From: Myxacorys almedinensis A
Lineage (GTDB): Bacteria > Cyanobacteriota > Cyanobacteriia > Leptolyngbyales > Leptolyngbyaceae
DNA: 64,000 nt
Direction of reading: 5' to 3'
Assembly: GCF_010091945.1 (NCBI RefSeq)
Contig: NZ_WVIE01000012.1
Location: forward strand, 62,001 to 126,000
The translations under genes and the position numbers were made by a program. The notes under the pieces were generated by a model. The model was not told the DNA's origin, did not search any database, and saw only the letters and a program-made list of their open reading frames with translations. How positions within the stretch are numbered: position 1 is the first letter of the stretch; each line of letters opens with the position of its first letter. Positions 1 through 64,000 of the stretch are shown here, piece by piece.

Positions 1-236
1 ACTTCCTGTAGATAAGCGGCGAGGTGCCCGGTGGCAAGCGTAGCCGTTTCGGTTTGCCACTGTTTGTGCCAATACAGCGCCCAAAACGTCTCCGATGGCT
101 CAGGCATCGGGGCTTGATCGAGATGTGCCTGCATATGACGACGCAATCGCGCATCGACAAGCCAACCCTTTGCAGAGTCACTCTCAAATTGCAAAAAGGT
201 TGAGAACAGATCCAGCAGGCTTTGACGGGGGCGCAT
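1..236 (-). CDS. Sigma-70 family sigma factor-like protein, N-terminal part (runs off the window)
   Basis: A reverse-strand frame opens at the ATG at 236 and stays open to the window edge, giving 78 codons with no stop. The peptide begins MRPRQSLLDLFSTFLQFE and contains WLVDARLRRHMQ and FWALYWHKQWQ. From memory, this matches the N-terminus of a cyanobacterial protein family annotated as a group-3-like sigma-70 factor. The conserved sigma regions 2 and 4 would lie beyond the window, so no DNA- or core-binding motif can be checked, and the call rests on the N-terminal pattern alone. It could equally be a cyanobacterial protein of unknown function. A frame on the opposite strand (95-316) is a shadow of this gene. 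Confidence 0.6.
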   Translation of the reverse strand, partial: MRPRQSLLDLFSTFLQFESDSAKGWLVDARLRRHMQAHLDQAPMPEPSETFWALYWHKQWQTETATLATGHLAAYLQE

Positions 237-345
237 TGGACTTAAGAACCTTGGCTGATGACTGTTGCTTATTATTCCGTCCCTTTCTGAGCCTGTCAAA
301 CGCAGGCATCCGTTAGATTGCAAGATAATAGATTGAAAAACAAGG

Positions 346-1329
346 CTACGGCGGTGGGCTATCTAGCGCAGGCGATGCGGGCAGACCCGACGCGGGCGCG
401 ACAGGAGCAGGAGCAGAGAATGGCTCAGTAGAGGCTTGGGCAGCAGGATCGCTATCGTTAAATAGACGGACAGGCTTTTGAGTCAGCAGGGCGGCTCCTT
501 CTGAGGTGTCGGCGGGAAAAATGGTTCGCACCCGTTCTACCACGGAGATCATGTATTTATAATCTGGAATCGCGCCATTGGGCACAATTCTAGCCTCTTG
601 CGCGACTACCGAAGGGATTTCACGCAGTATCTTTTGAATGGAGTCTTGCAAGGTGCGATCGATGGTCGGGCTAAGCAGCACCAACCCAGACGGCACGTTG
701 TGAGTATCGGTAAAGAGCACCCGGAATTCGGCTTGGGTCACTTGGGCTTTGTAGGTGTTAAATTCTTCCATCGATAAGGCTCCGACATCGGCTTTTCCTT
801 GAGCGATCGCCTCTAAGATGCCTTTAGGATTTGGGGAAATTTCCAAGTTTCGTAAGGTTAGCCCGTAGAGATTGAAAATCGGAAAATAATAGCCGACGGC
901 TGATCCCGGCTGCCCGATGGCGAGGGTTTTTCCGGCTAGCGATCGCAGGTCGTCGTAAGGACTGTCGCTTTTCACCACCAGCACCGATCGCAAACTATTA
1001 ATGCCTTCTAGCGGACAGAGCGGTATATATCGATGCTGGGTCATCGCGATCGCGGCTAATCCGGGTGGGGCAAACACGATTGCCCACGCTTGCGCTGCGA
1101 TTCGCTCTAGGGCTTTCCGCTCATTGTAAGCAGGCTCAAGCTGCACCACAGCTTGCAGCTTTTCTCCTAGATAGCGGTTAAAGCGCTCATACTGCGCGAT
1201 GGTGCGATCGCCATCGCCGTAGCTCACGGTTCCCAACACAAGTTGGTTTTTTTGGATAGGGCGCGTTTTCCCGCAGGCGGTCAGCACGAAAAGGGCTAAA
1301 AATAAGCGACGAGATAACTTAAATGACAC
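346..1329 (-). CDS. PhnD-like phosphate/phosphonate-type ABC substrate-binding lipoprotein
   Basis: 327 residues. The N-terminus has a short basic stretch, a hydrophobic core and a lipobox ending at Cys19 (VLTAC), so this should be a lipoprotein anchored outside the inner membrane. The body has the periplasmic-binding-protein fold of PhnD-type proteins: LVLGTVSYGDGDRTIAQYE near 30, GKTLAIGQPGSAVGYYFP near 135-152, and the NVPSGLVLL segment near 220. The last 35 residues are rich in Ala, Pro and Ser and look like a disordered tail. The start is GTG. No permease or ATPase gene is adjacent, so its transporter partner, or a role as sensor input, is unknown. It is divergent from the DUF3365 gene at 1604, and such PhnD-like proteins often serve sensing. 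The ligand cannot be assigned from sequence. Confidence 0.8.
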   Translation of the reverse strand: MSFKLSRRLFLALFVLTACGKTRPIQKNQLVLGTVSYGDGDRTIAQYERFNRYLGEKLQAVVQLEPAYNERKALERIAAQAWAIVFAPPGLAAIAMTQHRYIPLCPLEGINSLRSVLVVKSDSPYDDLRSLAGKTLAIGQPGSAVGYYFPIFNLYGLTLRNLEISPNPKGILEAIAQGKADVGALSMEEFNTYKAQVTQAEFRVLFTDTHNVPSGLVLLSPTIDRTLQDSIQKILREIPSVVAQEARIVPNGAIPDYKYMISVVERVRTIFPADTSEGAALLTQKPVRLFNDSDPAAQASTEPFSAPAPVAPASGLPASPALDSPPP

Positions 1330-1603
1330 AGCGTATAGAACGAATTTAAGGATTCATTTGCGTACAAATGTTATTGTTTCACAAGTTTCTCTGTTTTAAG
1401 CACGGTCGTATTTCTTAAAACTTTAGATTTTATTTAGTTTTGCGCCCTTTTTCTATCTTTTCTGAGCCTCAATATCAGATATTTTTGTAGTAGAGTTTCT
1501 GCCAACTTGCGATCGCACCCAACCGTCACGATCACCCTTTTCGGTTACACATTTATCGATATATCTTTATCAACTCATCTTCTCTGCATCGAGGCTGGTA
1601 AAC

Positions 1604-2506
1604 GTGTTTTTACAACGACTTAAGCTAGGACCAAAGTTCAATTTATTGTTAGCACTCGTATTTATTGGAGGCTTCATCATCAGTGGGCTTGCTTTATCAA
1701 ACGTATTAGAAAGCCGCGCTAAGAACGAAGTGACTTCAAAAGCATTGATCCTCATTCAAACTATGAATTCGGTGCGCGATTATACGAGTACTAATCTTCA
1801 ACCTCTGCTCAATCCAAGGCTAGACACCGATTCTACGTTTATTCCTGAAACGGTTCCTGCCTATTCTGCCACAGAGGTGTTTCAGCGCGTCCGCAAAACC
1901 GATCCCTACAAAGATTTCTTTTATAAAGAAGCAACGTTAGATCCTACCAATCTGCGAGATAAAGCCGATTCTTTTGAGGCAGATTTAGTCGATAAATTTC
2001 GTAAAGATTCAAATACAAAAGAGCTATCTGGGTTTCGAGATTTACCGGGAGGGCAAGTGTTTTACATTGCACGACCATTATCTGTGCAGAAAGAAAGTTG
2101 TCTACGGTGCCACTCTACGCCCGACAAAGCGCCCAGAAGCCAGATTGCAACTTACGGCGCAGAAAACGGTTTTAACTGGAAGCTCAACGACATTGTGGCA
2201 GCACAACTGATCTCTGTACCTGCTGAAGAAGTGCTGAACAATGCTCGGCAATCGCTAGTGATGATTATGTCCATTCTGCTAGCCGTGTTTCTAGCGATCG
2301 TTGCGGTGATTAATTACTTGTTAAAACGCTCTGTGATTCACCCAATCCGACAAATGGCGCGCACCGCAGAGTCGGTCAGCATGGGGCACATGGAGGAAGA
2401 GTTTCGGCAAACCTCGCGCGATGAAATTGGCGCGTTGGCAGCAGCGTTTAACCGAATGAAGTCAAGTTTAGAAATTTCAATGAATTTGCTGAACAAGAAA
2501 CATTGA
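1604..2506 (+). CDS. DUF3365 (Tll0287-like) membrane protein with c-type heme motif and HAMP domain
   Basis: 300 residues with two membrane segments (about 12-33 and 218-240). Between them lies a periplasmic DUF3365/Tll0287-like sensor region carrying a c-type heme attachment motif, Cys166-Leu-Arg-Cys169-His170. A HAMP linker (about 241-293) follows the second membrane span, and then the protein ends at residue 300 with no kinase, cyclase or methyl-accepting domain. The GTG start is supported by a GAGG ribosome-binding site 9 bases upstream. In the family, this sensor domain usually feeds a HAMP and an output domain, so the bare HAMP end suggests a partner protein or a truncated receptor. A redox or gas-sensing role is inference from the heme motif. 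Confidence 0.82.
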   Translation: MFLQRLKLGPKFNLLLALVFIGGFIISGLALSNVLESRAKNEVTSKALILIQTMNSVRDYTSTNLQPLLNPRLDTDSTFIPETVPAYSATEVFQRVRKTDPYKDFFYKEATLDPTNLRDKADSFEADLVDKFRKDSNTKELSGFRDLPGGQVFYIARPLSVQKESCLRCHSTPDKAPRSQIATYGAENGFNWKLNDIVAAQLISVPAEEVLNNARQSLVMIMSILLAVFLAIVAVINYLLKRSVIHPIRQMARTAESVSMGHMEEEFRQTSRDEIGALAAAFNRMKSSLEISMNLLNKKH

Positions 2507-2684
2507 TACTCCTTGTCCTAAAGGCGTGGGTGCAGGGCAACCAGATGAACATTTGAGGCAATAGCCATAGTGTTGTCGTTCTCAGAACCTTCTATCTATG
2601 GTCGTGAAAACTTCCAATAACAGCAAATTGTTGGGAGTTTTTGCAACAGGATGGCTTGAAATGTTAACAACGCGGTTTGATGCG

Positions 2685-2714
2685 GATGTCCTATATAAAG
2701 ATGTCCTATATAAA
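2685..2714. repeat. Two tandem copies of a 15-bp unit upstream of tRNA-Thr
   Basis: GATGTCCTATATAAA occurs twice head to tail (2685-2699 and 2700-2714). Each copy contains a TATATAA stretch. It lies 55 bases upstream of the tRNA-Thr gene, next to candidate promoter boxes (TATACT at 2732 and TAAAAT at 2751). It may be simple slippage duplication; a promoter role is not shown. Confidence 0.6.
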
Positions 2715-2769
2715 AAGGAATTTTCTGAGCATATACTGGGCTTTCTCTGCTAAAATGCCTAAGGCATAG

Positions 2770-2842
2770 GCTGGTGTAGCTCAGTTGGTAGAGCAGCTGA
2801 TTTGTAATCAGCCGGTCGTAAGTTCGAGTCTTATCACCAGCT
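2770..2842 (+). tRNA. tRNA-Thr (anticodon TGT)
   Basis: A complete cloverleaf of 73 bases. The acceptor stem GCTGGTG pairs with CACCAGC, and the anticodon stem GCTGA/TCAGC encloses the loop TTTGTAA with anticodon TGT, reading ACA codons. The T-loop TTCGAGT is standard. No CCA is encoded. A strong intrinsic terminator lies about 120 bases downstream at 2964-2993. Confidence 0.95.
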
Positions 2843-2875
2843 TTCAGAAAAACTATCGGTAGTGCTAAATAAGTT

Positions 2876-2948
2876 CGGTAGTGCTCAATAAGTAAGGATG
2901 CATTGTAGTGGTAAACAACACCGCATCCTTATCCATTGAGCACTACCG
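2876..2948. repeat. Large imperfect inverted repeat between tRNA-Thr and its terminator
   Basis: The left arm (2876-2902, starting CGGTAGTGCTCAAT) and right arm (2923-2948, ending ATTGAGCACTACCG) are nearly complementary over about 26 bases around a 20-base centre. A shortened direct copy of the arm start (CGGTAGTGCTAAATAAGT) lies just upstream at 2857-2874. As RNA this would be a long hairpin. It is not followed by a T-run and so is not itself a terminator. It may be a remnant of a small palindromic element. Confidence 0.65.
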
Positions 2949-2963
2949 TTATCCGTTGATGTG

Positions 2964-2993
2964 CCTGGTGTAAATTTTTACACCAGGTTTTTT
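2964..2993 (+). terminator. Intrinsic terminator downstream of tRNA-Thr
   Basis: A perfect 11-bp stem, CCTGGTGTAAA / TTTACACCAGG (2964-2974 with 2977-2987), is followed by six T residues at 2988-2993. The T-run follows the stem on the plus strand only, which fits termination of the tRNA-Thr transcript. It also lies just beyond the end of the convergent kinase gene at 3036. Confidence 0.85.
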
Positions 2994-3035
2994 ACAAAAA
3001 TCGAGCAGCATTGCCTTAAACGACGGTCTCACAGC

Positions 3036-5075
3036 TTAAGACCCATCGGCTTTGAGTAGAGTTGCAATGCTGTCTAGAAGGTCGTTTGGCGCTACGGGCT
3101 TAGTCAGATGGCGATGAAACCCTGCCGCGATCGCATGGTGCTGATCGAGTTCTCCCGCGTAGGCTGTTAACGCTACCGCAGGCAGATCTCGCCCTTCGGG
3201 CATAGCTCGGATACGCTGCATCAGCATGTAGCCATCCATCTCTGGCATACCGATATCGCTGATAATCAGATCGGGGCGCGATCGCTCAATGGCTTGCACC
3301 GCCTCAAACCCCGACGCCACCAACGTAACGATCGCCTGTTCTTGCTCTAACACAAAGGCAATAAACTCTCGCGAATCTACTTCATCATCCACTACCAACA
3401 CCTGAATGCCGCGCAGATTTCTCACCGGCTCGGTGGTGGGCGGTAGGGCAGCCGCCTCCACAACCTGAGGTGCAAGCGGGATCTTGACGGTAAAAACAGA
3501 TCCTTTGCCCTCGCCGGGGCTGTCTACGCTGACGGTGCCGCCGTGGAGTTCGGTAATTTGCCGCACGATCGCCAACCCCAGCCCCAAACCGCCAAACTTA
3601 CGAGTGGTTGCCCCATCTTCTTGCCGAAAATGTTCAAACACGTAGGGCAAAAACTCAGCACTAATGCCTTTGCCCGTGTCGGTGACTTGGATTTGGGCAT
3701 CAGTGCCAACAGAAACGAGATCAACCGCAATCTGTCCGCCGTTGGGCGTGAACTTGACCGCATTCGAGAGCAGATTCCACAACACCTGCTGCAATCGCCC
3801 AGGATCGCCAGTGACGGTTGCTAACGGGGGAGTATGGGTTGTGACGATCGTAATAGATTTGGCTTCTGCGCCAAGCCGAACGGTCTCAATCGCCGATGCT
3901 ACAATGCTTTTGAGATCGACAGTCATCATGGTTAAGCTCATCTTGCCCCGCAAAATTCGGGAGATGTCGAGCAGATCATCGATCAGTTGTACCTGAAGTT
4001 GAGCGTTGCGTTCGATCGTGGCGATCGCATCGGTGATTCGTTCACCTTTAAGTCTGCCTTGGTGCAACAACCGCGACCAACCCAAAATCGGATTCATGGG
4101 CGTGCGGAGTTCATGGGAAACCACCGCTAGAAACTCGTCTTTGATGCGGTTGGCAGATTCAGCTTGCTCCCGGGCTTCGCGTTCGCGCACCAGCAACTGT
4201 TCGCGCTCTGCCTCAGCCTGCACCCGCTCGGTGATGTCTTCGGTAATGCCTACGACCTGATGAACAGGGTTAGTGCCATCGTAAATGGGAAAGCCGCGAT
4301 CGCGCACCCAGCGTATCGTCCCGTCTGAATGCACGACTCTAAACTCTTCGTCATAATTGCCAGCAATTGCCCGTTGGTAAAATGCCGCTTCAATTCGCGA
4401 TCGATCCTCTGGGTGAATGCCGTCAATCCAATCTCGAAAGTTGTCGTATAGACTTTCGCACGAGCGACCCCAAATCTGCTGATAGGCAGGACTGACATAA
4501 AGAATGCGCGGCTCGATCAGGTCAATCATCCAAAACACGTTACGAATGGTCTCGGCAATTTGGCGAAATCGCTCGTCGCTATATCGCTGAGCCGAAATGG
4601 CTTTGTCTCGCACCACTTCGGCTTTTTGGCGGGCGCTAACTTGCTGCTCTAGTTTTTGGTTGACCGCTTTGAGTTCAAGCGAGAGTTGGCGCGATCGCAG
4701 CAAAATTTCAACCCGCGCCTGCAACTCAGCTTTTTCAATCGGTTGAACAATCAGTTCATCAATGGTTTGCCACAGCGCGCGCGTCATATATTTAACATCC
4801 AAGCGGCTGGTGACCAGGAGAAACGGTAGAAAAACGGGCTGTTCTGCCGCTCGACAGGCTTGCACCTGCTGCCACACCTGGTCTAGCGCCACCGAGCCGA
4901 TAATGCAAAGATCAAAGGCAGGGGATGGGCTTTGGGTTGCTCTAGAAGCTTGCAACAGTTGGGTGATGGTTTCGGGCTGCCAATCAGGCGCAATCACCTC
5001 ATAGCGAGACGTTAACCATTCCGCCAGAAGGCTTCGGTTTCTTTGGTGTTCTAGCAATAACAGAATCCGACTCAT
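3036..5075 (-). CDS. Hybrid histidine kinase: degenerate receiver-PAS-HisKA-HATPase-receiver
   Basis: About 679 residues from the ATG at 5075, which has an AAGG ribosome-binding sequence 6 bases upstream. A longer frame to 5141 would need a TTG start and has no such support. Order: a degenerate receiver (about 1-125) lacking the usual phospho-acceptor Asp and switch Lys (IVQPIEK replaces the usual KP motif); a coiled linker; PAS/PAC (about 168-285); HisKA with phospho-acceptor His321 in VVSHELRTP; HATPase with N and G boxes (GLGLGLAIV); and a C-terminal receiver with Asp607 in SDIGMPEMDG. No membrane segment is seen, so it is cytoplasmic. The kinase-to-receiver part is strongly similar to the C-terminal third of the kinase at 7126-10782. 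The input signal is unknown. Confidence 0.9.
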   Translation of the reverse strand: MSRILLLLEHQRNRSLLAEWLTSRYEVIAPDWQPETITQLLQASRATQSPSPAFDLCIIGSVALDQVWQQVQACRAAEQPVFLPFLLVTSRLDVKYMTRALWQTIDELIVQPIEKAELQARVEILLRSRQLSLELKAVNQKLEQQVSARQKAEVVRDKAISAQRYSDERFRQIAETIRNVFWMIDLIEPRILYVSPAYQQIWGRSCESLYDNFRDWIDGIHPEDRSRIEAAFYQRAIAGNYDEEFRVVHSDGTIRWVRDRGFPIYDGTNPVHQVVGITEDITERVQAEAEREQLLVREREAREQAESANRIKDEFLAVVSHELRTPMNPILGWSRLLHQGRLKGERITDAIATIERNAQLQVQLIDDLLDISRILRGKMSLTMMTVDLKSIVASAIETVRLGAEAKSITIVTTHTPPLATVTGDPGRLQQVLWNLLSNAVKFTPNGGQIAVDLVSVGTDAQIQVTDTGKGISAEFLPYVFEHFRQEDGATTRKFGGLGLGLAIVRQITELHGGTVSVDSPGEGKGSVFTVKIPLAPQVVEAAALPPTTEPVRNLRGIQVLVVDDEVDSREFIAFVLEQEQAIVTLVASGFEAVQAIERSRPDLIISDIGMPEMDGYMLMQRIRAMPEGRDLPAVALTAYAGELDQHHAIAAGFHRHLTKPVAPNDLLDSIATLLKADGS

Positions 5076-5431
5076 TGCCATCCTTTCCTGCCACTTCGTA
5101 GCCACTGTACAAAATTTTGCATCACCCTTGGATTTCCTCAAATGGATTTCCTAAAAAAGCTGAGGTGCCATAGGCAATGCTGGCTAGTTGAATTGCTGCT
5201 TGCAGATGAAATGGCAAAATGATCAACGCGATGCCCTGCTTGGGTCGGCGTAGAAAGAGCAATTACTGATGGCAAGTACCTGGAATAATGACCAAGCCCT
5301 AGCAGCAACGCCCGAAGCGTTTGCTACCTCATCTGATTGTAGAGCCACACTTAAGCATAGCTTCACCCCTCTCTAGATAGATCATGACCCATTCTATCGG
5401 CACAACATAACACCAGAAATAGGGATACTCA
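5076..5431. other. Intergenic stretch between the KaiC-like and hybrid kinase genes
   Basis: 356 bases with no convincing gene, RNA or terminator. It separates two genes on the same strand, so the downstream kinase probably has its own promoter here, but no clear -10/-35 pair could be singled out. Confidence 0.4.
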
Positions 5432-6883
5432 TCACTCCGGTGGGGTTTCTATCCACGAGGGGGTGTGGCTCAAAATATCGCGAAGGTGCGTGAGGGGTTC
5501 GCTAACAACGATGCCAGTTTGGGTAATGTCAAATTCTCTCAGGGTTCGCTCAAAGTCAGAAAGGCGCTTTTTAAGAACACCGATCGCTTTTCGCATCTCG
5601 CCCTGCCTCTCTAGATATCGCAAAAAGATGGTGTTGTCGCCCAAGTAGCTGATGCCAATTTCTGTGGCACGGAAGGTTTCGGTAATGTTTTCGGTTTCTT
5701 TGACCAAGATGACGGTCACCCCAACATTTTGCAGGTATTTACACAGCGAATGGAGTGTCGGTACAAGGTCTGTGCCTCGTACGGATAGCCGATAGCCCGT
5801 CACACTATCCAGCATCACAACTCGTAGATTTTTCTCTTCTACATCCTTTTTCACCAGGTTGGCAAACTCATCAGGACTCAGGTGCAATGGCTCGATCTGG
5901 ACGACGGAGAAGGTCTCATCTTGCAGCATGGCACGCACCGGAATTCCTACCGCTTCCGATCGCTGGAGCAGAATATCGGGCTGTTCATCGAAGGTGTAAA
6001 TGATCGATCGATCACCCCGCTCGGCAGCAGATTTCATAAACTGGATGCCGAGGGTAGTTTTGCCGACCCCTGCTGGCCCTGTAAGAATTGTGACCGTTCC
6101 CCGCTCAATGCCACCGTGGAGCATGGTATCTAAAGCGGGCACTCCAAAAGAGAGCGCTTCGATCAAAAAGTCTCGCTCATACGCTTCGGGCTGGAGCCGA
6201 GGAAACACCTCCATTCCAGCCTTATTGAGTCGCAGGGTGTGAGCACCAGAGCGAAAGCCAGAGCCGCGAAATTTGCTGACCGTGACGCTGCGATCGCCGT
6301 CCTTTTCCTCTTGTTGAAGACAAATCACACCATCGCTCATAAACTGCAAATCGTCGTCGGGGGCGGTGTCGCTACTTTCTGATGAAAACACAACGGTTGC
6401 TCCGTGTTCTAGCAGCAGCCGCAAAAAAGACAAAACTTGTTTGCGAAACTGAAACACATCGCTCGACAGGTAGCGAAACTGCGTCATGGCATCGATAAAC
6501 ACGCGCTGCGGCTGGAGGTGCTGAACCTGTTCGACAATTTGCCGGGTTGTGGGGGCGCGCTCGACTTCGGCAGCAGAAAAAATATCGTAGGTTTCGACCT
6601 GGGTAAAAAAGCTGGAACTAGGGCTAAGGTCGAGAAAGGTAATGGCTGAGGTATCAAGTCCTGAACGGTTGGCATTGGCTCGAATTTGGGTTTCCGATTC
6701 TCCCAGGGCAATAAACAGGGTCGAGTCTCCTTGCTTGGCTCCGGTTGCCAAAAATCTCAGCCCAACAGTGGTTTTTCCGACACCCGGACCTCCACGCACC
6801 AAATAGGCTTGTTGAGGAATGAACCCCCCGTGGAGCACTTCATCTAAACCAGGGATTCCGCTTGAGAGACGATCGTGTGGCAT
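5432..6883 (-). CDS. KaiC-like RecA-family ATPase with two tandem KaiC domains
   Basis: 483 residues forming two KaiC/RecA-type ATPase domains. Each begins with the family start pattern (GIPGLDEVLHGGF near 9, GVPALDTMLHGGI near 247) and has a Walker A motif (GGPGVGKTT at 31-39, GPAGVGKTT at 269-277). Compared from memory with clock KaiC, the paired catalytic glutamates read Gly61-Glu62 in domain 1 and Asp299-Glu300 in domain 2. The phosphosite pair Ser431-Thr432 aligns with Ser412-Tyr413. It is therefore a KaiC-like paralogue, not the canonical clock KaiC, and no kaiA or kaiB lies nearby. The gene sits between two hybrid kinases on the same strand, which suggests a signalling role. Oligomerisation and kinase activity are untested. 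Confidence 0.88.
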   Translation of the reverse strand: MPHDRLSSGIPGLDEVLHGGFIPQQAYLVRGGPGVGKTTVGLRFLATGAKQGDSTLFIALGESETQIRANANRSGLDTSAITFLDLSPSSSFFTQVETYDIFSAAEVERAPTTRQIVEQVQHLQPQRVFIDAMTQFRYLSSDVFQFRKQVLSFLRLLLEHGATVVFSSESSDTAPDDDLQFMSDGVICLQQEEKDGDRSVTVSKFRGSGFRSGAHTLRLNKAGMEVFPRLQPEAYERDFLIEALSFGVPALDTMLHGGIERGTVTILTGPAGVGKTTLGIQFMKSAAERGDRSIIYTFDEQPDILLQRSEAVGIPVRAMLQDETFSVVQIEPLHLSPDEFANLVKKDVEEKNLRVVMLDSVTGYRLSVRGTDLVPTLHSLCKYLQNVGVTVILVKETENITETFRATEIGISYLGDNTIFLRYLERQGEMRKAIGVLKKRLSDFERTLREFDITQTGIVVSEPLTHLRDILSHTPSWIETPPE

Positions 6884-7125
6884 TAAGTCAGGGAGCAGTT
6901 AACAATTCGACATAGAGATCGATTCGCTCTGATTCTTGCATTTTCACCGATCAAAGTTAAGGGTTAGGGAAGGAAGTTAAAGTTTCTAAACAGAACTATA
7001 TACGATGGTGAGAAAATTTTGGCGTTCTTAGGGAAGAAAGAAGGGCGGGAGAGCGTTTTGGGCGTTTTATGCGTAGAATCCCGCTTTTTTGCCCAACTTT
7101 GCCGTCAATGGGCAGGATAGGGGGC

Positions 7126-10100
7126 TTAGTCTGGTTGAGGATGAGCGTTGAACAATGCTTGATGGATGGCTTGCGTTAACTGATCGAGGTCAACGGGTTT
7201 AGACAGGTGATGCTGAAAGCCGACCTTGAGGGCTTGGCGTTGGTCGTATTCTCCGGCATAGGCAGTTAGGGCGATCGCAGGAATAGTCTTTGCTTGGGGC
7301 ATGGCTCGCAGCAGATGCATCAGTCGATAGCCATCCATTTCTGGCATACCAATGTCACTAATGATCAGATCGGGGTGGATGAGATCGATCCGATCGAGCG
7401 CTTCAAAGCCAGACGCCACCGAGGTGACGATCGCGCCTTCTTGCTCTAGCACAAAGGTGATGATATCTCGCGAATCTGCTTCGTCATCGACAACTAAAAT
7501 GCGAACGTCGCTCAAACGGTGATCAAAGTGCGATCGCGCGGGTGGCAATGCCTCAGCATGGTAAGCAGCAAGCGGAATTTTAACCGTAAATATTGTTCCT
7601 TTGCCCTCTCCAGGGCTGTCTACGCTGACGGTGCCGCCGTGGAGTTCGGTAATTTGCCGCACGATCGACAGCCCCAGCCCCAGACCGCCAAACTTGCGGG
7701 TGATGGCAGCATCTTCTTGCCGAAAATGCTCAAACACGTAGGGCAAAAACTCAGCACTAATGCCTTTGCCCGTATCGCTAACCTGGATTTGAGCTTGGGT
7801 GCCCACGGGCGAAAGGTCGATGGTGATCTGTCCTCCTTCAGGGGTGAACTTGACGGCATTCGAGAGCAGATTCCAGACCACTTGCTGCAAGCGTCCTGGA
7901 TCGCCATTCACCGTGACGCCAGGCTTAGCCCCGGTGATGTGAATGGAAAGTGACTTGGCTTCTGCGGCTAAGCGGACGGTCTCGATCGCACCTGAGATCA
8001 CGGCAGCGAGATTGACAGGCGCGATCGCAAGACTCATTTTGCCCCGCAGAATCCGGGAAACGTCGAGCAGATCATCGATCAGTTGTACCTGAAGTTTGGC
8101 ATTGCGCTCGATCGTAGCGATCGCGGTCTCTGTTTTTTCGGCGCTGAGTCTGCCTTGGTGCAGCAAGCGTGCCCACCCCAAAATCGGATTCATGGGCGTG
8201 CGGAGTTCGTGAGACACCACGGCAAGAAATTCGTCTTTGATGCGGTTGGCTCGTTCTGCCGCTGCCCGGGCAGCTTGTTCTCGCTGTAACAAGTCTTCTC
8301 GCTCTTGTTCTGCTTGCTTGCGGTTTGTGATGTCAACCACCATGCCCAACAGCCGAATCGGGACACCATCGGCATCGTAGTAAACACTGCCCCGCGCCCA
8401 GATCCAGCAGATTTGGTGATCAGGGCGAATAATCCGGCATTCAAAATTCCAATCTGCATGGGTAGAGAGCATTTGCTGAAAGCTTTGCTCGACAAACTCG
8501 CGATCGTCGGGATGCACATGAGCTAGAAAAATCTCATCGTTCCACTCTGGTAGCAACGACTCATAGCCAAAAATTTGGTCATGTTTGAGCGATCGGTGGG
8601 CTGTCATGGGTTTGGACGTCAGATCTAGATCCCAACTGCCGATCTGAGAAGAGTTCAGCAAAAACTGTAGTCGCGCTTGGCTTTCCCGCAAAGCGGCTTC
8701 AGCTTGCTTACGCTCTGTAATCTCGGCACACAAGATAGAAATTCCGTCTGGGGTTGGGTAAACGCGATTTTCAAACCAGCGATGACAAGCCGTGTAGTAG
8801 TACTCAAACTGCACAGGCATGTGTTCGTGCATGACATAGTGCAGGCGATCGTAAAACTCACTGCCCACCAAATCGGGAAAGAGATCCCACACATTTTTAC
8901 CCACTACCTGATCGCGCCGTAACTCAAGCATCTCAAGTTGGCGATCGTTGATGTAGATATAGTGCCAGTTGTGATCCAAAATCAGAAACCCATCGCGGAG
9001 GCTAGACAAAACGCCTTGCAGATTGGCTTCTGCGGTTTGGGCTTCGCTCATCAGGGCTTGCTCTCGGATGCGCCCCCGTTGTCGTTGTTGGGCGAGTTTA
9101 AGGCTCGACTCTACCCGAACGAGCAGTTCTTTGGCTGAAAAAGGCTTGGTCAGGTAGTCGTCGGCTCCGGCTTCGAGTCCTTCGAGACGGGCATCTTCTG
9201 CAACTTGTGCCGATAGCAGAATGATCGGAATCGTCTGAGTTTGCGGATCAGATCGCAGCGATCGCAGCAGTTCAACGCCGTCGAGTCCGGGCATCATCAC
9301 ATCGGTGAGCACCAGATCGGGGAGATGCGATCGCACGGCATCGAGGGCGGCAACCCCATCTGCAACAGTGTGCACATCGTAGTGTTGGCTGAGGAGCCGC
9401 TTTAGGTAGTTCCGCATATCTGCATTGTCGTCAGCAATCAGCAGCCGTGCCACCGGCGCAGCCGCCTGCGATCGCGAGAAATCGGGTTTTGCCTCTGGTT
9501 CGGGCAGCCAGCCTAAAGCTTCTTGAATAAACGAGCCTGCTCCCAGCATCGTCGAATCTAAGCGGCGGATTTCTGCTCGGCTTTCGGCAGGGAGATGCGC
9601 CGTCCCGGTGGGAATAGACACCGTAAAACAACTGCCCTGACCGGGAGTGCTAGTTGCCCGAATCTCTCCATAGTGCAGGTTTACTAATTCTTGCACCAAC
9701 GATAAGCCAATGCCAGATCCTTCAAAGCTGCGCCCTTCTGCCCCCTCAACGCGATGAAACCGTTCAAACAGTTTCGGCAATTCATTGTGAGGAATTCCGA
9801 TACCAGTATCTTCAACAGTTAATTCAACGCGATCGTCACGCTCTCTCAACCGAATCGTAATCCATCCGTGAAACGTAAACTTGAATGCATTGGATAAAAG
9901 ATTTAAAACAATTTTCTCCCACATGCCCCGATCGACGTAAATCGGCTCTGACAAAGCCGGACAGTCTACCACAAGCTGCAATCCTGCCCGCTCGATCGTC
10001 GAGCGAAACATGCTGGCAAGATCGGAGGTATAGGTTGCCAGATCGGTGGCTTCGTATATCCCTTCGGTGTGTCCCGATTCGAGGCGAGAAAAATCAAGCA

Positions 10101-10782
10101 GAGTATTCACCAATTTCAGCAATCGTTGACCGTTGCGCCGGATCACTTCGATGCGATCGCGCAGCCGGTCAGACATCGGTTCTTCAACATCTGCCAAGGC
10201 TTCCTCTGTTTCACCCAACACCAGCGTCAGGGGCGTGCGAAGCTCGTGACTAATATTACTAAAAAAGGCTGATTTTGCCTGGTCTAGCTCGGCGCGTGCT
10301 TGCTCGTCTAGCTTCTCTCGCGTAATATCACGAACTTCAATAATCGTGCCAACAACGTTATCTCCTTCGCGGATCGGACTTGCAGTGTACGCTACTGGAT
10401 AAAAGCTGCCATCTTTATGAACAAAAATTTCTTCCCCCTGCTCTTGGTTGTTTTGCGGAAAGGCCCGATCGATTGGGCACTCTTCCAACAGGTAAGGACG
10501 ACCATCGGGGTGGGTATGGTGAATGACAGCGTGCAGTGCTCGCCCTTTAACCTCAGCAAACCGAAATCCCGTCAGTTTCTCCGCCGCCGCGTTCATAAAC
10601 ACGCACTGTTGATGCTCATTCATGATAAAAAGAGCGAGCGTAGCGTTGTTGCAAATTGCTTCGGCTTGGCGTTTGTAGTACTCAGCCGTGAGCATTTCAT
10701 CTGAGCGAGTCTCTTCTGCATCTAGAAGAAACTGAGGACTCGCTGACCTCTGCTCTGCTGGAATCTCCGGCTCTCTTGTCAT
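7126..10782 (-). CDS. Large hybrid histidine kinase with two complete kinase cores and two receivers
   Basis: 1218 residues, no membrane segment. Order: PAS (about 40-155); HisKA with His179 (SNISHELRTP); HATPase (about 285-392); receiver 1 with Asp494 (LTDVMMPGLDG); PAS (about 585-692); PAS/PAC (about 705-822); a second HisKA with His858 (VVSHELRTP); a second HATPase (about 960-1072); and receiver 2 with Asp1143 (SDIGMPEMDG). Both kinase cores keep their His, N and G boxes, so both could be active. The C-terminal 370 residues closely match the neighbouring kinase at 3036-5075, as if a paralogous unit had been fused to a separate kinase-receiver protein. The KaiC-like gene is 242 bases downstream. 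Signal and targets are unknown. Confidence 0.9.
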   Translation of the reverse strand: MTREPEIPAEQRSASPQFLLDAEETRSDEMLTAEYYKRQAEAICNNATLALFIMNEHQQCVFMNAAAEKLTGFRFAEVKGRALHAVIHHTHPDGRPYLLEECPIDRAFPQNNQEQGEEIFVHKDGSFYPVAYTASPIREGDNVVGTIIEVRDITREKLDEQARAELDQAKSAFFSNISHELRTPLTLVLGETEEALADVEEPMSDRLRDRIEVIRRNGQRLLKLVNTLLDFSRLESGHTEGIYEATDLATYTSDLASMFRSTIERAGLQLVVDCPALSEPIYVDRGMWEKIVLNLLSNAFKFTFHGWITIRLRERDDRVELTVEDTGIGIPHNELPKLFERFHRVEGAEGRSFEGSGIGLSLVQELVNLHYGEIRATSTPGQGSCFTVSIPTGTAHLPAESRAEIRRLDSTMLGAGSFIQEALGWLPEPEAKPDFSRSQAAAPVARLLIADDNADMRNYLKRLLSQHYDVHTVADGVAALDAVRSHLPDLVLTDVMMPGLDGVELLRSLRSDPQTQTIPIILLSAQVAEDARLEGLEAGADDYLTKPFSAKELLVRVESSLKLAQQRQRGRIREQALMSEAQTAEANLQGVLSSLRDGFLILDHNWHYIYINDRQLEMLELRRDQVVGKNVWDLFPDLVGSEFYDRLHYVMHEHMPVQFEYYYTACHRWFENRVYPTPDGISILCAEITERKQAEAALRESQARLQFLLNSSQIGSWDLDLTSKPMTAHRSLKHDQIFGYESLLPEWNDEIFLAHVHPDDREFVEQSFQQMLSTHADWNFECRIIRPDHQICWIWARGSVYYDADGVPIRLLGMVVDITNRKQAEQEREDLLQREQAARAAAERANRIKDEFLAVVSHELRTPMNPILGWARLLHQGRLSAEKTETAIATIERNAKLQVQLIDDLLDVSRILRGKMSLAIAPVNLAAVISGAIETVRLAAEAKSLSIHITGAKPGVTVNGDPGRLQQVVWNLLSNAVKFTPEGGQITIDLSPVGTQAQIQVSDTGKGISAEFLPYVFEHFRQEDAAITRKFGGLGLGLSIVRQITELHGGTVSVDSPGEGKGTIFTVKIPLAAYHAEALPPARSHFDHRLSDVRILVVDDEADSRDIITFVLEQEGAIVTSVASGFEALDRIDLIHPDLIISDIGMPEMDGYRLMHLLRAMPQAKTIPAIALTAYAGEYDQRQALKVGFQHHLSKPVDLDQLTQAIHQALFNAHPQPD

Positions 10783-11290
10783 GGAAGAAAATGTACTGTT
10801 CTACAGGTTAGGTTCGATGGAGAAATCTGGTGGTGTCAGGTGCTAAGCATAATTAAAATTAATATTAAGTTGTTGAGTAATATTAAAGTGCTGAGCTAAA
10901 CGAGCGATTTGTCAAAGATCGCAGAGCAAGTCGCTTTCAAGATTCCAACTTAAAACATTTAAGTACACTATTTCAAAAGAAAGATTTTATGTCTCTATCT
11001 TAAGAGCGAAGCTAGCTTCTTTTCCCATTCTCAAAAGCCAAATTCACATTAAAAAACAAAAACCAGGTGTTGCTGAATCTAGGTATAAATCGACGCCAAG
11101 CGTAAATTTCATACCAAAACAAGTTCTACACCAAAAATAAACCCTACCTGCAATAGGTAGGGATAACATCCTCCCGATTTGCCCTGCGATCGCGCCTCTG
11201 GAAACCTCTCCTGGTCTGCTCTGGGTGAGGAGTGCTGCGAGTGGCAGGGGTTATACGGTCGTGATTGCTATTTAGATCGGTATTAAAATT
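10783..11290. other. AT-rich intergenic region upstream of the dual-core kinase
   Basis: About 500 bases with no supported gene. A 65-codon frame on the minus strand (11144-11341) lacks a ribosome-binding site and overlaps terminator-like hairpins. The segment next to the kinase start is AT-rich (repeated AATATTAA-like words near 10855-10885) and is the likely promoter region. A hairpin CCCTACCT/AGGTAGGG (11142-11162), followed on the minus strand by a T-rich tract, may be a second terminator for the muramidase transcript. Confidence 0.4.
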
Positions 11291-11308
11291 CCTCAGAAAC
11301 GCTGAGGG
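11280..11308 (-). terminator. Probable intrinsic terminator of the muramidase gene
   Basis: On the minus strand CCTCAG pairs with CTGAGG (11302-11307 with 11291-11296) around a five-base loop, followed by AATTTTAATA. It lies about 40 bases beyond the stop codon of the gene at 11345. The stem is short and the T tract is broken, so it is only moderately convincing. Confidence 0.5.
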
Positions 11309-11344
11309 ATGACCGCCCAATGATGAATGAGCGATCCCCACCGA

Positions 11345-12481
11345 TTAAGCTGCATTCATCCAATAGCTGTAGGCATTCGCTAGCTGCTTATCATACTGAT
11401 TTTGCCAATAGCTTTCGCCATTATATCGATACGCAAACCCTGCCCAATCAAGATTTGCCAAGTATCGATCCAGCTTGTTGGCTTTGATGAAGTTAAACAT
11501 GGCTAGCAACTGTTTGCCTTCGCTGTCGTGCATTTCTTGAACAAAGCCCTGGACGTCGCTATATCCAGCCGATCTATGATTGAAGCCCATGATTTGCCCC
11601 AGTCCCCACGAGGCAGATTTAAGCGCCGCCTCGCGATCGAGACAGATAGCCTTGTAGAGCCGATCCCATTCTCCAACGCCGCCAACATATAGCCGACGAT
11701 TCCAAACAGGGCTAGAAATGTCTCCATACCAGCGATCGTAGCGACCCCTCGTAAACTCAGAAAACCAATGCGCTTCAAATAAAATTTTGGGTCGCCCATC
11801 TCGAAAGAACCCTGACCCCGCCGCTTCGACTTCGGCAACAGCCCGCACCGCCGCCACTGAGCACCCGATCGATTGCGCGATCGTCCGATAATCACTATCG
11901 ACTAGCCGCTTAGAGGGGCGAATCACCGCCACTCCGGGAACAGGCGGTTCGAGCAGATAAAGCGCCGCTTCGGCACTCAATTCATTCGGGTTAAACTGAT
12001 AGATTTTCGCAAAGCCTGAATAAGCCGCTTGAGTTTTGTTGCCCCAAATGCCGTCAGCCACACCGGGCTGATGTCCTAAAATATCCAAACTCTGCTGCAC
12101 CGCTCTCGACAACCCTGGATTTGTGCTGATTTGATTGATCAACCAAGTTACTGTGCCGGATGCGATCGCTCTTAGGCTGGCTGGTAAGACAGGCGGTTTG
12201 GGCGGCGGGGGCGACTGGGGTGCAGGAGGTGGCGTAGAAACGACAGGGGGTAATAGCAGTTGTGCAGTTTTAGGGCTAATTTCATCGGCTTTAAGCTGAT
12301 GCTTTTTGACAAACGCATCGAAGGCAGCCTGAGTTTTGTTGCCCCAGATGCCGTCGATGGGCCCAGGAGAGAAACCTAGGATGGTGAGGCGCTGTTGAAG
12401 GTTTTTGGTGAGGTCGCGATCGCTCCGAAGTAGGGTGAGTGGGTAGATGGACGCACCTGATGCAATGTCGCTGAGAATCAT
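11345..12481 (-). CDS. N-acetylmuramidase (DUF3380) with two peptidoglycan-binding domains
   Basis: 378 residues. Two PG_binding_1 repeats come first (about 20-70 and 120-170), each with the DGIWGNKTQAA motif and separated by a Pro-rich linker. The C-terminal catalytic domain (about 195-375) is of the DUF3380 N-acetylmuramidase family, with the likely catalytic Glu in AEVEAAGSGF and the conserved SWGLGQIMG and YNGESYW segments. It should cleave the glycan backbone of peptidoglycan. There is no signal peptide, which is typical of endolysins that depend on a holin or on lysis for access to the wall. No holin or phage gene is adjacent, so it may be domesticated for wall remodelling. Hairpins downstream (11280-11308, 11142-11162) could terminate it. 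Confidence 0.88.
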   Translation of the reverse strand: MILSDIASGASIYPLTLLRSDRDLTKNLQQRLTILGFSPGPIDGIWGNKTQAAFDAFVKKHQLKADEISPKTAQLLLPPVVSTPPPAPQSPPPPKPPVLPASLRAIASGTVTWLINQISTNPGLSRAVQQSLDILGHQPGVADGIWGNKTQAAYSGFAKIYQFNPNELSAEAALYLLEPPVPGVAVIRPSKRLVDSDYRTIAQSIGCSVAAVRAVAEVEAAGSGFFRDGRPKILFEAHWFSEFTRGRYDRWYGDISSPVWNRRLYVGGVGEWDRLYKAICLDREAALKSASWGLGQIMGFNHRSAGYSDVQGFVQEMHDSEGKQLLAMFNFIKANKLDRYLANLDWAGFAYRYNGESYWQNQYDKQLANAYSYWMNAA

Positions 12482-12658
12482 GATTGTCGCTTGCTGTCTA
12501 AGATGGCTGGCAATCTATTTTATGCCTGATAACAAAGCACTTTCCTGACAGAATCTACGTATATTTTGTAAAGTTTGTAATTTATTTTACTTCGGTTTTC
12601 TCTGGTTCACTCGTGTTTCAGGCATCCTTTTGGTTGAAAAAGCACTCTGCATTAAGTT

Positions 12659-13507
12659 CTATGCATTCAGTGCGATCGCATGGTGTCGGAGGTGATCTTT
12701 GATAAAGGTTGAAATAAAATAATAGCTATGGTCATAACCCGGCTGCAATCTCAACTCTAACGGTTGATCAACAGCTTCACAGGCTTTTTGGAATACATCT
12801 GGCAACAGTTGGGTCGCCAGAAATTGATCGCTAGTGCCTTGGTCAATCAAAATTGGGCTATGAAACTTTGAAATGCGAAGAAGCTCACTAGCATCATAGG
12901 TTTGCCAATGGGTGCGATCAGATCCTAAATAGTGAGAAAACGCTTTCTGCCCCCACGGGCATTGCATCGGAGCGCAAATCGGAGCAAAGGCAGAAACAGA
13001 TCGATAGCGATCAGGATTTCGCAACGCGCAGACCAACGCGCCATGCCCTCCCATCGAATGCCCAAAAATGCCCTGCCGATTGGGAACGACTGGGAAATGA
13101 TGATGGATCAGGGCAGGCAACTCTGTTGTGACATAGGTATACATTTGATAGTGCCTATCCCAAGGCGTTTGGGTGGCATCGACATAAAATCCTGCTCCTG
13201 TGCCAAAATCCCAACTCTCCTCTTCTCCCACAATGCCAACGTTACGAGGACTCGTATCAGGCGTCACGAGAATCAGTCCGTATTCAGCCGCAAACCGTTG
13301 CGCCCCAGCTTTGATCATAAAGTTTTCTTCTGTGCAAGTTAAGCCAGAAAGAAAATAGAGGACTGGAAGCGGACGTTCTTTCGCCGTTGGTGGCTGATAG
13401 ACTGCAAATTTCATCTCACCGTTGCAGGCGCTGGAATGATGACTATAGAAACCCACCGTGCCTTCAAAGGAAAGACTTTCGCTGATTAGATGAGGGTCAT
13501 GGGTCAT
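12659..13507 (-). CDS. frmB: S-formylglutathione hydrolase
   Basis: About 282 residues from the ATG at 13507; an upstream TTG would add 12 residues unlike the family. It is an alpha/beta hydrolase of the esterase D family with the nucleophile Ser in GHSMGG, the oxyanion region [11 protein letters not shown], and the C-terminal catalytic His in the GYDHSYYF motif. It hydrolyses S-formylglutathione to formate and glutathione, the second step of glutathione-dependent formaldehyde detoxification. The partner dehydrogenase lies 1.8 kb away at 15290 on the same strand, with a MATE transporter inserted on the other strand. Length and motifs are typical, so the function is secure. fghA is a synonym. 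Confidence 0.93.
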
Positions 13508-13668
13508 GAGTTTGTGAGTAAGTAAATAGAGACCGGAACGCAATTTGTGCAGGGCGTCAGTCTGCGAAATCGTCTTTAGATTATCTCAAACCTTGCGCCA
13601 GTCTCAATGCTGTTTTGGCTGCCTCAGGAGTTAAAGCCGTGCAGCGACGGGGCTAGAAGTTGTTTATC

Positions 13669-15069
13669 ATGAGCAAACATGGGCAAACATGGGTATTAGC
13701 GAGGTGCAACGTGAAGTCCAACGTGAAGTCTGACTCTTCCTCTACTATGGGTTCATCAAATGGGGTTGCCTTTGCAAATCAATTCTTTCGCCTTGCGATC
13801 GTTAATATTTTCTCTAATTTAATGGTTCCGTTAGCCGGGTGGATCGACGTTGGATTTCTAGGTCATTTACCCGATATCCGCCATTTAGCAGGCGTATCCT
13901 TAGCCACAGTTCTCTTCAACTATCTTTATTGGACGTTTGGTTTTTTACGCATGGGCACCACCGGCATGACAGCCCAAGCCCTTGGACGCGAGGATCATGA
14001 TGCAGTGCTGCTGATTGTCTTACGAAACGGAGGAATTGCATTGGGGTTGGGGTTGCTTTTGGTGCTATTGCAGTCTCCCGTCCGGCAAATCGGCTTTTTG
14101 CTGCTCAGCGCCACAGAAGAGGTCAAACAATCTGGTCAGGCATACTACAGTGCCATGATTTGGGGTGCTCCGGCAACGCTGATCAATTTTGTACTGATGG
14201 GATGGTTTTTAGGCAAGGTTCAGAGTGCTAGCGTGCTGTTGCTCTCTGGTGTCGGCAGCGTTGCCAATGTTGGTTTAAATTATGGGTTTATTGTTCGATT
14301 GGGATGGGAGAGCGCGGGTGCAGGATGGGCAACAGCACTGAGCCAATATTTGGTGCTTGCGATCGCGCTGATCTTGTTTGCTCAAGAAACGTCTTGGACG
14401 CAGATTCGCTTGGTATCCCATCAACTGCTCGATCTGCCAGCCTTAAAGGCAGCGTTTGTCCTAAACCGAGAGATCACAATTCGCACGTTTGCTTTAGTGA
14501 CGACCTTTGCAGCATTTACAAATCTAAGTTCTGCCTTTGGCATTGGTGTTTTGACTGTGAATGCACTGCTATTGCAAGTTGTATCATTCACCGCCTATTT
14601 TATCGATGGGATTGCGTTTGCCACAGAAACGTGGGCTGGGTTACTTTGGGGGCGACAAGACCTCGCCGGATTAAAACGATTGCTGCTGCTCTCAAGCATT
14701 GCCAGCGTGAGTATAGGCTTGCTGATTGCGATCGCGTTTATGCTTGCGCCGATGCCTTTATTTCGCTTGCTCACCAATCACTTAGACGTGTTGGCTCAAG
14801 TTCATCAAAACGTGGGCTGGTTGGTGCCTGTGCTGGGGTTGGGTGCGATCGCTTATATGCTAGATGGCTATTTTCTGGGCTTAACAGACGGAAAAATATT
14901 GAGACAGTCGGCGGTGGGGGCTGCGATCGTCGGGTTTGCTCCGGTAGGTGCGATCGCTTGGTATACACACAATCCAACGCTGTTGTGGATGGCGCTTACC
15001 CTGTTTATGGGATTGAGAGCCGCACTACTGATTGTGCCAGCCTTGAAACTATCTATTCAACATTCATGA
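13669..15069 (+). CDS. MATE family efflux transporter (DinF-like)
   Basis: A polytopic membrane protein of about 466 residues with around 12 hydrophobic segments, beginning near NQFFRLAIVNIFSNLMVPLAGWIDVGFLGHL (typical first helix of DinF-type MATE proteins). The family exports organic cations or drugs in exchange for Na+ or H+. The start is uncertain. ATG at 13669 is the first real ATG, since TTG at 13660 is weaker, but the first 26 residues are polar and encoded by short direct repeats (GTGAAGTC-like). An ATG at 13747 (MGSSNGVAF) would give about 440 residues, the usual length. It lies on the opposite strand between the two formaldehyde-oxidation genes. The substrate cannot be inferred. Confidence 0.88.
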   Translation: MSKHGQTWVLARCNVKSNVKSDSSSTMGSSNGVAFANQFFRLAIVNIFSNLMVPLAGWIDVGFLGHLPDIRHLAGVSLATVLFNYLYWTFGFLRMGTTGMTAQALGREDHDAVLLIVLRNGGIALGLGLLLVLLQSPVRQIGFLLLSATEEVKQSGQAYYSAMIWGAPATLINFVLMGWFLGKVQSASVLLLSGVGSVANVGLNYGFIVRLGWESAGAGWATALSQYLVLAIALILFAQETSWTQIRLVSHQLLDLPALKAAFVLNREITIRTFALVTTFAAFTNLSSAFGIGVLTVNALLLQVVSFTAYFIDGIAFATETWAGLLWGRQDLAGLKRLLLLSSIASVSIGLLIAIAFMLAPMPLFRLLTNHLDVLAQVHQNVGWLVPVLGLGAIAYMLDGYFLGLTDGKILRQSAVGAAIVGFAPVGAIAWYTHNPTLLWMALTLFMGLRAALLIVPALKLSIQHS

Positions 15070-15289
15070 TCTGATTTCAGAACAGTTACGGTAGCTTGGC
15101 AACATCCTCTCGGCATTGCTAAAGCTGGGTAAAAATTCCTCAACTAGCACTTCTCCCCGCAAGAGACAGCACAACAGTTCTAGCTCCTTTTTCCCTGAGA
15201 AGAAGGGTTGGAGAGGTCTTCAACCTGCTTCGCGAGGAGGGCAATTGATGGTTCCATCAGCAACGCCTCGGCTATATTGCGCTTAAACT

Positions 15290-16408
<1,119 letters not shown>

Positions 16409-16502
16409 CTAAAAATAGATCGGCATTGCGGAATAGAATCGATGGCTGTGAAGCCGCAAACGTTAGTCTACTGCTGATTTACCCGTTGGTGCCACCTTGT
16501 CA

Positions 16503-17114
16503 TCACAAATTATCTTGAGCGCGCCAAAGATACCAACTCGCGATCGTACGATAGGGCCTCCACGGTTGAGCGATCGCTTCGACGGTTTTTTTGTTGGGTA
16601 GCTCTGCTAGTTGATACACTCGACGAATTCCAGCCCGAATTCCCAAATCATCGACTGGCAATACATCCCAACGGTGCAACCGGAAGATCAGCAGCATGTG
16701 CACCGTCCATCTTCCAATTCCTTTCACCTGCGTTAGGGTCTGAATAATGGTTTCATCATCCAGTAATTCTAAGTCTGCGATCGCGGGTAACCCATCAGAT
16801 ATTTTCTGGGCTAGGTCTTTGAGATAGGCAATTTTCTGACGGGAAAGCCCTACTCCTCGCAGCGTTTCATCAGGTGTGCTGAGAATGGCATCTGATGTGA
16901 ATGCTTGACCCGCATAAAGTTGTGTAAAACGTTGATAAATTGCTGTTGCTGATGCTGTAGAAAGCTGTTGATAAATAATTGATCGCGATAGAGAATAAAG
17001 TAAATCTCCAGGATGCTGGGTCTGATCTAATGTGCAACAACCAATCTGATCAATCACTTGTCCTAAGATTGGATCAGATGCCCGAAGAGACTTGAGTGCG
17101 ATCGCGTAATCCAT
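16503..17114 (-). CDS. DNA-3-methyladenine glycosylase II (HhH-GPD superfamily)
   Basis: 203 residues from the ATG at 17114. The helix-hairpin-helix lies in LTQVKGIGRWTVHMLL, with the catalytic Asp downstream in LPVDDLGIRAGI. Both are hallmarks of AlkA/Mag-type base-excision glycosylases that remove alkylated purines. A longer frame to 17138 would start at GTG and take its first residues from the inverted end of a mobile element (17120-17268), so the internal ATG is preferred. The protein lacks the N-terminal domain of E. coli AlkA, as in yeast Mag1-type enzymes. It is a single gene, without an obvious operon. Confidence 0.88.
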   Translation of the reverse strand: MDYAIALKSLRASDPILGQVIDQIGCCTLDQTQHPGDLLYSLSRSIIYQQLSTASATAIYQRFTQLYAGQAFTSDAILSTPDETLRGVGLSRQKIAYLKDLAQKISDGLPAIADLELLDDETIIQTLTQVKGIGRWTVHMLLIFRLHRWDVLPVDDLGIRAGIRRVYQLAELPNKKTVEAIAQPWRPYRTIASWYLWRAQDNL

Positions 17115-17119
17115 ACTAA

Positions 17120-17268
17120 TACCAAATTGATTGTTCACGGCGACAGATCCTCGCCCCCCCTGCCTACGGCATCCCCCCTTGCTCAGGAAGGACTTTCCGG
17201 CTCCCCTCCTGACTTAGGCGGGGTTGGGGGAGGTCGCACATCTGTAGCATTTACAGATTAATTGGGTA
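17120..17268. mobile_element. MITE-like element, copy 1 (149 bp)
   Basis: The ends are inverted: TACCAAATTGATT at the left and ATTAATTGGGTA at the right, bounded by TA dinucleotides. The interior contains CTGCCTACGGCATC, TTGCTCAGGA, GACTTTCCGGCTCC and TGTAGCATTTACAGATT, all shared with the copy at 27321-27466. It has no coding capacity. TA-flanked short inverted ends are typical of non-autonomous relatives of IS630/Tc1-mariner transposons. It sits immediately upstream of the glycosylase gene at 16503-17114. Confidence 0.75.
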
Positions 17269-17351
17269 TGAAAGCCTAGCCGAGAACCTATAAAGTTAAC
17301 CATTAGGGCACCAAGAAAAGGCACTGGTGAAACTGATGCGGGTTCATCCCA

Positions 17352-17930
17352 TCACACGATCGCGCAGTCGCGCTCTAACGCGTGCCGCAACAAATCCTTG
17401 TATCTCCGTCCACCAACTCGAAATGCCCCAAACCGTTCTAAATGCGGATTCATCATCTGGGCATCAAACAGCACAAACTGTTTCGTTCTCAAGTGTTCGA
17501 CTAACTTAACCATCGCCACTTTCGAGCCGTCTGGAATCCGATAAAACATTGATTCGCCAATAAATGCCCCTTGAATCGCCAGACCTAAGATTCCGCCAGC
17601 TAACTCATTCCCTTGCCACGTCTCAAAACTGTAAGCCCAGCCTTCTTGGTAAAGCCGCCAATAAATTTTCTTTAGCTCTGGTGAAATCCAGGTGATGTCT
17701 CGATCGGCGCACCCTTCCACGACGGCGTTAAAGTCCCGATTGATCGCCACCGAAAACCGCTCCTGATTGAGAATTCGCCGGAGCGATCGCGGATACCGAA
17801 ATTGCTCATCCAGCGGAATCAGCGTCCGTTCACGACTCGTATACCACGCTAAATCTGCTCCTGATTCATCTGCCATCAGGAAATACCCTTGGGCATACCC
17901 CTCGATAATGGATGGCACGTCAATTAGCAT
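17352..17930 (-). CDS. aat: Leucyl/phenylalanyl-tRNA-protein transferase
   Basis: 192 residues with the conserved Aat features: GYFLMAD near the start, the YPRSLRR segment, the central CADR...[24 protein letters not shown] region (positions about 75-105), [20 protein letters not shown], and [15 protein letters not shown] near the end. The enzyme transfers Leu or Phe from tRNA to N-terminal Arg or Lys of proteins, marking them for ClpS/ClpAP-type degradation in the N-degron pathway. It is slightly shorter than the proteobacterial enzyme (about 230), as is common in cyanobacteria. It is transcribed alone and divergent from the small gene at 18030. Confidence 0.94.
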
Positions 17931-18029
17931 GAGGCAGAACCGAGACGATATTTAATAGATAGAGGAGAACAAGAGCGTTATAGTCTAGATAGTTTTCGTC
18001 TAGATAGCTTTGTTAAGAGCGACCCTTCA

Positions 18030-18359
18030 ATGGTTGAACCGATCCCGTCCATTACTTTACCGCCTGCTCATCACCCAGAGCGAGAAGGAGAATGGCTACA
18101 ACAAAAGCTCCAGCACTGGCTAGATACAGAATTTTTACCAGAAATCATTAATCAAGTCATTGCTCGCCGCGCTGCACAAATTTTTGTCAGACAGCGAATG
18201 GAGGGAGAAGACGACTTAGGTGCTCTAGTGATGGCGATTATTGCTGAAATGCAGGCTTTCGATTTTTCTCAAAGTTTCTACAGCGAGTTTGCGATCGCCA
18301 ATGCCGTCAGCGACCTGCTGCTCGACAGCTTGGGCATCGATCGCTGTTGTGGGCAATAA
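18030..18359 (+). CDS. Conserved cyanobacterial hypothetical protein
   Basis: 109 residues, acidic and predicted helical, with no signal peptide or membrane segment. It contains WLQQKLQHWLDTEFLPE, ARRAAQIFVRQRMEGEDD and FYSEFAIANAVSDLLLDSLG. It resembles small conserved cyanobacterial proteins of unknown function from memory, but no domain name can be given. It reads away from aat and converges on rpsN 65 bases later. Its codon use, including a GCGATCGC site, matches its neighbours, which supports it as a real gene. Confidence 0.7.
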   Translation: MVEPIPSITLPPAHHPEREGEWLQQKLQHWLDTEFLPEIINQVIARRAAQIFVRQRMEGEDDLGALVMAIIAEMQAFDFSQSFYSEFAIANAVSDLLLDSLGIDRCCGQ

Positions 18360-18424
18360 GCAGAAACCGGAGACGCACTGAGGCTCAAGGATTTACGAAT
18401 CTATTCCTCAAACCCCAACGCTGA

Positions 18425-18727
18425 CTACCAGCTAGACTTGACTACCCCCGGAAGCAGCCCTTGGTGCGCCATCTCACGAATGCAGTGGCGAGATAGCCCA
18501 AAATCCCGGTATACCCCCCTCGGACGACCCGTAACCCAGCAGCGATTGCGGAGGCGGACTCTAGCGCTATTGCGAGGAAGCTGCTGAATTTGGCGGTGAA
18601 TTTCTAACTTCTCGGACTGAGACGTCGCCGCCTCAAACTGGTTTTTCAGTTCAGTCCGCTTCTCAGCATATTTCTCAAACGTCTTGCGGCGCTTTTTCTC
18701 GCGCTCAATCATGCTCTTCTTAGCCAT
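18425..18727 (-). CDS. rpsN: 30S ribosomal protein S14
   Basis: 100 residues, highly basic, starting [19 protein letters not shown], with the diagnostic C-terminal [21 protein letters not shown] and [17 protein letters not shown]. This is the long, zinc-free S14 type normal for cyanobacteria and chloroplasts. It binds 16S rRNA in the 30S head. As in most cyanobacteria, it lies outside the main ribosomal protein cluster. Confidence 0.97.
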
Positions 18728-18843
18728 GAATCGATTTTGAACCTTGTTGTAAAGACACTGTTTCTGATTGTACTCAATAATGCTGTGGAATAGCTAGCTG
18801 ATCTTCAACGAACAACCCCTTTTATCCCTGTTTATCCCTGTGT

Positions 18844-19533
18844 TTATCCCTGGGCTGCTACGGTTTTCTCAGGCTGCGCGGCTAGAAAAGCAGAGGGGCA
18901 AAGGTCAGCCAGAGCACAGCGATCGCACTCTGGTTTTCGAGCATTGCACACAGCACGCCCGTGATAAATCAACCGAATCGACCAATTTTCCCAGTCGGGC
19001 TGCGGAATCAGCTTCATCAAATCCCGCTCGATCTTCACCGGTTCGGTATGGTTGGTCAAGCCCAATCGATAGCTAAGCCGCTTGACGTGGGTATCGACCG
19101 TGACCCCCAGATTCACCCCGAAGGCGTGAGCCGACACGACATTAGCAGTTTTTCGGGCCACCCCCGGAAGCTTGAGCAACGCTTCCATCGTTTGGGGAAC
19201 GCTGCCGTTAAAGTCTTCCACAATCATGCGACACGCCGCCTGAATGTTTTTTGCCTTATTTCGATAGAAGCCTGTCGATCGCACCAGTTCTTCTAGCTCT
19301 GATAGGTCTGCTCCTGCCAAGGCTGCCGCATCCGGAAAGCGACAAAACAAGGCAGGCGTCACCAGATTCACCCGGGCATCGGTGCACTGAGCCGACAGAA
19401 TAGTGGCAACCATCAACTGCACCGGAGTATCGTAATCTAGCGTGCAGGGCGCGTCAGAATACAGATGTTTCAGTCGCATCAGAAGCTCTAGGGCACGCTG
19501 TTTTTTGGCGGAAGTTTTTCGAGTGATGCTCAC
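18844..19533 (-). CDS. nth: Endonuclease III
   Basis: 229 residues. It has the helix-hairpin-helix LPGVARKTANVV with the catalytic Lys, the catalytic Asp in VTVDTHVKRL, and a C-terminal [4Fe-4S] loop with the four Cys in CNARKPECDRCALADLC (spacing C-x6-C-x2-C-x5-C). It is a DNA glycosylase/AP lyase that removes oxidised pyrimidines. The start is GTG, and its GTGA overlaps the TGA stop of rseP by four bases, so the two genes are translationally coupled. The C-terminal tail AAQPEKTVAAQG is not conserved. Confidence 0.95.
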   Translation of the reverse strand: MSITRKTSAKKQRALELLMRLKHLYSDAPCTLDYDTPVQLMVATILSAQCTDARVNLVTPALFCRFPDAAALAGADLSELEELVRSTGFYRNKAKNIQAACRMIVEDFNGSVPQTMEALLKLPGVARKTANVVSAHAFGVNLGVTVDTHVKRLSYRLGLTNHTEPVKIERDLMKLIPQPDWENWSIRLIYHGRAVCNARKPECDRCALADLCPSAFLAAQPEKTVAAQG

Positions 19534-20648
19534 TGGGGGATCAAGTTGACAGTATCTCGAATGATCAGGAAAACGCCTAATCCAAGCAGCAGCACCAAGC
19601 CCGTTTGCATGACCCCTTCCTGAATGCGATTGGGCAAAGGCTTGCCCCGTACCCCTTCGACAAGCAAGAAGGCTAGCTGTCCGCCATCTAATGCTGGCAG
19701 CGGCAAAATATTGATGATGGCAAGGTTAATGCTGATTAGGGAGGCAAAGTTAAACAAACTAGAGGCATCAGACTGGGCAATTCTAGCGCCCGTTGCTACG
19801 ATCGCGACCGGACCTGCAACCTGCTCGGCAGTCGTACTGAAATTGCTCAAAAGTTGCCCAAAGCCTTGCACCGTACGGACAACATTTTGCTGAAACTCAT
19901 CCGCTGCCCAGCTAAACAACTGCAAGACGGTGCTCGTGCGCTTGTAGTAAGTAAGTTTGCCATCGGGTTGAGGTTGGATATTGGGTTGGAGTTGGATGCC
20001 GATTCTGCCTTTGCCCTCAGCTTCCTTGGGGGTTACAGTCAGGTTAACCTGGTCGTTCTGACGTCGAATCAGCAAGTTGAGGGGCTGATTGGGATGAGAC
20101 TCGATTGCGTTTCTTAGGGCTGTGGTGGCTTCGGTCGAAATTTCCAAGGTCGAAGTTTCGCGCTGGGTAAACGGAACCGGCTTGCCATCGATCGCCAGCA
20201 CCACATCTCCATCTTGCACCCCGGCTTGGGCTGCCACATCTTGAGGCATCACCTTGGGAATCAGGACGCCAGGATTGTATTGAATACTTGGCATTCCCAC
20301 CAATCCCATCTGAGCGACCAAAACGAGGTAAGCAAACAGAAGATTGGCAATCACGCCTGCACTAATAACGATCGCCCGATCCAGCACGGGGCGATTCTTC
20401 AACAAATTTGGATCGTTTGGTGGAATGTTGCTATCTGGATCATCGTCGGGAAATCCGACAAAGCCACCGAGGGGTAAGGCACGAAGGGCATACTCAGTCT
20501 GCGTGCCTTGATATTTCCAAACGATCGGCCCAAACCCAAGAGAAAAGCGATTTGCATAGATTCCTTGCAGCCGCGCCGCTAAGAAGTGACCCAACTCATG
20601 AACAAAAATGAGAACCGCTAAAAGAAGAATGACCGCCAAAACTGACAT
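19530..20648 (-). CDS. rseP: RIP metalloprotease RseP (site-2 protease)
   Basis: 372 residues. The zinc-binding HELGH (residues 17-21) lies in the first membrane helix. A single PDZ domain (about 125-200) has the GVQDGDVVLAIDGKPV core. The second metal-ligand motif, NILPLPALDGGQ, lies near 320 in a later helix, and a hydrophobic C-terminal helix follows. It cleaves membrane-spanning segments of anti-sigma factors and signal-peptide remnants inside the inner or thylakoid membrane. One PDZ domain is the usual cyanobacterial arrangement. It is first in a two-gene unit with nth, overlapping by four bases. Confidence 0.95.
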   Translation of the reverse strand: MSVLAVILLLAVLIFVHELGHFLAARLQGIYANRFSLGFGPIVWKYQGTQTEYALRALPLGGFVGFPDDDPDSNIPPNDPNLLKNRPVLDRAIVISAGVIANLLFAYLVLVAQMGLVGMPSIQYNPGVLIPKVMPQDVAAQAGVQDGDVVLAIDGKPVPFTQRETSTLEISTEATTALRNAIESHPNQPLNLLIRRQNDQVNLTVTPKEAEGKGRIGIQLQPNIQPQPDGKLTYYKRTSTVLQLFSWAADEFQQNVVRTVQGFGQLLSNFSTTAEQVAGPVAIVATGARIAQSDASSLFNFASLISINLAIINILPLPALDGGQLAFLLVEGVRGKPLPNRIQEGVMQTGLVLLLGLGVFLIIRDTVNLIPQ

Positions 20649-21007
20649 AGGCGAAAACCTGCAAACCGTATTGAGAACTTTCTCTATTCTAGAGGCTGAG
20701 CAGGACTGTCACAAAACTTCACTACGAGGGAGATTGGTAGCGAATGAAATTGCCAGAAAACCTGCCTTGATGCTGAGTCACTCCCTACTCTACTCCCTAC
20801 TCTATAGAGCAGGAAGCCATAGACACGAGCTTGGCATCGGCATCTACTGCACTGTATCTACTGCGGCAAGCATCTAGACAGCCATGCATTACCCCATTCC
20901 AACGGTTTGAATTACCAGAACTCGCCCTGAGAATTACTGAATCCTCACAAAAAACCTTGCCAAAGTTTCAGGTTTGTCGTTATTATGATATTCGCGAAGA
21001 GCAACGT
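20649..21007. other. Intergenic region upstream of tRNA-Asn
   Basis: About 360 bases between the rseP start and tRNA-Asn. Short frames here (for example 20608-20877 and 20831-21028) run into rseP or the tRNA and lack ribosome-binding sites. A short tandem CTACTC-type repeat (ACTCCCTACTCTACTCCCTACTCTA near 20779-20803) is the only structure noticed. Confidence 0.35.
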
Positions 21008-21079
21008 TCCTCAGTAGCTCAGTGGTAGAGCGGTCGACTGTTAATCGATTGGTCGCAGGTTCGAATCCTGCCTGGGGAG
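21008..21079 (+). tRNA. tRNA-Asn (anticodon GTT)
   Basis: A 72-base cloverleaf: acceptor TCCTCAG pairs with CTGGGGA (one T-G wobble); the anticodon arm GTCGA/TCGAT carries the loop CTGTTAA with anticodon GTT; the T arm GCAGG/CCTGC carries TTCGAAT. No CCA is encoded. The aminotransferase gene starts 28 bases later on the same strand. Confidence 0.95.
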
Positions 21080-21107
21080 TTTATTAGAAGGGGACAAAAG
21101 CGGGAGT

Positions 21108-22340
21108 ATGCCTCACGGCAAGGCTGGCGCACAGGCGGATGACAGCAGCAAACTTCAGCCTTCTGACTTTAGGCAGCTTTGGTTGCTGGATTCAGAGGTT
21201 ACATTCCTCAACCATGGGTCGTTTGGGGCATGTCCGATCCCGGTTTTAGAATTTCAGCAAACATTGCGGCAGCGATTAGAGCAGCAGCCTCTTTTATTTT
21301 TCTCAAGAGATTTTGAAACGCTGTTGGACGAGACCCGCCAAACCCTGGCTAAATTTGTGGGTAGCGCGTCTGAAGATCTAGTCTTCGTTCCAAACGCGAC
21401 GACTGGGGTAAATGCGGTGCTGCGATCGCTCCCCTTCACCCCTAATGACGAACTTTTGACCACCAATCAGGAATACAACGCGTGCCGCAATGCACTTGAT
21501 TTTGTAGCAGAGCGAACAGGAGCAACCGTTGTTATTGCGGATGTGCCTTACCCTATCGCCTCTGCTGATCAAGTGATCGAACCTATTTTGCAAGCCGTTT
21601 CGTCAAAAACGCGGTTAGCTCTCCTCGATCACATTACCAGTCAGACAGGGTTAGTCTTGCCGATCGCACGCCTTGTCCAAGCCCTCACTCAACGAGGTGT
21701 TGAGACGCTAGTCGATGGTGCCCACGCGCCGGGCATGGTTCCGCTCAGTCTCCACGACATTGGCGCAACCTACTACACCGGAAACTGTCACAAATGGCTT
21801 TGCAGCCCTAAAGGAGCGGCGTTTCTCTATGTTCAGCGAGACAGACAAGATGCCATTCGCCCGCTCACGATTAGTCATGGGGCAAATTCTCCTCGGCGCG
21901 TTGGCGTTGCTCCTTTGGGGGAAGGTCGCTCTCGCTTTCAACTGGAGTTTGATTGGATGGGAACCGACGACCCCACCGCTTATCTCAGCGTTGCCAAGGC
22001 AATTGAGTGGATGGGGTTGCTTTTGCCAGGAGGCTGGGCAGAATTGAGAGCTAACAACCGAGACAAAGCGATCGCAGCACGAACGTTGCTCTGCGATCTG
22101 CTCCAGGTTGAGCCACCTTGCCCAGAAGAGATGCTCGGTTCACTAGCGACAATTCCCCTGCCGGATGGGTCTTACACTCAGCTTCAAAATGCCCTGTGGG
22201 ACGAGTTTCAGATCGAAGTCCCCATTGTGCCCTATCCCAACCCACCCAAGCGACTCGTGAGAATTTCGGCACAACTCTACAACACGCTGGATCAGTATGC
22301 CTATTTGGGGCGATCGCTGCTCACACTTTTTGCCAACTAA
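21108..22340 (+). CDS. Class V aminotransferase (isopenicillin-N-epimerase / cysteine-desulfurase-like)
   Basis: 410 residues, fold-type I PLP enzyme. Visible features: FLNHGSFGACP at the N-terminus, the cofactor-phosphate region PNATTGVNAVLRSL, LLDHITSQTGLVLP, VDGAHAPGMV with the PLP-contacting Asp, and the Schiff-base Lys in YYTGNCHKWLCSPKGAAF. The overall pattern is that of the CefD-like branch often labelled isopenicillin N epimerase, but the true substrate in cyanobacteria is unknown. It lacks the mobile active-site Cys loop of IscS-type desulfurases. The gene may be cotranscribed with tRNA-Asn 28 bases upstream. Confidence 0.85.
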   Translation: MPHGKAGAQADDSSKLQPSDFRQLWLLDSEVTFLNHGSFGACPIPVLEFQQTLRQRLEQQPLLFFSRDFETLLDETRQTLAKFVGSASEDLVFVPNATTGVNAVLRSLPFTPNDELLTTNQEYNACRNALDFVAERTGATVVIADVPYPIASADQVIEPILQAVSSKTRLALLDHITSQTGLVLPIARLVQALTQRGVETLVDGAHAPGMVPLSLHDIGATYYTGNCHKWLCSPKGAAFLYVQRDRQDAIRPLTISHGANSPRRVGVAPLGEGRSRFQLEFDWMGTDDPTAYLSVAKAIEWMGLLLPGGWAELRANNRDKAIAARTLLCDLLQVEPPCPEEMLGSLATIPLPDGSYTQLQNALWDEFQIEVPIVPYPNPPKRLVRISAQLYNTLDQYAYLGRSLLTLFAN

Positions 22341-22888
22341 GGCGCTATTTGCTCGACCTCCAAATCTTCATCCCAAGAATTACAGATCTTTGTTCACTCA
22401 TTTTTTGATCAGATTCCGCGATCCTTACCAAGAGAGTGAAACAGCGAATTGGGCATCTTAGAGAAGGCAAACAAAGTAAGTCGTCATTCGTGATTCGGTG
22501 ATGAAGGCGCTCTTCAAGTCACAAGAATGAATTTGGCTCTACGAGGGGTTGCCCATCACTCCTACCCTGACCTAATCCTCATGCTCTTCGTATCTCATAA
22601 GCTTCAGTTTCCGGTTTGGCAATATCTCAATCAGCCGTTGTTCCACCAAGTTTGCCCTCTGATCTTGAGCCCTAAGCGGTTTTGGTATCACTATAGAGTC
22701 GAACTGCTGGAGCGGTGTTTACTGACAACTTGGGAATCTCAACAGCACTACGAATAACCGCCTTGATGCTTGGAGAAACTAGAGCCTAACGTTTTGGGAG
22801 TGCAAATGTTCTGAGCCGTGCGATCGCACATTGATTGAACTTTTATATTACGATCGCAAATCTTGACAAGCACTAGACGCTAAACATT
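22341..22888. other. Intergenic region with one doubtful small frame
   Basis: About 550 bases between the aminotransferase and hydrolase genes. A 76-codon plus-strand frame (22527-22757, beginning MNLALRGVAHHSYPDL) has no good ribosome-binding site and no recognised family. It could be a small hypothetical gene or chance. Three unlinked GCGATCGC-like words occur near 22820-22860. No terminator or RNA was recognised. Confidence 0.35.
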
Positions 22889-23857
22889 ATGGCAACCTAT
22901 TCTGCAAGGGCAACGGAAATCATTGAAAAAACGCGATCGCACGAAGAGACCCTACGGTTAAACGGTGAATCGAGTCGGTCTCGATTTTTTTTGCGATCGC
23001 AGCCCACCGAAAAAGTGATTCTCTTTTTTCATGGCTTTACAGCGATTCCGCAGCAGTTTGTTCCCATTGCAGAAGCCTTATTTCAAGCAGGTCACAACGT
23101 TATCATTCCCCTCATGCCAGGGCACGGGCAAGCCGGAGACTGGAACCCAGAGAACCCGCCGCCATTACCAGAAGACATTTCCATCTATCAAACTTTTGCG
23201 ATCGAGTGGCTAGAGTATGCCAAATACTTTGGTGAAGCAGTCGTAGTCGGCGGACTTTCTGGCGGGGGAACGCTGGCAATGTGGCTCGCTGTTGAATATC
23301 CCCAAGTCATCGACCGAGCGCTGCTGTTCTCGCCCTACTACGCGAATACCAATGTGCTCGTCGATTGGGTCGTGCAAACGTTGGATATCTACTTCACCTG
23401 GCGACCAGACCCAGAAGTGGTGAGTTTTGGCTATCCAGGCTTTAGAATGCCTGCTTTGCGAATCTTTCTAGAGTTTGGGCAAGACCTGCTAGAACAGCTA
23501 AAAACGCGCCCGATCGCGCCTTCGTTAGTGGTGACCAGTGAGCGCGATCGCGCCATTAATCTATCCGATCTCGAAACCTTATTCCACAGGGCACTTCAGC
23601 ACCAGTCACGCTGCTGGTATATCTGTTTTGATGAGACGTTAGACATCGAGCACAACATGATGACGGCAGCCGAAGGCAATGAACATCAAGATTTGGTGAT
23701 TGCGATCGCGCAGGCGTATGTAAGCAGCCCGTTGACCTGGGCAGAAGCAATGCCCTATGTGCTAGCGATCGCCCAAGGCGATCAGGTGGAGGAATCGCTA
23801 GAACAACTTTACTCAACCCATCTGCGATCGCAGCCAAAGGATTCATCGTTTGAGTGA
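22889..23857 (+). CDS. Alpha/beta hydrolase (serine esterase/lipase-like)
   Basis: 322 residues, soluble, no signal peptide. The alpha/beta hydrolase core shows the oxyanion segment FFHGFTAIP, the lid-proximal PLMPGHGQ, the nucleophile elbow GGLSGGGT (Ser), an Asp in VVTSERDRAIN, and a late His in DIEHNMM. The N-terminal 40 residues and C-terminal about 40 residues fall outside the core. The family is broad and the substrate (lipid, ester or lactone) cannot be deduced. It is a stand-alone gene followed by an inverted-repeat region. Confidence 0.8.
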   Translation: MATYSARATEIIEKTRSHEETLRLNGESSRSRFFLRSQPTEKVILFFHGFTAIPQQFVPIAEALFQAGHNVIIPLMPGHGQAGDWNPENPPPLPEDISIYQTFAIEWLEYAKYFGEAVVVGGLSGGGTLAMWLAVEYPQVIDRALLFSPYYANTNVLVDWVVQTLDIYFTWRPDPEVVSFGYPGFRMPALRIFLEFGQDLLEQLKTRPIAPSLVVTSERDRAINLSDLETLFHRALQHQSRCWYICFDETLDIEHNMMTAAEGNEHQDLVIAIAQAYVSSPLTWAEAMPYVLAIAQGDQVEESLEQLYSTHLRSQPKDSSFE

Positions 23858-23970
23858 TTCAGGACTTACGCAACGGTTTTTCAAATGCGTAAGTCCTATG
23901 ATTGTTTATGAGCAATTGTTTAACCTCATCTCTCAAGATGCAGAGGTGAGGGCAAATCTGGCTATGAGAA

Positions 23971-24102
23971 CTAGTGGTCTGTCAAGATTGAAATGATGAC
24001 ACTGGGAATCGATGAGTGGATGGGTGGATGAGTGGATGGGTAACATCTCCATCTACCCATCTCACCCCTCTACCCATCCACTCAACGTTGACAATCTACT
24101 AG
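23971..24102. repeat. Palindromic repeat region with inverted ends and nested 15-bp direct repeats
   Basis: Imperfect inverted ends, CTAGTGGTCTGTCAA (23971) and TTGACAATCTACTAG (ending 24102), agree at 12 of 15 positions. Inside, GATGAGTGGATGGGT is present twice (24011 and 24027), and its complement ACCCATCCACTCA lies at 24072-24084. The whole 132 bp can fold into a long hairpin. It could be a degenerate MITE or an intergenic palindrome. No second copy was found in the window. Confidence 0.6.
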
Positions 24103-24193
24103 GCTTTCAAGAACTATGCTTTCATGCAGGCAAAAAAGGTATCTTCAAGCGCTTCTGTGATAGTCTAAATACCTCACAGCAACAGTGATACAG

Positions 24194-25000
24194 ATGAACT
24201 CTTTCAATCGAATTCAATCCATCTACACCGATGGCGCATGTTCTGGCAATCCGGGACCTGGCGGCTGGGGAACGGTGATTTATTTTGAAGGCGGAGCCGT
24301 GCAAGAATTGGGCGGCAGCGAGAGAGACACCACCAACAACCGCATGGAAATGCAAGCCGCGATCGCGGGTCTTAGCTATCTTGCCGACTCTGGGCAGCGT
24401 GACCCCATTATTCTTTACACAGACAGCGAATACGTCAAAAACGGCATCACTAAATGGATTGGCGGCTGGAAGAAAAAAGGCTGGAAAACCTCGACCGGAA
24501 AGCCCGTCCTGAATCAAGAATTATGGGAGATACTAGATCAATTCAATTCGAGTCAAGTTGAGTGGCGTTATGTTCGAGGGCATTCAGGCGACGTGGGCAA
24601 TGAGCGATGTGATGCGATCGCCCGCGCCTTTTCCTTAGGGAAGATCCCTGAATTGAAAACCCTCGATTCTCATCAACAGGGGGCTAATTTAGACATGATA
24701 GACGCTCAATCCCTAAGCGTGGCTACTTCCGACGAGAGCAAACCTAACGACAGTTTAGATAATGTTCCTCGCGAAATTCGAGTTGCCAATTTGCGTAACT
24801 CGGTTGATATGCTGCACATGGCAGACGAGATTGCTGCCAAAGGCTACCTAATCACAAGTTCAGAACTTGCAGATCTCATGGATATCAACGCCAGTGCGGT
24901 CACTAGCCGGGGTGATAACTGGGTATGGCGCAATTGGGTTGTGTCTAGAGTTCGTCGGGAAGGCAATCAGATTCTTTGGCAGCTAGAACGGGTAGATTAA
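24194..25000 (+). CDS. rnhA: Ribonuclease HI with cyanobacterial C-terminal extension
   Basis: 268 residues from the ATG at 24194; a GTG nine bases earlier is possible. Residues about 8-150 form the RNase HI domain with the catalytic acidic residues in YTDGACSGNPGPGG, NNRMEMQAA, LYTDSEYV and GNERCDAIA, plus the basic handle WIGGWKKKGW. It cleaves the RNA strand of RNA-DNA hybrids. The remaining 110 residues are an extra region. It ends with a compact helical segment (LRNSVDMLHMADEIAAKGYL to NWVWRNWVVSRVRREG) that looks like a winged-helix or similar small domain. Such extensions occur in cyanobacterial RNase HI from memory. Their role is unknown. Confidence 0.92.
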   Translation: MNSFNRIQSIYTDGACSGNPGPGGWGTVIYFEGGAVQELGGSERDTTNNRMEMQAAIAGLSYLADSGQRDPIILYTDSEYVKNGITKWIGGWKKKGWKTSTGKPVLNQELWEILDQFNSSQVEWRYVRGHSGDVGNERCDAIARAFSLGKIPELKTLDSHQQGANLDMIDAQSLSVATSDESKPNDSLDNVPREIRVANLRNSVDMLHMADEIAAKGYLITSSELADLMDINASAVTSRGDNWVWRNWVVSRVRREGNQILWQLERVD

Positions 25001-25125
25001 GCCACCGGAAGTTTTGGCACCTAAAAACGGTAGAAACGCTGGATTTCGTCTCTACCGTGTTGCTGAGTGTAAGTGGGGGAGACCCAAGCGAAATCGCACT
25101 AAATCCTAGCGGAGGGGGTTACACC

Positions 25126-25566
25126 TTAGCTGGCACTGCCGCCCACACCAGAACCAAGGACTCGATCATCCGGCGATGTCTTACGATGCCAACTGCCATC
25201 ATCATGGCGGACAAAGCCTTGTTTGATACTATTCCACGCCACTTGAAGAGCGGCTTCGCGGCTCAGACCATCGCCCTGACCATTTTTGAAGGCTGCCATA
25301 AAAATTTGGTCTGCACCATCCATCAGCTTATCCGTCACCTCGGACGGTAGCTTATCCTTGCCTTGCTCATCCACATCATCGCGTTTCGCAGCTTCGCGAT
25401 CTGCCGAGGTCTGGGGCTTGGCTAAATCAGCCTGGTCAACTCCATCTCCTTGCTTGTTTACAAGCTCTAGCTGTTTTTCGTTAGCGTCAAGCTGGGGGTT
25501 TGAATTAGCGCGATCGCCAGTTTCACCTTGGGCATTGCTCACATCAATGTTTTGCTCGGATGTCAT
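25126..25566 (-). CDS. ChaB-like domain protein with disordered N-terminus
   Basis: 146 residues. The first 75 are polar, rich in Asp, Gln, Asn and Lys, and likely disordered. Residues about 75-125 (LPSEVTDKLMDGADQIFMAA to AALQVAWNSIKQGF) resemble the ChaB fold, whose typical pattern is LP followed by IFxxAFN and AxxVAWxxVK. The C-terminus HDDGSWHRK continues that family pattern. An AGGAG ribosome-binding site lies 9 bases before the ATG, supporting a real gene. ChaB proteins have been linked to cation transport regulation, but that role is weakly established, so function should be treated as unknown. Confidence 0.75.
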   Translation of the reverse strand: MTSEQNIDVSNAQGETGDRANSNPQLDANEKQLELVNKQGDGVDQADLAKPQTSADREAAKRDDVDEQGKDKLPSEVTDKLMDGADQIFMAAFKNGQGDGLSREAALQVAWNSIKQGFVRHDDGSWHRKTSPDDRVLGSGVGGSAS

Positions 25567-25670
25567 AATGAATAACTCCTAAATTTTTATCTCAAACGTA
25601 ATAGTAGCCAAGACCTATTGGCTCGCCATCGTGCCTAAAGCAAGATTGCTTCTCTACCTTCGTATAGAGA

Positions 25671-27182
25671 TCAAACCTGGGCTAAGATGCACCCCGATCG
25701 GGCGGGCAACCTCAGCGTTAACTGGGCTTCTTCTGCCCATTCCATAGAGGCAGAACCGTAGAGAATCTTATTTGGTTTTGACATTAGCCCCAGATTCGAC
25801 AAGTCGATCTGAGCGTTTACCTTAGAGGTGCCGACATTGAGGGCAACAATCACTTCATCAGAACCGATCGAGGGTTCAGCGTTTGATTGAGCGAGTTCCT
25901 TTGAAGGTTGGCGCTGGGCTAAGCGCGCAAAGACATAGGTTGTTCCCTGGGCATAAATAACCTTATATTCTCCAGTCTGCAATGCCGGGTGAGCATGGCG
26001 CAAAGCAATCAACTGACGATGGCACTCATAAATCTCAGTATCCCAGTTGGCTTCGAGGGGAAAGCCGCGTCGGGAGTCTGGATCGATCGCGCCCGGTAGC
26101 CCAACTTCATCTCCGTAGTAAATGCTAGGCGCACCCGGAAATGTGAGTAGTAATAGCGTAGAAAGCTGGACGCTAGCGCGATCGCTCCCTGCAATGGTCA
26201 TCAGCCGCGCTGTATCGTGACTAGCAAGCAAATTTAGCTGCGTGAGTTGAATCTCCCAAGGATAGAGGTTGAGTAATGCTTGCATTTTGTCGGCATATTC
26301 TGGTGCAAACAAGGGTGGATAGGGCTGATAATCACGGCTTTGCACTTGTTCCATGACAACGCGATCGCCGGCGGCAAACGCGATCGTCGGGCCAGTAAAC
26401 AAATAATTCATTACGCCGTCAAACTGAGTGCCATCGAGCCAGGGGCGTGAATCGTGCCACACCTCGCCCACAATATAAGCATCTGGATTAATGGCTTTAA
26501 CGCGATCGCGGAACTCTTGCCAAAATCCTGGCGTTTTCACCTCAAACGGCACATCCAACCGCCAGCCATCAATGCCCAACTTAATCCAATGTTCGGCAAT
26601 CTCCATGATGTATTCCCGCACTTCAGGATTGTCGTGATTGAACACGGGCAGTGCTCGATTGTCTGCCCAACCTTCATAGTTAGCGGGATAGTCACCGTTG
26701 TAAGGATTGACGGGAAATTCATGAATTCTAAACCAATCTACCCAGGGCGAATGAGAACCGTTTTCTAATACATCATGAAAGAAGAAAAAGCCGCGACTTG
26801 AATGATTGAACACGCCATCAAGCACAACTTTAATCTTGCGTCGGTGCGCTTCGTCTAACAGGGCTTGAAACGCCGCATTGCCACCCAAAAGCGGATCAAC
26901 CTGATAGTAATCGTGGGTGTGGTAGCGATGGTTGCTAGCAGATTGAAAAATCGGCGTGAAATAAATAGCGGTGATGCCCAAATCTTGAAGGTAGTCGAGC
27001 TTTTCGATCACGCCCCACAAGTCGCCGCCTTTGTAGCCTTGCAGCGTCGGCATCGCGTGCCAATCTTCCCACCGAGCACCTTCGAGCAAGCGCTTGTGTG
27101 GGGTTTGACTGTGGGCAAAGCGATCCGGGAAAATTTGGTAGAAAACTGCGTGTTTGACCCAATCGGGCGTATGAATGTGCAT
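25671..27182 (-). CDS. GH13 alpha-amylase family enzyme (neopullulanase/cyclomaltodextrinase-like)
   Basis: 503 residues. The TIM-barrel starts at once (HTPDWVKHAVFYQIFPDRFA). All four GH13 conserved regions are present: DGVFNHSSRG, DGWRLDVPFE with the nucleophile Asp, GEVWHDSRP with the acid/base Glu, and LLASHDTARL with the transition-state Asp. The barrel is followed by a beta-sandwich C-domain. The N-terminal domain that makes neopullulanases dimeric is absent. There is no signal peptide, so it should act on glycogen-derived maltodextrins in the cytoplasm. A perfect 7-bp palindrome (27194-27215) lies just upstream, and no clear ribosome-binding site is seen. Confidence 0.9.
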   Translation of the reverse strand: MHIHTPDWVKHAVFYQIFPDRFAHSQTPHKRLLEGARWEDWHAMPTLQGYKGGDLWGVIEKLDYLQDLGITAIYFTPIFQSASNHRYHTHDYYQVDPLLGGNAAFQALLDEAHRRKIKVVLDGVFNHSSRGFFFFHDVLENGSHSPWVDWFRIHEFPVNPYNGDYPANYEGWADNRALPVFNHDNPEVREYIMEIAEHWIKLGIDGWRLDVPFEVKTPGFWQEFRDRVKAINPDAYIVGEVWHDSRPWLDGTQFDGVMNYLFTGPTIAFAAGDRVVMEQVQSRDYQPYPPLFAPEYADKMQALLNLYPWEIQLTQLNLLASHDTARLMTIAGSDRASVQLSTLLLLTFPGAPSIYYGDEVGLPGAIDPDSRRGFPLEANWDTEIYECHRQLIALRHAHPALQTGEYKVIYAQGTTYVFARLAQRQPSKELAQSNAEPSIGSDEVIVALNVGTSKVNAQIDLSNLGLMSKPNKILYGSASMEWAEEAQLTLRLPARSGCILAQV

Positions 27183-27193
27183 AGCTATTTTTT

Positions 27194-27215
27194 GTACCGT
27201 CCTTGCTTACGGTAC
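27194..27215. repeat. Perfect inverted repeat just upstream of the GH13 gene
   Basis: GTACCGT (27194-27200) and ACGGTAC (27209-27215) form a perfect 7-bp stem with an 8-base loop. It begins 11 bases before the start codon of the minus-strand amylase gene. It could act as an operator or an RNA hairpin in the leader. A two-copy 16-bp tandem repeat (TCTAACTCTCGATAGA, 27237-27268) lies further upstream. Confidence 0.5.
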
Positions 27216-27320
27216 TGATCCCCACCGCGATCGCAGTCTAACTCTCGATAGATCTAACTCTCAATAGAAAAGTAGGGTAGGCAGCTAGCTTTTCGTCATC
27301 CCGCATTTTTAAGACTTTTA

Positions 27321-27466
27321 TACCCAATTGATTTTTCACTGCGACAGATCTCCTCGCCCCCCTGCCTACGGCATCCCCCCTTGCTCAGGAGAGACTTTCC
27401 GGCTCCTCTCCTGACCCAGGAGGGGTTGGGATCGCACGTCTGTAGCATTTACAGATTAATTTGGTA
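27321..27466. mobile_element. MITE-like element, copy 2 (146 bp)
   Basis: A second copy of the element at 17120-17268. The ends TACCCAATTGATT and ATTAATTTGGTA are inverted, with terminal TA at both sides. The interior shares long identical blocks with copy 1, such as CTGCCTACGGCATCCC and GTAGCATTTACAGATTAAT. In this copy TCAGGAGAG and CTCTCCTGA form a clear internal hairpin. It is non-coding and lies between the amylase promoter and the riboswitch. Confidence 0.75.
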
Positions 27467-27538
27467 TTAGATAGATTGTGAGCGAATCTAGATTTGTATA
27501 GCTTTGTATTATCTTATAAAACCCCCAAAAGGGTATCT

Positions 27539-27544
27539 TATAAT
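27539..27544 (+). promoter_or_regulatory. Consensus -10 box of the riboswitch-DUF4278 transcript
   Basis: TATAAT at 27539-27544 places the transcription start near 27551, directly before the aptamer. No TTGACA-like -35 box is seen 17 bases upstream, so an activator site (for example NtcA, given the glutamine link) is possible but not recognised. Confidence 0.65.
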
Positions 27545-27550
27545 ACAGAT

Positions 27551-27625
27551 AGATACGTTCATCTTTAGTACGCAAAAGCCGAACAAGACGGAAGTAAGGA
27601 GTTCTCCTGAAGGAACGCGCCTCAT
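27551..27625 (+). promoter_or_regulatory. Glutamine-I riboswitch (glnA RNA motif)
   Basis: The sequence carries the conserved elements of the glnA aptamer in the right order. CGTTC (27556-27560), followed by ATC, pairs with GAACG (27613-27617). The core GACGGAAGTA lies at 27587-27596. A small hairpin follows, AGGAG/CTCCT (27597-27601 with 27604-27608), then TGAAGGAACGCGCC. This matches the recalled family consensus, GACGGAAGTAGG ... CCGAAGGAACGCRCC. The aptamer starts about 7 bases after a TATAAT box and ends about 35 bases before the DUF4278 start codon. In cyanobacteria, such aptamers switch on expression when glutamine is high. The mechanism here is inferred. Confidence 0.88.
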
Positions 27626-27659
27626 CACCCTACCTACGCTGCTTATCTCAGAGGCGATT

Positions 27660-28094
27660 ATGAAATTAACCTACCGTGGTTCCACTTACGAAGCTGACCC
27701 AACGCATCCTAGCCGCATTGACGCTCAGCGATTTGATAGTGTTCGAGAGCCGTTTGTTTTAGCCTATCGCGGTAGCACCTATCGGTTTGACCCAACTCAA
27801 CCTGCACAGACAACTTATATCCCTCGGTCTGCTTACCAGTTGAGCTATCGCGGCGATCGCTACTACCTTGCCAACCAAGAGCGGATGGCGATCGCCCGTT
27901 CGACCCGAAGCGTCAACCAACCTGTCAGCGTGCCCGATCGCATCTCTTATGCGATCGCAGGGTCTAGAGACTTGGCGGCGGTGCATCGGGCAAACCTAGA
28001 GCGCAATCTACAGCGTCGCATTCAAATTGCCGAAGAGACGGGTGACCAAGCGCTGTTAGCATTGCTAGAAGCAGAGCAACGTCAGCTTGTGTAA
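27660..28094 (+). CDS. DUF4278 protein under a glutamine riboswitch
   Basis: 144 residues from the ATG at 27660, which has a GAGG ribosome-binding site 5 bases upstream. A longer frame back to 27504 would run through the riboswitch. DUF4278 modules appear as LTYRGSTYEADP at the N-terminus, LAYRGSTYRFDP near 39 and LSYRGDRYYLA near 67. The C-terminal half is basic and helical (VHRANLERNLQRRIQIAEETG) and could be an interaction segment. Molecular function is unknown. The aptamer upstream ties its expression to glutamine, suggesting a role in nitrogen-status control, perhaps analogous to glutamine-synthetase inactivating factors. That is inference only. An intrinsic terminator follows. Confidence 0.85.
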   Translation: MKLTYRGSTYEADPTHPSRIDAQRFDSVREPFVLAYRGSTYRFDPTQPAQTTYIPRSAYQLSYRGDRYYLANQERMAIARSTRSVNQPVSVPDRISYAIAGSRDLAAVHRANLERNLQRRIQIAEETGDQALLALLEAEQRQLV

Positions 28095-28123
28095 CATTTT
28101 TGCAGCACTCCATACGCTCTGTC

Positions 28124-28151
28124 GGGACGTTCACTCGAACGCCCCTTTTTT
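28124..28151 (+). terminator. Intrinsic terminator of the DUF4278 gene
   Basis: GGGACGTTC (28124-28132) pairs with GAACGCCC (28137-28144), with one bulged A, around the loop ACTC, followed by a run of six T (28146-28151). It lies 30 bases after the DUF4278 stop codon and before the convergent photolyase gene. Confidence 0.8.
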
Positions 28152-28186
28152 ATGTATGGACTATTTTTTATACACAGCTTTGTCAG

Positions 28187-29632
28187 CTAGCCGTTTTCGG
28201 TGGTTATCTGCTTTTGCTGCTGATACATCTCTTTGAATTTGCGCTGTTGCACGACGTGATCAATGATCGGTTTTGGGTAGCCTGCACGATCGCGCTCATC
28301 ATCATCGATTTTTCCAGCAATCAAATGCTCGGTTTCAACTCGCCGCAATTCTGGCAGCCACTCTCGAATATATTCACCATCAGGGTCAAATTTTTTTGCC
28401 TGACTCGCTGGGTTAAAAATTCGCAACGGTTTCGGATCCATGCCGCTCGATGTACTCCACTGCCAGCCACCATTGTTGGCTGATAAGTCACCATCGTAGA
28501 GCCGTTGCATGAAATATTTCTCGCCTAAACGATAATCAACAACGAGATCTTTAGTGAGGAAACTGGCAACGATCATGCGACAGCGATTGTGCATCCAACC
28601 GGTTTCGTTCATCTGGCGCATGGCAGCATCAACGATGGGATATCCGGTTTTCCCGTCGCACCATGCTTGAAAATATGTCTCGTTGTTCTCCCACGGAAAG
28701 GTTTTTAATACTTTTCGATACGCACCTTCTGCGAGTTCGGGAAAGAAGTACAGCGCATGTTGATAAAATTCTCGCCAGGCAATTTCTTGCCGCCACACGC
28801 GAATATTTTCTTTCGTTTCATCGCTGCGGCTCTGTTTGGTTGCATCAACCGTTGCTGCCCACAGCGTACGGACGCCGATCACACCAAATTTTAAGGCGGC
28901 ACTCAAGAGCGAGGTTCCAAGTTGAGCGGGATAGTTGCGCTGGTCTCGGTAGTTTGCGATCGCGCGCGAACAAAATTCGTCTAACCGCTCTTGTGCGGCT
29001 TGCTCTCCGGGATCGAGCATCAAGGGATTATCCCAAACAAAGCCTAATTCTTTTGCGGTGGGCAGTGCGATCGTTCCTGCGGATTGTGCCTCTGCCAGTT
29101 CGCGGTCGGATAAACCTTCTACCGTCTTGAGATCGGGTGCAGGCTCAGCTTTTGATTTACTGCTCCAATTCTTCCAAAACGGTGAATAAACGGTGTAGGG
29201 GGCACCGGAACCCGATTGAATTTCTTCGGGCGAGTGCAGCAGTTGATCCCAGCAGGTTGTGACTTCGATTTTGGCGTCGTTGAGGGCTGAGATCACGGCG
29301 CGATCGCGCTCATGAGCATAGGGTTCGACATCCCAATTAAAGAATACCGCTTTCGCCCCTAGCGCTGTGGCTAACTGAGGAACCCCTTGGCGCGGATCGG
29401 CGTTGAGAATGAAGAGTTGTCCGCCGACTTGGGCATAACGATCTTGGAGCGATCGCAGACTGCCGATCATATAGGTCACGCGGGCAGGGGCAACATCATC
29501 GCGATCGAGAATATTGGGATCGAGACAAAACACACTGACGACTTTGGGGCTACGTTGCCGCGCCATTGCCAAGCCTAGATTATCCGAAATTCGCAGGTCT
29601 CGACGATGCCAAAACAAAACTAAATCAGACAT
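28187..29632 (-). CDS. Deoxyribodipyrimidine photolyase (class I cryptochrome/photolyase family)
   Basis: 481 residues. The N-terminal antenna-binding domain starts LVLFWHRRDLRISDN. The C-terminal FAD domain carries WRQEIAWREFYQH, FQAWCDGKTGYPIVDAAMRQ, WMHNRCRMIVASFLTKDL and GDLSANNGGWQW. These are the usual class I CPD photolyase motifs, including the substrate-contacting Trp and the FAD-binding Asn region. It repairs UV-induced cyclobutane pyrimidine dimers using blue light, and its cyanobacterial relatives bind 8-HDF as antenna. The symbols phrA or phrB are both used. It is a single gene converging on DUF4278. Confidence 0.93.
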   Translation of the reverse strand: MSDLVLFWHRRDLRISDNLGLAMARQRSPKVVSVFCLDPNILDRDDVAPARVTYMIGSLRSLQDRYAQVGGQLFILNADPRQGVPQLATALGAKAVFFNWDVEPYAHERDRAVISALNDAKIEVTTCWDQLLHSPEEIQSGSGAPYTVYSPFWKNWSSKSKAEPAPDLKTVEGLSDRELAEAQSAGTIALPTAKELGFVWDNPLMLDPGEQAAQERLDEFCSRAIANYRDQRNYPAQLGTSLLSAALKFGVIGVRTLWAATVDATKQSRSDETKENIRVWRQEIAWREFYQHALYFFPELAEGAYRKVLKTFPWENNETYFQAWCDGKTGYPIVDAAMRQMNETGWMHNRCRMIVASFLTKDLVVDYRLGEKYFMQRLYDGDLSANNGGWQWSTSSGMDPKPLRIFNPASQAKKFDPDGEYIREWLPELRRVETEHLIAGKIDDDERDRAGYPKPIIDHVVQQRKFKEMYQQQKQITTENG

Positions 29633-29692
29633 ACTAGGGGGATCACAGCGTTACCAACGCCTTTACCCTAGCAAATCCTGCTGTGTTGTGCC

Positions 29693-30793
29693 CTACACAC
29701 TGCCGAACAGAAGCGGACGTGCCAGCATAAAGCTCGAAATTGATTTCGAGTCGCTCAGATCGCCTACATAAATTGCCTTCTCAACAGCTTCGGGCGTCAT
29801 CAAGACGGTTTCAATATCCTCATCTTCATCTTGATCAGGAGGATGCTCTAACGGTTCTAAATCTGTTGCCAAAAACGCATAAATTACTTCATCTGAATAG
29901 CCCGGAGCCAAGAAGAATTCACCCAACTTCTGCCATTGCTTGCCTCGATACCCAGTTTCCTCTTCGATTTCACGTTGCACCGTTTCTAACGGTTTTTCAC
30001 TCAGTTCTACGGTTCCAGCAGGAAACTCTAGCAAGCGTCCTTGCACGGCAAAGCGATATTGCTTGACTAAGACGAGTTTGCCCTCGGAGGTTACGGGAAT
30101 GACCAACGCCCCGCCGGGATGACGGATACATTCCCACTCGCCTTCTGATTGGTTGGGCAAACGTAACCGGCTGACTTCAAATCCAAATTTGCGACCTTTA
30201 TAGGTGAGGCGTTGTTTGAGAAGTTGGGGTGGTTCTGAACCCAGAGGCATTGGTTTTTTGGGGGTGGGGGATGAGGAGGGGAACGGTTGAATGTCGGCGG
30301 CGTCGATCGCATGGGCAAGGTCTGAAATTGAGCGCTGCGATCGCGGCTCGACCCAATTTGGGGCAATCTCGGCGAGGGGCACGAGGACGAATGCCCTTTC
30401 AGCCATCCGAGGATGGGGAATTTGCAAATCAGGGGTTTGCAGGATTACATCATCAAACAGGAGTAGGTCTAAGTCAAGGGTACGTGCGCCCCAGCGTTCG
30501 TGGCGTTGGCGACCGAAGTGAGTTTCGATCGTGAGCAATTGAGTAAGTAGCTGAGGCGGTGTGAAGATGGTTTGAAGCAAGGCGCATCCGTTGAGATAAT
30601 CGGGCTGAGGCGGTCCGATCGGTTTTGTTTTGTACCACTGCGATCGCGCCTCTACTTGAATTCCTGGGATTTGATTTAACGTTTCTAAAGCAGATTCTAA
30701 AATAGTGTAAGAATCGCCCAAATTGCTGCCGAGGGCGATCAGCGCCTGACTCAATGCCTGACTCAATGTTGGAGAAACTGCACGTTGTGCCAT
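29693..30793 (-). CDS. folK: FolK-NUDIX fusion: HPPK joined to a NUDIX hydrolase
   Basis: 366 residues in one open frame. Residues about 17-150 are 6-hydroxymethyl-7,8-dihydropterin pyrophosphokinase: ALGSNLGDS, GPPQPDYLNGC, the catalytic RWGARTLDLDLLLF, and PHPRMAERAFVLVPLAEIAP. They catalyse the pyrophosphoryl transfer that precedes dihydropteroate synthesis. A Ser/Pro-rich linker follows (about 170-190). Residues about 195-360 are a NUDIX domain with a complete NUDIX box (GTVELSEKPLETVQREIEEE then TGY), resembling ADP-ribose pyrophosphatases. Whether the second domain acts on a folate precursor such as dihydroneopterin triphosphate or on ADP-ribose is open. A 12-base direct repeat near 30748 encodes the LSQALSQAL stretch. 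Confidence 0.9.
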   Translation of the reverse strand: MAQRAVSPTLSQALSQALIALGSNLGDSYTILESALETLNQIPGIQVEARSQWYKTKPIGPPQPDYLNGCALLQTIFTPPQLLTQLLTIETHFGRQRHERWGARTLDLDLLLFDDVILQTPDLQIPHPRMAERAFVLVPLAEIAPNWVEPRSQRSISDLAHAIDAADIQPFPSSSPTPKKPMPLGSEPPQLLKQRLTYKGRKFGFEVSRLRLPNQSEGEWECIRHPGGALVIPVTSEGKLVLVKQYRFAVQGRLLEFPAGTVELSEKPLETVQREIEEETGYRGKQWQKLGEFFLAPGYSDEVIYAFLATDLEPLEHPPDQDEDEDIETVLMTPEAVEKAIYVGDLSDSKSISSFMLARPLLFGSV

Positions 30794-30845
30794 AGCTTGC
30801 CGAAATCTTTTATAGTCAACTTAAGCTGCATTTCGGGAGAACGCA

Positions 30846-31403
30846 ATGGAAAACACAATATCCACCGTCACCGATGAAGAACTGATGCTCATGAGTTCTA
30901 AAAACCCGGAATTGCGATTTGAACAAAACGCAGATGGGACAGTTGTTGCGATGGCTCCAACGGGTGGAATTTCAAGTAATCGAGAACTAAAGGCGGGAGC
31001 TTACCTGTTGAATTGGGTAGAAGACCACGATCTAGGCGAAGTTTTTAGCTCAAGTGGTGGCTTTCGGCTGCCCAATGGGGCGCTTCGTTCCCCCGATGCT
31101 GCCTTTGTTGCAAAAGGGCGACTGGCTGACAATTGGGATGAGGAAGAAGATAAGTTTATTCCTTTAGCTCCTGACTTTGTGATTGAGATCCGCTCTAAAT
31201 CTGATTCGTTGGAAGTTTTGCAAGAAAAGATGCAAGAGTATATCGAAAATGGCGTTCGGTTAGGATGGCTAGTCGATCGTCAGCATCAATGTGCGTACGC
31301 TTATCGCGCCGATCGCTCTATCACCCAGTATCCCGCCGATGCTGTGTTGAATGGCGAAGATGTGGTTTCAGGGTTTACGATCGCATTAAAGAAACTGCTG
31401 TAA
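30846..31403 (+). CDS. Uma2 family (DUF820) restriction-endonuclease-like protein
   Basis: 185 residues. The PD-(D/E)XK-like core is visible: SPDAAFV (Asp), DFVIEIRSKSD (Glu-x-Lys-like motif) and the preceding FSSSGGFRLPNG. The helical C-terminus with EKMQEYIENGVRLGWLVDR is typical of Uma2. These proteins are greatly expanded in cyanobacteria, and their cellular role is unknown. A GGGAGA ribosome-binding site lies upstream, and a TATAGT box at 30811 may be the promoter. The iscS-type gene starts only 5 bases after its stop, so the two are probably cotranscribed. Confidence 0.9.
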   Translation: MENTISTVTDEELMLMSSKNPELRFEQNADGTVVAMAPTGGISSNRELKAGAYLLNWVEDHDLGEVFSSSGGFRLPNGALRSPDAAFVAKGRLADNWDEEEDKFIPLAPDFVIEIRSKSDSLEVLQEKMQEYIENGVRLGWLVDRQHQCAYAYRADRSITQYPADAVLNGEDVVSGFTIALKKLL

Positions 31404-31408
31404 CGCTT

Positions 31409-32584
31409 ATGAATCGCCCAATTTATCTCGATTGTCACGCCACTACACCCGTTGACGATCGCGTGTTAGCTGCGATGTTGCCTTACTTTACCGAGCATTT
31501 TGGCAATGCCTCCAGTGTTGGTCATGCGTATGGATGGGAAGCCGAAGCCGCGATCGCGCAGGCACGAGAGATTTTAGCTAACGCCATTGGTGCAACTCCA
31601 GAAGAAATTATCTTCACCAGTGGTGCAACGGAAGCCAATAATTTAGCGATCAAAGGTGTTGCAGAATCGTATTTCAGTCGAGGAAAACACATCATCACGC
31701 TGCAAACCGAGCATAACGCTGTTCTTGATCCGTGTCGCTATTTAGAATCGCTTGGGTTTGAGATTACCTTTCTGCCAGTTCAAGCTGATGGACTGATGGA
31801 TTTAGTGACATTAGAAAAAGCCCTGCGAGACGATACCATTTTAGTGTCTGTGATGGCCGCCAACAATGAGATCGGAGTGCTGCAACCGCTTGCCGAGATT
31901 GGGGCATTGTGCCACGATTGGCGTTGCCAAGCTCCGAAGGATCGCAACATTCTCTTTCACACCGACGCCGCCCAAGCGATCGGCAAAATTCCCCTCAATG
32001 TGGAGGCAATGAAGATCGATCTCATGTCGCTTACCGCTCACAAAGTTTACGGAGCAAAAGGAATCGGAGCTTTATACGTGCGTCGTAGAAATCCACGAGT
32101 GCAGCTTGCCGCACAACTTCACGGGGGCGGGCAAGAACGAGGACTACGAGCCGGAACACTCTCTACGCCGCTCATTGTTGGATTGGGTAAAGCGGTCGAA
32201 ATTGCTCTGCAAGAGATGCCATCAGAATCAGAGCGGATCAATAGATTGCGCGATCGCATGTGGCAATCTCTTCAAACCTTAGACGGGGTTTATCTCAACG
32301 GACATGCCACTCAACGATTGTCAGGAAATCTCAACGTTAGTGTAGAAAATGTAGATGGACAAGCATTGCTATTAGCATTGCAGCCAGCGATCGCAGTGTC
32401 ATCCGGTTCTGCATGTACGTCAGCAAAGATTGCACCATCCCATGTGTTACAAGCGTTAGGATTAACAGATTCGTTGGCGTATGCATCCCTGCGATTTGGA
32501 ATTGGACGATTTAATACTGAAGAAGAGTGCGATCGCGCTGTCCACTGCGTTATCAACGCGATTCAATCTCTCCGCGATCGATAA
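31409..32584 (+). CDS. iscS: Cysteine desulfurase (IscS/NifS family)
   Basis: 391 residues from the ATG at 31409; an upstream in-frame extension overlaps the Uma2 gene and is not family-like. Features: IYLDCHATTPVDDRVL, TSGATEANNLAIKG, the PLP His/Asp region (HTDAAQAIGK), the Schiff-base Lys in SLTAHKVYGAKG, and the mobile active-site Cys in SSGSACTSAKI. The enzyme releases sulfur from cysteine as a persulfide for Fe-S cluster assembly, tRNA thiolation and other sulfur uses. It belongs to the IscS/NifS group, not SufS. No iscU or other Isc gene follows; instead the CRISPR array begins 85 bases later. Confidence 0.94.
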   Translation: MNRPIYLDCHATTPVDDRVLAAMLPYFTEHFGNASSVGHAYGWEAEAAIAQAREILANAIGATPEEIIFTSGATEANNLAIKGVAESYFSRGKHIITLQTEHNAVLDPCRYLESLGFEITFLPVQADGLMDLVTLEKALRDDTILVSVMAANNEIGVLQPLAEIGALCHDWRCQAPKDRNILFHTDAAQAIGKIPLNVEAMKIDLMSLTAHKVYGAKGIGALYVRRRNPRVQLAAQLHGGGQERGLRAGTLSTPLIVGLGKAVEIALQEMPSESERINRLRDRMWQSLQTLDGVYLNGHATQRLSGNLNVSVENVDGQALLLALQPAIAVSSGSACTSAKIAPSHVLQALGLTDSLAYASLRFGIGRFNTEEECDRAVHCVINAIQSLRDR

Positions 32585-32669
32585 ACCTGTTCCATCGGCA
32601 ATAGCTTCACATGATAAGTCTTCTTGTAGAAAGTTGAGCGCGCGATCGTAGCTTCAAATTCCTATAGGA

Positions 32670-35600
32670 ATTTCAGTCCCGTTGCCGGGATTTTTTTGGT
32701 TGAAAGTCAACTTCAGAGACTCGCACCGGGCGCTTTTATTCGTTTCAGTCCCGTTGCCGGGATTTTTTTGGTTGAAAGCCTCTGAGCAGTTGCCCCAAAC
32801 ATACCAACACTCTGGTTTCAGTCCCGTTGCCGGGATTTTTTTGGTTGAAAGCCTTGAATTTAGTGGCAACTGAGGCGATCTTCTGTTTCAGTCCCGTTGC
32901 CGGGATTTTTTTGGTTGAAAGACTGATTCAGCACGCTCTACGACTCAACAATATCAGTTTCAGTCCCGTTGCCGGGATTTTTTTGGTTGAAAGCTGAAAA
33001 CTGTTCCAAAGCTTATCGAAACTCCGCGGTTTCAGTCCCGTTGCCGGGATTTTTTTGGTTGAAAGCAGGGCGGAAAGCTGCATCTCACGATTGAGTACTC
33101 TCACGTTTCAGTCCCGTTGCCGGGATTTTTTTGGTTGAAAGCAGCCTCGGATCAAGCGGTGATTGAGCAACTGATTAGTTTCAGTCCCGTTGCCGGGATT
33201 TTTTTGGTTGAAAGTCGCGTTGACTATCCCGCGACTCGCACCATATTTGATGTTTCAGTCCCGTTGCCGGGATTTTTTTGGTTGAAAGCAGGAATCACTA
33301 CCCGATCGCTCTCAGCTTACACAGGATCTGTTTCAGTCCCGTTGCCGGGATTTTTTTGGTTGAAAGCAGCAATAAACATTCTCATAATCATCTGTGGCTT
33401 CAACATTGTTTCAGTCCCGTTGCCGGGATTTTTTTGGTTGAAAGATTAGGCAGAAATTATGGAAGCGTTAACAACCCAGTGTTTCAGTCCCGTTGCCGGG
33501 ATTTTTTTGGTTGAAAGCTTGAGACGTGAATTTAGGATTTACAGTTGACACAGGCTGTTTCAGTCCCGTTGCCGGGATTTTTTTGGTTGAAAGTGCGCTA
33601 CCGCCAGAACCCAAGAAGCAACGGGGTAGTTTCAGTCCCGTTGCCGGGATTTTTTTGGTTGAAAGGGGGCACGATAGGAGTCAGCCTGTCGTGAGAGGGT
33701 TTCAGTCCCGTTGCCGGGATTTTTTTGGTTGAAAGGTGAGTTTGCCTATGTGCCAGAACCACTCTACTACGTTTCAGTCCCGTTGCCGGGATTTTTTTGG
33801 TTGAAAGTGACGATGGTCGCAGTTGGCGCACCGCCCCCTCAGTAGGTTTCAGTCCCGTTGCCGGGATTTTTTTGGTTGAAAGCTCGGACCTAGAGGGGTA
33901 GCTAACCCGTCGCTGGGAGTTTCAGTCCCGTTGCCGGGATTTTTTTGGTTGAAAGGCTAGAAGGAATGCCCAAGCTAAAGTAAGACGCGGGTTTCAGTCC
34001 CGTTGCCGGGATTTTTTTGGTTGAAAGAATCTGCGTAAGTTCAGTTCGTTCAGAAACTTCTGTTTCAGTCCCGTTGCCGGGATTTTTTTGGTTGAAAGTC
34101 GAAAGAATAGATATTTATCAACGTTTTACAGAAAAGTTTCAGTCCCGTTGCCGGGATTTTTTTGGTTGAAAGTATTTTAATTTGGGATATTGCCAACTCA
34201 GAGTTATGTTTCAGTCCCGTTGCCGGGATTTTTTTGGTTGAAAGCTTGAAAAATAGAAATATCAAAGTTTTTAGGTATATGTTTCAGTCCCGTTGCCGGG
34301 ATTTTTTTGGTTGAAAGGTTCCAAGTGCCATTTTCGTATTTCGCCAAACCCACAGTTTCAGTCCCGTTGCCGGGATTTTTTTGGTTGAAAGAAGATTGAT
34401 CCATTGTGGTTAATTTCCCATAGAAAGTTAGTTTCAGTCCCGTTGCCGGGATTTTTTTGGTTGAAAGTCCCCTACTAATTTCCCTTCATTTTTGATGGAG
34501 TGTTTCAGTCCCGTTGCCGGGATTTTTTTGGTTGAAAGCGTTTGTTCCAGAGATTGAAGCAACTGCTAAGCTGCGTTTCAGTCCCGTTGCCGGGATTTTT
34601 TTGGTTGAAAGCTTTTCAATGTAACATTCCAAATTTGCATATTATGTTTCAGTCCCGTTGCCGGGATTTTTTTGGTTGAAAGTTTATGATTTTGATAATT
34701 CCATTCATGATTCGCTGGTTTCAGTCCCGTTGCCGGGATTTTTTTGGTTGAAAGATTTTTTCTAAAAGATTGTTTCCTGAAACACTACAAAGTTTCAGTC
34801 CCGTTGCCGGGATTTTTTTGGTTGAAAGCCGATCTCCGTCTGCATCCCAGTAATCGGATAGATGTTTCAGTCCCGTTGCCGGGATTTTTTTGGTTGAAAG
34901 CTCATCCAATAGATCGTTTGAAGCTGCTCTTGTTCTTGTTTCAGTCCCGTTGCCGGGATTTTTTTGGTTGAAAGTATTAGCGAAGAACATGGTGTATATT
35001 TCCGCATCGTTAGGTTTCAGTCCCGTTGCCGGGATTTTTTTGGTTGAAAGTGTGGATGTTCTAAAAGTAAAATGGCTGGCTAACGTTTCAGTCCCGTTGC
35101 CGGGATTTTTTTGGTTGAAAGCAGCCTTCATCAAAACACGTCAAAAACCCGTGTTACCCGTTTCAGTCCCGTTGCCGGGATTTTTTTGGTTGAAAGTTGA
35201 GAAGATTGCTCAGCGCCAAGAACAAATTAAAAAAGGTTTCAGTCCCGTTGCCGGGATTTTTTTGGTTGAAAGCACGATAGCTTTTATCTTGAACAAGGCA
35301 CCAAGGCTAGTTTCAGTCCCGTTGCCGGGATTTTTTTGGTTGAAAGTCATTTTGCGACGTCGCATCACTTAGACGGGGCAGTGTTTCAGTCCCGTTGCCG
35401 GGATTTTTTTGGTTGAAAGTCATTGGTCTGAAGTGTTTGAAACAATTGGTTCTGAGTTTCAGTCCCGTTGCCGGGATTTTTTTGGTTGAAAGTATACATT
35501 CCTGTAAATGTAAAAGCACAACAAGCAAGTTTCAGTCCCGTTGCCGGGATTTTTTTGGTTGAAAGTTAGAAATCAATCAATCAATACATCGACCCCTAAC

Positions 35601-38290
35601 GCGTTTCAGTCCCGTTGCCGGGATTTTTTTGGTTGAAAGAAATAAGCTGATGAACACCTGGTGAACTGTCTGGAGTTTCAGTCCCGTTGCCGGGATTTTT
35701 TTGGTTGAAAGGTGGATTTGCCTCAGCTTCCACTCTTCAAGTCCCTCGTTTCAGTCCCGTTGCCGGGATTTTTTTGGTTGAAAGAGAGGAAGTGGATGAA
35801 ACTCTGGACGCTTATTATCGTTTCAGTCCCGTTGCCGGGATTTTTTTGGTTGAAAGTTAAGTATTATTACGATGTTTGATAACTTTTTGCAGGGTTTCAG
35901 TCCCGTTGCCGGGATTTTTTTGGTTGAAAGAGGATAAGCGAAAAACGTGTAAGTAGGGCATTCATGTTTCAGTCCCGTTGCCGGGATTTTTTTGGTTGAA
36001 AGGTGATATTGTTCTTCCTGTGGATTCATCAATTGAAAGTTTCAGTCCCGTTGCCGGGATTTTTTTGGTTGAAAGCTTAAAATGTTTGAAAAATTTAATG
36101 CAAATTCGCGATGTTTCAGTCCCGTTGCCGGGATTTTTTTGGTTGAAAGTTTTTAGTAAGACTAAGAAAGTGATTCCTGCATGGGGTTTCAGTCCCGTTG
36201 CCGGGATTTTTTTGGTTGAAAGGCAATATTGAGCGAGAGACAAATATGGGGCAATTGTTTCAGTCCCGTTGCCGGGATTTTTTTGGTTGAAAGTTATGAA
36301 AATACTGCCAGTTCAAAAGAGTATTCGATGTTTCAGTCCCGTTGCCGGGATTTTTTTGGTTGAAAGGAATTACGTGATGTTGTGAGAGTTTTTACAGATG
36401 AGTTTCAGTCCCGTTGCCGGGATTTTTTTGGTTGAAAGAATTTGTTCTTGGCGCTGTGCAATCTTCTCAAAATAGTTTCAGTCCCGTTGCCGGGATTTTT
36501 TTGGTTGAAAGCTAATAATGCTAACAGGTGGAAACGGTATTCCGCCTTGGTTTCAGTCCCGTTGCCGGGATTTTTTTGGTTGAAAGAACAAAAAACGATC
36601 GCTGTTTTCGTCCGCAATACGCTCGTTTCAGTCCCGTTGCCGGGATTTTTTTGGTTGAAAGGAAGGCGCTGATATCAATCCTAATATCCCGATGATGTTT
36701 CAGTCCCGTTGCCGGGATTTTTTTGGTTGAAAGGAAAACACACACAGGAGCCAATTAATATGTTTATCATGTTTCAGTCCCGTTGCCGGGATTTTTTTGG
36801 TTGAAAGTTCTAAAACAGTTTTAGGATTTTACAATCTTCCATCGGTTTCAGTCCCGTTGCCGGGATTTTTTTGGTTGAAAGTCTTGAGATAAGTTTGGTG
36901 ATTGGCTACTATTTTAGTTTCAGTCCCGTTGCCGGGATTTTTTTGGTTGAAAGTCTAGCACATTTATATAGTGTGCAAATTGCGGCTAGTTTCAGTCCCG
37001 TTGCCGGGATTTTTTTGGTTGAAAGTTTGCAAGCTTTTGAACAATCGGATTTTCGATTCGATGTTTCAGTCCCGTTGCCGGGATTTTTTTGGTTGAAAGT
37101 CTAATTGCGCTTGGAGACTTGCGATTTCTACCATCGTTTCAGTCCCGTTGCCGGGATTTTTTTGGTTGAAAGATGAATAGAATTTTCTTTTCTAACAAAG
37201 CGAACAGTTTCAGTCCCGTTGCCGGGATTTTTTTGGTTGAAAGGCAAGTGTTTGTGAAACATTAGGTTTTACAAATGTGTTTCAGTCCCGTTGCCGGGAT
37301 TTTTTTGGTTGAAAGTTAAGAGGCGTTGCTCTCCCTGTACGTCGATCGTTTGTACAATCGTCGTTTCAGTCCCGTTGCCGGGATTTTTTTGGTTGAAAGT
37401 AGGATTTGCCATCAACCACTATTGCGCTCAAGATTCGTTTCAGTCCCGTTGCCGGGATTTTTTTGGTTGAAAGTGCTACCTTTGCGAAAGTTATTTTGAC
37501 GTATAAATGTTTCAGTCCCGTTGCCGGGATTTTTTTGGTTGAAAGAAGAAATCCAAGCATCATTAAAACAGTTTAATTGGTTTCAGTCCCGTTGCCGGGA
37601 TTTTTTTGGTTGAAAGTAGGGAGTAAATTAACGTTGCTTGCCAAAAAAAGGTTTCAGTCCCGTTGCCGGGATTTTTTTGGTTGAAAGGTTGATGCCATCA
37701 TACCCATCATTTTGAAACAATCGTTTCAGTCCCGTTGCCGGGATTTTTTTGGTTGAAAGAAGTGTCGCATCAAATTTCAGCAAATCCGAATAATAGTTTC
37801 AGTCCCGTTGCCGGGATTTTTTTGGTTGAAAGGGCTATCGATTTAGATGATGAGCTTTATCAAATTGGTTTCAGTCCCGTTGCCGGGATTTTTTTGGTTG
37901 AAAGCGTGTGTGGGCAAGGAATCACTATTTTCTAATAAAAAGTTTCAGTCCCGTTGCCGGGATTTTTTTGGTTGAAAGTTTGGTGCGTTAACGAAAATTC
38001 AAAAAAAAACATATGTTTCAGTCCCGTTGCCGGGATTTTTTTGGTTGAAAGTTTGTTCCCTGTTCATTCCTCAATCCGATCAACATCGTTTCAGTCCCGT
38101 TGCCGGGATTTTTTTGGTTGAAAGGTTAGCCAGCCATATTACTTTAAGAACATCCACAGGATCCTCAATCCGATCAACATCGTTTCAGTCCCGTTGCCGG
38201 GATTTTTTTGGTTGAAAGCGTAAAATTTACATCAAGTCCCTTGAACCGAGTTCGTTTCAGTCCCGTTGCCGGGATTTTTTTGGTTGAAAG
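32670..38290 (-). CRISPR. CRISPR array, 77 repeats and 76 spacers, I-D-like repeat, read on the minus strand
   Basis: By direct counting there are 77 copies of a 37-base repeat, from 32670 to 38290. On the plus strand each reads GTTTCAGTCCCGTTGCC, then GGGATTTTTTTGGTTGAAAG. All copies appear identical except the leftmost (32670), whose first base is A instead of G. Spacers are mostly 33-41 bases, with outliers of 47 (37316-37362) and 57 (38125-38181). The minus-strand form starts CTTTC and ends TCCCGGCAACGGGACTGAAAC minus its first base (CCCGGCAACGGGACTGAAAC). That end is almost the same as the recalled type I-D repeat of Synechocystis CRISPR1, with a TCCCG-GCAA-CGGGA hairpin and an 8-base ACTGAAAC handle. 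Together with the variant repeat at the left end, this places the leader at the right. No cas gene occurs in the window. Confidence 0.97.
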
Positions 38291-38733
38291 TCCGCCCTCT
38301 GAAACTCGCTTTAGGAGCCGTTTTCAACCCGACATTTGGCAAAGGTTGTTTTAACCTTCATTTCATGCCTCTATTTTTTGCTTACAAAAATACGTAGAAC
38401 CTTATAACTATTGAATTGTCGTGGTTCTAGCGATTGGCAAACCTCCCAGGGTTTTTACCCTCGCTTGGGTTCGCCAAAATAATTGTGCCTGGCTGCCCCT
38501 CATGATAGACCGATCTGCCCTATCTGTCGAGACGCACATTATTTTGTTTCTGCCTATGGGGAGGAATATTCGCTAAAACCCTTGCCCCAATTCACCTGCC
38601 TAAAGAAGCAACCTCCCCAAAAAGTGATTTAGCAAAACTATTTTTGGCGCTCATATTAATTTTCTATTTCTATTTCTTGCATCCTCTCCTCTAAACCCTA
38701 TTTCCACTTCCCTTGGTGCTGTAAAGTGTTTGT
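38291..38733. promoter_or_regulatory. Probable CRISPR leader and divergent promoter region
   Basis: 443 non-coding bases between the last repeat and the HEAT gene. The first 120 bases beside the array are AT-rich, as leaders usually are, and on the minus strand contain TATAAGG about 110 bases before the first repeat. Further right, an imperfect hairpin TTGGC...GCCAA (38434-38438 with 38473-38477) encloses AGGGT/ACCCT. It is not followed by a T-run on either strand. Leader status rests on the orientation inferred from the repeat, not on mapped transcripts. Confidence 0.55.
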
Positions 38734-39495
38734 ATGTATAGCGATGATAATCTGACAGTACTCGGCATCGACGCAGAGCTAGACGATCCGCTAGATCACA
38801 TTGCGCCGATCGAAGATGAGTCTGCCATCCCTAAGCCCGATCCTGACGAGATGTTGTCTCTCTTGATGGCGGCAGATGTGCAGCAACGGATGCTGGCGAC
38901 TAGAGCGTTTTGCGAACTGCAAGACGAGCGGGCGATTCCTCACCTCATTTCTCTGTTAACCGATCCCTGCGCGTTGGTTCGTGTGAGCGCGGCCTATGCC
39001 TTGGGCAGAAATCCCAGTCCAGACGCGGTAGACCCCCTCATCGGGCAATATGACCAGGATTGGAACGGCTATGTTCGCAAAGGCATCGTGTGGGCGCTGG
39101 GAAATTGCCGCGATCGCAGATCCCTCAAAACCCTAACCGAAGCTCTAAAAACAGATATTTCCGCCGTCAGGCTGTGGGCGGCAAGCTCTCTAGCCCAACT
39201 GTCTGTTTTGGGCTACGACGTGGTGGTAGCCGCCGTGCCACCGTTGATCGAAGGATTACGGCGAGACGCGATCGCCGCGATCCGAAGTAACTGCGCTTGG
39301 GCGTTGGGAGAACTGTGCCGAGAATTGCCCTCCAACGTAATTTATGCCACCGCCATCGATGCCCTGATCGAGTCGTTTGCCGAAGATGAAGACATTAGCG
39401 TACGAGAAGATGCCAAAGCCTCAATGCTGAAAGTGGGAGATGCACGCGGACTGCAAGTCATCGAAGAACTAGAGCAAGAAGGCTTCCTGAGCTAG
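38734..39495 (+). CDS. HEAT-repeat (PBS-lyase HEAT-like) protein
   Basis: 253 residues. An acidic N-terminus (about 1-40) precedes four or five HEAT-like helical repeats: MLATRAFCELQDERAIPHLI, VRVSAAYALGRNPSPDAVDP, VRKGIVWALGNCRDRRSLKT, VRLWAASSLAQLSV and IRSNCAWALGEL. The repeats resemble those of phycobilin lyase subunits and NblB-like proteins, but no lyase residues can be claimed, so it is best called a protein-interaction scaffold. It is soluble, with no signal peptide. It diverges from the CRISPR transcript. The next gene converges on it with a four-base overlap (39492-39495). Confidence 0.85.
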   Translation: MYSDDNLTVLGIDAELDDPLDHIAPIEDESAIPKPDPDEMLSLLMAADVQQRMLATRAFCELQDERAIPHLISLLTDPCALVRVSAAYALGRNPSPDAVDPLIGQYDQDWNGYVRKGIVWALGNCRDRRSLKTLTEALKTDISAVRLWAASSLAQLSVLGYDVVVAAVPPLIEGLRRDAIAAIRSNCAWALGELCRELPSNVIYATAIDALIESFAEDEDISVREDAKASMLKVGDARGLQVIEELEQEGFLS

Positions 39496-39980
39496 CGGCA
39501 GGCTAAACCCGTGCGAGGGTTCACCAAAATCGGGCTAGGGATCGGGCTGCCATAGATCGCGGTGCCACAGGTAGATCTGCCATCGTAAATTTTGTTGTAA
39601 ATTCGGTTGGGATTAACAATCACCCGACGAGTTTTGCCTCCGGGCGTCACAATCACCGTGGGCGATCGATGGTAGAACGGCTGCCGGATCGATCGACGGT
39701 GGCTCGAAAACCCGCTTTGCCCCGGAAAAGACAAATAGCGATGAGCAGGGCGTTGAATAATCACCGTTCTGCCACGGGGATAAATCCGCGATCGCGATTG
39801 CCCAAAATAAGGCGTAGCGCGGACAGACGAGCGACCAAAACTCGCAAACTGAGCATGAACCGGAGCCGTAGAAGCTAGAGCGATCGCGGCAGCAATACCG
39901 ATGGCAAGCGGCGGTGCGATCGCAATCTGGCGGAGCTTTGCAACAGAAAGTGCGGCGATCCAGGAACGAAGGTGGGACAT
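39492..39980 (-). CDS. Secreted basic protein of unknown function
   Basis: 162 residues. A long N-terminal signal peptide (hydrophobic core about 20-38) ends with STAPVHA before QFASFG, so the mature protein starts near 45. The mature part is rich in Arg, Ser and Pro with repeated RxIYPRG/RIYNK-like patterns, and ends GSPIPSPILVNPRTGLACR. Two Cys in the C-terminal 25 residues (CGTAIYG and ACR) could form a disulfide. It matches no family I recognise. An AGGA ribosome-binding site and cyanobacterial codon use support it. Its end overlaps the HEAT gene end by four bases. Confidence 0.7.
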   Translation of the reverse strand: MSHLRSWIAALSVAKLRQIAIAPPLAIGIAAAIALASTAPVHAQFASFGRSSVRATPYFGQSRSRIYPRGRTVIIQRPAHRYLSFPGQSGFSSHRRSIRQPFYHRSPTVIVTPGGKTRRVIVNPNRIYNKIYDGRSTCGTAIYGSPIPSPILVNPRTGLACR

Positions 39981-40120
39981 GACGATACCCGTCCTCTTAA
40001 GAAATGAGTGAGATACTCAAACAATATCAAACTCTCAAAATCTTGACCCAATTCATCCACATCTTTTAGGAAACAACAAGAGCAATCTCACTCAACCCAT
40101 TCGCCCCTCCCCTCGCTCGA

Positions 40121-41980
40121 TCAGGCAAGGAGTTCTCCCGTTTCTTGCAGAGCGTGCAAGCGCTGATAGATACCGCCATGCTGAAGCAGTTCCTCGTGGC
40201 TGCCAACTTCGACAATGTTGCCTTGGTCTAACACCACAATTTTGTCTGCTTCCCGAATCGTGCTGAGCCGGTGAGCAATAATGATCAGAGTGCGAGTTCC
40301 CAGCAGCGATCGCATCGCCAACTGAATCGATCGCTCTGACTCATAATCTAGACTCGATGTGGCTTCATCAAAAATCAGCACGTCTGGATCAACAATCAGC
40401 GCCCGAGCAATGCCAATCCGTTGACGCTGCCCACCCGAAAGCCGGACGCCCCGTTCTCCCACAATGGTGGAATATTTGGCGGGCATCTGATGAATAAAAT
40501 CATCGGCTTGGGCAATGCGACAGGCTTCGCGCACTTGTTCCATCGAAGCGCCAGGATTGCCATAGGTCAGGTTTTCCAGCAGCGTTCCGTTGAAGATATC
40601 GACTTCTTGATGCACGATCGCTAGCCGTTTTCGGTAGCCCGTAATGTCGAGCCGACGGATATCTTGACCGTCTACTAAAATTGCGCCTTGATTCGGTTCA
40701 AAATAGCGAAACAGAAGTTTAACAAGCGTCGATTTACCCGAACCAGACCGCCCAACTAAAGCAACGGTTTGATACGGTTCGATCAGCAAGTTAATGTCGT
40801 TGAGAACCGGGCGATCTGAAGCATAACCAAAGGTCAAGTGAGAAAACTCAACTTTTCCCGTAAATTGGTAGGTCGGAATTGAAGGATCGGTGTTGCTCGA
40901 AGCTTTGGTTTTACCGACGTTGCGCCTGACGCTTACTGCGCTGGCATCCGTTCCAACGGGCAACTGCATAAACTCGTGAAAGCGAATCATAGAGCCATAA
41001 CGACGCGCCAGAAATTCTGCCACTTGGCTGATCGGCTCGACTTCGGCAAAAGCCATGCTAGACACCGTGAAAGTTGTGATGAAATGTCCCAACGAAATCA
41101 TGCCTTGTGCCGTTGCCATTACCGTTAGCACAAATACTAAGAAAACACTGGACTGTACGACAGTGCGTTCATACATTCCTAGCTTCACATAGCCTCTGTG
41201 AATCCGATAATCTAGCACTTTAAACTCGCGGTCTAAGCGTTGCCGTTGTCGTTTCAATTCTGATGTTTCCGTGGCAAAAGCTTTGACTGTTTTAATGTTG
41301 GTAATAATTTCAGACGTCCGGCTTTCGGTATCTTCCATATATTTATCTAGCTTCTCTTCTTGGGCAGAGAGCCGCTTTAGCCCCAGCATGTTAAAGCCCA
41401 CAATGCCGACAAAGCATAGGAGCAGCAGCAGAGCAATTCGCCATTCGATAAACCAAACGACAACGAAAATGCCAATCACTCGAAAGAAGCGAGGAAAAAG
41501 TTGCCCAACCACTTCAGGATAGCTCCAGGTATGATTAGACAACCCTTTTGCAACGCGAGCAGAAATGCGACCAGGATTGTTTTCATCATAAAACTCCAAT
41601 GGTAGTGTCAACACTTTTTGAATGGCTCTTTCTGCATTTTCACGCCGCGCCCGAAACGCCGTATCCCACGAAAACCATGCCCCAAGCCACGGCTGAATCG
41701 GAGCGCGCCCCACAGAAATGATAAACACAAGACTGAGTAACACTGCAAGGGCAAAGGTGCGATCGCGGCTATCGCTGGCTCCAGCAAGGTGAGCGATTCC
41801 CTGAATCACGCTTTGCATCGGGCGATCAACGGCTTGCCCAGAAAGAATATTGAGAATTTGCCCGATCGCGTAGGGCACAAACAAATCGAGAATCTCGAAC
41901 AGACTCATCATCGCAATACTAAAGAGGGTCACTTTCCAGTAGTTGCGAAAATAAAAGACGATATTTTGAAGCTTAGCCAT
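40121..41980 (-). CDS. ABC exporter half-transporter (fused membrane and ATPase domains)
   Basis: 619 residues. An N-terminal six-helix transmembrane domain (about 15-320) is followed by an ATPase domain with Walker A GRSGSGKST, signature LSGGQRQRIGIARAL, Walker B VLIFDEATSSLD and the switch His in IIAHRLSTI. This is the type I exporter (MsbA/MDR-like) design, which works as a homo- or heterodimer. An AGGAGG ribosome-binding site lies 4 bases before the ATG. There is no adjacent partner gene or substrate gene, so the cargo (lipid, peptide, drug or metal conjugate) is unknown. Several exporters of this type with extended linkers occur in cyanobacteria. Confidence 0.92.
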   Translation of the reverse strand: MAKLQNIVFYFRNYWKVTLFSIAMMSLFEILDLFVPYAIGQILNILSGQAVDRPMQSVIQGIAHLAGASDSRDRTFALAVLLSLVFIISVGRAPIQPWLGAWFSWDTAFRARRENAERAIQKVLTLPLEFYDENNPGRISARVAKGLSNHTWSYPEVVGQLFPRFFRVIGIFVVVWFIEWRIALLLLLCFVGIVGFNMLGLKRLSAQEEKLDKYMEDTESRTSEIITNIKTVKAFATETSELKRQRQRLDREFKVLDYRIHRGYVKLGMYERTVVQSSVFLVFVLTVMATAQGMISLGHFITTFTVSSMAFAEVEPISQVAEFLARRYGSMIRFHEFMQLPVGTDASAVSVRRNVGKTKASSNTDPSIPTYQFTGKVEFSHLTFGYASDRPVLNDINLLIEPYQTVALVGRSGSGKSTLVKLLFRYFEPNQGAILVDGQDIRRLDITGYRKRLAIVHQEVDIFNGTLLENLTYGNPGASMEQVREACRIAQADDFIHQMPAKYSTIVGERGVRLSGGQRQRIGIARALIVDPDVLIFDEATSSLDYESERSIQLAMRSLLGTRTLIIIAHRLSTIREADKIVVLDQGNIVEVGSHEELLQHGGIYQRLHALQETGELLA

Positions 41981-42365
41981 GAAACCTCCTGAGAGCGGCT
42001 AAAGTAGGTCGCCCTGACAGCAATGAAAATTGAATTTAAGCAAAAATTGCGAGATAGCTAATCGTTGATCTCGATGCTCTGCAAGCAGAGGACTTGCACC
42101 ACGTTCATCAGCAGAAAGCGTTTGAGAACGCCCAGCGAGTAGAGCTAGCTAATTCTGTCTCTTCATGGAAAAATAATGTCGATTAGACTAGCTATTGTAC
42201 TACAAATAATACAGAGAATTACATTAGAATTTTAGCTTGCCACGCTGATGACCAGAAATTGCGCCGAATTTTTGCTGTCGGCACCTGCGATCGCACTGAC
42301 CCGTAAGCGACCCGCAAATTGGCGTAAATTAATGCCCGTCTCATCAAATCTGCAAAAGTCATTCC
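41981..42365. other. Intergenic region upstream of the ABC exporter
   Basis: About 385 bases without a gene. It holds a strong AGGAGG ribosome-binding site next to 41980, a CTCTGC-AA-GCAGAG palindrome (42077-42090), and an 11-base palindrome TTGTACTACAA (42195-42205). The palindromes could be operators for the exporter, but no known regulator box was recognised. Confidence 0.4.
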
Positions 42366-42392
42366 AAAAAAGAAGGGCAGCCCACGCCGCCC
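42366..42392 (-). terminator. Intrinsic terminator of ftsH
   Basis: On the minus strand GGGCGGC pairs with GCTGCCC (seven pairs, one G-T) and is followed by TTCTTTTTT. It lies about 50 bases beyond the ftsH stop codon. Confidence 0.8.
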
Positions 42393-42442
42393 CTCACTCT
42401 TTGATTTAGTTTTGGATTTAGTTTTGAACTCAGGGTCTCAGT

Positions 42443-44332
42443 TCAAAGAACAGGCACATAGCGCTCTTTCTCAGGAACCGTCGTGTACTCTGCCACAATC
42501 TGCCGGAACTCATCACCCTCGATCGTTTCTTTTTCAATCAGCAAATCGACCAAGCGATCAATGACCTCACGATTGTCCCGCATAATTTTGCAGGTTTCTG
42601 CATAACATTGCTCTACAATGTCGTGAACTTGAGCGTCAATGCGAGACGCAACGTCTTCAGAATACTCTGCGCGAGACATCCAACCGCCGCCCAAAAACAC
42701 TTCGCCTTGCTGACTTTCGAGAGACAATGGGCCCAACGTTGACATGCCAAAGCGCGTCACCATCTGTCGTGCCATCCCGGTCAACTGCTGTAGGTCGTTT
42801 CCGGCTCCGGTTGTAATCTCTGCCTCTCCAAAGACCACCGCTTCGGCTGCCCGTCCACCGAGGGCACCTTTGATGCGGGCCAGAATCTGCGATCGCGAGA
42901 TCAAACTTTGATCTTCTGAAGGGGTAAACCACGTCAGACCTTGTGCCTGACCTCTAGGAATCAACGTCACCTTCTGTACGGGGTCGTGATCTCTGACGAG
43001 CGTCCCTACGATCGCATGACCCACTTCGTGATAGGCGATCAGGCGCTTGCTCTTGCTATCCACAAGCGGTGTGCCTTCCATACCCGCCACAATCCGATCA
43101 ACGGCATCATCAATTTCCAGCATCGTCATCGCTTCTTTACGACGCCGAGCCGTGAGAATGGCAGCTTCGTTGAGCAAGTTGGCAAGGTCTGCACCAGAAA
43201 ACCCCGGCGTGCGACGAGCGATCGCGCCGAGAGAAACCTCATCGGCAATCTTTTTATCGCGAGCATGAACTTCCAACACTTCAAGACGCCCCTTGATATC
43301 GGGAACATCTACCATCACCTGACGGTCAAACCGACCGGGGCGCAAAAGCGCCGAATCTAGCACATCAGCGCGGTTGGTGGCAGCGATAATAATGATCCCG
43401 GTGTTGCCCTCAAACCCATCCATTTCAGTGAGCAGTTGGTTGAGGGTTTGTTCGCGCTCGTCGTTGCCACCGCCAATTCCAGCCCCGCGCTGCCGCCCCA
43501 CCGCATCAATCTCATCAATAAAGATGATGCATGGCGCGTTCTCTTTCGCTTTCTTGAACAAATCGCGCACCCGCGACGCCCCTACTCCAACAAACATTTC
43601 CACAAACTCGGAGCCTGAAATCGAGAAGAACGGGACACCCGCTTCTCCCGCGATCGCTTTGGCGAGCAAAGTTTTACCCGTCCCCGGAGGACCAACCAGC
43701 AAAACTCCTTTCGGAATGCGTGCCCCAACGGCGGTAAAGCGCTCTGGCTTTTTCAAGAACGTGACCACTTCTTGCAGTTCTTCTTTGGCTTCTTCAATGC
43801 CCGCGACATCATCAAACAAAACGCCGGTCTTAGCATCCATTTGAAAGCGTGCCTTCGATTTACCAAAGCTCATGGCTTGCCCCGGCCCGCCCGGAACATT
43901 GCTAGAGCGGCGAAATAAGAAGAACAAGCCACCTAGCAGCAGAATGGGAAAAACGAGATTGCCCAGCAATCCCCAAACTGCGCTGTCATTCTGAATCGGA
44001 TGCGAATCTAAGCTGATATTAGAAGAGCGCAGGCGAGTAATAAGCTCAGGCGTATTTCCGGGAAGATCGACTCGCAAGCGTTGTAGCCGGTTGTCCAGTT
44101 CGGGGTCAACCGCCTCAACGATAGCAGTACGTCCACCGTCGTACAGATCAACGCTCTTAATTCGGTCATTGTCTAAATACTCTAAGAATCGCCCATAGGT
44201 CATGCGCGTGCTAGCAGCATTTTTGTTGCCCATTGCGTCTGGGTTTGGAGCGAATGATCCTTGCCACAGGAAAAACCCAACCACCAAGGCAGGCAGTGCC
44301 CATAACAGGATTGTTCTCCAGGATGATTTCAT
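42443..44332 (-). CDS. ftsH: ATP-dependent zinc metalloprotease FtsH
   Basis: 629 residues. Two membrane segments (about 7-25 and 115-137) bracket a lumenal or periplasmic domain. The AAA+ module follows, with Walker A GPPGTGKT, Walker [12 protein letters not shown], the second region of homology ([20 protein letters not shown]) and the pore motif [15 protein letters not shown]. The M41 peptidase domain has the zinc site HEVGH and downstream Asp. It degrades damaged membrane proteins. In cyanobacteria, FtsH hexamers turn over photosystem II D1 protein, but which of the several paralogues this is cannot be told here. A terminator follows at 42366-42392. Confidence 0.95.
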
Positions 44333-44707
44333 AAACTGGCGACCTCAATCACGGCTACAACGACAAGTCTCGATCGTACTCAAAAGGCAGCTTTTCTGAA
44401 CTCATGCAGAGGGAGTGTATTCCTCCAAGATGAGCTTAATCATGTATCGCTTGCACTGATAAATAATTTTCCAAGCCCTTTAATGAGAAGAATCTTAACT
44501 AAATGTAACGTAAATTGCGGTATTCCGGCAATGCGCTGGGCAATCCACCTGCCGGAAACCTCGCGGAAAGCGCTGAGATCAATTTGCTGAGATCAATTTG
44601 CTGAAATCAATGCGATCGCCAATTTGAGCCAAACGTGGCATACCACCGCTTTGAAGTCTTTACCACCGAAGTTTTCACCACCAAAGATTTGAGAGTTTTT
44701 GTTTAAG
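44333..44707. other. Intergenic region upstream of ftsH with short tandem repeats
   Basis: 375 bases without a gene. A 14-base unit GCTGAGATCAATTT occurs twice in tandem, plus a partial third copy (44572-44610). A looser pair built on TTACCACCGAAG / TTCACCACCAAAG follows (44658-44690). These look like slippage repeats in a non-coding spacer. The ftsH promoter should lie at the left end of this stretch, but no clear box was singled out. Confidence 0.45.
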
Positions 44708-45769
44708 TTATTTCACGATCGAGATTTCACGATCGAGAATGGCATCGAGCAATAAATCTGCTCCAAACCGAATTGGATCGGTGCAGGGTAATCCTGTTTC
44801 TTTTTGGGTTGTTGCGATCGCACTCATCGCCCCATCCTGATCTAAATGTGCTGTGTTCAAAGCAATCCCCGCTACTGTTGCTAGAGCAAACGATCCTCCG
44901 GCTGCCGTGACTGTTTCATACACACTCACCACATCCTTAAGCGGCGGAATTGAGACCTGTGGAAAGTTGCGAATCTGGAGTTGCCCAGCCCGATGCACCA
45001 AGATCAGATGGGTAGGCTGACTTCCTCGAAGGAGCGGCAGCGTTGCGGTGGAGGCAGGATTAAACAGAGATCCCTGTCCTTCGATGTGCAAAATGTCGCA
45101 ATTTTTCCCATGACGCATCACCAACTGTTCCACGGCTCCCGATGCGAAATCAACTCGGACGGCATCTAGCGCAATGCCATCACCCGCAATCATGATGCCT
45201 GCCTGCCCCGTGCCCAGGAAGCGCGATCGCAGCCCTCTCTTTTGTCCAACCCGATCCAATGCCAAGCTCGTAGACATTTTGCCGACACTCATATCCGTTC
45301 CTACCGTGAGAACTCTTCGACAGGGCAATTCTCGCGCTTGTCCGCTTCCTACCTTTAAGCCCAGAGGCTCTTGTCGAATATCCCAAATCCACTGCTTGGG
45401 TTGAAGTAAGGCCTGAAACTCTGGGAGATCTCCTAGGCGAGTATGCAAGCCGTTTAGGATCGATAAGCCCAATGCCACTGCTTGCTTTAGTTCGGGCAGC
45501 CATTCATCCGGCAATGCTCCACCCGACGGCGCAATGCCGATCGCCAGCACATCAGGTTGATACGCTAACGCCGCCGAAACCGAGGCGACGATCGGCGCAT
45601 CGCAAGGAATATTCATCAGCGATCGCAACGATTTCCCCGCGCAGTCGGGATCAATGATCACCGCGATCGCATCGGGTCGAAAGCGAAGAAGCGCTAGCCC
45701 CGTTTTGCCTTGAGTACCGCGAATGCCTCCATTGAGGAGGACAGCAATGCGATGATCAGAGTTCAGCAT
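44708..45769 (-). CDS. DUF1611 (DgcN-like) P-loop protein
   Basis: 353 residues. An N-terminal Rossmann-like part (about 1-130) is followed by a P-loop-type C-terminal domain containing VLTVGTDMSVGKMSTSLALD and FLGTGQAGIMIAGDGI, then HIEGQGSLFNPAST. These match DUF1611, whose characterised members are the DgcN D-glutamate N-acetyltransferases, usually encoded next to a dipeptide epimerase or DgcA. No such partner lies beside it here, so D-glutamate metabolism is suggested only by family. It is soluble. An exact tandem repeat TTTCACGATCGAGA encodes the last residues before the stop codon. Confidence 0.85.
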   Translation of the reverse strand: MLNSDHRIAVLLNGGIRGTQGKTGLALLRFRPDAIAVIIDPDCAGKSLRSLMNIPCDAPIVASVSAALAYQPDVLAIGIAPSGGALPDEWLPELKQAVALGLSILNGLHTRLGDLPEFQALLQPKQWIWDIRQEPLGLKVGSGQARELPCRRVLTVGTDMSVGKMSTSLALDRVGQKRGLRSRFLGTGQAGIMIAGDGIALDAVRVDFASGAVEQLVMRHGKNCDILHIEGQGSLFNPASTATLPLLRGSQPTHLILVHRAGQLQIRNFPQVSIPPLKDVVSVYETVTAAGGSFALATVAGIALNTAHLDQDGAMSAIATTQKETGLPCTDPIRFGADLLLDAILDREISIVK

Positions 45770-45821
45770 GAAGCATGCCCCTTAAAATACCTCTGAAAAT
45801 CCCATGTCTCCTACGTTTTGT

Positions 45822-46172
45822 CTACTGACCTTTATCATCCACATTTAGACGCGGCATTCCTAAGCTGTAGTTGAGTACGCGGCTATTAAGGTTGTACGAG
45901 ATCTCGCCCTGACTGAGCAGCGATCGGACAAAATGTTCGAGATCCGATCCAATTTTGCGTAGGTTATACTCGGTCAAATCTTGTCCGTTATACAACTCAA
46001 CCAAATCATCAAATCTGCGGTATAGCTTCTGTAAAGCGTCGTCGTTCCAGTTCAGTTCGTTGTCTGGGTCAACATCGAGGGTCATTACGGTGTCGCTCGG
46101 AACCAACTCGTTGTCCTGCACTTCGGCTGTAAAGATGTGGATGTGGCGCGTGGTGGACTTAACTAGCGTCAT
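45822..46172 (-). CDS. ndhM: NAD(P)H-quinone oxidoreductase subunit M
   Basis: 116 residues with the NdhM pattern: TTRHIHIFTAEVQDNELVPS, LTLDVDPDNELNW-like region, and YNLRKIGSDLEHFVRSLL. NdhM is an oxygenic-photosynthesis-specific peripheral subunit of the NDH-1 complex at the thylakoid or plasma membrane. It is needed for cyclic electron flow, respiration and carbon concentration. It is a good taxonomic marker for cyanobacteria. It is divergent from the histidine phosphatase gene at 46343 with a 170-base shared promoter region. Confidence 0.95.
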   Translation of the reverse strand: MTLVKSTTRHIHIFTAEVQDNELVPSDTVMTLDVDPDNELNWNDDALQKLYRRFDDLVELYNGQDLTEYNLRKIGSDLEHFVRSLLSQGEISYNLNSRVLNYSLGMPRLNVDDKGQ

Positions 46173-46342
46173 AGGTCAAACTGGCTTTTCTCGACTCTTA
46201 CTCTGCAATTGTAGTTGGACTTTTGCTCAATCAGGTCAGCCTGCCCACCGCAAACCCATTAAAATTTTCTCTACCAAGCCCTATAACTTAAACGATTTAT
46301 CTTTCAAGTTCCGCTGTACTCCGTTCTCTCCTACCTCTTCCC

Positions 46343-47083
46343 ATGTCCAAAGTTCTGAAGCTCCTTTTCATCCGCCATGCCCAATCTCAAGGTAACGTTG
46401 AGAGACGCATGCAAGGAAATGGAGAGTTTGAGTTATCCGATCTCGGCAGACAACAAGCCGAAAAATTATCAAAGCATTTGTTAGCTGAGTCTTGGCGTCC
46501 GAGTCATGTTTACAGCAGCCCCCTCAAGCGAGCGGCTCAAACCACAGAGATTTTGTTAGCTGGTTGTCAGTCTGCGGTGCTGCCCTCGACCGTCAGCGAC
46601 TTAATTGATTCAACAACCGAAGCCCCCCCCGAAGACAAACCGATTCGTCGTGCGATCGCGCTGCACTATGCCGAAGAACTCAAAGAATTTCAAAACGGCG
46701 TTTTCAAAGGGCTAACGTGGGCAGAGGCACAATCGCGCTATCCGGATTTGTGCCGAAAATTGGAAGCATCGCCCGACTGGATTCAAATTCCTGAAGCCGA
46801 ATCCTTGAAAGAAGCCCGCGATCGCGCTCGACACTTTATCCAACGTTTACTAAATCTTCATAAAGATGGAGATCAGATTTGGATCGTCAGCCATAGCTGG
46901 ATTTTGCAGCATTTGATTGCAGAATTACTGGGAAGCGATCGCTCTTGGCGTCTTCGTGCCGGAAACACCGCTTTATTTGAATTTTGGATCGACCGATCGC
47001 GCTGGAACTTAGACAACCAAAACCGGTTTAATACTGACCTTTGGCAAATTCGCCGGTTTAACGATAATCGGCATCTACACTAA
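46343..47083 (+). CDS. Histidine phosphatase family protein (GpmB-like)
   Basis: 246 residues. The phosphohistidine motif is LLFIRHAQSQGNVERRMQGNG (shown here as LLFIRHAQSQGN plus VERRMQG). A second Arg sits in VYSSPLKRAAQTTE, the acid residue in the FQNGVFKGLTWAEAQ region, and the second catalytic His in WIVSHSWILQHLI. It is a cytoplasmic phosphatase of the phosphoglycerate-mutase superfamily. Members act on sugar phosphates, nucleotides or proteins, so the substrate is not assignable. It stands alone on the plus strand. Confidence 0.88.
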   Translation: MSKVLKLLFIRHAQSQGNVERRMQGNGEFELSDLGRQQAEKLSKHLLAESWRPSHVYSSPLKRAAQTTEILLAGCQSAVLPSTVSDLIDSTTEAPPEDKPIRRAIALHYAEELKEFQNGVFKGLTWAEAQSRYPDLCRKLEASPDWIQIPEAESLKEARDRARHFIQRLLNLHKDGDQIWIVSHSWILQHLIAELLGSDRSWRLRAGNTALFEFWIDRSRWNLDNQNRFNTDLWQIRRFNDNRHLH

Positions 47084-47254
47084 AAACTAGGTCTGCAAAT
47101 TCATGCTAAAGCAAACTCTTACTGCCTTTTTAGGGTGCTAACTCAACGACGACTGCTTTGGGTCTTGATTATTTTGCTTACAAAGTCAAAACACACGATA
47201 TATTATCGTATTGGTTCCAAACTAAGGGTTTTTTAACTGTTTACCGCTAAATCC

Positions 47255-48130
47255 ATGATTGCGAATCCAGCCAACGACATTTTTAGACAGGCTCATCAGG
47301 GTAGTGTTGCCGCTATCATTCAAGTTCTCAACGACAAACTGTCAGATTCTGGAGTCCGCACTCGCGCCATTTTTGCGAGTGGCGTTCTGCAACTGCTTTG
47401 CGAAGCCCCAACTGCCGAACAGCTTGACCCCACCTATCTCACCGATCGCATCCGCAAAACCCTCGAATCTATTTCCCCAAAAAATATTCGGCGGGTCAAT
47501 ATCAACTCTCGGATCGTGCGTGAACAACAATTACTCTGGTTAGAAGAAATACATCGCGATCCCGACGGGCAAGTGTTGTGGTCAAAAGAAATTTCTCTCA
47601 ATCGTAAAAATATCTTCCGGCGCAGTGCTGAAGAGTGGCGAGAAGCGTTTTCCCGGAAAGACGATTTTCGGAAACCGCTTTCGGCTCAGGCTGCCCGTGA
47701 AAAGCGTCAGTTTGCGAAGGGCGTCTTTGGTGGATTGGGCATCAGTGCTGCGGTTGTAGCCGCAGGTTGGGGACTGCATGCGTTGCAATCTGGACAAGGG
47801 CTTGAGATGGCTCAGTCTCAGTTAGTCATCACGGCGCAAAAGCTGGTTTCCTCATCGCCGCCCCCATCTGCCCCTGTCGATCGCGGGGCACAACCCTCTA
47901 ATTTGGCTCAAGATCCGTTTGCGATCGCGGTGCGTCTGGCTCAAAGGGCGGCTGAGTCAGGGAGAAACGCTCAAACCCCTCAACAAAAACAAGCGGTGGC
48001 ATCCCTGTGGGGACAAGCCTCTGAATTAATGGCATCTGTTCCTGGGTCGGATACTCGTAAGGCAATCGCTGAAAATCGCACCGTTCTCTACCAAAAATAT
48101 AAAGACTCTACCTTAGAACGGCTTAAGTAA
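47255..48130 (+). CDS. Cyanobacterial membrane-anchored protein of unknown function
   Basis: 291 residues. The N-terminal 120 residues (NDIFRQAHQGSVAAIIQVLN, TRAIFASGVLQLLCEAPTA, SPKNIRRVNINSRIVREQQL) form a module seen repeatedly at the N-termini of cyanobacterial proteins of unknown function. A basic stretch precedes one membrane helix (about 155-173, GVFGGLGISAAVVAAGWGL). The C-terminal part has a Pro/Ser-rich linker and a helical segment (QDPFAIAVRLAQRAAESGRN, QQKQAVASLWGQASELM), probably outside the cytoplasm. Function is unknown. It converges on the HerA-like gene with only 9 bases between stop codons. Confidence 0.75.
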   Translation: MIANPANDIFRQAHQGSVAAIIQVLNDKLSDSGVRTRAIFASGVLQLLCEAPTAEQLDPTYLTDRIRKTLESISPKNIRRVNINSRIVREQQLLWLEEIHRDPDGQVLWSKEISLNRKNIFRRSAEEWREAFSRKDDFRKPLSAQAAREKRQFAKGVFGGLGISAAVVAAGWGLHALQSGQGLEMAQSQLVITAQKLVSSSPPPSAPVDRGAQPSNLAQDPFAIAVRLAQRAAESGRNAQTPQQKQAVASLWGQASELMASVPGSDTRKAIAENRTVLYQKYKDSTLERLK

Positions 48131-48139
48131 ACGCCCTGC

Positions 48140-49822
48140 CTAGTCAATGCTGCGCCCTCGAACCGTTTTTGCTCTGCTAGGCACGGTCACAGGCGCTTTT
48201 TCGATCGCTCGTTCCCGGACATGGTGGACTTGAAAATGATCTTGCCAGAGTGCCGGAGCATCCAGGGTTTCTCCGCCATGCTTTGTGAGCCGTTGCCTTA
48301 CTTTACACAGCACAGGCGTATTTACACACGCTCCAGCCACGATGATCTGCCCTTTCGTCAAAGCGGGAAGCTCTTTCAGCAGATCGCGCCCTGCCGCTTC
48401 AACCCCATATTTCAAGCTCTCTTGGTCAACCGGGTTCACAATCCGCATGATGAACTGGCTCATGCACTGAGACAGCACATCCGAATCTAGTTTTCCAGGA
48501 CGTTGGGTAATCAGCCCGACGCCTAACCCAAATTTTCGACCTTCGCTGAGAATCGTTCGGATGACGCCTTTACACCGTGAAGGCTCGTTCGATGGGGCAA
48601 ATCGATGAGCTTCTTCTAATAAAATAAAAACGGGAAACGGCAAATAATGCTCATCTGCTTTGGAAATTAATCCCTTGTGGGTGTTCATTCGGGCTTGGTT
48701 GGTTTGCCGGAGAACGGCAGCACAAATCACCTGCTGTTCTTCCTGGCTAATTTCATTCATTTGTAGGACAGTCACCTGCCCCGGTTCAAACAATTCTTGA
48801 GGACCAATGCTGTGTTCTAGGGCATGGAAGTACTGCGATCGCTCTAATCGCTCTAGTTTCCATTCCAGCGCCGGAGCCGATGAACCCGACTTTTCATTGC
48901 CATCATCATCGATTTGAATATCGGCTTCTCGCACCGCCGCGATCAGGTCTTGAACCCCCCAACGATAGTCCCCTTTCCGATGTTTCTGCAACAATCGGTA
49001 GGCTTTATTGAGAATAGACTGTTGGCGATCGCTCATTTCGGGCAGCAACGTCAAAATATCGTAATAATCGAGCGACGACACCCGGATTCTGATATCGTCG
49101 GGCGTCATCACCTTAACGGTTGGCGAATAGCCATCCACCCCTTGAAATGCAGAATGCCCCCGCATATCGGTCAAGGTTCCGTACTCTCCATGAGGATCGA
49201 AAATCAGCACCGCCGCCCGATTGTGGGGCAGCAGCAATTCTTCAACCAAAACGCCTGCGGTGTAAGACTTTCCTGATCCAGTTCCTGCCAAAATTGCCAT
49301 GTGCGTACTGACGAGTTCTTTCACGTCTAGTGCGATCGGCACGGCATCTCCTTCTCGCAGCAACAATGACCCAATATGCGCCGCGCCGATCTCTTTCGGT
49401 TGCCTCCGGTTAAGAATTTGCCGCAGCATGCCATCGTCCGCTAAATGCACCTTTGCACCTGGATCGGGGGACTTTCGAGGGTTCATGAAGCCTAGTGCCT
49501 TGTGAAAATACCCAATCACATCAACACTCACTTCGTAGATCTCAGGATTGGTGTAAGTAAATCCAACGAGAGCCGCGATCGCATCTGGGCTAATTTCCGT
49601 ATCCGCAAAAATACGGTCTGGCAAATGCTCAATCAGCCGTCTATCTGAAATTTTGCCCAAGATTTGGCGCAGTTCACCTGCCTCGGCAACCTGGTAATAT
49701 ACATACTCACCAATTTTGACATGGCGATTATCTGACGTAATAAATACATACTGATTGCCGTTTTCCCCCGGCCCTTTAACCGTCCCGACAACGCCAGACG
49801 AAGGAGAATGCTCTAAGCTCAT
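48140..49822 (-). CDS. HerA-like ATPase (HAS-barrel plus FtsK/HerA motor domain)
   Basis: 560 residues from the ATG at 49822; a TTG six bases upstream is less likely. A beta-rich HAS-barrel occupies about 1-130. The motor domain follows, with Walker A AGTGSGKSYTAGVL, Walker B FPVFILLEEAHRFAP, and the arginine-finger region TILSEGRKFGLGVGLITQRP. This is the HerA/DUF87 family of hexameric DNA translocases, which in archaea work with NurA and Mre11-Rad50 in end resection and in bacteria often partner a nuclease or SIR2 protein. No nuclease partner lies next to it, so a repair role is inferred from family only. Confidence 0.88.
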   Translation of the reverse strand: MSLEHSPSSGVVGTVKGPGENGNQYVFITSDNRHVKIGEYVYYQVAEAGELRQILGKISDRRLIEHLPDRIFADTEISPDAIAALVGFTYTNPEIYEVSVDVIGYFHKALGFMNPRKSPDPGAKVHLADDGMLRQILNRRQPKEIGAAHIGSLLLREGDAVPIALDVKELVSTHMAILAGTGSGKSYTAGVLVEELLLPHNRAAVLIFDPHGEYGTLTDMRGHSAFQGVDGYSPTVKVMTPDDIRIRVSSLDYYDILTLLPEMSDRQQSILNKAYRLLQKHRKGDYRWGVQDLIAAVREADIQIDDDGNEKSGSSAPALEWKLERLERSQYFHALEHSIGPQELFEPGQVTVLQMNEISQEEQQVICAAVLRQTNQARMNTHKGLISKADEHYLPFPVFILLEEAHRFAPSNEPSRCKGVIRTILSEGRKFGLGVGLITQRPGKLDSDVLSQCMSQFIMRIVNPVDQESLKYGVEAAGRDLLKELPALTKGQIIVAGACVNTPVLCKVRQRLTKHGGETLDAPALWQDHFQVHHVRERAIEKAPVTVPSRAKTVRGRSID

Positions 49823-50097
49823 GGGCAAAACCGCCTGCTGTGATTCACCTAATTTTCGTTCAAGTGTACTATGTCAGCACTGAAAGAATAAAGCAAACCA
49901 GTAAATTTTGTCTCTTTACACTATCCCTCAACTTACCTTCCAGCGGCGATCGCCCGACTCTGCCTACCCCTCCTTGCCTTTTTCACCGTTAAGGGGTCAT
50001 TCACGCGAATTTACGGATACTGTTCATGGCTCCACACGGTAACCTGAGAGCAAGGATCACGATGAAGGAAGCGTGGGTAAAAAGTTACCAACTTTAG

Positions 50098-52275
50098 ATG
50101 CCAACTTTTCCCCAGTCACTAGCAGATACTCTGCCAAACTTACGTTCAGGTGAGGCGATTCGACTGAAGGCACTGCAAGTACAGGCTCATGACAGGATGC
50201 AAGCAAGAGTTTCACGATCGAAGCCAGAACCACAAGAAGTAATGGGATGGGTCATGGACTCCCTCAACTCTAGAGAAGATGTTCTTCTCATTCAATCTGA
50301 TTGTGTATCTTCGCTATCTAGCCATCCCGTTGAATCTACGGTGTCGCACCCTCTGCCTAGCCAGCCTAGCCATATCCTCTTAGAAGTGGCGGCAGCACGG
50401 CAGTTGATTCAAGTTGCCAGCATTGCGTCGCCTGAGACCGCCCTGTCTGAAGTGGCAAAAATTTTAAGTCAAACGTTTGGTGCAGAAGGATGTGTGATTT
50501 CGGTGCAGGCAAGCGCCACGGTGGCAGAGCAGTTGGCATACTGGTTTGCTGATTCACAAAGCGAGGCATGGTTGACCGACGTTGCACCCCATCATGAGGC
50601 AATAGCAACGGTAGCACTCGACAAACCGGTTCTCTTGACTCCAGAACTTCAGCGGCGGGAAGGTCTTTCAGGCGCAGTGATGAGTGTCGCAGCCCAATGC
50701 CAAGGGCAAACCAATATCGTGATCAGCGTGCTGCGATCGCCGCTATCTGATATCGAAGCTGCTGTAGGCTACTACTGGACAGAAGCCGAAGCAAACACGT
50801 TGAGAAATATTGCAGATCACATTGCCGTTGCGGTTTCCCAGGTTTTACTGCAACAGCGAGTTTACCGGCAAACCCAATACCAAGCATTATTGCGGCAAGT
50901 GACCTCCTCGATTCAAAATTCTACCGAACTGCCACAGGTGTCACAGCTTGCCATTCGAGGAACAGCACAAGCACTTCAAACCGAACGCGCGTTTCTCTTG
51001 CGCTTGAAGTATTGGGACCCCAGGCAGAGCCTCCGTATCGCCGATCGCATCCCCCCTAAGGCACGGGTGATGATCGACTGCCAATGGCAGCACGCCTCTT
51101 TGGAAGGGTTGAAGGCTCCGGAGCCTTCTGAGCCTCTCTCAAGCCAATCGTTTTGGGCGTCAGAGTGCATGATCTGCCAAACCGCCCTCAATGGAACCGA
51201 AAAGTTTTTTGCCTTTTCCAACAAGTCTGCGTTTCCGTTGCCCACCGAGACAACGGGCATTGCCCCAATTTTTGATCCCGACATCATGGCGTCATTGATG
51301 TTGATTCCGCTTGAGAGCAAGAATCGGCTACTAGGGTTTATTGCTTTGCAGCAGCGCCAACCGCGAACCTGGTTGCAAGAAGAAATTGAACTCGTAGAGT
51401 TGGTTGCGGCTCAAGTCAGTTCAGCCATTTTACAAACGGAGACCCTACGCCAGGTTGAAATGCTCGTTGAAGAGCGAACAGCGCAGCTTCAGCAGAGTCT
51501 AGAACTACAAGCCAAGCTGTACGAGATTACGCGCAAGCAAATCGAGAAACTCCGAGAAATGAATCAGCGCATGGATGAGTTTCTGAGCACGCTGAGCCAC
51601 GAGTTGCGAACCCCGCTAACCAGCATGATGCTTGCCATTCGGATGCTGCGTGAGGCAGATTTACCTCCCGATCGTCGTCAACAATATCTCAATATTCTGG
51701 AGCAACAGTGCGTTCAAGAGACGAGTCTGATCAATGATTTGTTGGCGCTGCAAGAATTAGAAACAAAACAAGTTGCTTTCCAGTTTCAGCAGGTTAATCT
51801 CAGCCCAGCCATTAATGATTTGGTGCAGTCGTTCCATCAGCGGTGGTCGCTCAAGGGTCTCCGCCTAGAGATAGATTTGCCGAAGCGATCGCTGACGTTT
51901 AACACCGACGTGGCGAGCTTTAATCGAATTCTGTTGGAACTGCTGACCAATGCTGGCAAATATGCCGATCCGAACAGCACTGTCTTCCTCCAGGTCTCAC
52001 CGCAACCCGGACAACAGATTCAGGTGATGTTGTCGAACATTGGCTCTGGAATTTCTGAAGAAGAGCTACCTCACATTTTTGATAAGTTCCGCCGATGTCA
52101 AGGGATAACACAAAATGCGATCGCAGGCACTGGGTTAGGGCTTGCTCTGGTGAAGAGCTTGGTACAGCACCTGAATGGAACCATTGCAGCATCGAGTCTC
52201 CCCGTCAAAGGGTCTCAATCGTATGAAACCTGTTTTACGATTTTACTGCCGCAAAATCTCGAAATTGGTGAGTAA
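50098..52275 (+). CDS. GAF-domain sensor histidine kinase
   Basis: 725 residues, no membrane segment. A GAF domain lies at about 115-255 and a second at about 270-455 (ending at SLMLIPLESKNRLLGFIALQQ). A short coiled coil leads to HisKA with phospho-acceptor His in FLSTLSHELRTPLTSMM (near 500). A HATPase domain follows with N box LLELLTNAGKYA and G boxes SNIGSGI and GTGLGLALV. It is a soluble sensor kinase. The GAF domains lack an obvious conserved bilin-binding Cys-His motif, so phytochrome function is unlikely, although this was judged by eye. There is no adjacent response regulator. The ligand is unknown. Confidence 0.9.
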   Translation: MPTFPQSLADTLPNLRSGEAIRLKALQVQAHDRMQARVSRSKPEPQEVMGWVMDSLNSREDVLLIQSDCVSSLSSHPVESTVSHPLPSQPSHILLEVAAARQLIQVASIASPETALSEVAKILSQTFGAEGCVISVQASATVAEQLAYWFADSQSEAWLTDVAPHHEAIATVALDKPVLLTPELQRREGLSGAVMSVAAQCQGQTNIVISVLRSPLSDIEAAVGYYWTEAEANTLRNIADHIAVAVSQVLLQQRVYRQTQYQALLRQVTSSIQNSTELPQVSQLAIRGTAQALQTERAFLLRLKYWDPRQSLRIADRIPPKARVMIDCQWQHASLEGLKAPEPSEPLSSQSFWASECMICQTALNGTEKFFAFSNKSAFPLPTETTGIAPIFDPDIMASLMLIPLESKNRLLGFIALQQRQPRTWLQEEIELVELVAAQVSSAILQTETLRQVEMLVEERTAQLQQSLELQAKLYEITRKQIEKLREMNQRMDEFLSTLSHELRTPLTSMMLAIRMLREADLPPDRRQQYLNILEQQCVQETSLINDLLALQELETKQVAFQFQQVNLSPAINDLVQSFHQRWSLKGLRLEIDLPKRSLTFNTDVASFNRILLELLTNAGKYADPNSTVFLQVSPQPGQQIQVMLSNIGSGISEEELPHIFDKFRRCQGITQNAIAGTGLGLALVKSLVQHLNGTIAASSLPVKGSQSYETCFTILLPQNLEIGE

Positions 52276-52459
52276 AAATAATTCGCGATTTGTATCTGAT
52301 CGATATTATGGCAATGCGGTGAATGATCTAGATTAAAGCGATCTCATCGCTCATATTAGAGCGTGTTTGAGAATTAATGGGAAACTCTGCCTTGCACTCT
52401 ATTGGCACTTTAACCTGTGAATTGAACTTGACGACAATTACCCACCTCGGCTGGGTATA

Positions 52460-54181
52460 ATGCTTGAAGTTATGTTACAAACCACGGCTGCACCTAAATC
52501 TTTGCGTTGGCAACGGCATCGATCCTCCCCCTTGGCTCGGCAGGTGGACATTTCGAGGGCGGTAGGGCAGCTTGCCTATTATTTGTGGTGGGATTCGCTC
52601 CCTAAAGAAAGCGGCTACTCTTCGACCCAGCGTTCTTCAACCCACCGAAGCCAACGTGCCCAGTGGCTGGCTCGGACATTGCTCGATCTAGGTCCAACAT
52701 TTATCAAGCTTGGACAGGCGCTTTCAACGCGCGCAGATTTGCTGCCGCTGGAGTATGTTAAGGCGCTAGGACAGCTTCAGGACGGAGTACCCGGATTTGA
52801 CCCAAATTGCGCGATCGCGATTATTGAGTCTGAACTTGGGCATCCGCTTCACACGTTGTATCAAGCGTTTGAGCGCACCCCGATCGCAGCAGCAAGCTTG
52901 GGACAGGTGCATCGCGCCCGGCTTTACACTGGGGAAGAGGTGGTCGTAAAAGTTCAACGCCCTGGGTTAGAGGATCTCTTTGAGACCGATTTTCAGGTGC
53001 TAGGTCGCCTGGTCACATGGATCACGCGGTTTTTTCCAATTGCAAAACATTACGATCTCAAAGCGATTCATCAAGAGTTTTCAGAGATCCTGTCCCGTGA
53101 GATTGACTACGTTCAGGAAGCGATGAATGCCGATCGGTTTCGGCATAACTTTGCGGATCATCCTCGGATTGTGGTGCCGAAGATTTATCCTCGCTACACG
53201 ACTCAGCGGGTGCTGACGATGGAATATGTGCCTGGGATCAAAGTGAACGATCGCCACCGCTTGAGCGCGATCGGGCTTGATCCAAAAGACGTTAATCATC
53301 TAGGAATTTGTGCCTATCTCAAGCAGTTGCTGCAAGATGGCTTTTTTCAGGCTGATCCCCATCCTGGAAACATGGCAGTGAGCTATGACGGCAAGCTGAT
53401 TTTCTACGATTTTGGCATGATGGCAGAAGTGCAGCCGATCAACCGCAATCAGATGGTGCAGACCTTTTTTGCCGTGCTGAAGAAGGATACGGATCAGGTC
53501 ATCCAAACAATGATGGATATGGGCTTGATTGAGCCAATGTCGGATATGACCCCGATCAAGCGGATTGTGAGCGTTTTGGTCGAGCGATTTGCGGATAAGC
53601 CGATCGAGGTGGAGGCATTCAAAAGCTTGCGGAACGAGTTGTATACCGTTTTTGAGCAGCAACCGTTTCGCCTGCCTGCCAAAATGACATTTATTGTCAA
53701 AGCGCTGACGACCCTAGATGGCGTGGCACGGGATCTCGATCCGCAGTACAACCTATTGGCTGCCGCAAAGCCCTTCGTCAAAAGTTTGGCGACTCTTCCT
53801 GCGTCTCAGGGGGGCGGAGTAGGAGAATTGGCGCGGCAAGCAAGAAGTTTTGTAACGTATCAACTCACAAAACCCAATGGGACGCAACAGGCAATTCGGC
53901 GGTTGGAAGAACGGTTGGCACAGGGAGAATTGCAGATGCAAGCCCAACTGATGGAGCGCGATCGCGCCATCAAACTTCTCAAGCTAACGATCAAAATCCT
54001 GATTTATGGCTCTGTGGCTGCCTTTGCGGCACTTGTTGGCGTCTTGCTTCTGGGAAATGCTGCCCACACGGGAGGCGCGATCGCAGCATTTGTGACGGCG
54101 GCAGGGTCGGCAGTTATGGTGCTCAAGGGTCTCATTCAATTTCTATTTCATCGGCGAATTTCCCGATTTGTCGATCAGTAA
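52460..54181 (+). CDS. ABC1/UbiB-family atypical kinase
   Basis: 573 residues (about 569 if the ATG at 52472 is used; the first ATG overlaps a TATAAT-like word). Features: the KxGQ motif of the family in FIKLGQALSTRADLLP, the Ala-rich nucleotide loop AAASLGQVHRA, the ATP-binding Lys in VVVKVQRPG, the catalytic region DGFFQADPHPGN, and the metal-binding YDFGMM. Two hydrophobic helices at the C-terminus (about 515-560) anchor it in a membrane. UbiB/ADCK proteins support quinone and prenyl-lipid metabolism; cyanobacterial members are linked to plastoquinone and tocopherol. The exact role is unknown. Confidence 0.9.
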   Translation: MLEVMLQTTAAPKSLRWQRHRSSPLARQVDISRAVGQLAYYLWWDSLPKESGYSSTQRSSTHRSQRAQWLARTLLDLGPTFIKLGQALSTRADLLPLEYVKALGQLQDGVPGFDPNCAIAIIESELGHPLHTLYQAFERTPIAAASLGQVHRARLYTGEEVVVKVQRPGLEDLFETDFQVLGRLVTWITRFFPIAKHYDLKAIHQEFSEILSREIDYVQEAMNADRFRHNFADHPRIVVPKIYPRYTTQRVLTMEYVPGIKVNDRHRLSAIGLDPKDVNHLGICAYLKQLLQDGFFQADPHPGNMAVSYDGKLIFYDFGMMAEVQPINRNQMVQTFFAVLKKDTDQVIQTMMDMGLIEPMSDMTPIKRIVSVLVERFADKPIEVEAFKSLRNELYTVFEQQPFRLPAKMTFIVKALTTLDGVARDLDPQYNLLAAAKPFVKSLATLPASQGGGVGELARQARSFVTYQLTKPNGTQQAIRRLEERLAQGELQMQAQLMERDRAIKLLKLTIKILIYGSVAAFAALVGVLLLGNAAHTGGAIAAFVTAAGSAVMVLKGLIQFLFHRRISRFVDQ

Positions 54182-54249
54182 TTTTCCACAAATTCACATT
54201 AGGGTGTAGAACAGATCAATAGCAATTTGCCGTTTCTAGATCTGAACCT

Positions 54250-56034
54250 ATGCTGGTGGCTTCCAATCGAGGGTTTTTGCGGTTTTGGGTTTTTGCAGTT
54301 TTGACCTGTTTGATCGCGATCGCAGCGGCGGCGTGCAGTCCCCAAGACTTTAAAACGCAAGCCGCCCAGACAACACAAATCGTCGCACGGATGGGATCGG
54401 GACCAAAAACATTCAACTACGCGATGAATGATTCCTCCCCAAACATTTTTGGCTATACCTACACAGGGCTGATCGAGACGACAGGTGCGGGAGAGTTAGA
54501 ACCTGGGTTAGCCGAGTCTTGGACAATTTCAGCCGATAAACTAAAATTTGTGTTTACGCTGCGCGACGCCCTGAAGTGGTCAGATGCAAAGCCGCTAACC
54601 GCAGACGACGTGATTTTTACATTTCAGGATGTTTACTTTAACCCTAAAATTCCAACAAATGTGCGGAGCATTTTTGCGATCGGCGAATCGAGAGCGCTGC
54701 CGTTGATCAAGAAAATTAGCGATCGCCAAGTTGAGTTTACGCTGCCAGAGGCATTTTCTCCTTTTCTACGAAGTATTGCTTCGTCTGCCATCTTGCCTGC
54801 TCATGCCTTGCGGAGCGCTGTTTCTGAGAACGATCCGAAGGGCAATCCAAAATTTATTTCAACCTGGGGGACAGGGACAAATCCGAATGAAATTGTGGTG
54901 AATGGTCCTTACCGGATTGCTGCTTATAACCCCAATCAGCGCATTATTTATGAGCGAAATCCTTACTATTGGCGCAAAGATCCGCAGGGTCGCCCCCTTC
55001 CCTATATCGAACGAGTGGTGTCACAAATTGTTGAATCGGCTGATACTGCACTGATTCAATTTCGCTCAGGTAGTTTAGATGTTTTAGACATTGGCCCAAC
55101 TTCGTTTCAGTTACTTAAGGCAGGAGAAAAACGAGGAAATTTTACGATTTACAATGGTGGCCCTTCGGCAGGCACATCATTTATTGCCTTTAATCTTAAT
55201 CAAGGAAAACGCAATGGTAAGCCATTAATTAGCCCAATTAAATCTAGTTGGTTTAACACCGTTGAGTTTAGGCAAGCTATTGCTTATGGCATTAATCGTT
55301 CTGCAATGATTAACAATATTTATCGAGGGCTTGCAGAACCTCTAGACTCACCTGTGGCAATTCAAAGTCCTTACTATTTACCTCCTGAAAAAGGGTTGAA
55401 AGCCTATGATTACAATCCCGAAAAGGCAAAAGAATTACTAAAATCAGCAGGGTTTAAATACAACGCTCAAGGACAAGTTTTAGATTCAAAAGGAAACCGA
55501 GTCCGGTTTACGATTAACGGAAATTCTGGAAGCCGAACAGTTGAGGCACTTCTTTCACAGATGAAAGGCGACTTAAGCAAAATCGGAATTCAAGTAGATG
55601 CTCAGATTATTGATTTCGGAACATTAGTAGAAAGAATCACCAACAGTTTAGATTTTGATTGCGTTTTTCTGGGCTTTGGTAATGATGTTGAGCCGAACAG
55701 TGTCGCTAATTTGTGGCAGCCTGATGGTGAATCTCATTTGTTCAATCAAAAGCCATTGACAGGAACCATTGAAGGGCGAGTTATTGCCGATTGGGAAGCC
55801 GAAATTGGTACTATTTTTACTCAGGCAGCCCAAGAATATGATGAGCCAAAACGAGCAGCGCTTTATGCCAGAATGCAACAAATTGCTCAAGAAAAACTTC
55901 CGTTGATTCACTTAGTCAATTCATTGTCATTTTCGGCAGCACGTAACACGGTTCAAGGAGTTGAATTGTCGCCCCTGAGCTATGAGCAAACTATGTGGAA
56001 TGTTGCAAAAATGCAAGTAATTGAAGATAAGTAG
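54250..56034 (+). CDS. Peptide/nickel-type ABC substrate-binding lipoprotein (SBP_bac_5), first of a tandem pair
   Basis: 594 residues. The signal sequence ends with a lipobox at Cys29 (AAAACSPQ). The SBP family 5 body shows FTLRDALKWSDAKPLTADDV, a GPYRI...ERNPYYWRKD segment, FRQAIAYGINR and the closing LPLIHLVNS region. It should deliver peptides or another medium-sized solute to a Dpp/Opp-type permease, but no permease or ATPase gene is nearby. The next gene is a paralogue with about half the residues identical by eye, so a local duplication is likely. The ligand is unknown. Confidence 0.9.
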   Translation: MLVASNRGFLRFWVFAVLTCLIAIAAAACSPQDFKTQAAQTTQIVARMGSGPKTFNYAMNDSSPNIFGYTYTGLIETTGAGELEPGLAESWTISADKLKFVFTLRDALKWSDAKPLTADDVIFTFQDVYFNPKIPTNVRSIFAIGESRALPLIKKISDRQVEFTLPEAFSPFLRSIASSAILPAHALRSAVSENDPKGNPKFISTWGTGTNPNEIVVNGPYRIAAYNPNQRIIYERNPYYWRKDPQGRPLPYIERVVSQIVESADTALIQFRSGSLDVLDIGPTSFQLLKAGEKRGNFTIYNGGPSAGTSFIAFNLNQGKRNGKPLISPIKSSWFNTVEFRQAIAYGINRSAMINNIYRGLAEPLDSPVAIQSPYYLPPEKGLKAYDYNPEKAKELLKSAGFKYNAQGQVLDSKGNRVRFTINGNSGSRTVEALLSQMKGDLSKIGIQVDAQIIDFGTLVERITNSLDFDCVFLGFGNDVEPNSVANLWQPDGESHLFNQKPLTGTIEGRVIADWEAEIGTIFTQAAQEYDEPKRAALYARMQQIAQEKLPLIHLVNSLSFSAARNTVQGVELSPLSYEQTMWNVAKMQVIEDK

Positions 56035-56081
56035 GTTGCAGTCTTTGTTTGTAGATGTTGGCTTGTTTTAACCATTAGAAG

Positions 56082-57905
56082 ATGGGGTGGAAGATGAAGG
56101 TTCAAACTGCTTGGCGATGGGTTGCGATCGCGCTGTTATTTGCGATCGCGCTTTCCCTTCCTTTCACCTTAACAAGCTGCAATCCTCAGCGTTATAAAAC
56201 TCAAGCTGCACAAGTCTCTCAGTTAGTTTTATCAACACCAAGTGATCCACAAACCTTTAACTATGCCAACAATCAATCATTTCCAAATATCTTTCTTTTT
56301 ACCTATACAGGGCTAACCAGAGAAAATGGATTGACAGGAGAATATGAGCCAGATCTAGCCGAATCATGGACAATTTCTAAAGATAAAAAGCAAGTTATTT
56401 TTACTTTACGACCCAATTTGAAATGGTCAGATGGAGTGCCTTTGACAGCAGATGATGTCATTTTCACATACCAAGATGTAGTCTTCAATCCAGATGTGCC
56501 GACGGATATGAAAGATGGAATTCAGATTGGGACAAATAAGGTTTTTCCAAAAGTTCGTAAGTTAAACGAACGACAAGTTGAGTTTAGTTTACCCGAACCG
56601 TTTGCGCCTCTGATTGCAGCAACAGCCGCACCAACAGGCATTCTGATTATGCCAAAACATGCCTTGGAAGAATCACTGCGATCGCGGGGGAAAGATGGAA
56701 ATCTCAAGTTTATTTCGACGTGGGCCGCAAACACCGACCCAACTCAAATTGTGACGAATGGGCCCTATCAGATAGAAAGCTATATTCCAGGACAGCGTTT
56801 GATTTTTAAGCGTAATCCGTATTACTGGAAAAAAGATACACAGGGGAACCCATTTCCAAAATCAGAGCGAATTATTTGGCAAATTATTGAAAATCAAGAT
56901 ACTCAACTACTAAAGTTTCGCTCTAAAGAACTCGACGCAATTGGGGATGTTCGCCCCCTGCGCCCAGAGTACTTTTCACTATTGAAAAAAGAGGAAGGAC
57001 GAGGAAATTTTACGGTTCATAATGGCGGTCCTTGGTCAGGCGTATTGTATATGGCATTTAACCTAAATCAAGCGACTAAAAATGGAAAACCAATTGTTGA
57101 TCCGATTAAATCGCGCTGGTTTAACAACCTGGCTTTTCGCCAAGCAGTAGCTTATGGCATCGACCGTCAGCGAATTAACAACAACATTTTTCGGGGATTA
57201 GGCATCGTTCAGAATTCCTTTATTTCGGTTCAAAGTCCTTTTTTTAGATCCCCAAAAGAGGGGCTAAAAATTTATAACTACGATTTAGAGAAAGCCAAAA
57301 GCTTGCTGAAAAATGCAGGGTTCAAATATAACGAACGGGGTCAATTGTTCGATGCAGAAAACCATCGCGTTCGGTTTACGCTAACGACTAATTCAAACAA
57401 TTTAGTCAGGGTTGGAATTGGCGCTCAGATTCGTCAAGATCTTGGCAAACTTGGAATGCAGGTCGATTACAGCACCGTTAATTTTAATACTTTGAGCGAA
57501 AAGCTGAGCACATCTCGTGATTGGGACGCCCATATTATTGGATTTACTGGAGGTCTAGAACCTCATGGTCTTGCAAATTATTGGATGTCGGGTGGAGCGT
57601 CTCACTACTTTAATTTAGGTCCACAAACGGGTCAGCCTGAGCTTAAAGGGTGGCAAGTTAATGAATGGGAAAAAGAAATTGATCAGCTTTTTATTGAAGG
57701 TGCAAGAGAACAAGATCCTCTAAAGCGCAAAAAAATTTATGGCGAGTTTCAAGAGCTTGTGCAACAGCAATTACCTGTGATGCTTTTGGTCAATGACTCG
57801 GCGACAATGGCAGTGCGCGATCGCGTCGAGGGTCTAAAATATTCTGGCTTGCCAAGTTGGGGGCTGTGGAATGTGGAAGAATTGGGTGTCACGACCCAAA
57901 AATAA
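56082..57905 (+). CDS. Peptide/nickel-type ABC substrate-binding lipoprotein, second of the tandem pair
   Basis: 607 residues with the lipobox at Cys33 (LTSCNPQ). It shares the architecture and many segments of the upstream protein: YKTQAAQVSQLVL against the related FKTQAAQTTQIVA, LKWSDGVPLTADDVIFTYQD, KRNPYYWKKDTQG and FRQAVAYGIDRQRINNNIFRG. It starts 47 bases after the first gene, with no terminator between, so the pair is probably one operon. The start could be the ATG at 56082 or the one at 56094. Divergence is highest in the C-terminal third, which may reflect a changed ligand. Confidence 0.9.
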   Translation: MGWKMKVQTAWRWVAIALLFAIALSLPFTLTSCNPQRYKTQAAQVSQLVLSTPSDPQTFNYANNQSFPNIFLFTYTGLTRENGLTGEYEPDLAESWTISKDKKQVIFTLRPNLKWSDGVPLTADDVIFTYQDVVFNPDVPTDMKDGIQIGTNKVFPKVRKLNERQVEFSLPEPFAPLIAATAAPTGILIMPKHALEESLRSRGKDGNLKFISTWAANTDPTQIVTNGPYQIESYIPGQRLIFKRNPYYWKKDTQGNPFPKSERIIWQIIENQDTQLLKFRSKELDAIGDVRPLRPEYFSLLKKEEGRGNFTVHNGGPWSGVLYMAFNLNQATKNGKPIVDPIKSRWFNNLAFRQAVAYGIDRQRINNNIFRGLGIVQNSFISVQSPFFRSPKEGLKIYNYDLEKAKSLLKNAGFKYNERGQLFDAENHRVRFTLTTNSNNLVRVGIGAQIRQDLGKLGMQVDYSTVNFNTLSEKLSTSRDWDAHIIGFTGGLEPHGLANYWMSGGASHYFNLGPQTGQPELKGWQVNEWEKEIDQLFIEGAREQDPLKRKKIYGEFQELVQQQLPVMLLVNDSATMAVRDRVEGLKYSGLPSWGLWNVEELGVTTQK

Positions 57906-58289
57906 GGATAAGCAGTCCACTTTTAGCGAAAGGCAAGAAGCTAAAAAGCGGGCGTGAAAAACTGTCGCAAGGTACATAAAGATAAAGCTGAAATGTGCGA
58001 CGATTTGCGCAAATCTCGAATGACTCTGTATTTACCAGATAATAAAGTTATTTTCTTTACCATACCAATTTCTCAAAATCTCTACATATGCTGAGGTGCG
58101 ATCGCGCAAACTAGTGTAACAATACTATTTCAAAGGTAAGTTAAGTGCTAGCTCAGAAAAAGTGAGCCAAAGGCAAAGTAATAGAGCATGATTTAAGGAA
58201 GTGACTTGAGTATCTTTCATCTACGGAGATGATCAAGTTTACGTATCAGATAGTTCTCGGATTAAAGTTAGATTCTTAGGAATTGAGAC
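57906..58289. other. Intergenic region between the binding-protein pair and the glycosyltransferase
   Basis: 384 bases, AT-rich in its second half. No RNA gene, terminator with a T-run or conserved box was recognised. It probably holds the glycosyltransferase promoter. Confidence 0.35.
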
Positions 58290-59222
58290 ATGGATGGTGC
58301 ACCTTTAGTAAGCATTTTAATTAATAACTATAACTATGCTGGATTCGTCTCCCAAGCGATTGAAAGCGCATTAAACCAGACTTACGATCGCGTAGAAGTT
58401 GTCGTGGTTGATGATGGGTCTAAAGACAATTCGCGGGAAGTAATTGCCAGCTACGGTGAAAAAATCGTTTCAATTTTCAAGCAAAATGGTGGTCAGGCTT
58501 CGGCATTTAACGCCGGATTTGCCGCAAGCCAAGGAGATATTCTTTGTTTTCTTGATGCTGATGATTTGTGCGATTTTAGTAAGGTAAGCCGAGTCGTTGA
58601 AGAGTTTCAAAAACACCCGGATGCAGGCTGGTTATTTCACCTGTTGCAAAAAGTTGACTCCCAGGGAAACGCATTAGCAGATGATAGTAACGAGACTAAT
58701 TTTTCTCAATCGCTGTTCGATTTTAGAGAGAAAATTTCCAAAGGTCAACCGATTCGTACTGTATTTCCAGCAACCAGCGGCTTATGTTTCAAGCGTTACG
58801 TTTTACAGCAGACGTTTCCCATGCCAGAACAGTTGAAAATCTCAGCCGATAATTTTCTACGGCTTTCTGCAATTCACGTAGCGCCAGGTTTGTTGTTGAA
58901 CGAGAAGCTTGCTATGCATAGAATTCATGGATCTAATGCATTCGAGTCTAGAAAAGATATTGCTTATCTTCATGCAGAAACAAACATTCAAACATCCTAC
59001 TATTTGAAAAAGCGTTTTCCTGAAACAAAAGCGTTTACCAATCAGCTTTTTGCTCACTCATTTGGTCGCGTTGCTGGGCGTTCAGGCTTTAATAAGGCTT
59101 CTCAAATTTTCGAGTCTAAAAAGTATCTAGAAGACAATTTTTCTATCGATTCGTGGTTTACTTGTAGCCCTCGAATCCTCTACAATTATGCTAAGTCGAT
59201 GGGGAGTCGTAGCCCCAAGTGA
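58290..59222 (+). CDS. Family 2 glycosyltransferase
   Basis: 310 residues. The GT-A fold is clear: VSILINNYNYAGFVSQAIES, VVVVDDGSKDNS (nucleotide-sugar-binding Asp), NGGQASAFNAGFAASQGD, and the metal-binding DxD in FLDADD. It should transfer a sugar from a nucleotide donor to a polysaccharide, lipid or protein acceptor. There is no membrane segment, and no other cell-surface polysaccharide gene lies beside it, so the acceptor cannot be guessed. Its AT content is higher than that of surrounding genes and it has few GCGATCGC sites, which hints at horizontal origin but is not proof. Confidence 0.9.
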   Translation: MDGAPLVSILINNYNYAGFVSQAIESALNQTYDRVEVVVVDDGSKDNSREVIASYGEKIVSIFKQNGGQASAFNAGFAASQGDILCFLDADDLCDFSKVSRVVEEFQKHPDAGWLFHLLQKVDSQGNALADDSNETNFSQSLFDFREKISKGQPIRTVFPATSGLCFKRYVLQQTFPMPEQLKISADNFLRLSAIHVAPGLLLNEKLAMHRIHGSNAFESRKDIAYLHAETNIQTSYYLKKRFPETKAFTNQLFAHSFGRVAGRSGFNKASQIFESKKYLEDNFSIDSWFTCSPRILYNYAKSMGSRSPK

Positions 59223-59384
59223 GTTTGCAAAGCTGCTTGAAAAGCCTAACCGTTAGCTATTCTTTATTGAATTTATTGTTCTGTTTCGCTTTATTTGATC
59301 GTACGATCGCATAGAGTGGTTAGTCACTTCTGTACTCACTAATGACTAGTCGTTAATTGTTGCTGCGATCGCACTCTATTTTCA

Positions 59385-60185
59385 ATGACTCAACCTGACA
59401 TTCTCAAATCTCTTTTACAATCGGTCTCTCAAGGTCACATTAGCCCTGAAGATGCCCTTGACAAGCTGAAATACTTGGCATACGAACCCGTTGGTGGGTT
59501 TGCCAATATCGATCACCATCGCGCCCTACGGACGGGCTTTCCAGAGGTGATTTGGGGTCCTGGAAAAACGCCAGAACAAATTGCCCAAATTATGCAGGCA
59601 ATGCGCGATCGCAACGCAAGCTTTCCCGGAAATTGGGGAGCGGTGGTGATGGCAACTCGCATCGAAGCAGAGGTCTACGATCGCATTCGGGAAATCATAC
59701 CCCAGGCGATTTATTACTCAACCGCAAAGATTTGCGCCCTAGAAAATGATGGCTTTATGAAGCCTCGCCCCGGTACGATTGGACTACTTTCTGCTGGCAC
59801 AGCCGATCTTCCCGTTGCCGAAGAAGCGGCAATCACCGCAGAGTTGTGCGGCTTTCGGGTGCAGCGGCTTTGGGATGTTGGCGTCGCAGGCATTCATCGG
59901 TTACTCAGCAATGTGCAAGTTTTGACCCAAGCTGATGTGTTAATCGTTGTAGCAGGCATGGAAGGAGCGTTGCCGAGCGTTGTGGCGGGTTTAGCAGATT
60001 GCCCGGTGATTGCTGTACCTACCAGTGTTGGGTATGGAGCCAGTTTTAACGGCATGTCAGCCCTGCTCACGATGCTAAATTCTTGTGCGATTGGGATTGG
60101 AGTAGTCAACATTGACAACGGATTTGGGGCGGCAATGCTGGCAGGGCAAATTCTTAGAACGGCAGCAAAAATTGACAAAGAATAA
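59385..60185 (+). CDS. larB: LarB, nickel-pincer nucleotide cofactor biosynthesis (PurE-like)
   Basis: 266 residues. The N-terminal segment (LKSLLQSVSQGHISPEDALD) precedes a PurE-like domain with the family motifs DHHRALRTGFPEVIWGPGKT, GLLSAGTADLPVAEEA, VVAGMEGALPSVVAGL, PVIAVPTSVGYGASFNG and the C-terminal INIDNGFGAA-type end (VNIDNGFGAAMLA). LarB carboxylates nicotinic acid adenine dinucleotide in the first step of nickel-pincer cofactor synthesis. larC, larE and a LarA-type racemase are not in the window, so the rest of the pathway would have to be elsewhere. It is a stand-alone gene. Confidence 0.92.
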   Translation: MTQPDILKSLLQSVSQGHISPEDALDKLKYLAYEPVGGFANIDHHRALRTGFPEVIWGPGKTPEQIAQIMQAMRDRNASFPGNWGAVVMATRIEAEVYDRIREIIPQAIYYSTAKICALENDGFMKPRPGTIGLLSAGTADLPVAEEAAITAELCGFRVQRLWDVGVAGIHRLLSNVQVLTQADVLIVVAGMEGALPSVVAGLADCPVIAVPTSVGYGASFNGMSALLTMLNSCAIGIGVVNIDNGFGAAMLAGQILRTAAKIDKE

Positions 60186-60364
60186 GACCCGTGAGTTCAG
60201 GGGTTGGGTTGGTCATATTGCCCTCTGTTTGGCGGCTCAAACGTTTGGCATAAGTCATCGATCGCACCGAATAGGGTTCTTCTAAGCTAAATCCAGGGCG
60301 GAGGGTGCTGAAAGATGTACCGTTTCAGCAATCCTAACTCTCGCTTTGCCAAAACTCACGTTAT

Positions 60365-60901
60365 TTAGCTAGTAGAAGTCACAAATCGCTTCCGCAGGGA
60401 ATCTGCTCGCCGCTTCGCCGTTTGGTTGCTAGGTTCAAACTTGAGCGCTTCTTCGTAGGATTCTAGGGCAGGACCAGCTAGTTGCTTACGCTCGTAGGCG
60501 TGACCTAAGTTATTCCATGCCGTCACATAGTCAGGCGCAAGTTTGACAGATTCTTTGTAATTTTTAAGCGCCAAATCATATTGCTCTTGGGCAAAGTAAG
60601 AAAACCCAAGCGCGTTATACACGGCGGCGAGGTCTTGTCCTTCTAACGTTTCAGCTTTGAGTGCTTTTTGAAATTGCGCGATCGCTTGGACAAATAATCG
60701 CTTATCGAGCAAAATGCTGCCCAGTTCATAATATTCTTCTGCTGTGCCTTTTTCTTTGCTCAGTTTTTTCTGTAAGCGAGACAGCGCATTCTCGACCCGA
60801 CGGGTTTTAAGCACTTGTTGCACAATGAAGAAGACAGCAATCCCCAAGAGCAAGAGCAACAGCGAAATATAAACGAGTGGAAATGAGGTGTTACTATCCA
60901 T
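60365..60901 (-). CDS. Ycf37-like TPR protein (photosystem I assembly)
   Basis: 178 residues from the ATG at 60901; a TTG further up at 60934 is not needed. One N-terminal membrane helix (about 6-27, PLVYISLLLLLLGIAVFFIV) is followed by a basic linker and three TPR motifs: GTAEEYYELGSILLDKRLF, AAVYNALGFSYFAQEQYDLA and VTAWNNLGHAYERKQLAGP. The layout fits Ycf37, a thylakoid protein that helps photosystem I assembly in cyanobacteria and some algal plastids. The assignment is from architecture and remembered sequence pattern; another membrane TPR protein is possible. It follows the binding-protein gene after 52 bases and may share the rpmI-rplT transcript. Confidence 0.72.
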   Translation of the reverse strand: MDSNTSFPLVYISLLLLLLGIAVFFIVQQVLKTRRVENALSRLQKKLSKEKGTAEEYYELGSILLDKRLFVQAIAQFQKALKAETLEGQDLAAVYNALGFSYFAQEQYDLALKNYKESVKLAPDYVTAWNNLGHAYERKQLAGPALESYEEALKFEPSNQTAKRRADSLRKRFVTSTS

Positions 60902-60953
60902 AGCTTTAATCGAGCGTGAACTAAAGTGAAGCAAGACCCAGAAGGTTGACTCC

Positions 60954-61763
60954 CTATTTCAGGGTAGCCCAAGGCAGACCCCAATAGATCGCCCGTTTCT
61001 GAAGCCAACCCTCCGACTGCCACTGTGCGATCGCGCGGTTTACTCGTTGCTGCAACTCGGTGTATTGCACTCCTTTAGGCAACACCACACAGAGCGGCTC
61101 GATCGATAGGCGCACTGGCAAAACCCGGTATCCTGACGCGGTTTGCGCCCAGCCCGTTAGCATAGAAACATCTGCGGCAAATGCATCGACTGTGCCTGCG
61201 TCTAACAAGTCTCGTGCCGCTTGATAAGAGTCTACGCCTACGAGGTTGAGGTGAGGCAATTTGTAGCGCAGCGTCGCGATCGTACTTGAGCCATTCAAAA
61301 CGGCGATCCGGAGGTTGGCAGAACCAAGCGTTTGTTTGCTCAGATCGGCTTCGGTCTGAAGGGTGAGGCTGCGAGTGATCAGCCCCGTGCCATCGAAATA
61401 GTAGGGCAAACTGAAATGCACAATTCGGGCACGAGATACGGTGTTGGTGACGCGGGCGATCGCAAGATCAACGCTGCCATTTATGACCGACGGGATGCGA
61501 TCGCGGTTGTTGACAGGCTTCAGTTCAACGGCATCTGAGCGCCCAAATAAATCTTCAGCCAGCCGCCGCGCAAGGTCAATTTCAAAGCCTTGCAGCCTGC
61601 CTGCTTCAGAAAATCCGAGGGGGGGAAGATTATCTTTAACCGCGACAACGAGACGACCGCGATTAACAATGGTTTGCAGATCTGCCGCCAACAAAGAAGG
61701 GGGAACAACGAACTGTACCCCCAACATGCCAAGTCCAACCATTCTAGCGATCGTGGTACGCAT
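60954..61763 (-). CDS. Amino-acid-type solute-binding protein (SBP_bac_3)
   Basis: 269 residues with a cleavable signal peptide (cut near SLLA-AD, position about 27). The SBP family 3 pattern is seen: LQTIVNRGRLVVAVKDNLPP, LGFSEAGRLQGFEIDLARRLAEDL, and the ligand-Arg region NGSVDLAIARVTNT. It should bind a polar amino acid or similar small solute in the periplasm. There is no permease or ATPase beside it. Its start is only 17 bases after the rplT stop, so it appears to be cotranscribed with the ribosomal protein genes, an unexpected pairing. The ligand is unknown. Confidence 0.88.
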   Translation of the reverse strand: MRTTIARMVGLGMLGVQFVVPPSLLAADLQTIVNRGRLVVAVKDNLPPLGFSEAGRLQGFEIDLARRLAEDLFGRSDAVELKPVNNRDRIPSVINGSVDLAIARVTNTVSRARIVHFSLPYYFDGTGLITRSLTLQTEADLSKQTLGSANLRIAVLNGSSTIATLRYKLPHLNLVGVDSYQAARDLLDAGTVDAFAADVSMLTGWAQTASGYRVLPVRLSIEPLCVVLPKGVQYTELQQRVNRAIAQWQSEGWLQKRAIYWGLPWATLK

Positions 61764-61780
61764 GAGATCCAGCGTTGCGG

Positions 61781-62131
61781 CTAACCGTTGGCAACCCGTT
61801 CTAGCACTTTTGTAAACCCAGCCGGGTCGAGGACTGCAAGCTGAGCCAACATTTTGCGATTGATCTGAATATCGGCTTTCTTGAGCTTACCGATAAATTG
61901 GCTGTAGCTCATGCCATGCTGCCGAGCCGCCGCGTTGATGCGCGTGATCCACAACCGACGGAAATCACGTTTTTTCTTGCGGCGATCGCGATACGCATTT
62001 CGCAATGCCTTCATGACTTGCTGATTTGCTGTCCGAAACAGGCTAGAGTGAGACCCTCGAAACCCTTTCGCCAATTTCAAAATTTTCTTGCGGCGCTTAC
62101 GAGCAACGTTACCGCGCTTAACCCGTGCCAT
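61781..62131 (-). CDS. rplT: 50S ribosomal protein L20
   Basis: 116 residues, very basic, starting [20 protein letters not shown], with the characteristic [20 protein letters not shown] and [21 protein letters not shown]20 binds 23S rRNA early in 50S assembly, and in many bacteria it represses its own operon. It lies 112 bases downstream of rpmI, as expected; infC is not adjacent. The length is normal. Confidence 0.98.
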
Positions 62132-62243
62132 GATGAGACGTCCTTACTAATATTGAAAACCTGCTGAAAATTTGCTAATGCGCTTTGATAGAGCGCCATT
62201 TCAAATTCTGAAACAATCCCGCCATGATCCTCTGTTGAGTATG

Positions 62244-62441
62244 TTATGCGTAGGGCATCATCAACCGTACATTTTCTGCATCGCGGTCATCCACAACAAC
62301 AGTTCCAGCAAGGCGGCGTCTACGACTTGCGCCTTTGTGCTCTAAAAGGTGTGCTCTGTGGGTCTGGCGGCGCAAAAACTTGCCACTTCCAGTTTTTCTA
62401 AATCGCTTGCTAGCAGACTTGCGGGTTTTAAGCTTAGGCAT
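62244..62441 (-). CDS. rpmI: 50S ribosomal protein L35
   Basis: 65 residues, basic: [20 protein letters not shown], then [13 protein letters not shown] and the C-terminal [17 protein letters not shown]. It is a late-binding protein of the 50S subunit. It heads the rpmI-rplT unit. No L20-type leader RNA structure was recognised in the 180 bases upstream. Confidence 0.98.
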
Positions 62442-62630
62442 GGGATTGTTTTAGAATTCGACACAAGGTTCTATCCTACTACGGGATCAGCTAGATACGC
62501 AAGAAAAACCTTTGACCCGGTGAAGTAAATTGAAACTAGCGATGCGTTAAGCAATATCGAAATTAAGTGACTGCTCGACACAGGTTAGACCGCGCCGGTA
62601 TCTCACCAACAGGTAGCCGGATGCATGCAA

Positions 62631-62704
<74 letters not shown>

Positions 62705-62944
62705 AAACCGTATATAACCCTACCATAGACTAATCTTCCGGTGCAAGTGATTTGAACGCATTTTCAGCGCGATCGCATAAAAACCACCAATTTTTTGCAA
62801 CGTAGAATGAACCAGGCAAGCTTCTGATATTCTCGGCATTTGCCCTGCTGTCGGCAACGGATAGAACAGATCAGTTACCTATTTTCAAGCTCAGAAAACC
62901 CTTATCCGCTACATCCGTTACCCCATCTGCTGCCACCCTATCCC

Positions 62945-63835
62945 CTAGAAGGTAAATTCTGACGCCACAATCATCGAGCCAATGCCGCCATCGGTAAAGA
63001 CCTCTAGCAGCAACGAATGCGGCTGTCGTCCATCAATGATGTGTGCTGCCTTAACTCCCTGAGCCAGCGATCGCACGCAACAATTCACCTTGGGAATCAT
63101 TCCCCCCGACACCACACCTTGATCCATCAACTGTCGGGCTTCCTGAATATCCATGCGAGGAATGAGCGTTGAGGGATCTTTGTAATCCTCTAAAATGCCT
63201 GCCGTGTCGGTCAGCAAGATCAGCTTCTCCGCATTGAGGGCAGCCGCAATTTCCCCTGCCACCGTGTCGGCATTAATATTGTATGCCTGCCCCGTTTCGT
63301 CTGCCGCCACGCTCGACACAACCGGAATGTAGCCTGCCTGAACCAGAGACTCAAGAATTTGAGGATTTACTCGGGTGACTTCACCGACAAACCCAACCCC
63401 TTCTTCATCGGCAGGGCGTGCGCCAATCAGTCCGCCATCTTTTCCACACAGCCCGATCGCGGCTCCCCCCGCCTGGTTAATCAGCGACACAATTTCCTTA
63501 TTGACCCGACCGACCAGCACCATTTCCACCACATCCATAGTGGCGGCATCGGTAACGCGCAACCCGTTCTTAAACTGAGGCTCGATACCGAGTTTGTCAA
63601 GCCAAGAGTTAATTTCAGGACCGCCACCGTGCACCAAGATCGGGCGCAACCCGACACACGCCATAAACACCACATCGCGGATGACTTTTGCTTTAAGGCT
63701 GCTGTCTTTCATCGCTGCGCCACCATATTTCACAACGATCGTGCGTCCCGCGAATTTCTGAATGTAGGGGAGAGCCTCGCTAAGGATGCGGACTCGCGTT
63801 TCAGCCGATTCAGGAGCTTCGTTTTGTTTAAGCAT
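62945..63835 (-). CDS. argB: Acetylglutamate kinase
   Basis: 296 residues with the amino-acid-kinase fold: [12 protein letters not shown] with the phosphate-binding Lys, [53 protein letters not shown] and the C-terminal GGIGSMIV. It phosphorylates N-acetylglutamate, the second step of arginine synthesis. In cyanobacteria this enzyme is bound by the PII protein, which relieves arginine feedback inhibition when nitrogen is plentiful. The residues near the N-terminus match the arginine-sensitive, hexameric type with an N-terminal helix ([19 protein letters not shown]). No other arg gene is adjacent. Confidence 0.96.
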
Positions 63836-64000
63836 AAAAATAGCGCTAAGCCACGATAAAGAATGAGTTAACTAGAATTAACATCTTCATCGCCCCCTAT
63901 GCTTGTTTTGATCACCGATTGTTAAAGTTCGCTCATAATTTAGAGTTCTTTCATGATAATGGGTAACAAATTAGCTGGAACCCTCGAAAGTGCTAAGGTT

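Follow-up and report, generated by a model that had tools for sequence, protein, structure and literature searches.

CRISPR array A and its assignment to the type I-D system

The window, a stretch of 64,000 nucleotides from the genome of Myxacorys almedinensis A, contains a long CRISPR array (array A) bordered on its right by a conserved leader block. Spacers are numbered from A0 (leftmost, oldest) to A75 (rightmost, newest).

32670..38290, minus (crRNA) strand: CRISPR array A, with 76 spacers between 77 repeats of 37 nt
38367..38484, minus strand: leader block of array A, a homologue of the leader that accompanies the type I-D cas operon (contig C15)

On the crRNA (minus) strand the repeat reads CTTTCAACCAAAAAAATCCCGGCAACGGGACTGAAAC and ends with GGGACTGAAAC, as does the type I-D repeat of Synechocystis. 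The normal spacer length in array A is 33-41 nt, and the distal repeat (32670-32706) carries a terminal C-to-T change. The leader block aligned to the leader of the I-D operon on C15 with a score of 51, against a maximum of 15 for shuffled sequences. The leader homology on the right of the array, together with the terminal change in the leftmost repeat, indicates that the crRNAs are encoded on the minus strand and that the leader lies on the right; higher-numbered spacers are therefore newer, A75, A74 and A73 being the newest and A74 newer than A73. The conserved leader block stops 76 nt short of the first repeat (38291-38366), compared with 16 nt in the array on C15 described below, leaving in array A approximately 60 nt of extra sequence directly at the integration site.

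No cas genes were found among the open reading frames flanking array A. A complete type I-D operon (cas3d, cas10d, csc2, csc1, cas6d, cas4, cas1 and cas2) is located elsewhere in the genome, on contig C15 (locus L021), where the genes were called by PADLOC HMMs, with cas2 recognised by eye 3' of cas1. The same contig harbors a second I-D array (array B) of at least 36 spacers, and the 3' half of the repeat, CCCGGCAACGGGACTGAAAC, is common to arrays A and B. By the operon present in the genome and by its shared leader and repeat, array A belongs to the type I-D system. Type I-D systems work with Cas4 and a GTN PAM, most of their spacers being 35 nt long (PMC10212523), and the system described here shares with that of Synechocystis the set of Cas3', Cas10d, Csc2, Csc1, Cas6d, Cas4, Cas1 and Cas2, as well as spacers of about 35 nt (PMC10212523). 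In contrast to Synechocystis, array A and the cas operon are separate, each on its own contig, and the 5' half of the array A repeat is diverged.

A separate III-B operon and an array with its own distinct repeat occur on the same contig as array A. The III-B array (L022 4963-9455), situated about 70 kb from array A, consists of 60 repeats and is accompanied by III-B cas genes and by its own Cas1; its spacer C11 is 64 nt long, and its spacers C19 and C54 are related to each other. Within array A, spacer A63 (37316-37362) is a length outlier of 47 nt without explanation, whose start differs from that of its neighbour, and spacer A19 shows an 18-nt exact match to the host chromosome (16923-16940, inside a minus-strand ORF), possibly by chance or as a partial self-match.

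Anatomy of spacer A74

Spacer A74 (38125-38181), with its 57 nt, is the sole spacer of this length among 4,117 spacers from 72 cyanobacterial arrays, in which the modal length is 35. A preliminary description of the locus had linked it to spacers A32 and A73, and both the coordinates and the identities reported there are exact: A74 is identical to A32 at 32 of 34 positions as the reverse complement, and to A73 at 20 of 20 positions at the repeat-abutting ends. The corresponding scores (28-30 for A74/A32 and 20 for A74/A73) stand against a maximum of 13-14 for shuffled spacers. The elements involved are the following:

35051..35084, minus strand: spacer A32, 34 nt, older acquisition, 32/34 identical to the A74 insert
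38052..38087, minus strand: spacer A73, 36 nt, first in the array when A74 integrated
38068..38124, minus strand: leader-distal copy of a 57-bp duplication, composed of 20 nt of A73 (38068-38087) and the repeat 38088-38124
38125..38161, minus strand: 37-nt insert, the probable true new spacer within A74, with the crRNA-strand sequence TCCTGTGGATGTTCTTAAAGTAATATGGCTGGCTAAC; an oppositely oriented variant of A32
38162..38218, minus strand: leader-proximal copy of the 57-bp target-site duplication, identical to 38068-38124

The two copies are identical over 57 of 57 bp and stand on both sides of a 37-nt insert of ordinary spacer length, the leader-proximal one being made up of the 20 nt with which A74 ends on the plus strand (38162-38181) and the repeat 38182-38218. 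In crRNA orientation, A74 consists of GATGTTGATCGGATTGAGGA followed by TCCTGTGGATGTTCTTAAAGTAATATGGCTGGCTAAC, whereas A73 consists of the identical 20 nt, GATGTTGATCGGATTGAGGA, followed by ATGAACAGGGAACAAA. In other words, the repeat and the leader-proximal part of the older neighbour are exactly duplicated, the longer unit is the newer one, and the remainder of A74 alone matches A32.

Protospacers of A74, A73 and A32 were found neither in phages and plasmids, searched at the DNA and the peptide level, nor in IMG/VR, GTDB or cyanobacterial genomes, and HMM scans with the 19-residue translation of A74 gave no match. GTDB matches in Sphingobacterium and Micrarchaeum were judged to be due to chance. 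As neither a contiguous protospacer nor one for the remainder was recovered, the reading of A74 developed below is drawn from its anatomy and from statistics.

Repeated sampling of one invader group

The sequence similarity supports the view that one invader segment was captured in two variant forms, as A32 and as the 37-nt insert of A74. Both have the end GTTAGCC, on the PAM side in A32; the insert was therefore probably acquired at the same PAM as A32 and then flipped on insertion. Three further spacers of array A have relatives of this kind:

35197..35235, minus strand: spacer A34, 31/32 identical to A51 (opposite strand) and 31/35 to B19 (same PAM-side end)
36439..36474, minus strand: spacer A51, relative of A34 and B19 (B19: L021 17578-17650)
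37905..37941, minus strand: spacer A71, from the protospacer that also gave B17 in the C15 array, 35/35 identical

A71 and B17 (L021 17721-17793) agree over 35 nt and in their PAM-side end but differ in length; the two type I-D arrays acquired this protospacer independently of each other. A34, A51 and B19 represent one segment in three variants, whose differences fall mostly in third codon positions of an open frame (EKIAQRQ), the segment reading E-K-I-A-Q-R-Q-E/D-Q-I-K/R-K. These relationships support repeated sampling of one invader group by both type I-D arrays. A similar sequence, EKIAQSQDQI, is encoded in IMG/VR contigs such as L024, by a gene located just ahead of a tape-measure-like gene. 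This peptide match of A34/A51/B19 to a tail-region gene is a lead only, and comparison of the other spacers with the IMG/VR contigs carrying the gene gave no further match.

Survey of other cyanobacterial arrays

Over-long units were sought in arrays whose repeats end with GGGACTGAAAC or GGGATTGAAAC, with a required length of at least 44 or 45 nt. The resulting set comprised 72 cyanobacterial arrays and 4,117 spacers; the arrays were picked for containing long spacers, and rates are therefore inflated. A prefix test, requiring at least 8 shared nt, was then applied to the 187 spacers of at least 43 nt. Sixteen of these, in 14 arrays of 14 genomes, reproduce exactly, at their start, the first 8-20 nt of the next older spacer; A74 is one of them, the other 15 carry the same signature, and 13 other cyanobacterial genomes show it. 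No long spacer shared its prefix with the next newer spacer (0/187), nor was a shared prefix seen between non-adjacent spacers (0/13,950 pairs). When the order of spacers within arrays was shuffled 1000 times, the mean number of such matches was 0.21 and the maximum 2, compared with the 16 observed.

Once the copied prefix is removed, the remainders measure 31-39 nt in all 16 cases, within the normal spacer range. The duplicated lengths are 8, 9, 10 (seven cases), 11 (four cases), 13, 18 and 20 nt, clustering at 10-11 with two at 18-20, a distribution suggestive of one and two turns of the helix. The 44/45-nt cutoff of the search partly determines where the 10-11 nt peak begins on its lower side; the fall-off above the peak does not stem from a threshold. 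Wherever these spacers overlap with other spacers (A74 with A32, and the cases in L207 and L218), the overlap falls in the remainder and never over the junction. In four of the other arrays the assumed leader side is supported by the cas genes lying 5' of the array, namely those for the type I-D effector proteins Csc1/Csc2/Cas6d with Cas4 and Cas1 in L138, L201 and L206, and Cas6d/Cas4/Cas1 in L198. The signature was not seen in 10 related arrays that had not been selected for long spacers, and 171 of the 187 long spacers (~91%) lack a prefix from the older neighbour, indicating that most over-long spacers arise in other ways.

Other array irregularities were encountered as well. In L139 (G149:C56), the adjacent spacers 36 and 37 are related in that the older one equals TAGAAAC plus the entire newer spacer, a pair that resembles a unit duplication with slippage at GAAAC and constitutes a different kind of array error. 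Over-long units in G039:C184:7983-8082 and G099:C1:2001478-2001577 contain a second partial copy of the 5' half of the repeat, representing another class of imprecise repeat duplication.

Probable origin of spacer A74

With an exact 57-bp duplication around an insert of normal length, in an array of this orientation, and with the recurrence of the signature in the predicted direction and adjacency, A74 is very probably the outcome of off-site integration by the type I-D adaptation machinery. Ordinary integration duplicates the 37-bp repeat alone. In the case of A74, a 37-bp prespacer would have been inserted with a normal leader-side attack, the second attack taking place 20 bp inside the then-first spacer A73, between 38067 and 38068, and not at the repeat-A73 border. 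Gap filling would then duplicate the repeat plus 20 bp of A73, i.e. 57 bp, instead of the 37-bp repeat alone, and would yield in one step the product leader-R-[20 nt of A73 + 37-nt new spacer]-R-[A73]-R. The likely agent of the error is Cas1-Cas2(-Cas4); the slip may be helically phased, 10-11 bp corresponding to one turn and 18-20 bp to about two, and the insert itself would have a flipped orientation with respect to its PAM. A mimic of the repeat end within A73 was considered as the cause of the site choice and rejected: the likeness of the off-site position to the repeat end is weak (6/11), and 3.4% of positions score as well.

The preliminary description had read the three spacers as records of two invader alleles, one with an extension and one ending early. 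In this reading A74 would stem from one long, uninterrupted protospacer extended at the C-terminus and A73 from the form that stops early, sampled at the same PAM, giving two or three alleles of one gene. Allelic sampling is real in this genome (A32 and the A74 insert, A34/A51/B19, A71 and B17), variants were re-sampled at the same PAM in relatives, and the PAM-side end of A32 is also the far end of A74. The allelic part of the claim stands for A32 and the first 37 nt of A74, but not for A73 and A74 as short and long forms, as their 20-nt identity belongs to the exact 57-bp duplication that includes the repeat. Furthermore, a contiguous protospacer does not predict that the two spacers are immediate neighbours, that the longer unit is the newer, that the identity runs through the repeat or that the remainder is of normal length, features that recur in 15 other long spacers. 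The frame and stop arguments say little: of random 57-mers, 53% have that frame open on one or both strands, three of the six frames of A74 are open, and no early-stop allele is needed, the plus-strand base-2 frame being open in A74, A73 and the reverse-complemented A32. Long and short C-terminal forms of a gene were likewise not borne out. The junction-spanning pattern IEDPV-D/E-x-LK matched only phage proteins without the WLAN continuation. The allele reading is accordingly improbable. A related idea, that A74 is a contiguous piece between two opposed PAMs, had drawn its appeal from the agreement between the far end of A74 and the PAM-side end of A32; it was dropped once the 57-bp duplication had been seen, and the coincidence is explained by a flipped insert reusing the A32 PAM.

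Replication template switching, in which synthesis leaves the repeat preceding A74 for the following one, copies 20 nt of A73 and then returns to the insert, would yield the same product as off-site integration, and CRISPR repeats may be good switching partners. Such a process should however copy newer and distant spacers too, in contrast to the 16 older neighbours and the complete absence of newer and non-adjacent ones in the survey; it also leaves the 10-11 nt mode unexplained and requires, in A74, a return jump without microhomology, which makes it less probable still than the allele reading. The least credible of the explanations, with almost no likelihood, is recombination within the array without integration, by tandem duplication followed by unit loss: unit duplications do occur in the surveyed arrays, but two steps and non-homologous breakpoints would be required here, and a simple duplication would put a second copy of the 37-nt insert beside A74, where the unrelated A75 is found. 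A74 would in essence be the chimera formed within the array that the preliminary description had set against its own allele reading, although with an origin at integration rather than in recombination.

Comparison with known systems and consequences

In the type II-A system of Streptococcus thermophilus, Cas1-Cas2 can carry out an aberrant second attack within the first spacer, after which full-site integration duplicates part of that spacer (PMC6895254). Those events involve mutated or lengthened repeats, not the wild type, and span 8-9 bp (PMC6895254); mutated type II-A repeats are the only precedent in the literature for an off-site second attack. The cyanobacterial cases differ in occurring in unmutated native arrays, several of them with I-D cas genes, and in spanning 8-20 bp, with a mode at 10-11 and two cases at 18-20. 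Spacer slipping and flipping are known for type I-F (PMC5059440), where adaptation errors likewise concern spacer ends and orientation, and a flipped insert fits the relation of A74 to A32; the type I-F errors, however, lie in prespacer trimming and orientation at the protospacer, whereas the error in A74 would lie at the integration target.

On balance, we lean towards a broader reading in which native cyanobacterial adaptation complexes, those of type I-D included, sometimes cut one or two helical turns (10-11 or 18-20 bp) past the repeat, leaving chimeric spacers with a seed from an older invader that would serve both as a fossil record of the error and as retargeting or priming guides. The crRNA of A74 would start with 20 nt of the A73 target, with its seed aimed at the older invader; its new 37 nt would lie far from the PAM and probably make a poor guide against their own source, while the crRNA could re-target, or prime against, the A73 target. 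More generally, with the duplicated part being the crRNA seed, such units may prime against the older target rather than guide against the new one.

The measurement of repeat length by the integrase has so far been studied with mutant repeats, and native arrays appear to record natural failures of this ruler, with the step size readable from the sequence. Some over-long spacers are chimeras, for which a search for a contiguous target or a translation through the junction would mislead. The signature may also help to orient arrays, the long unit being found on the leader side in 16 of 16 cases.
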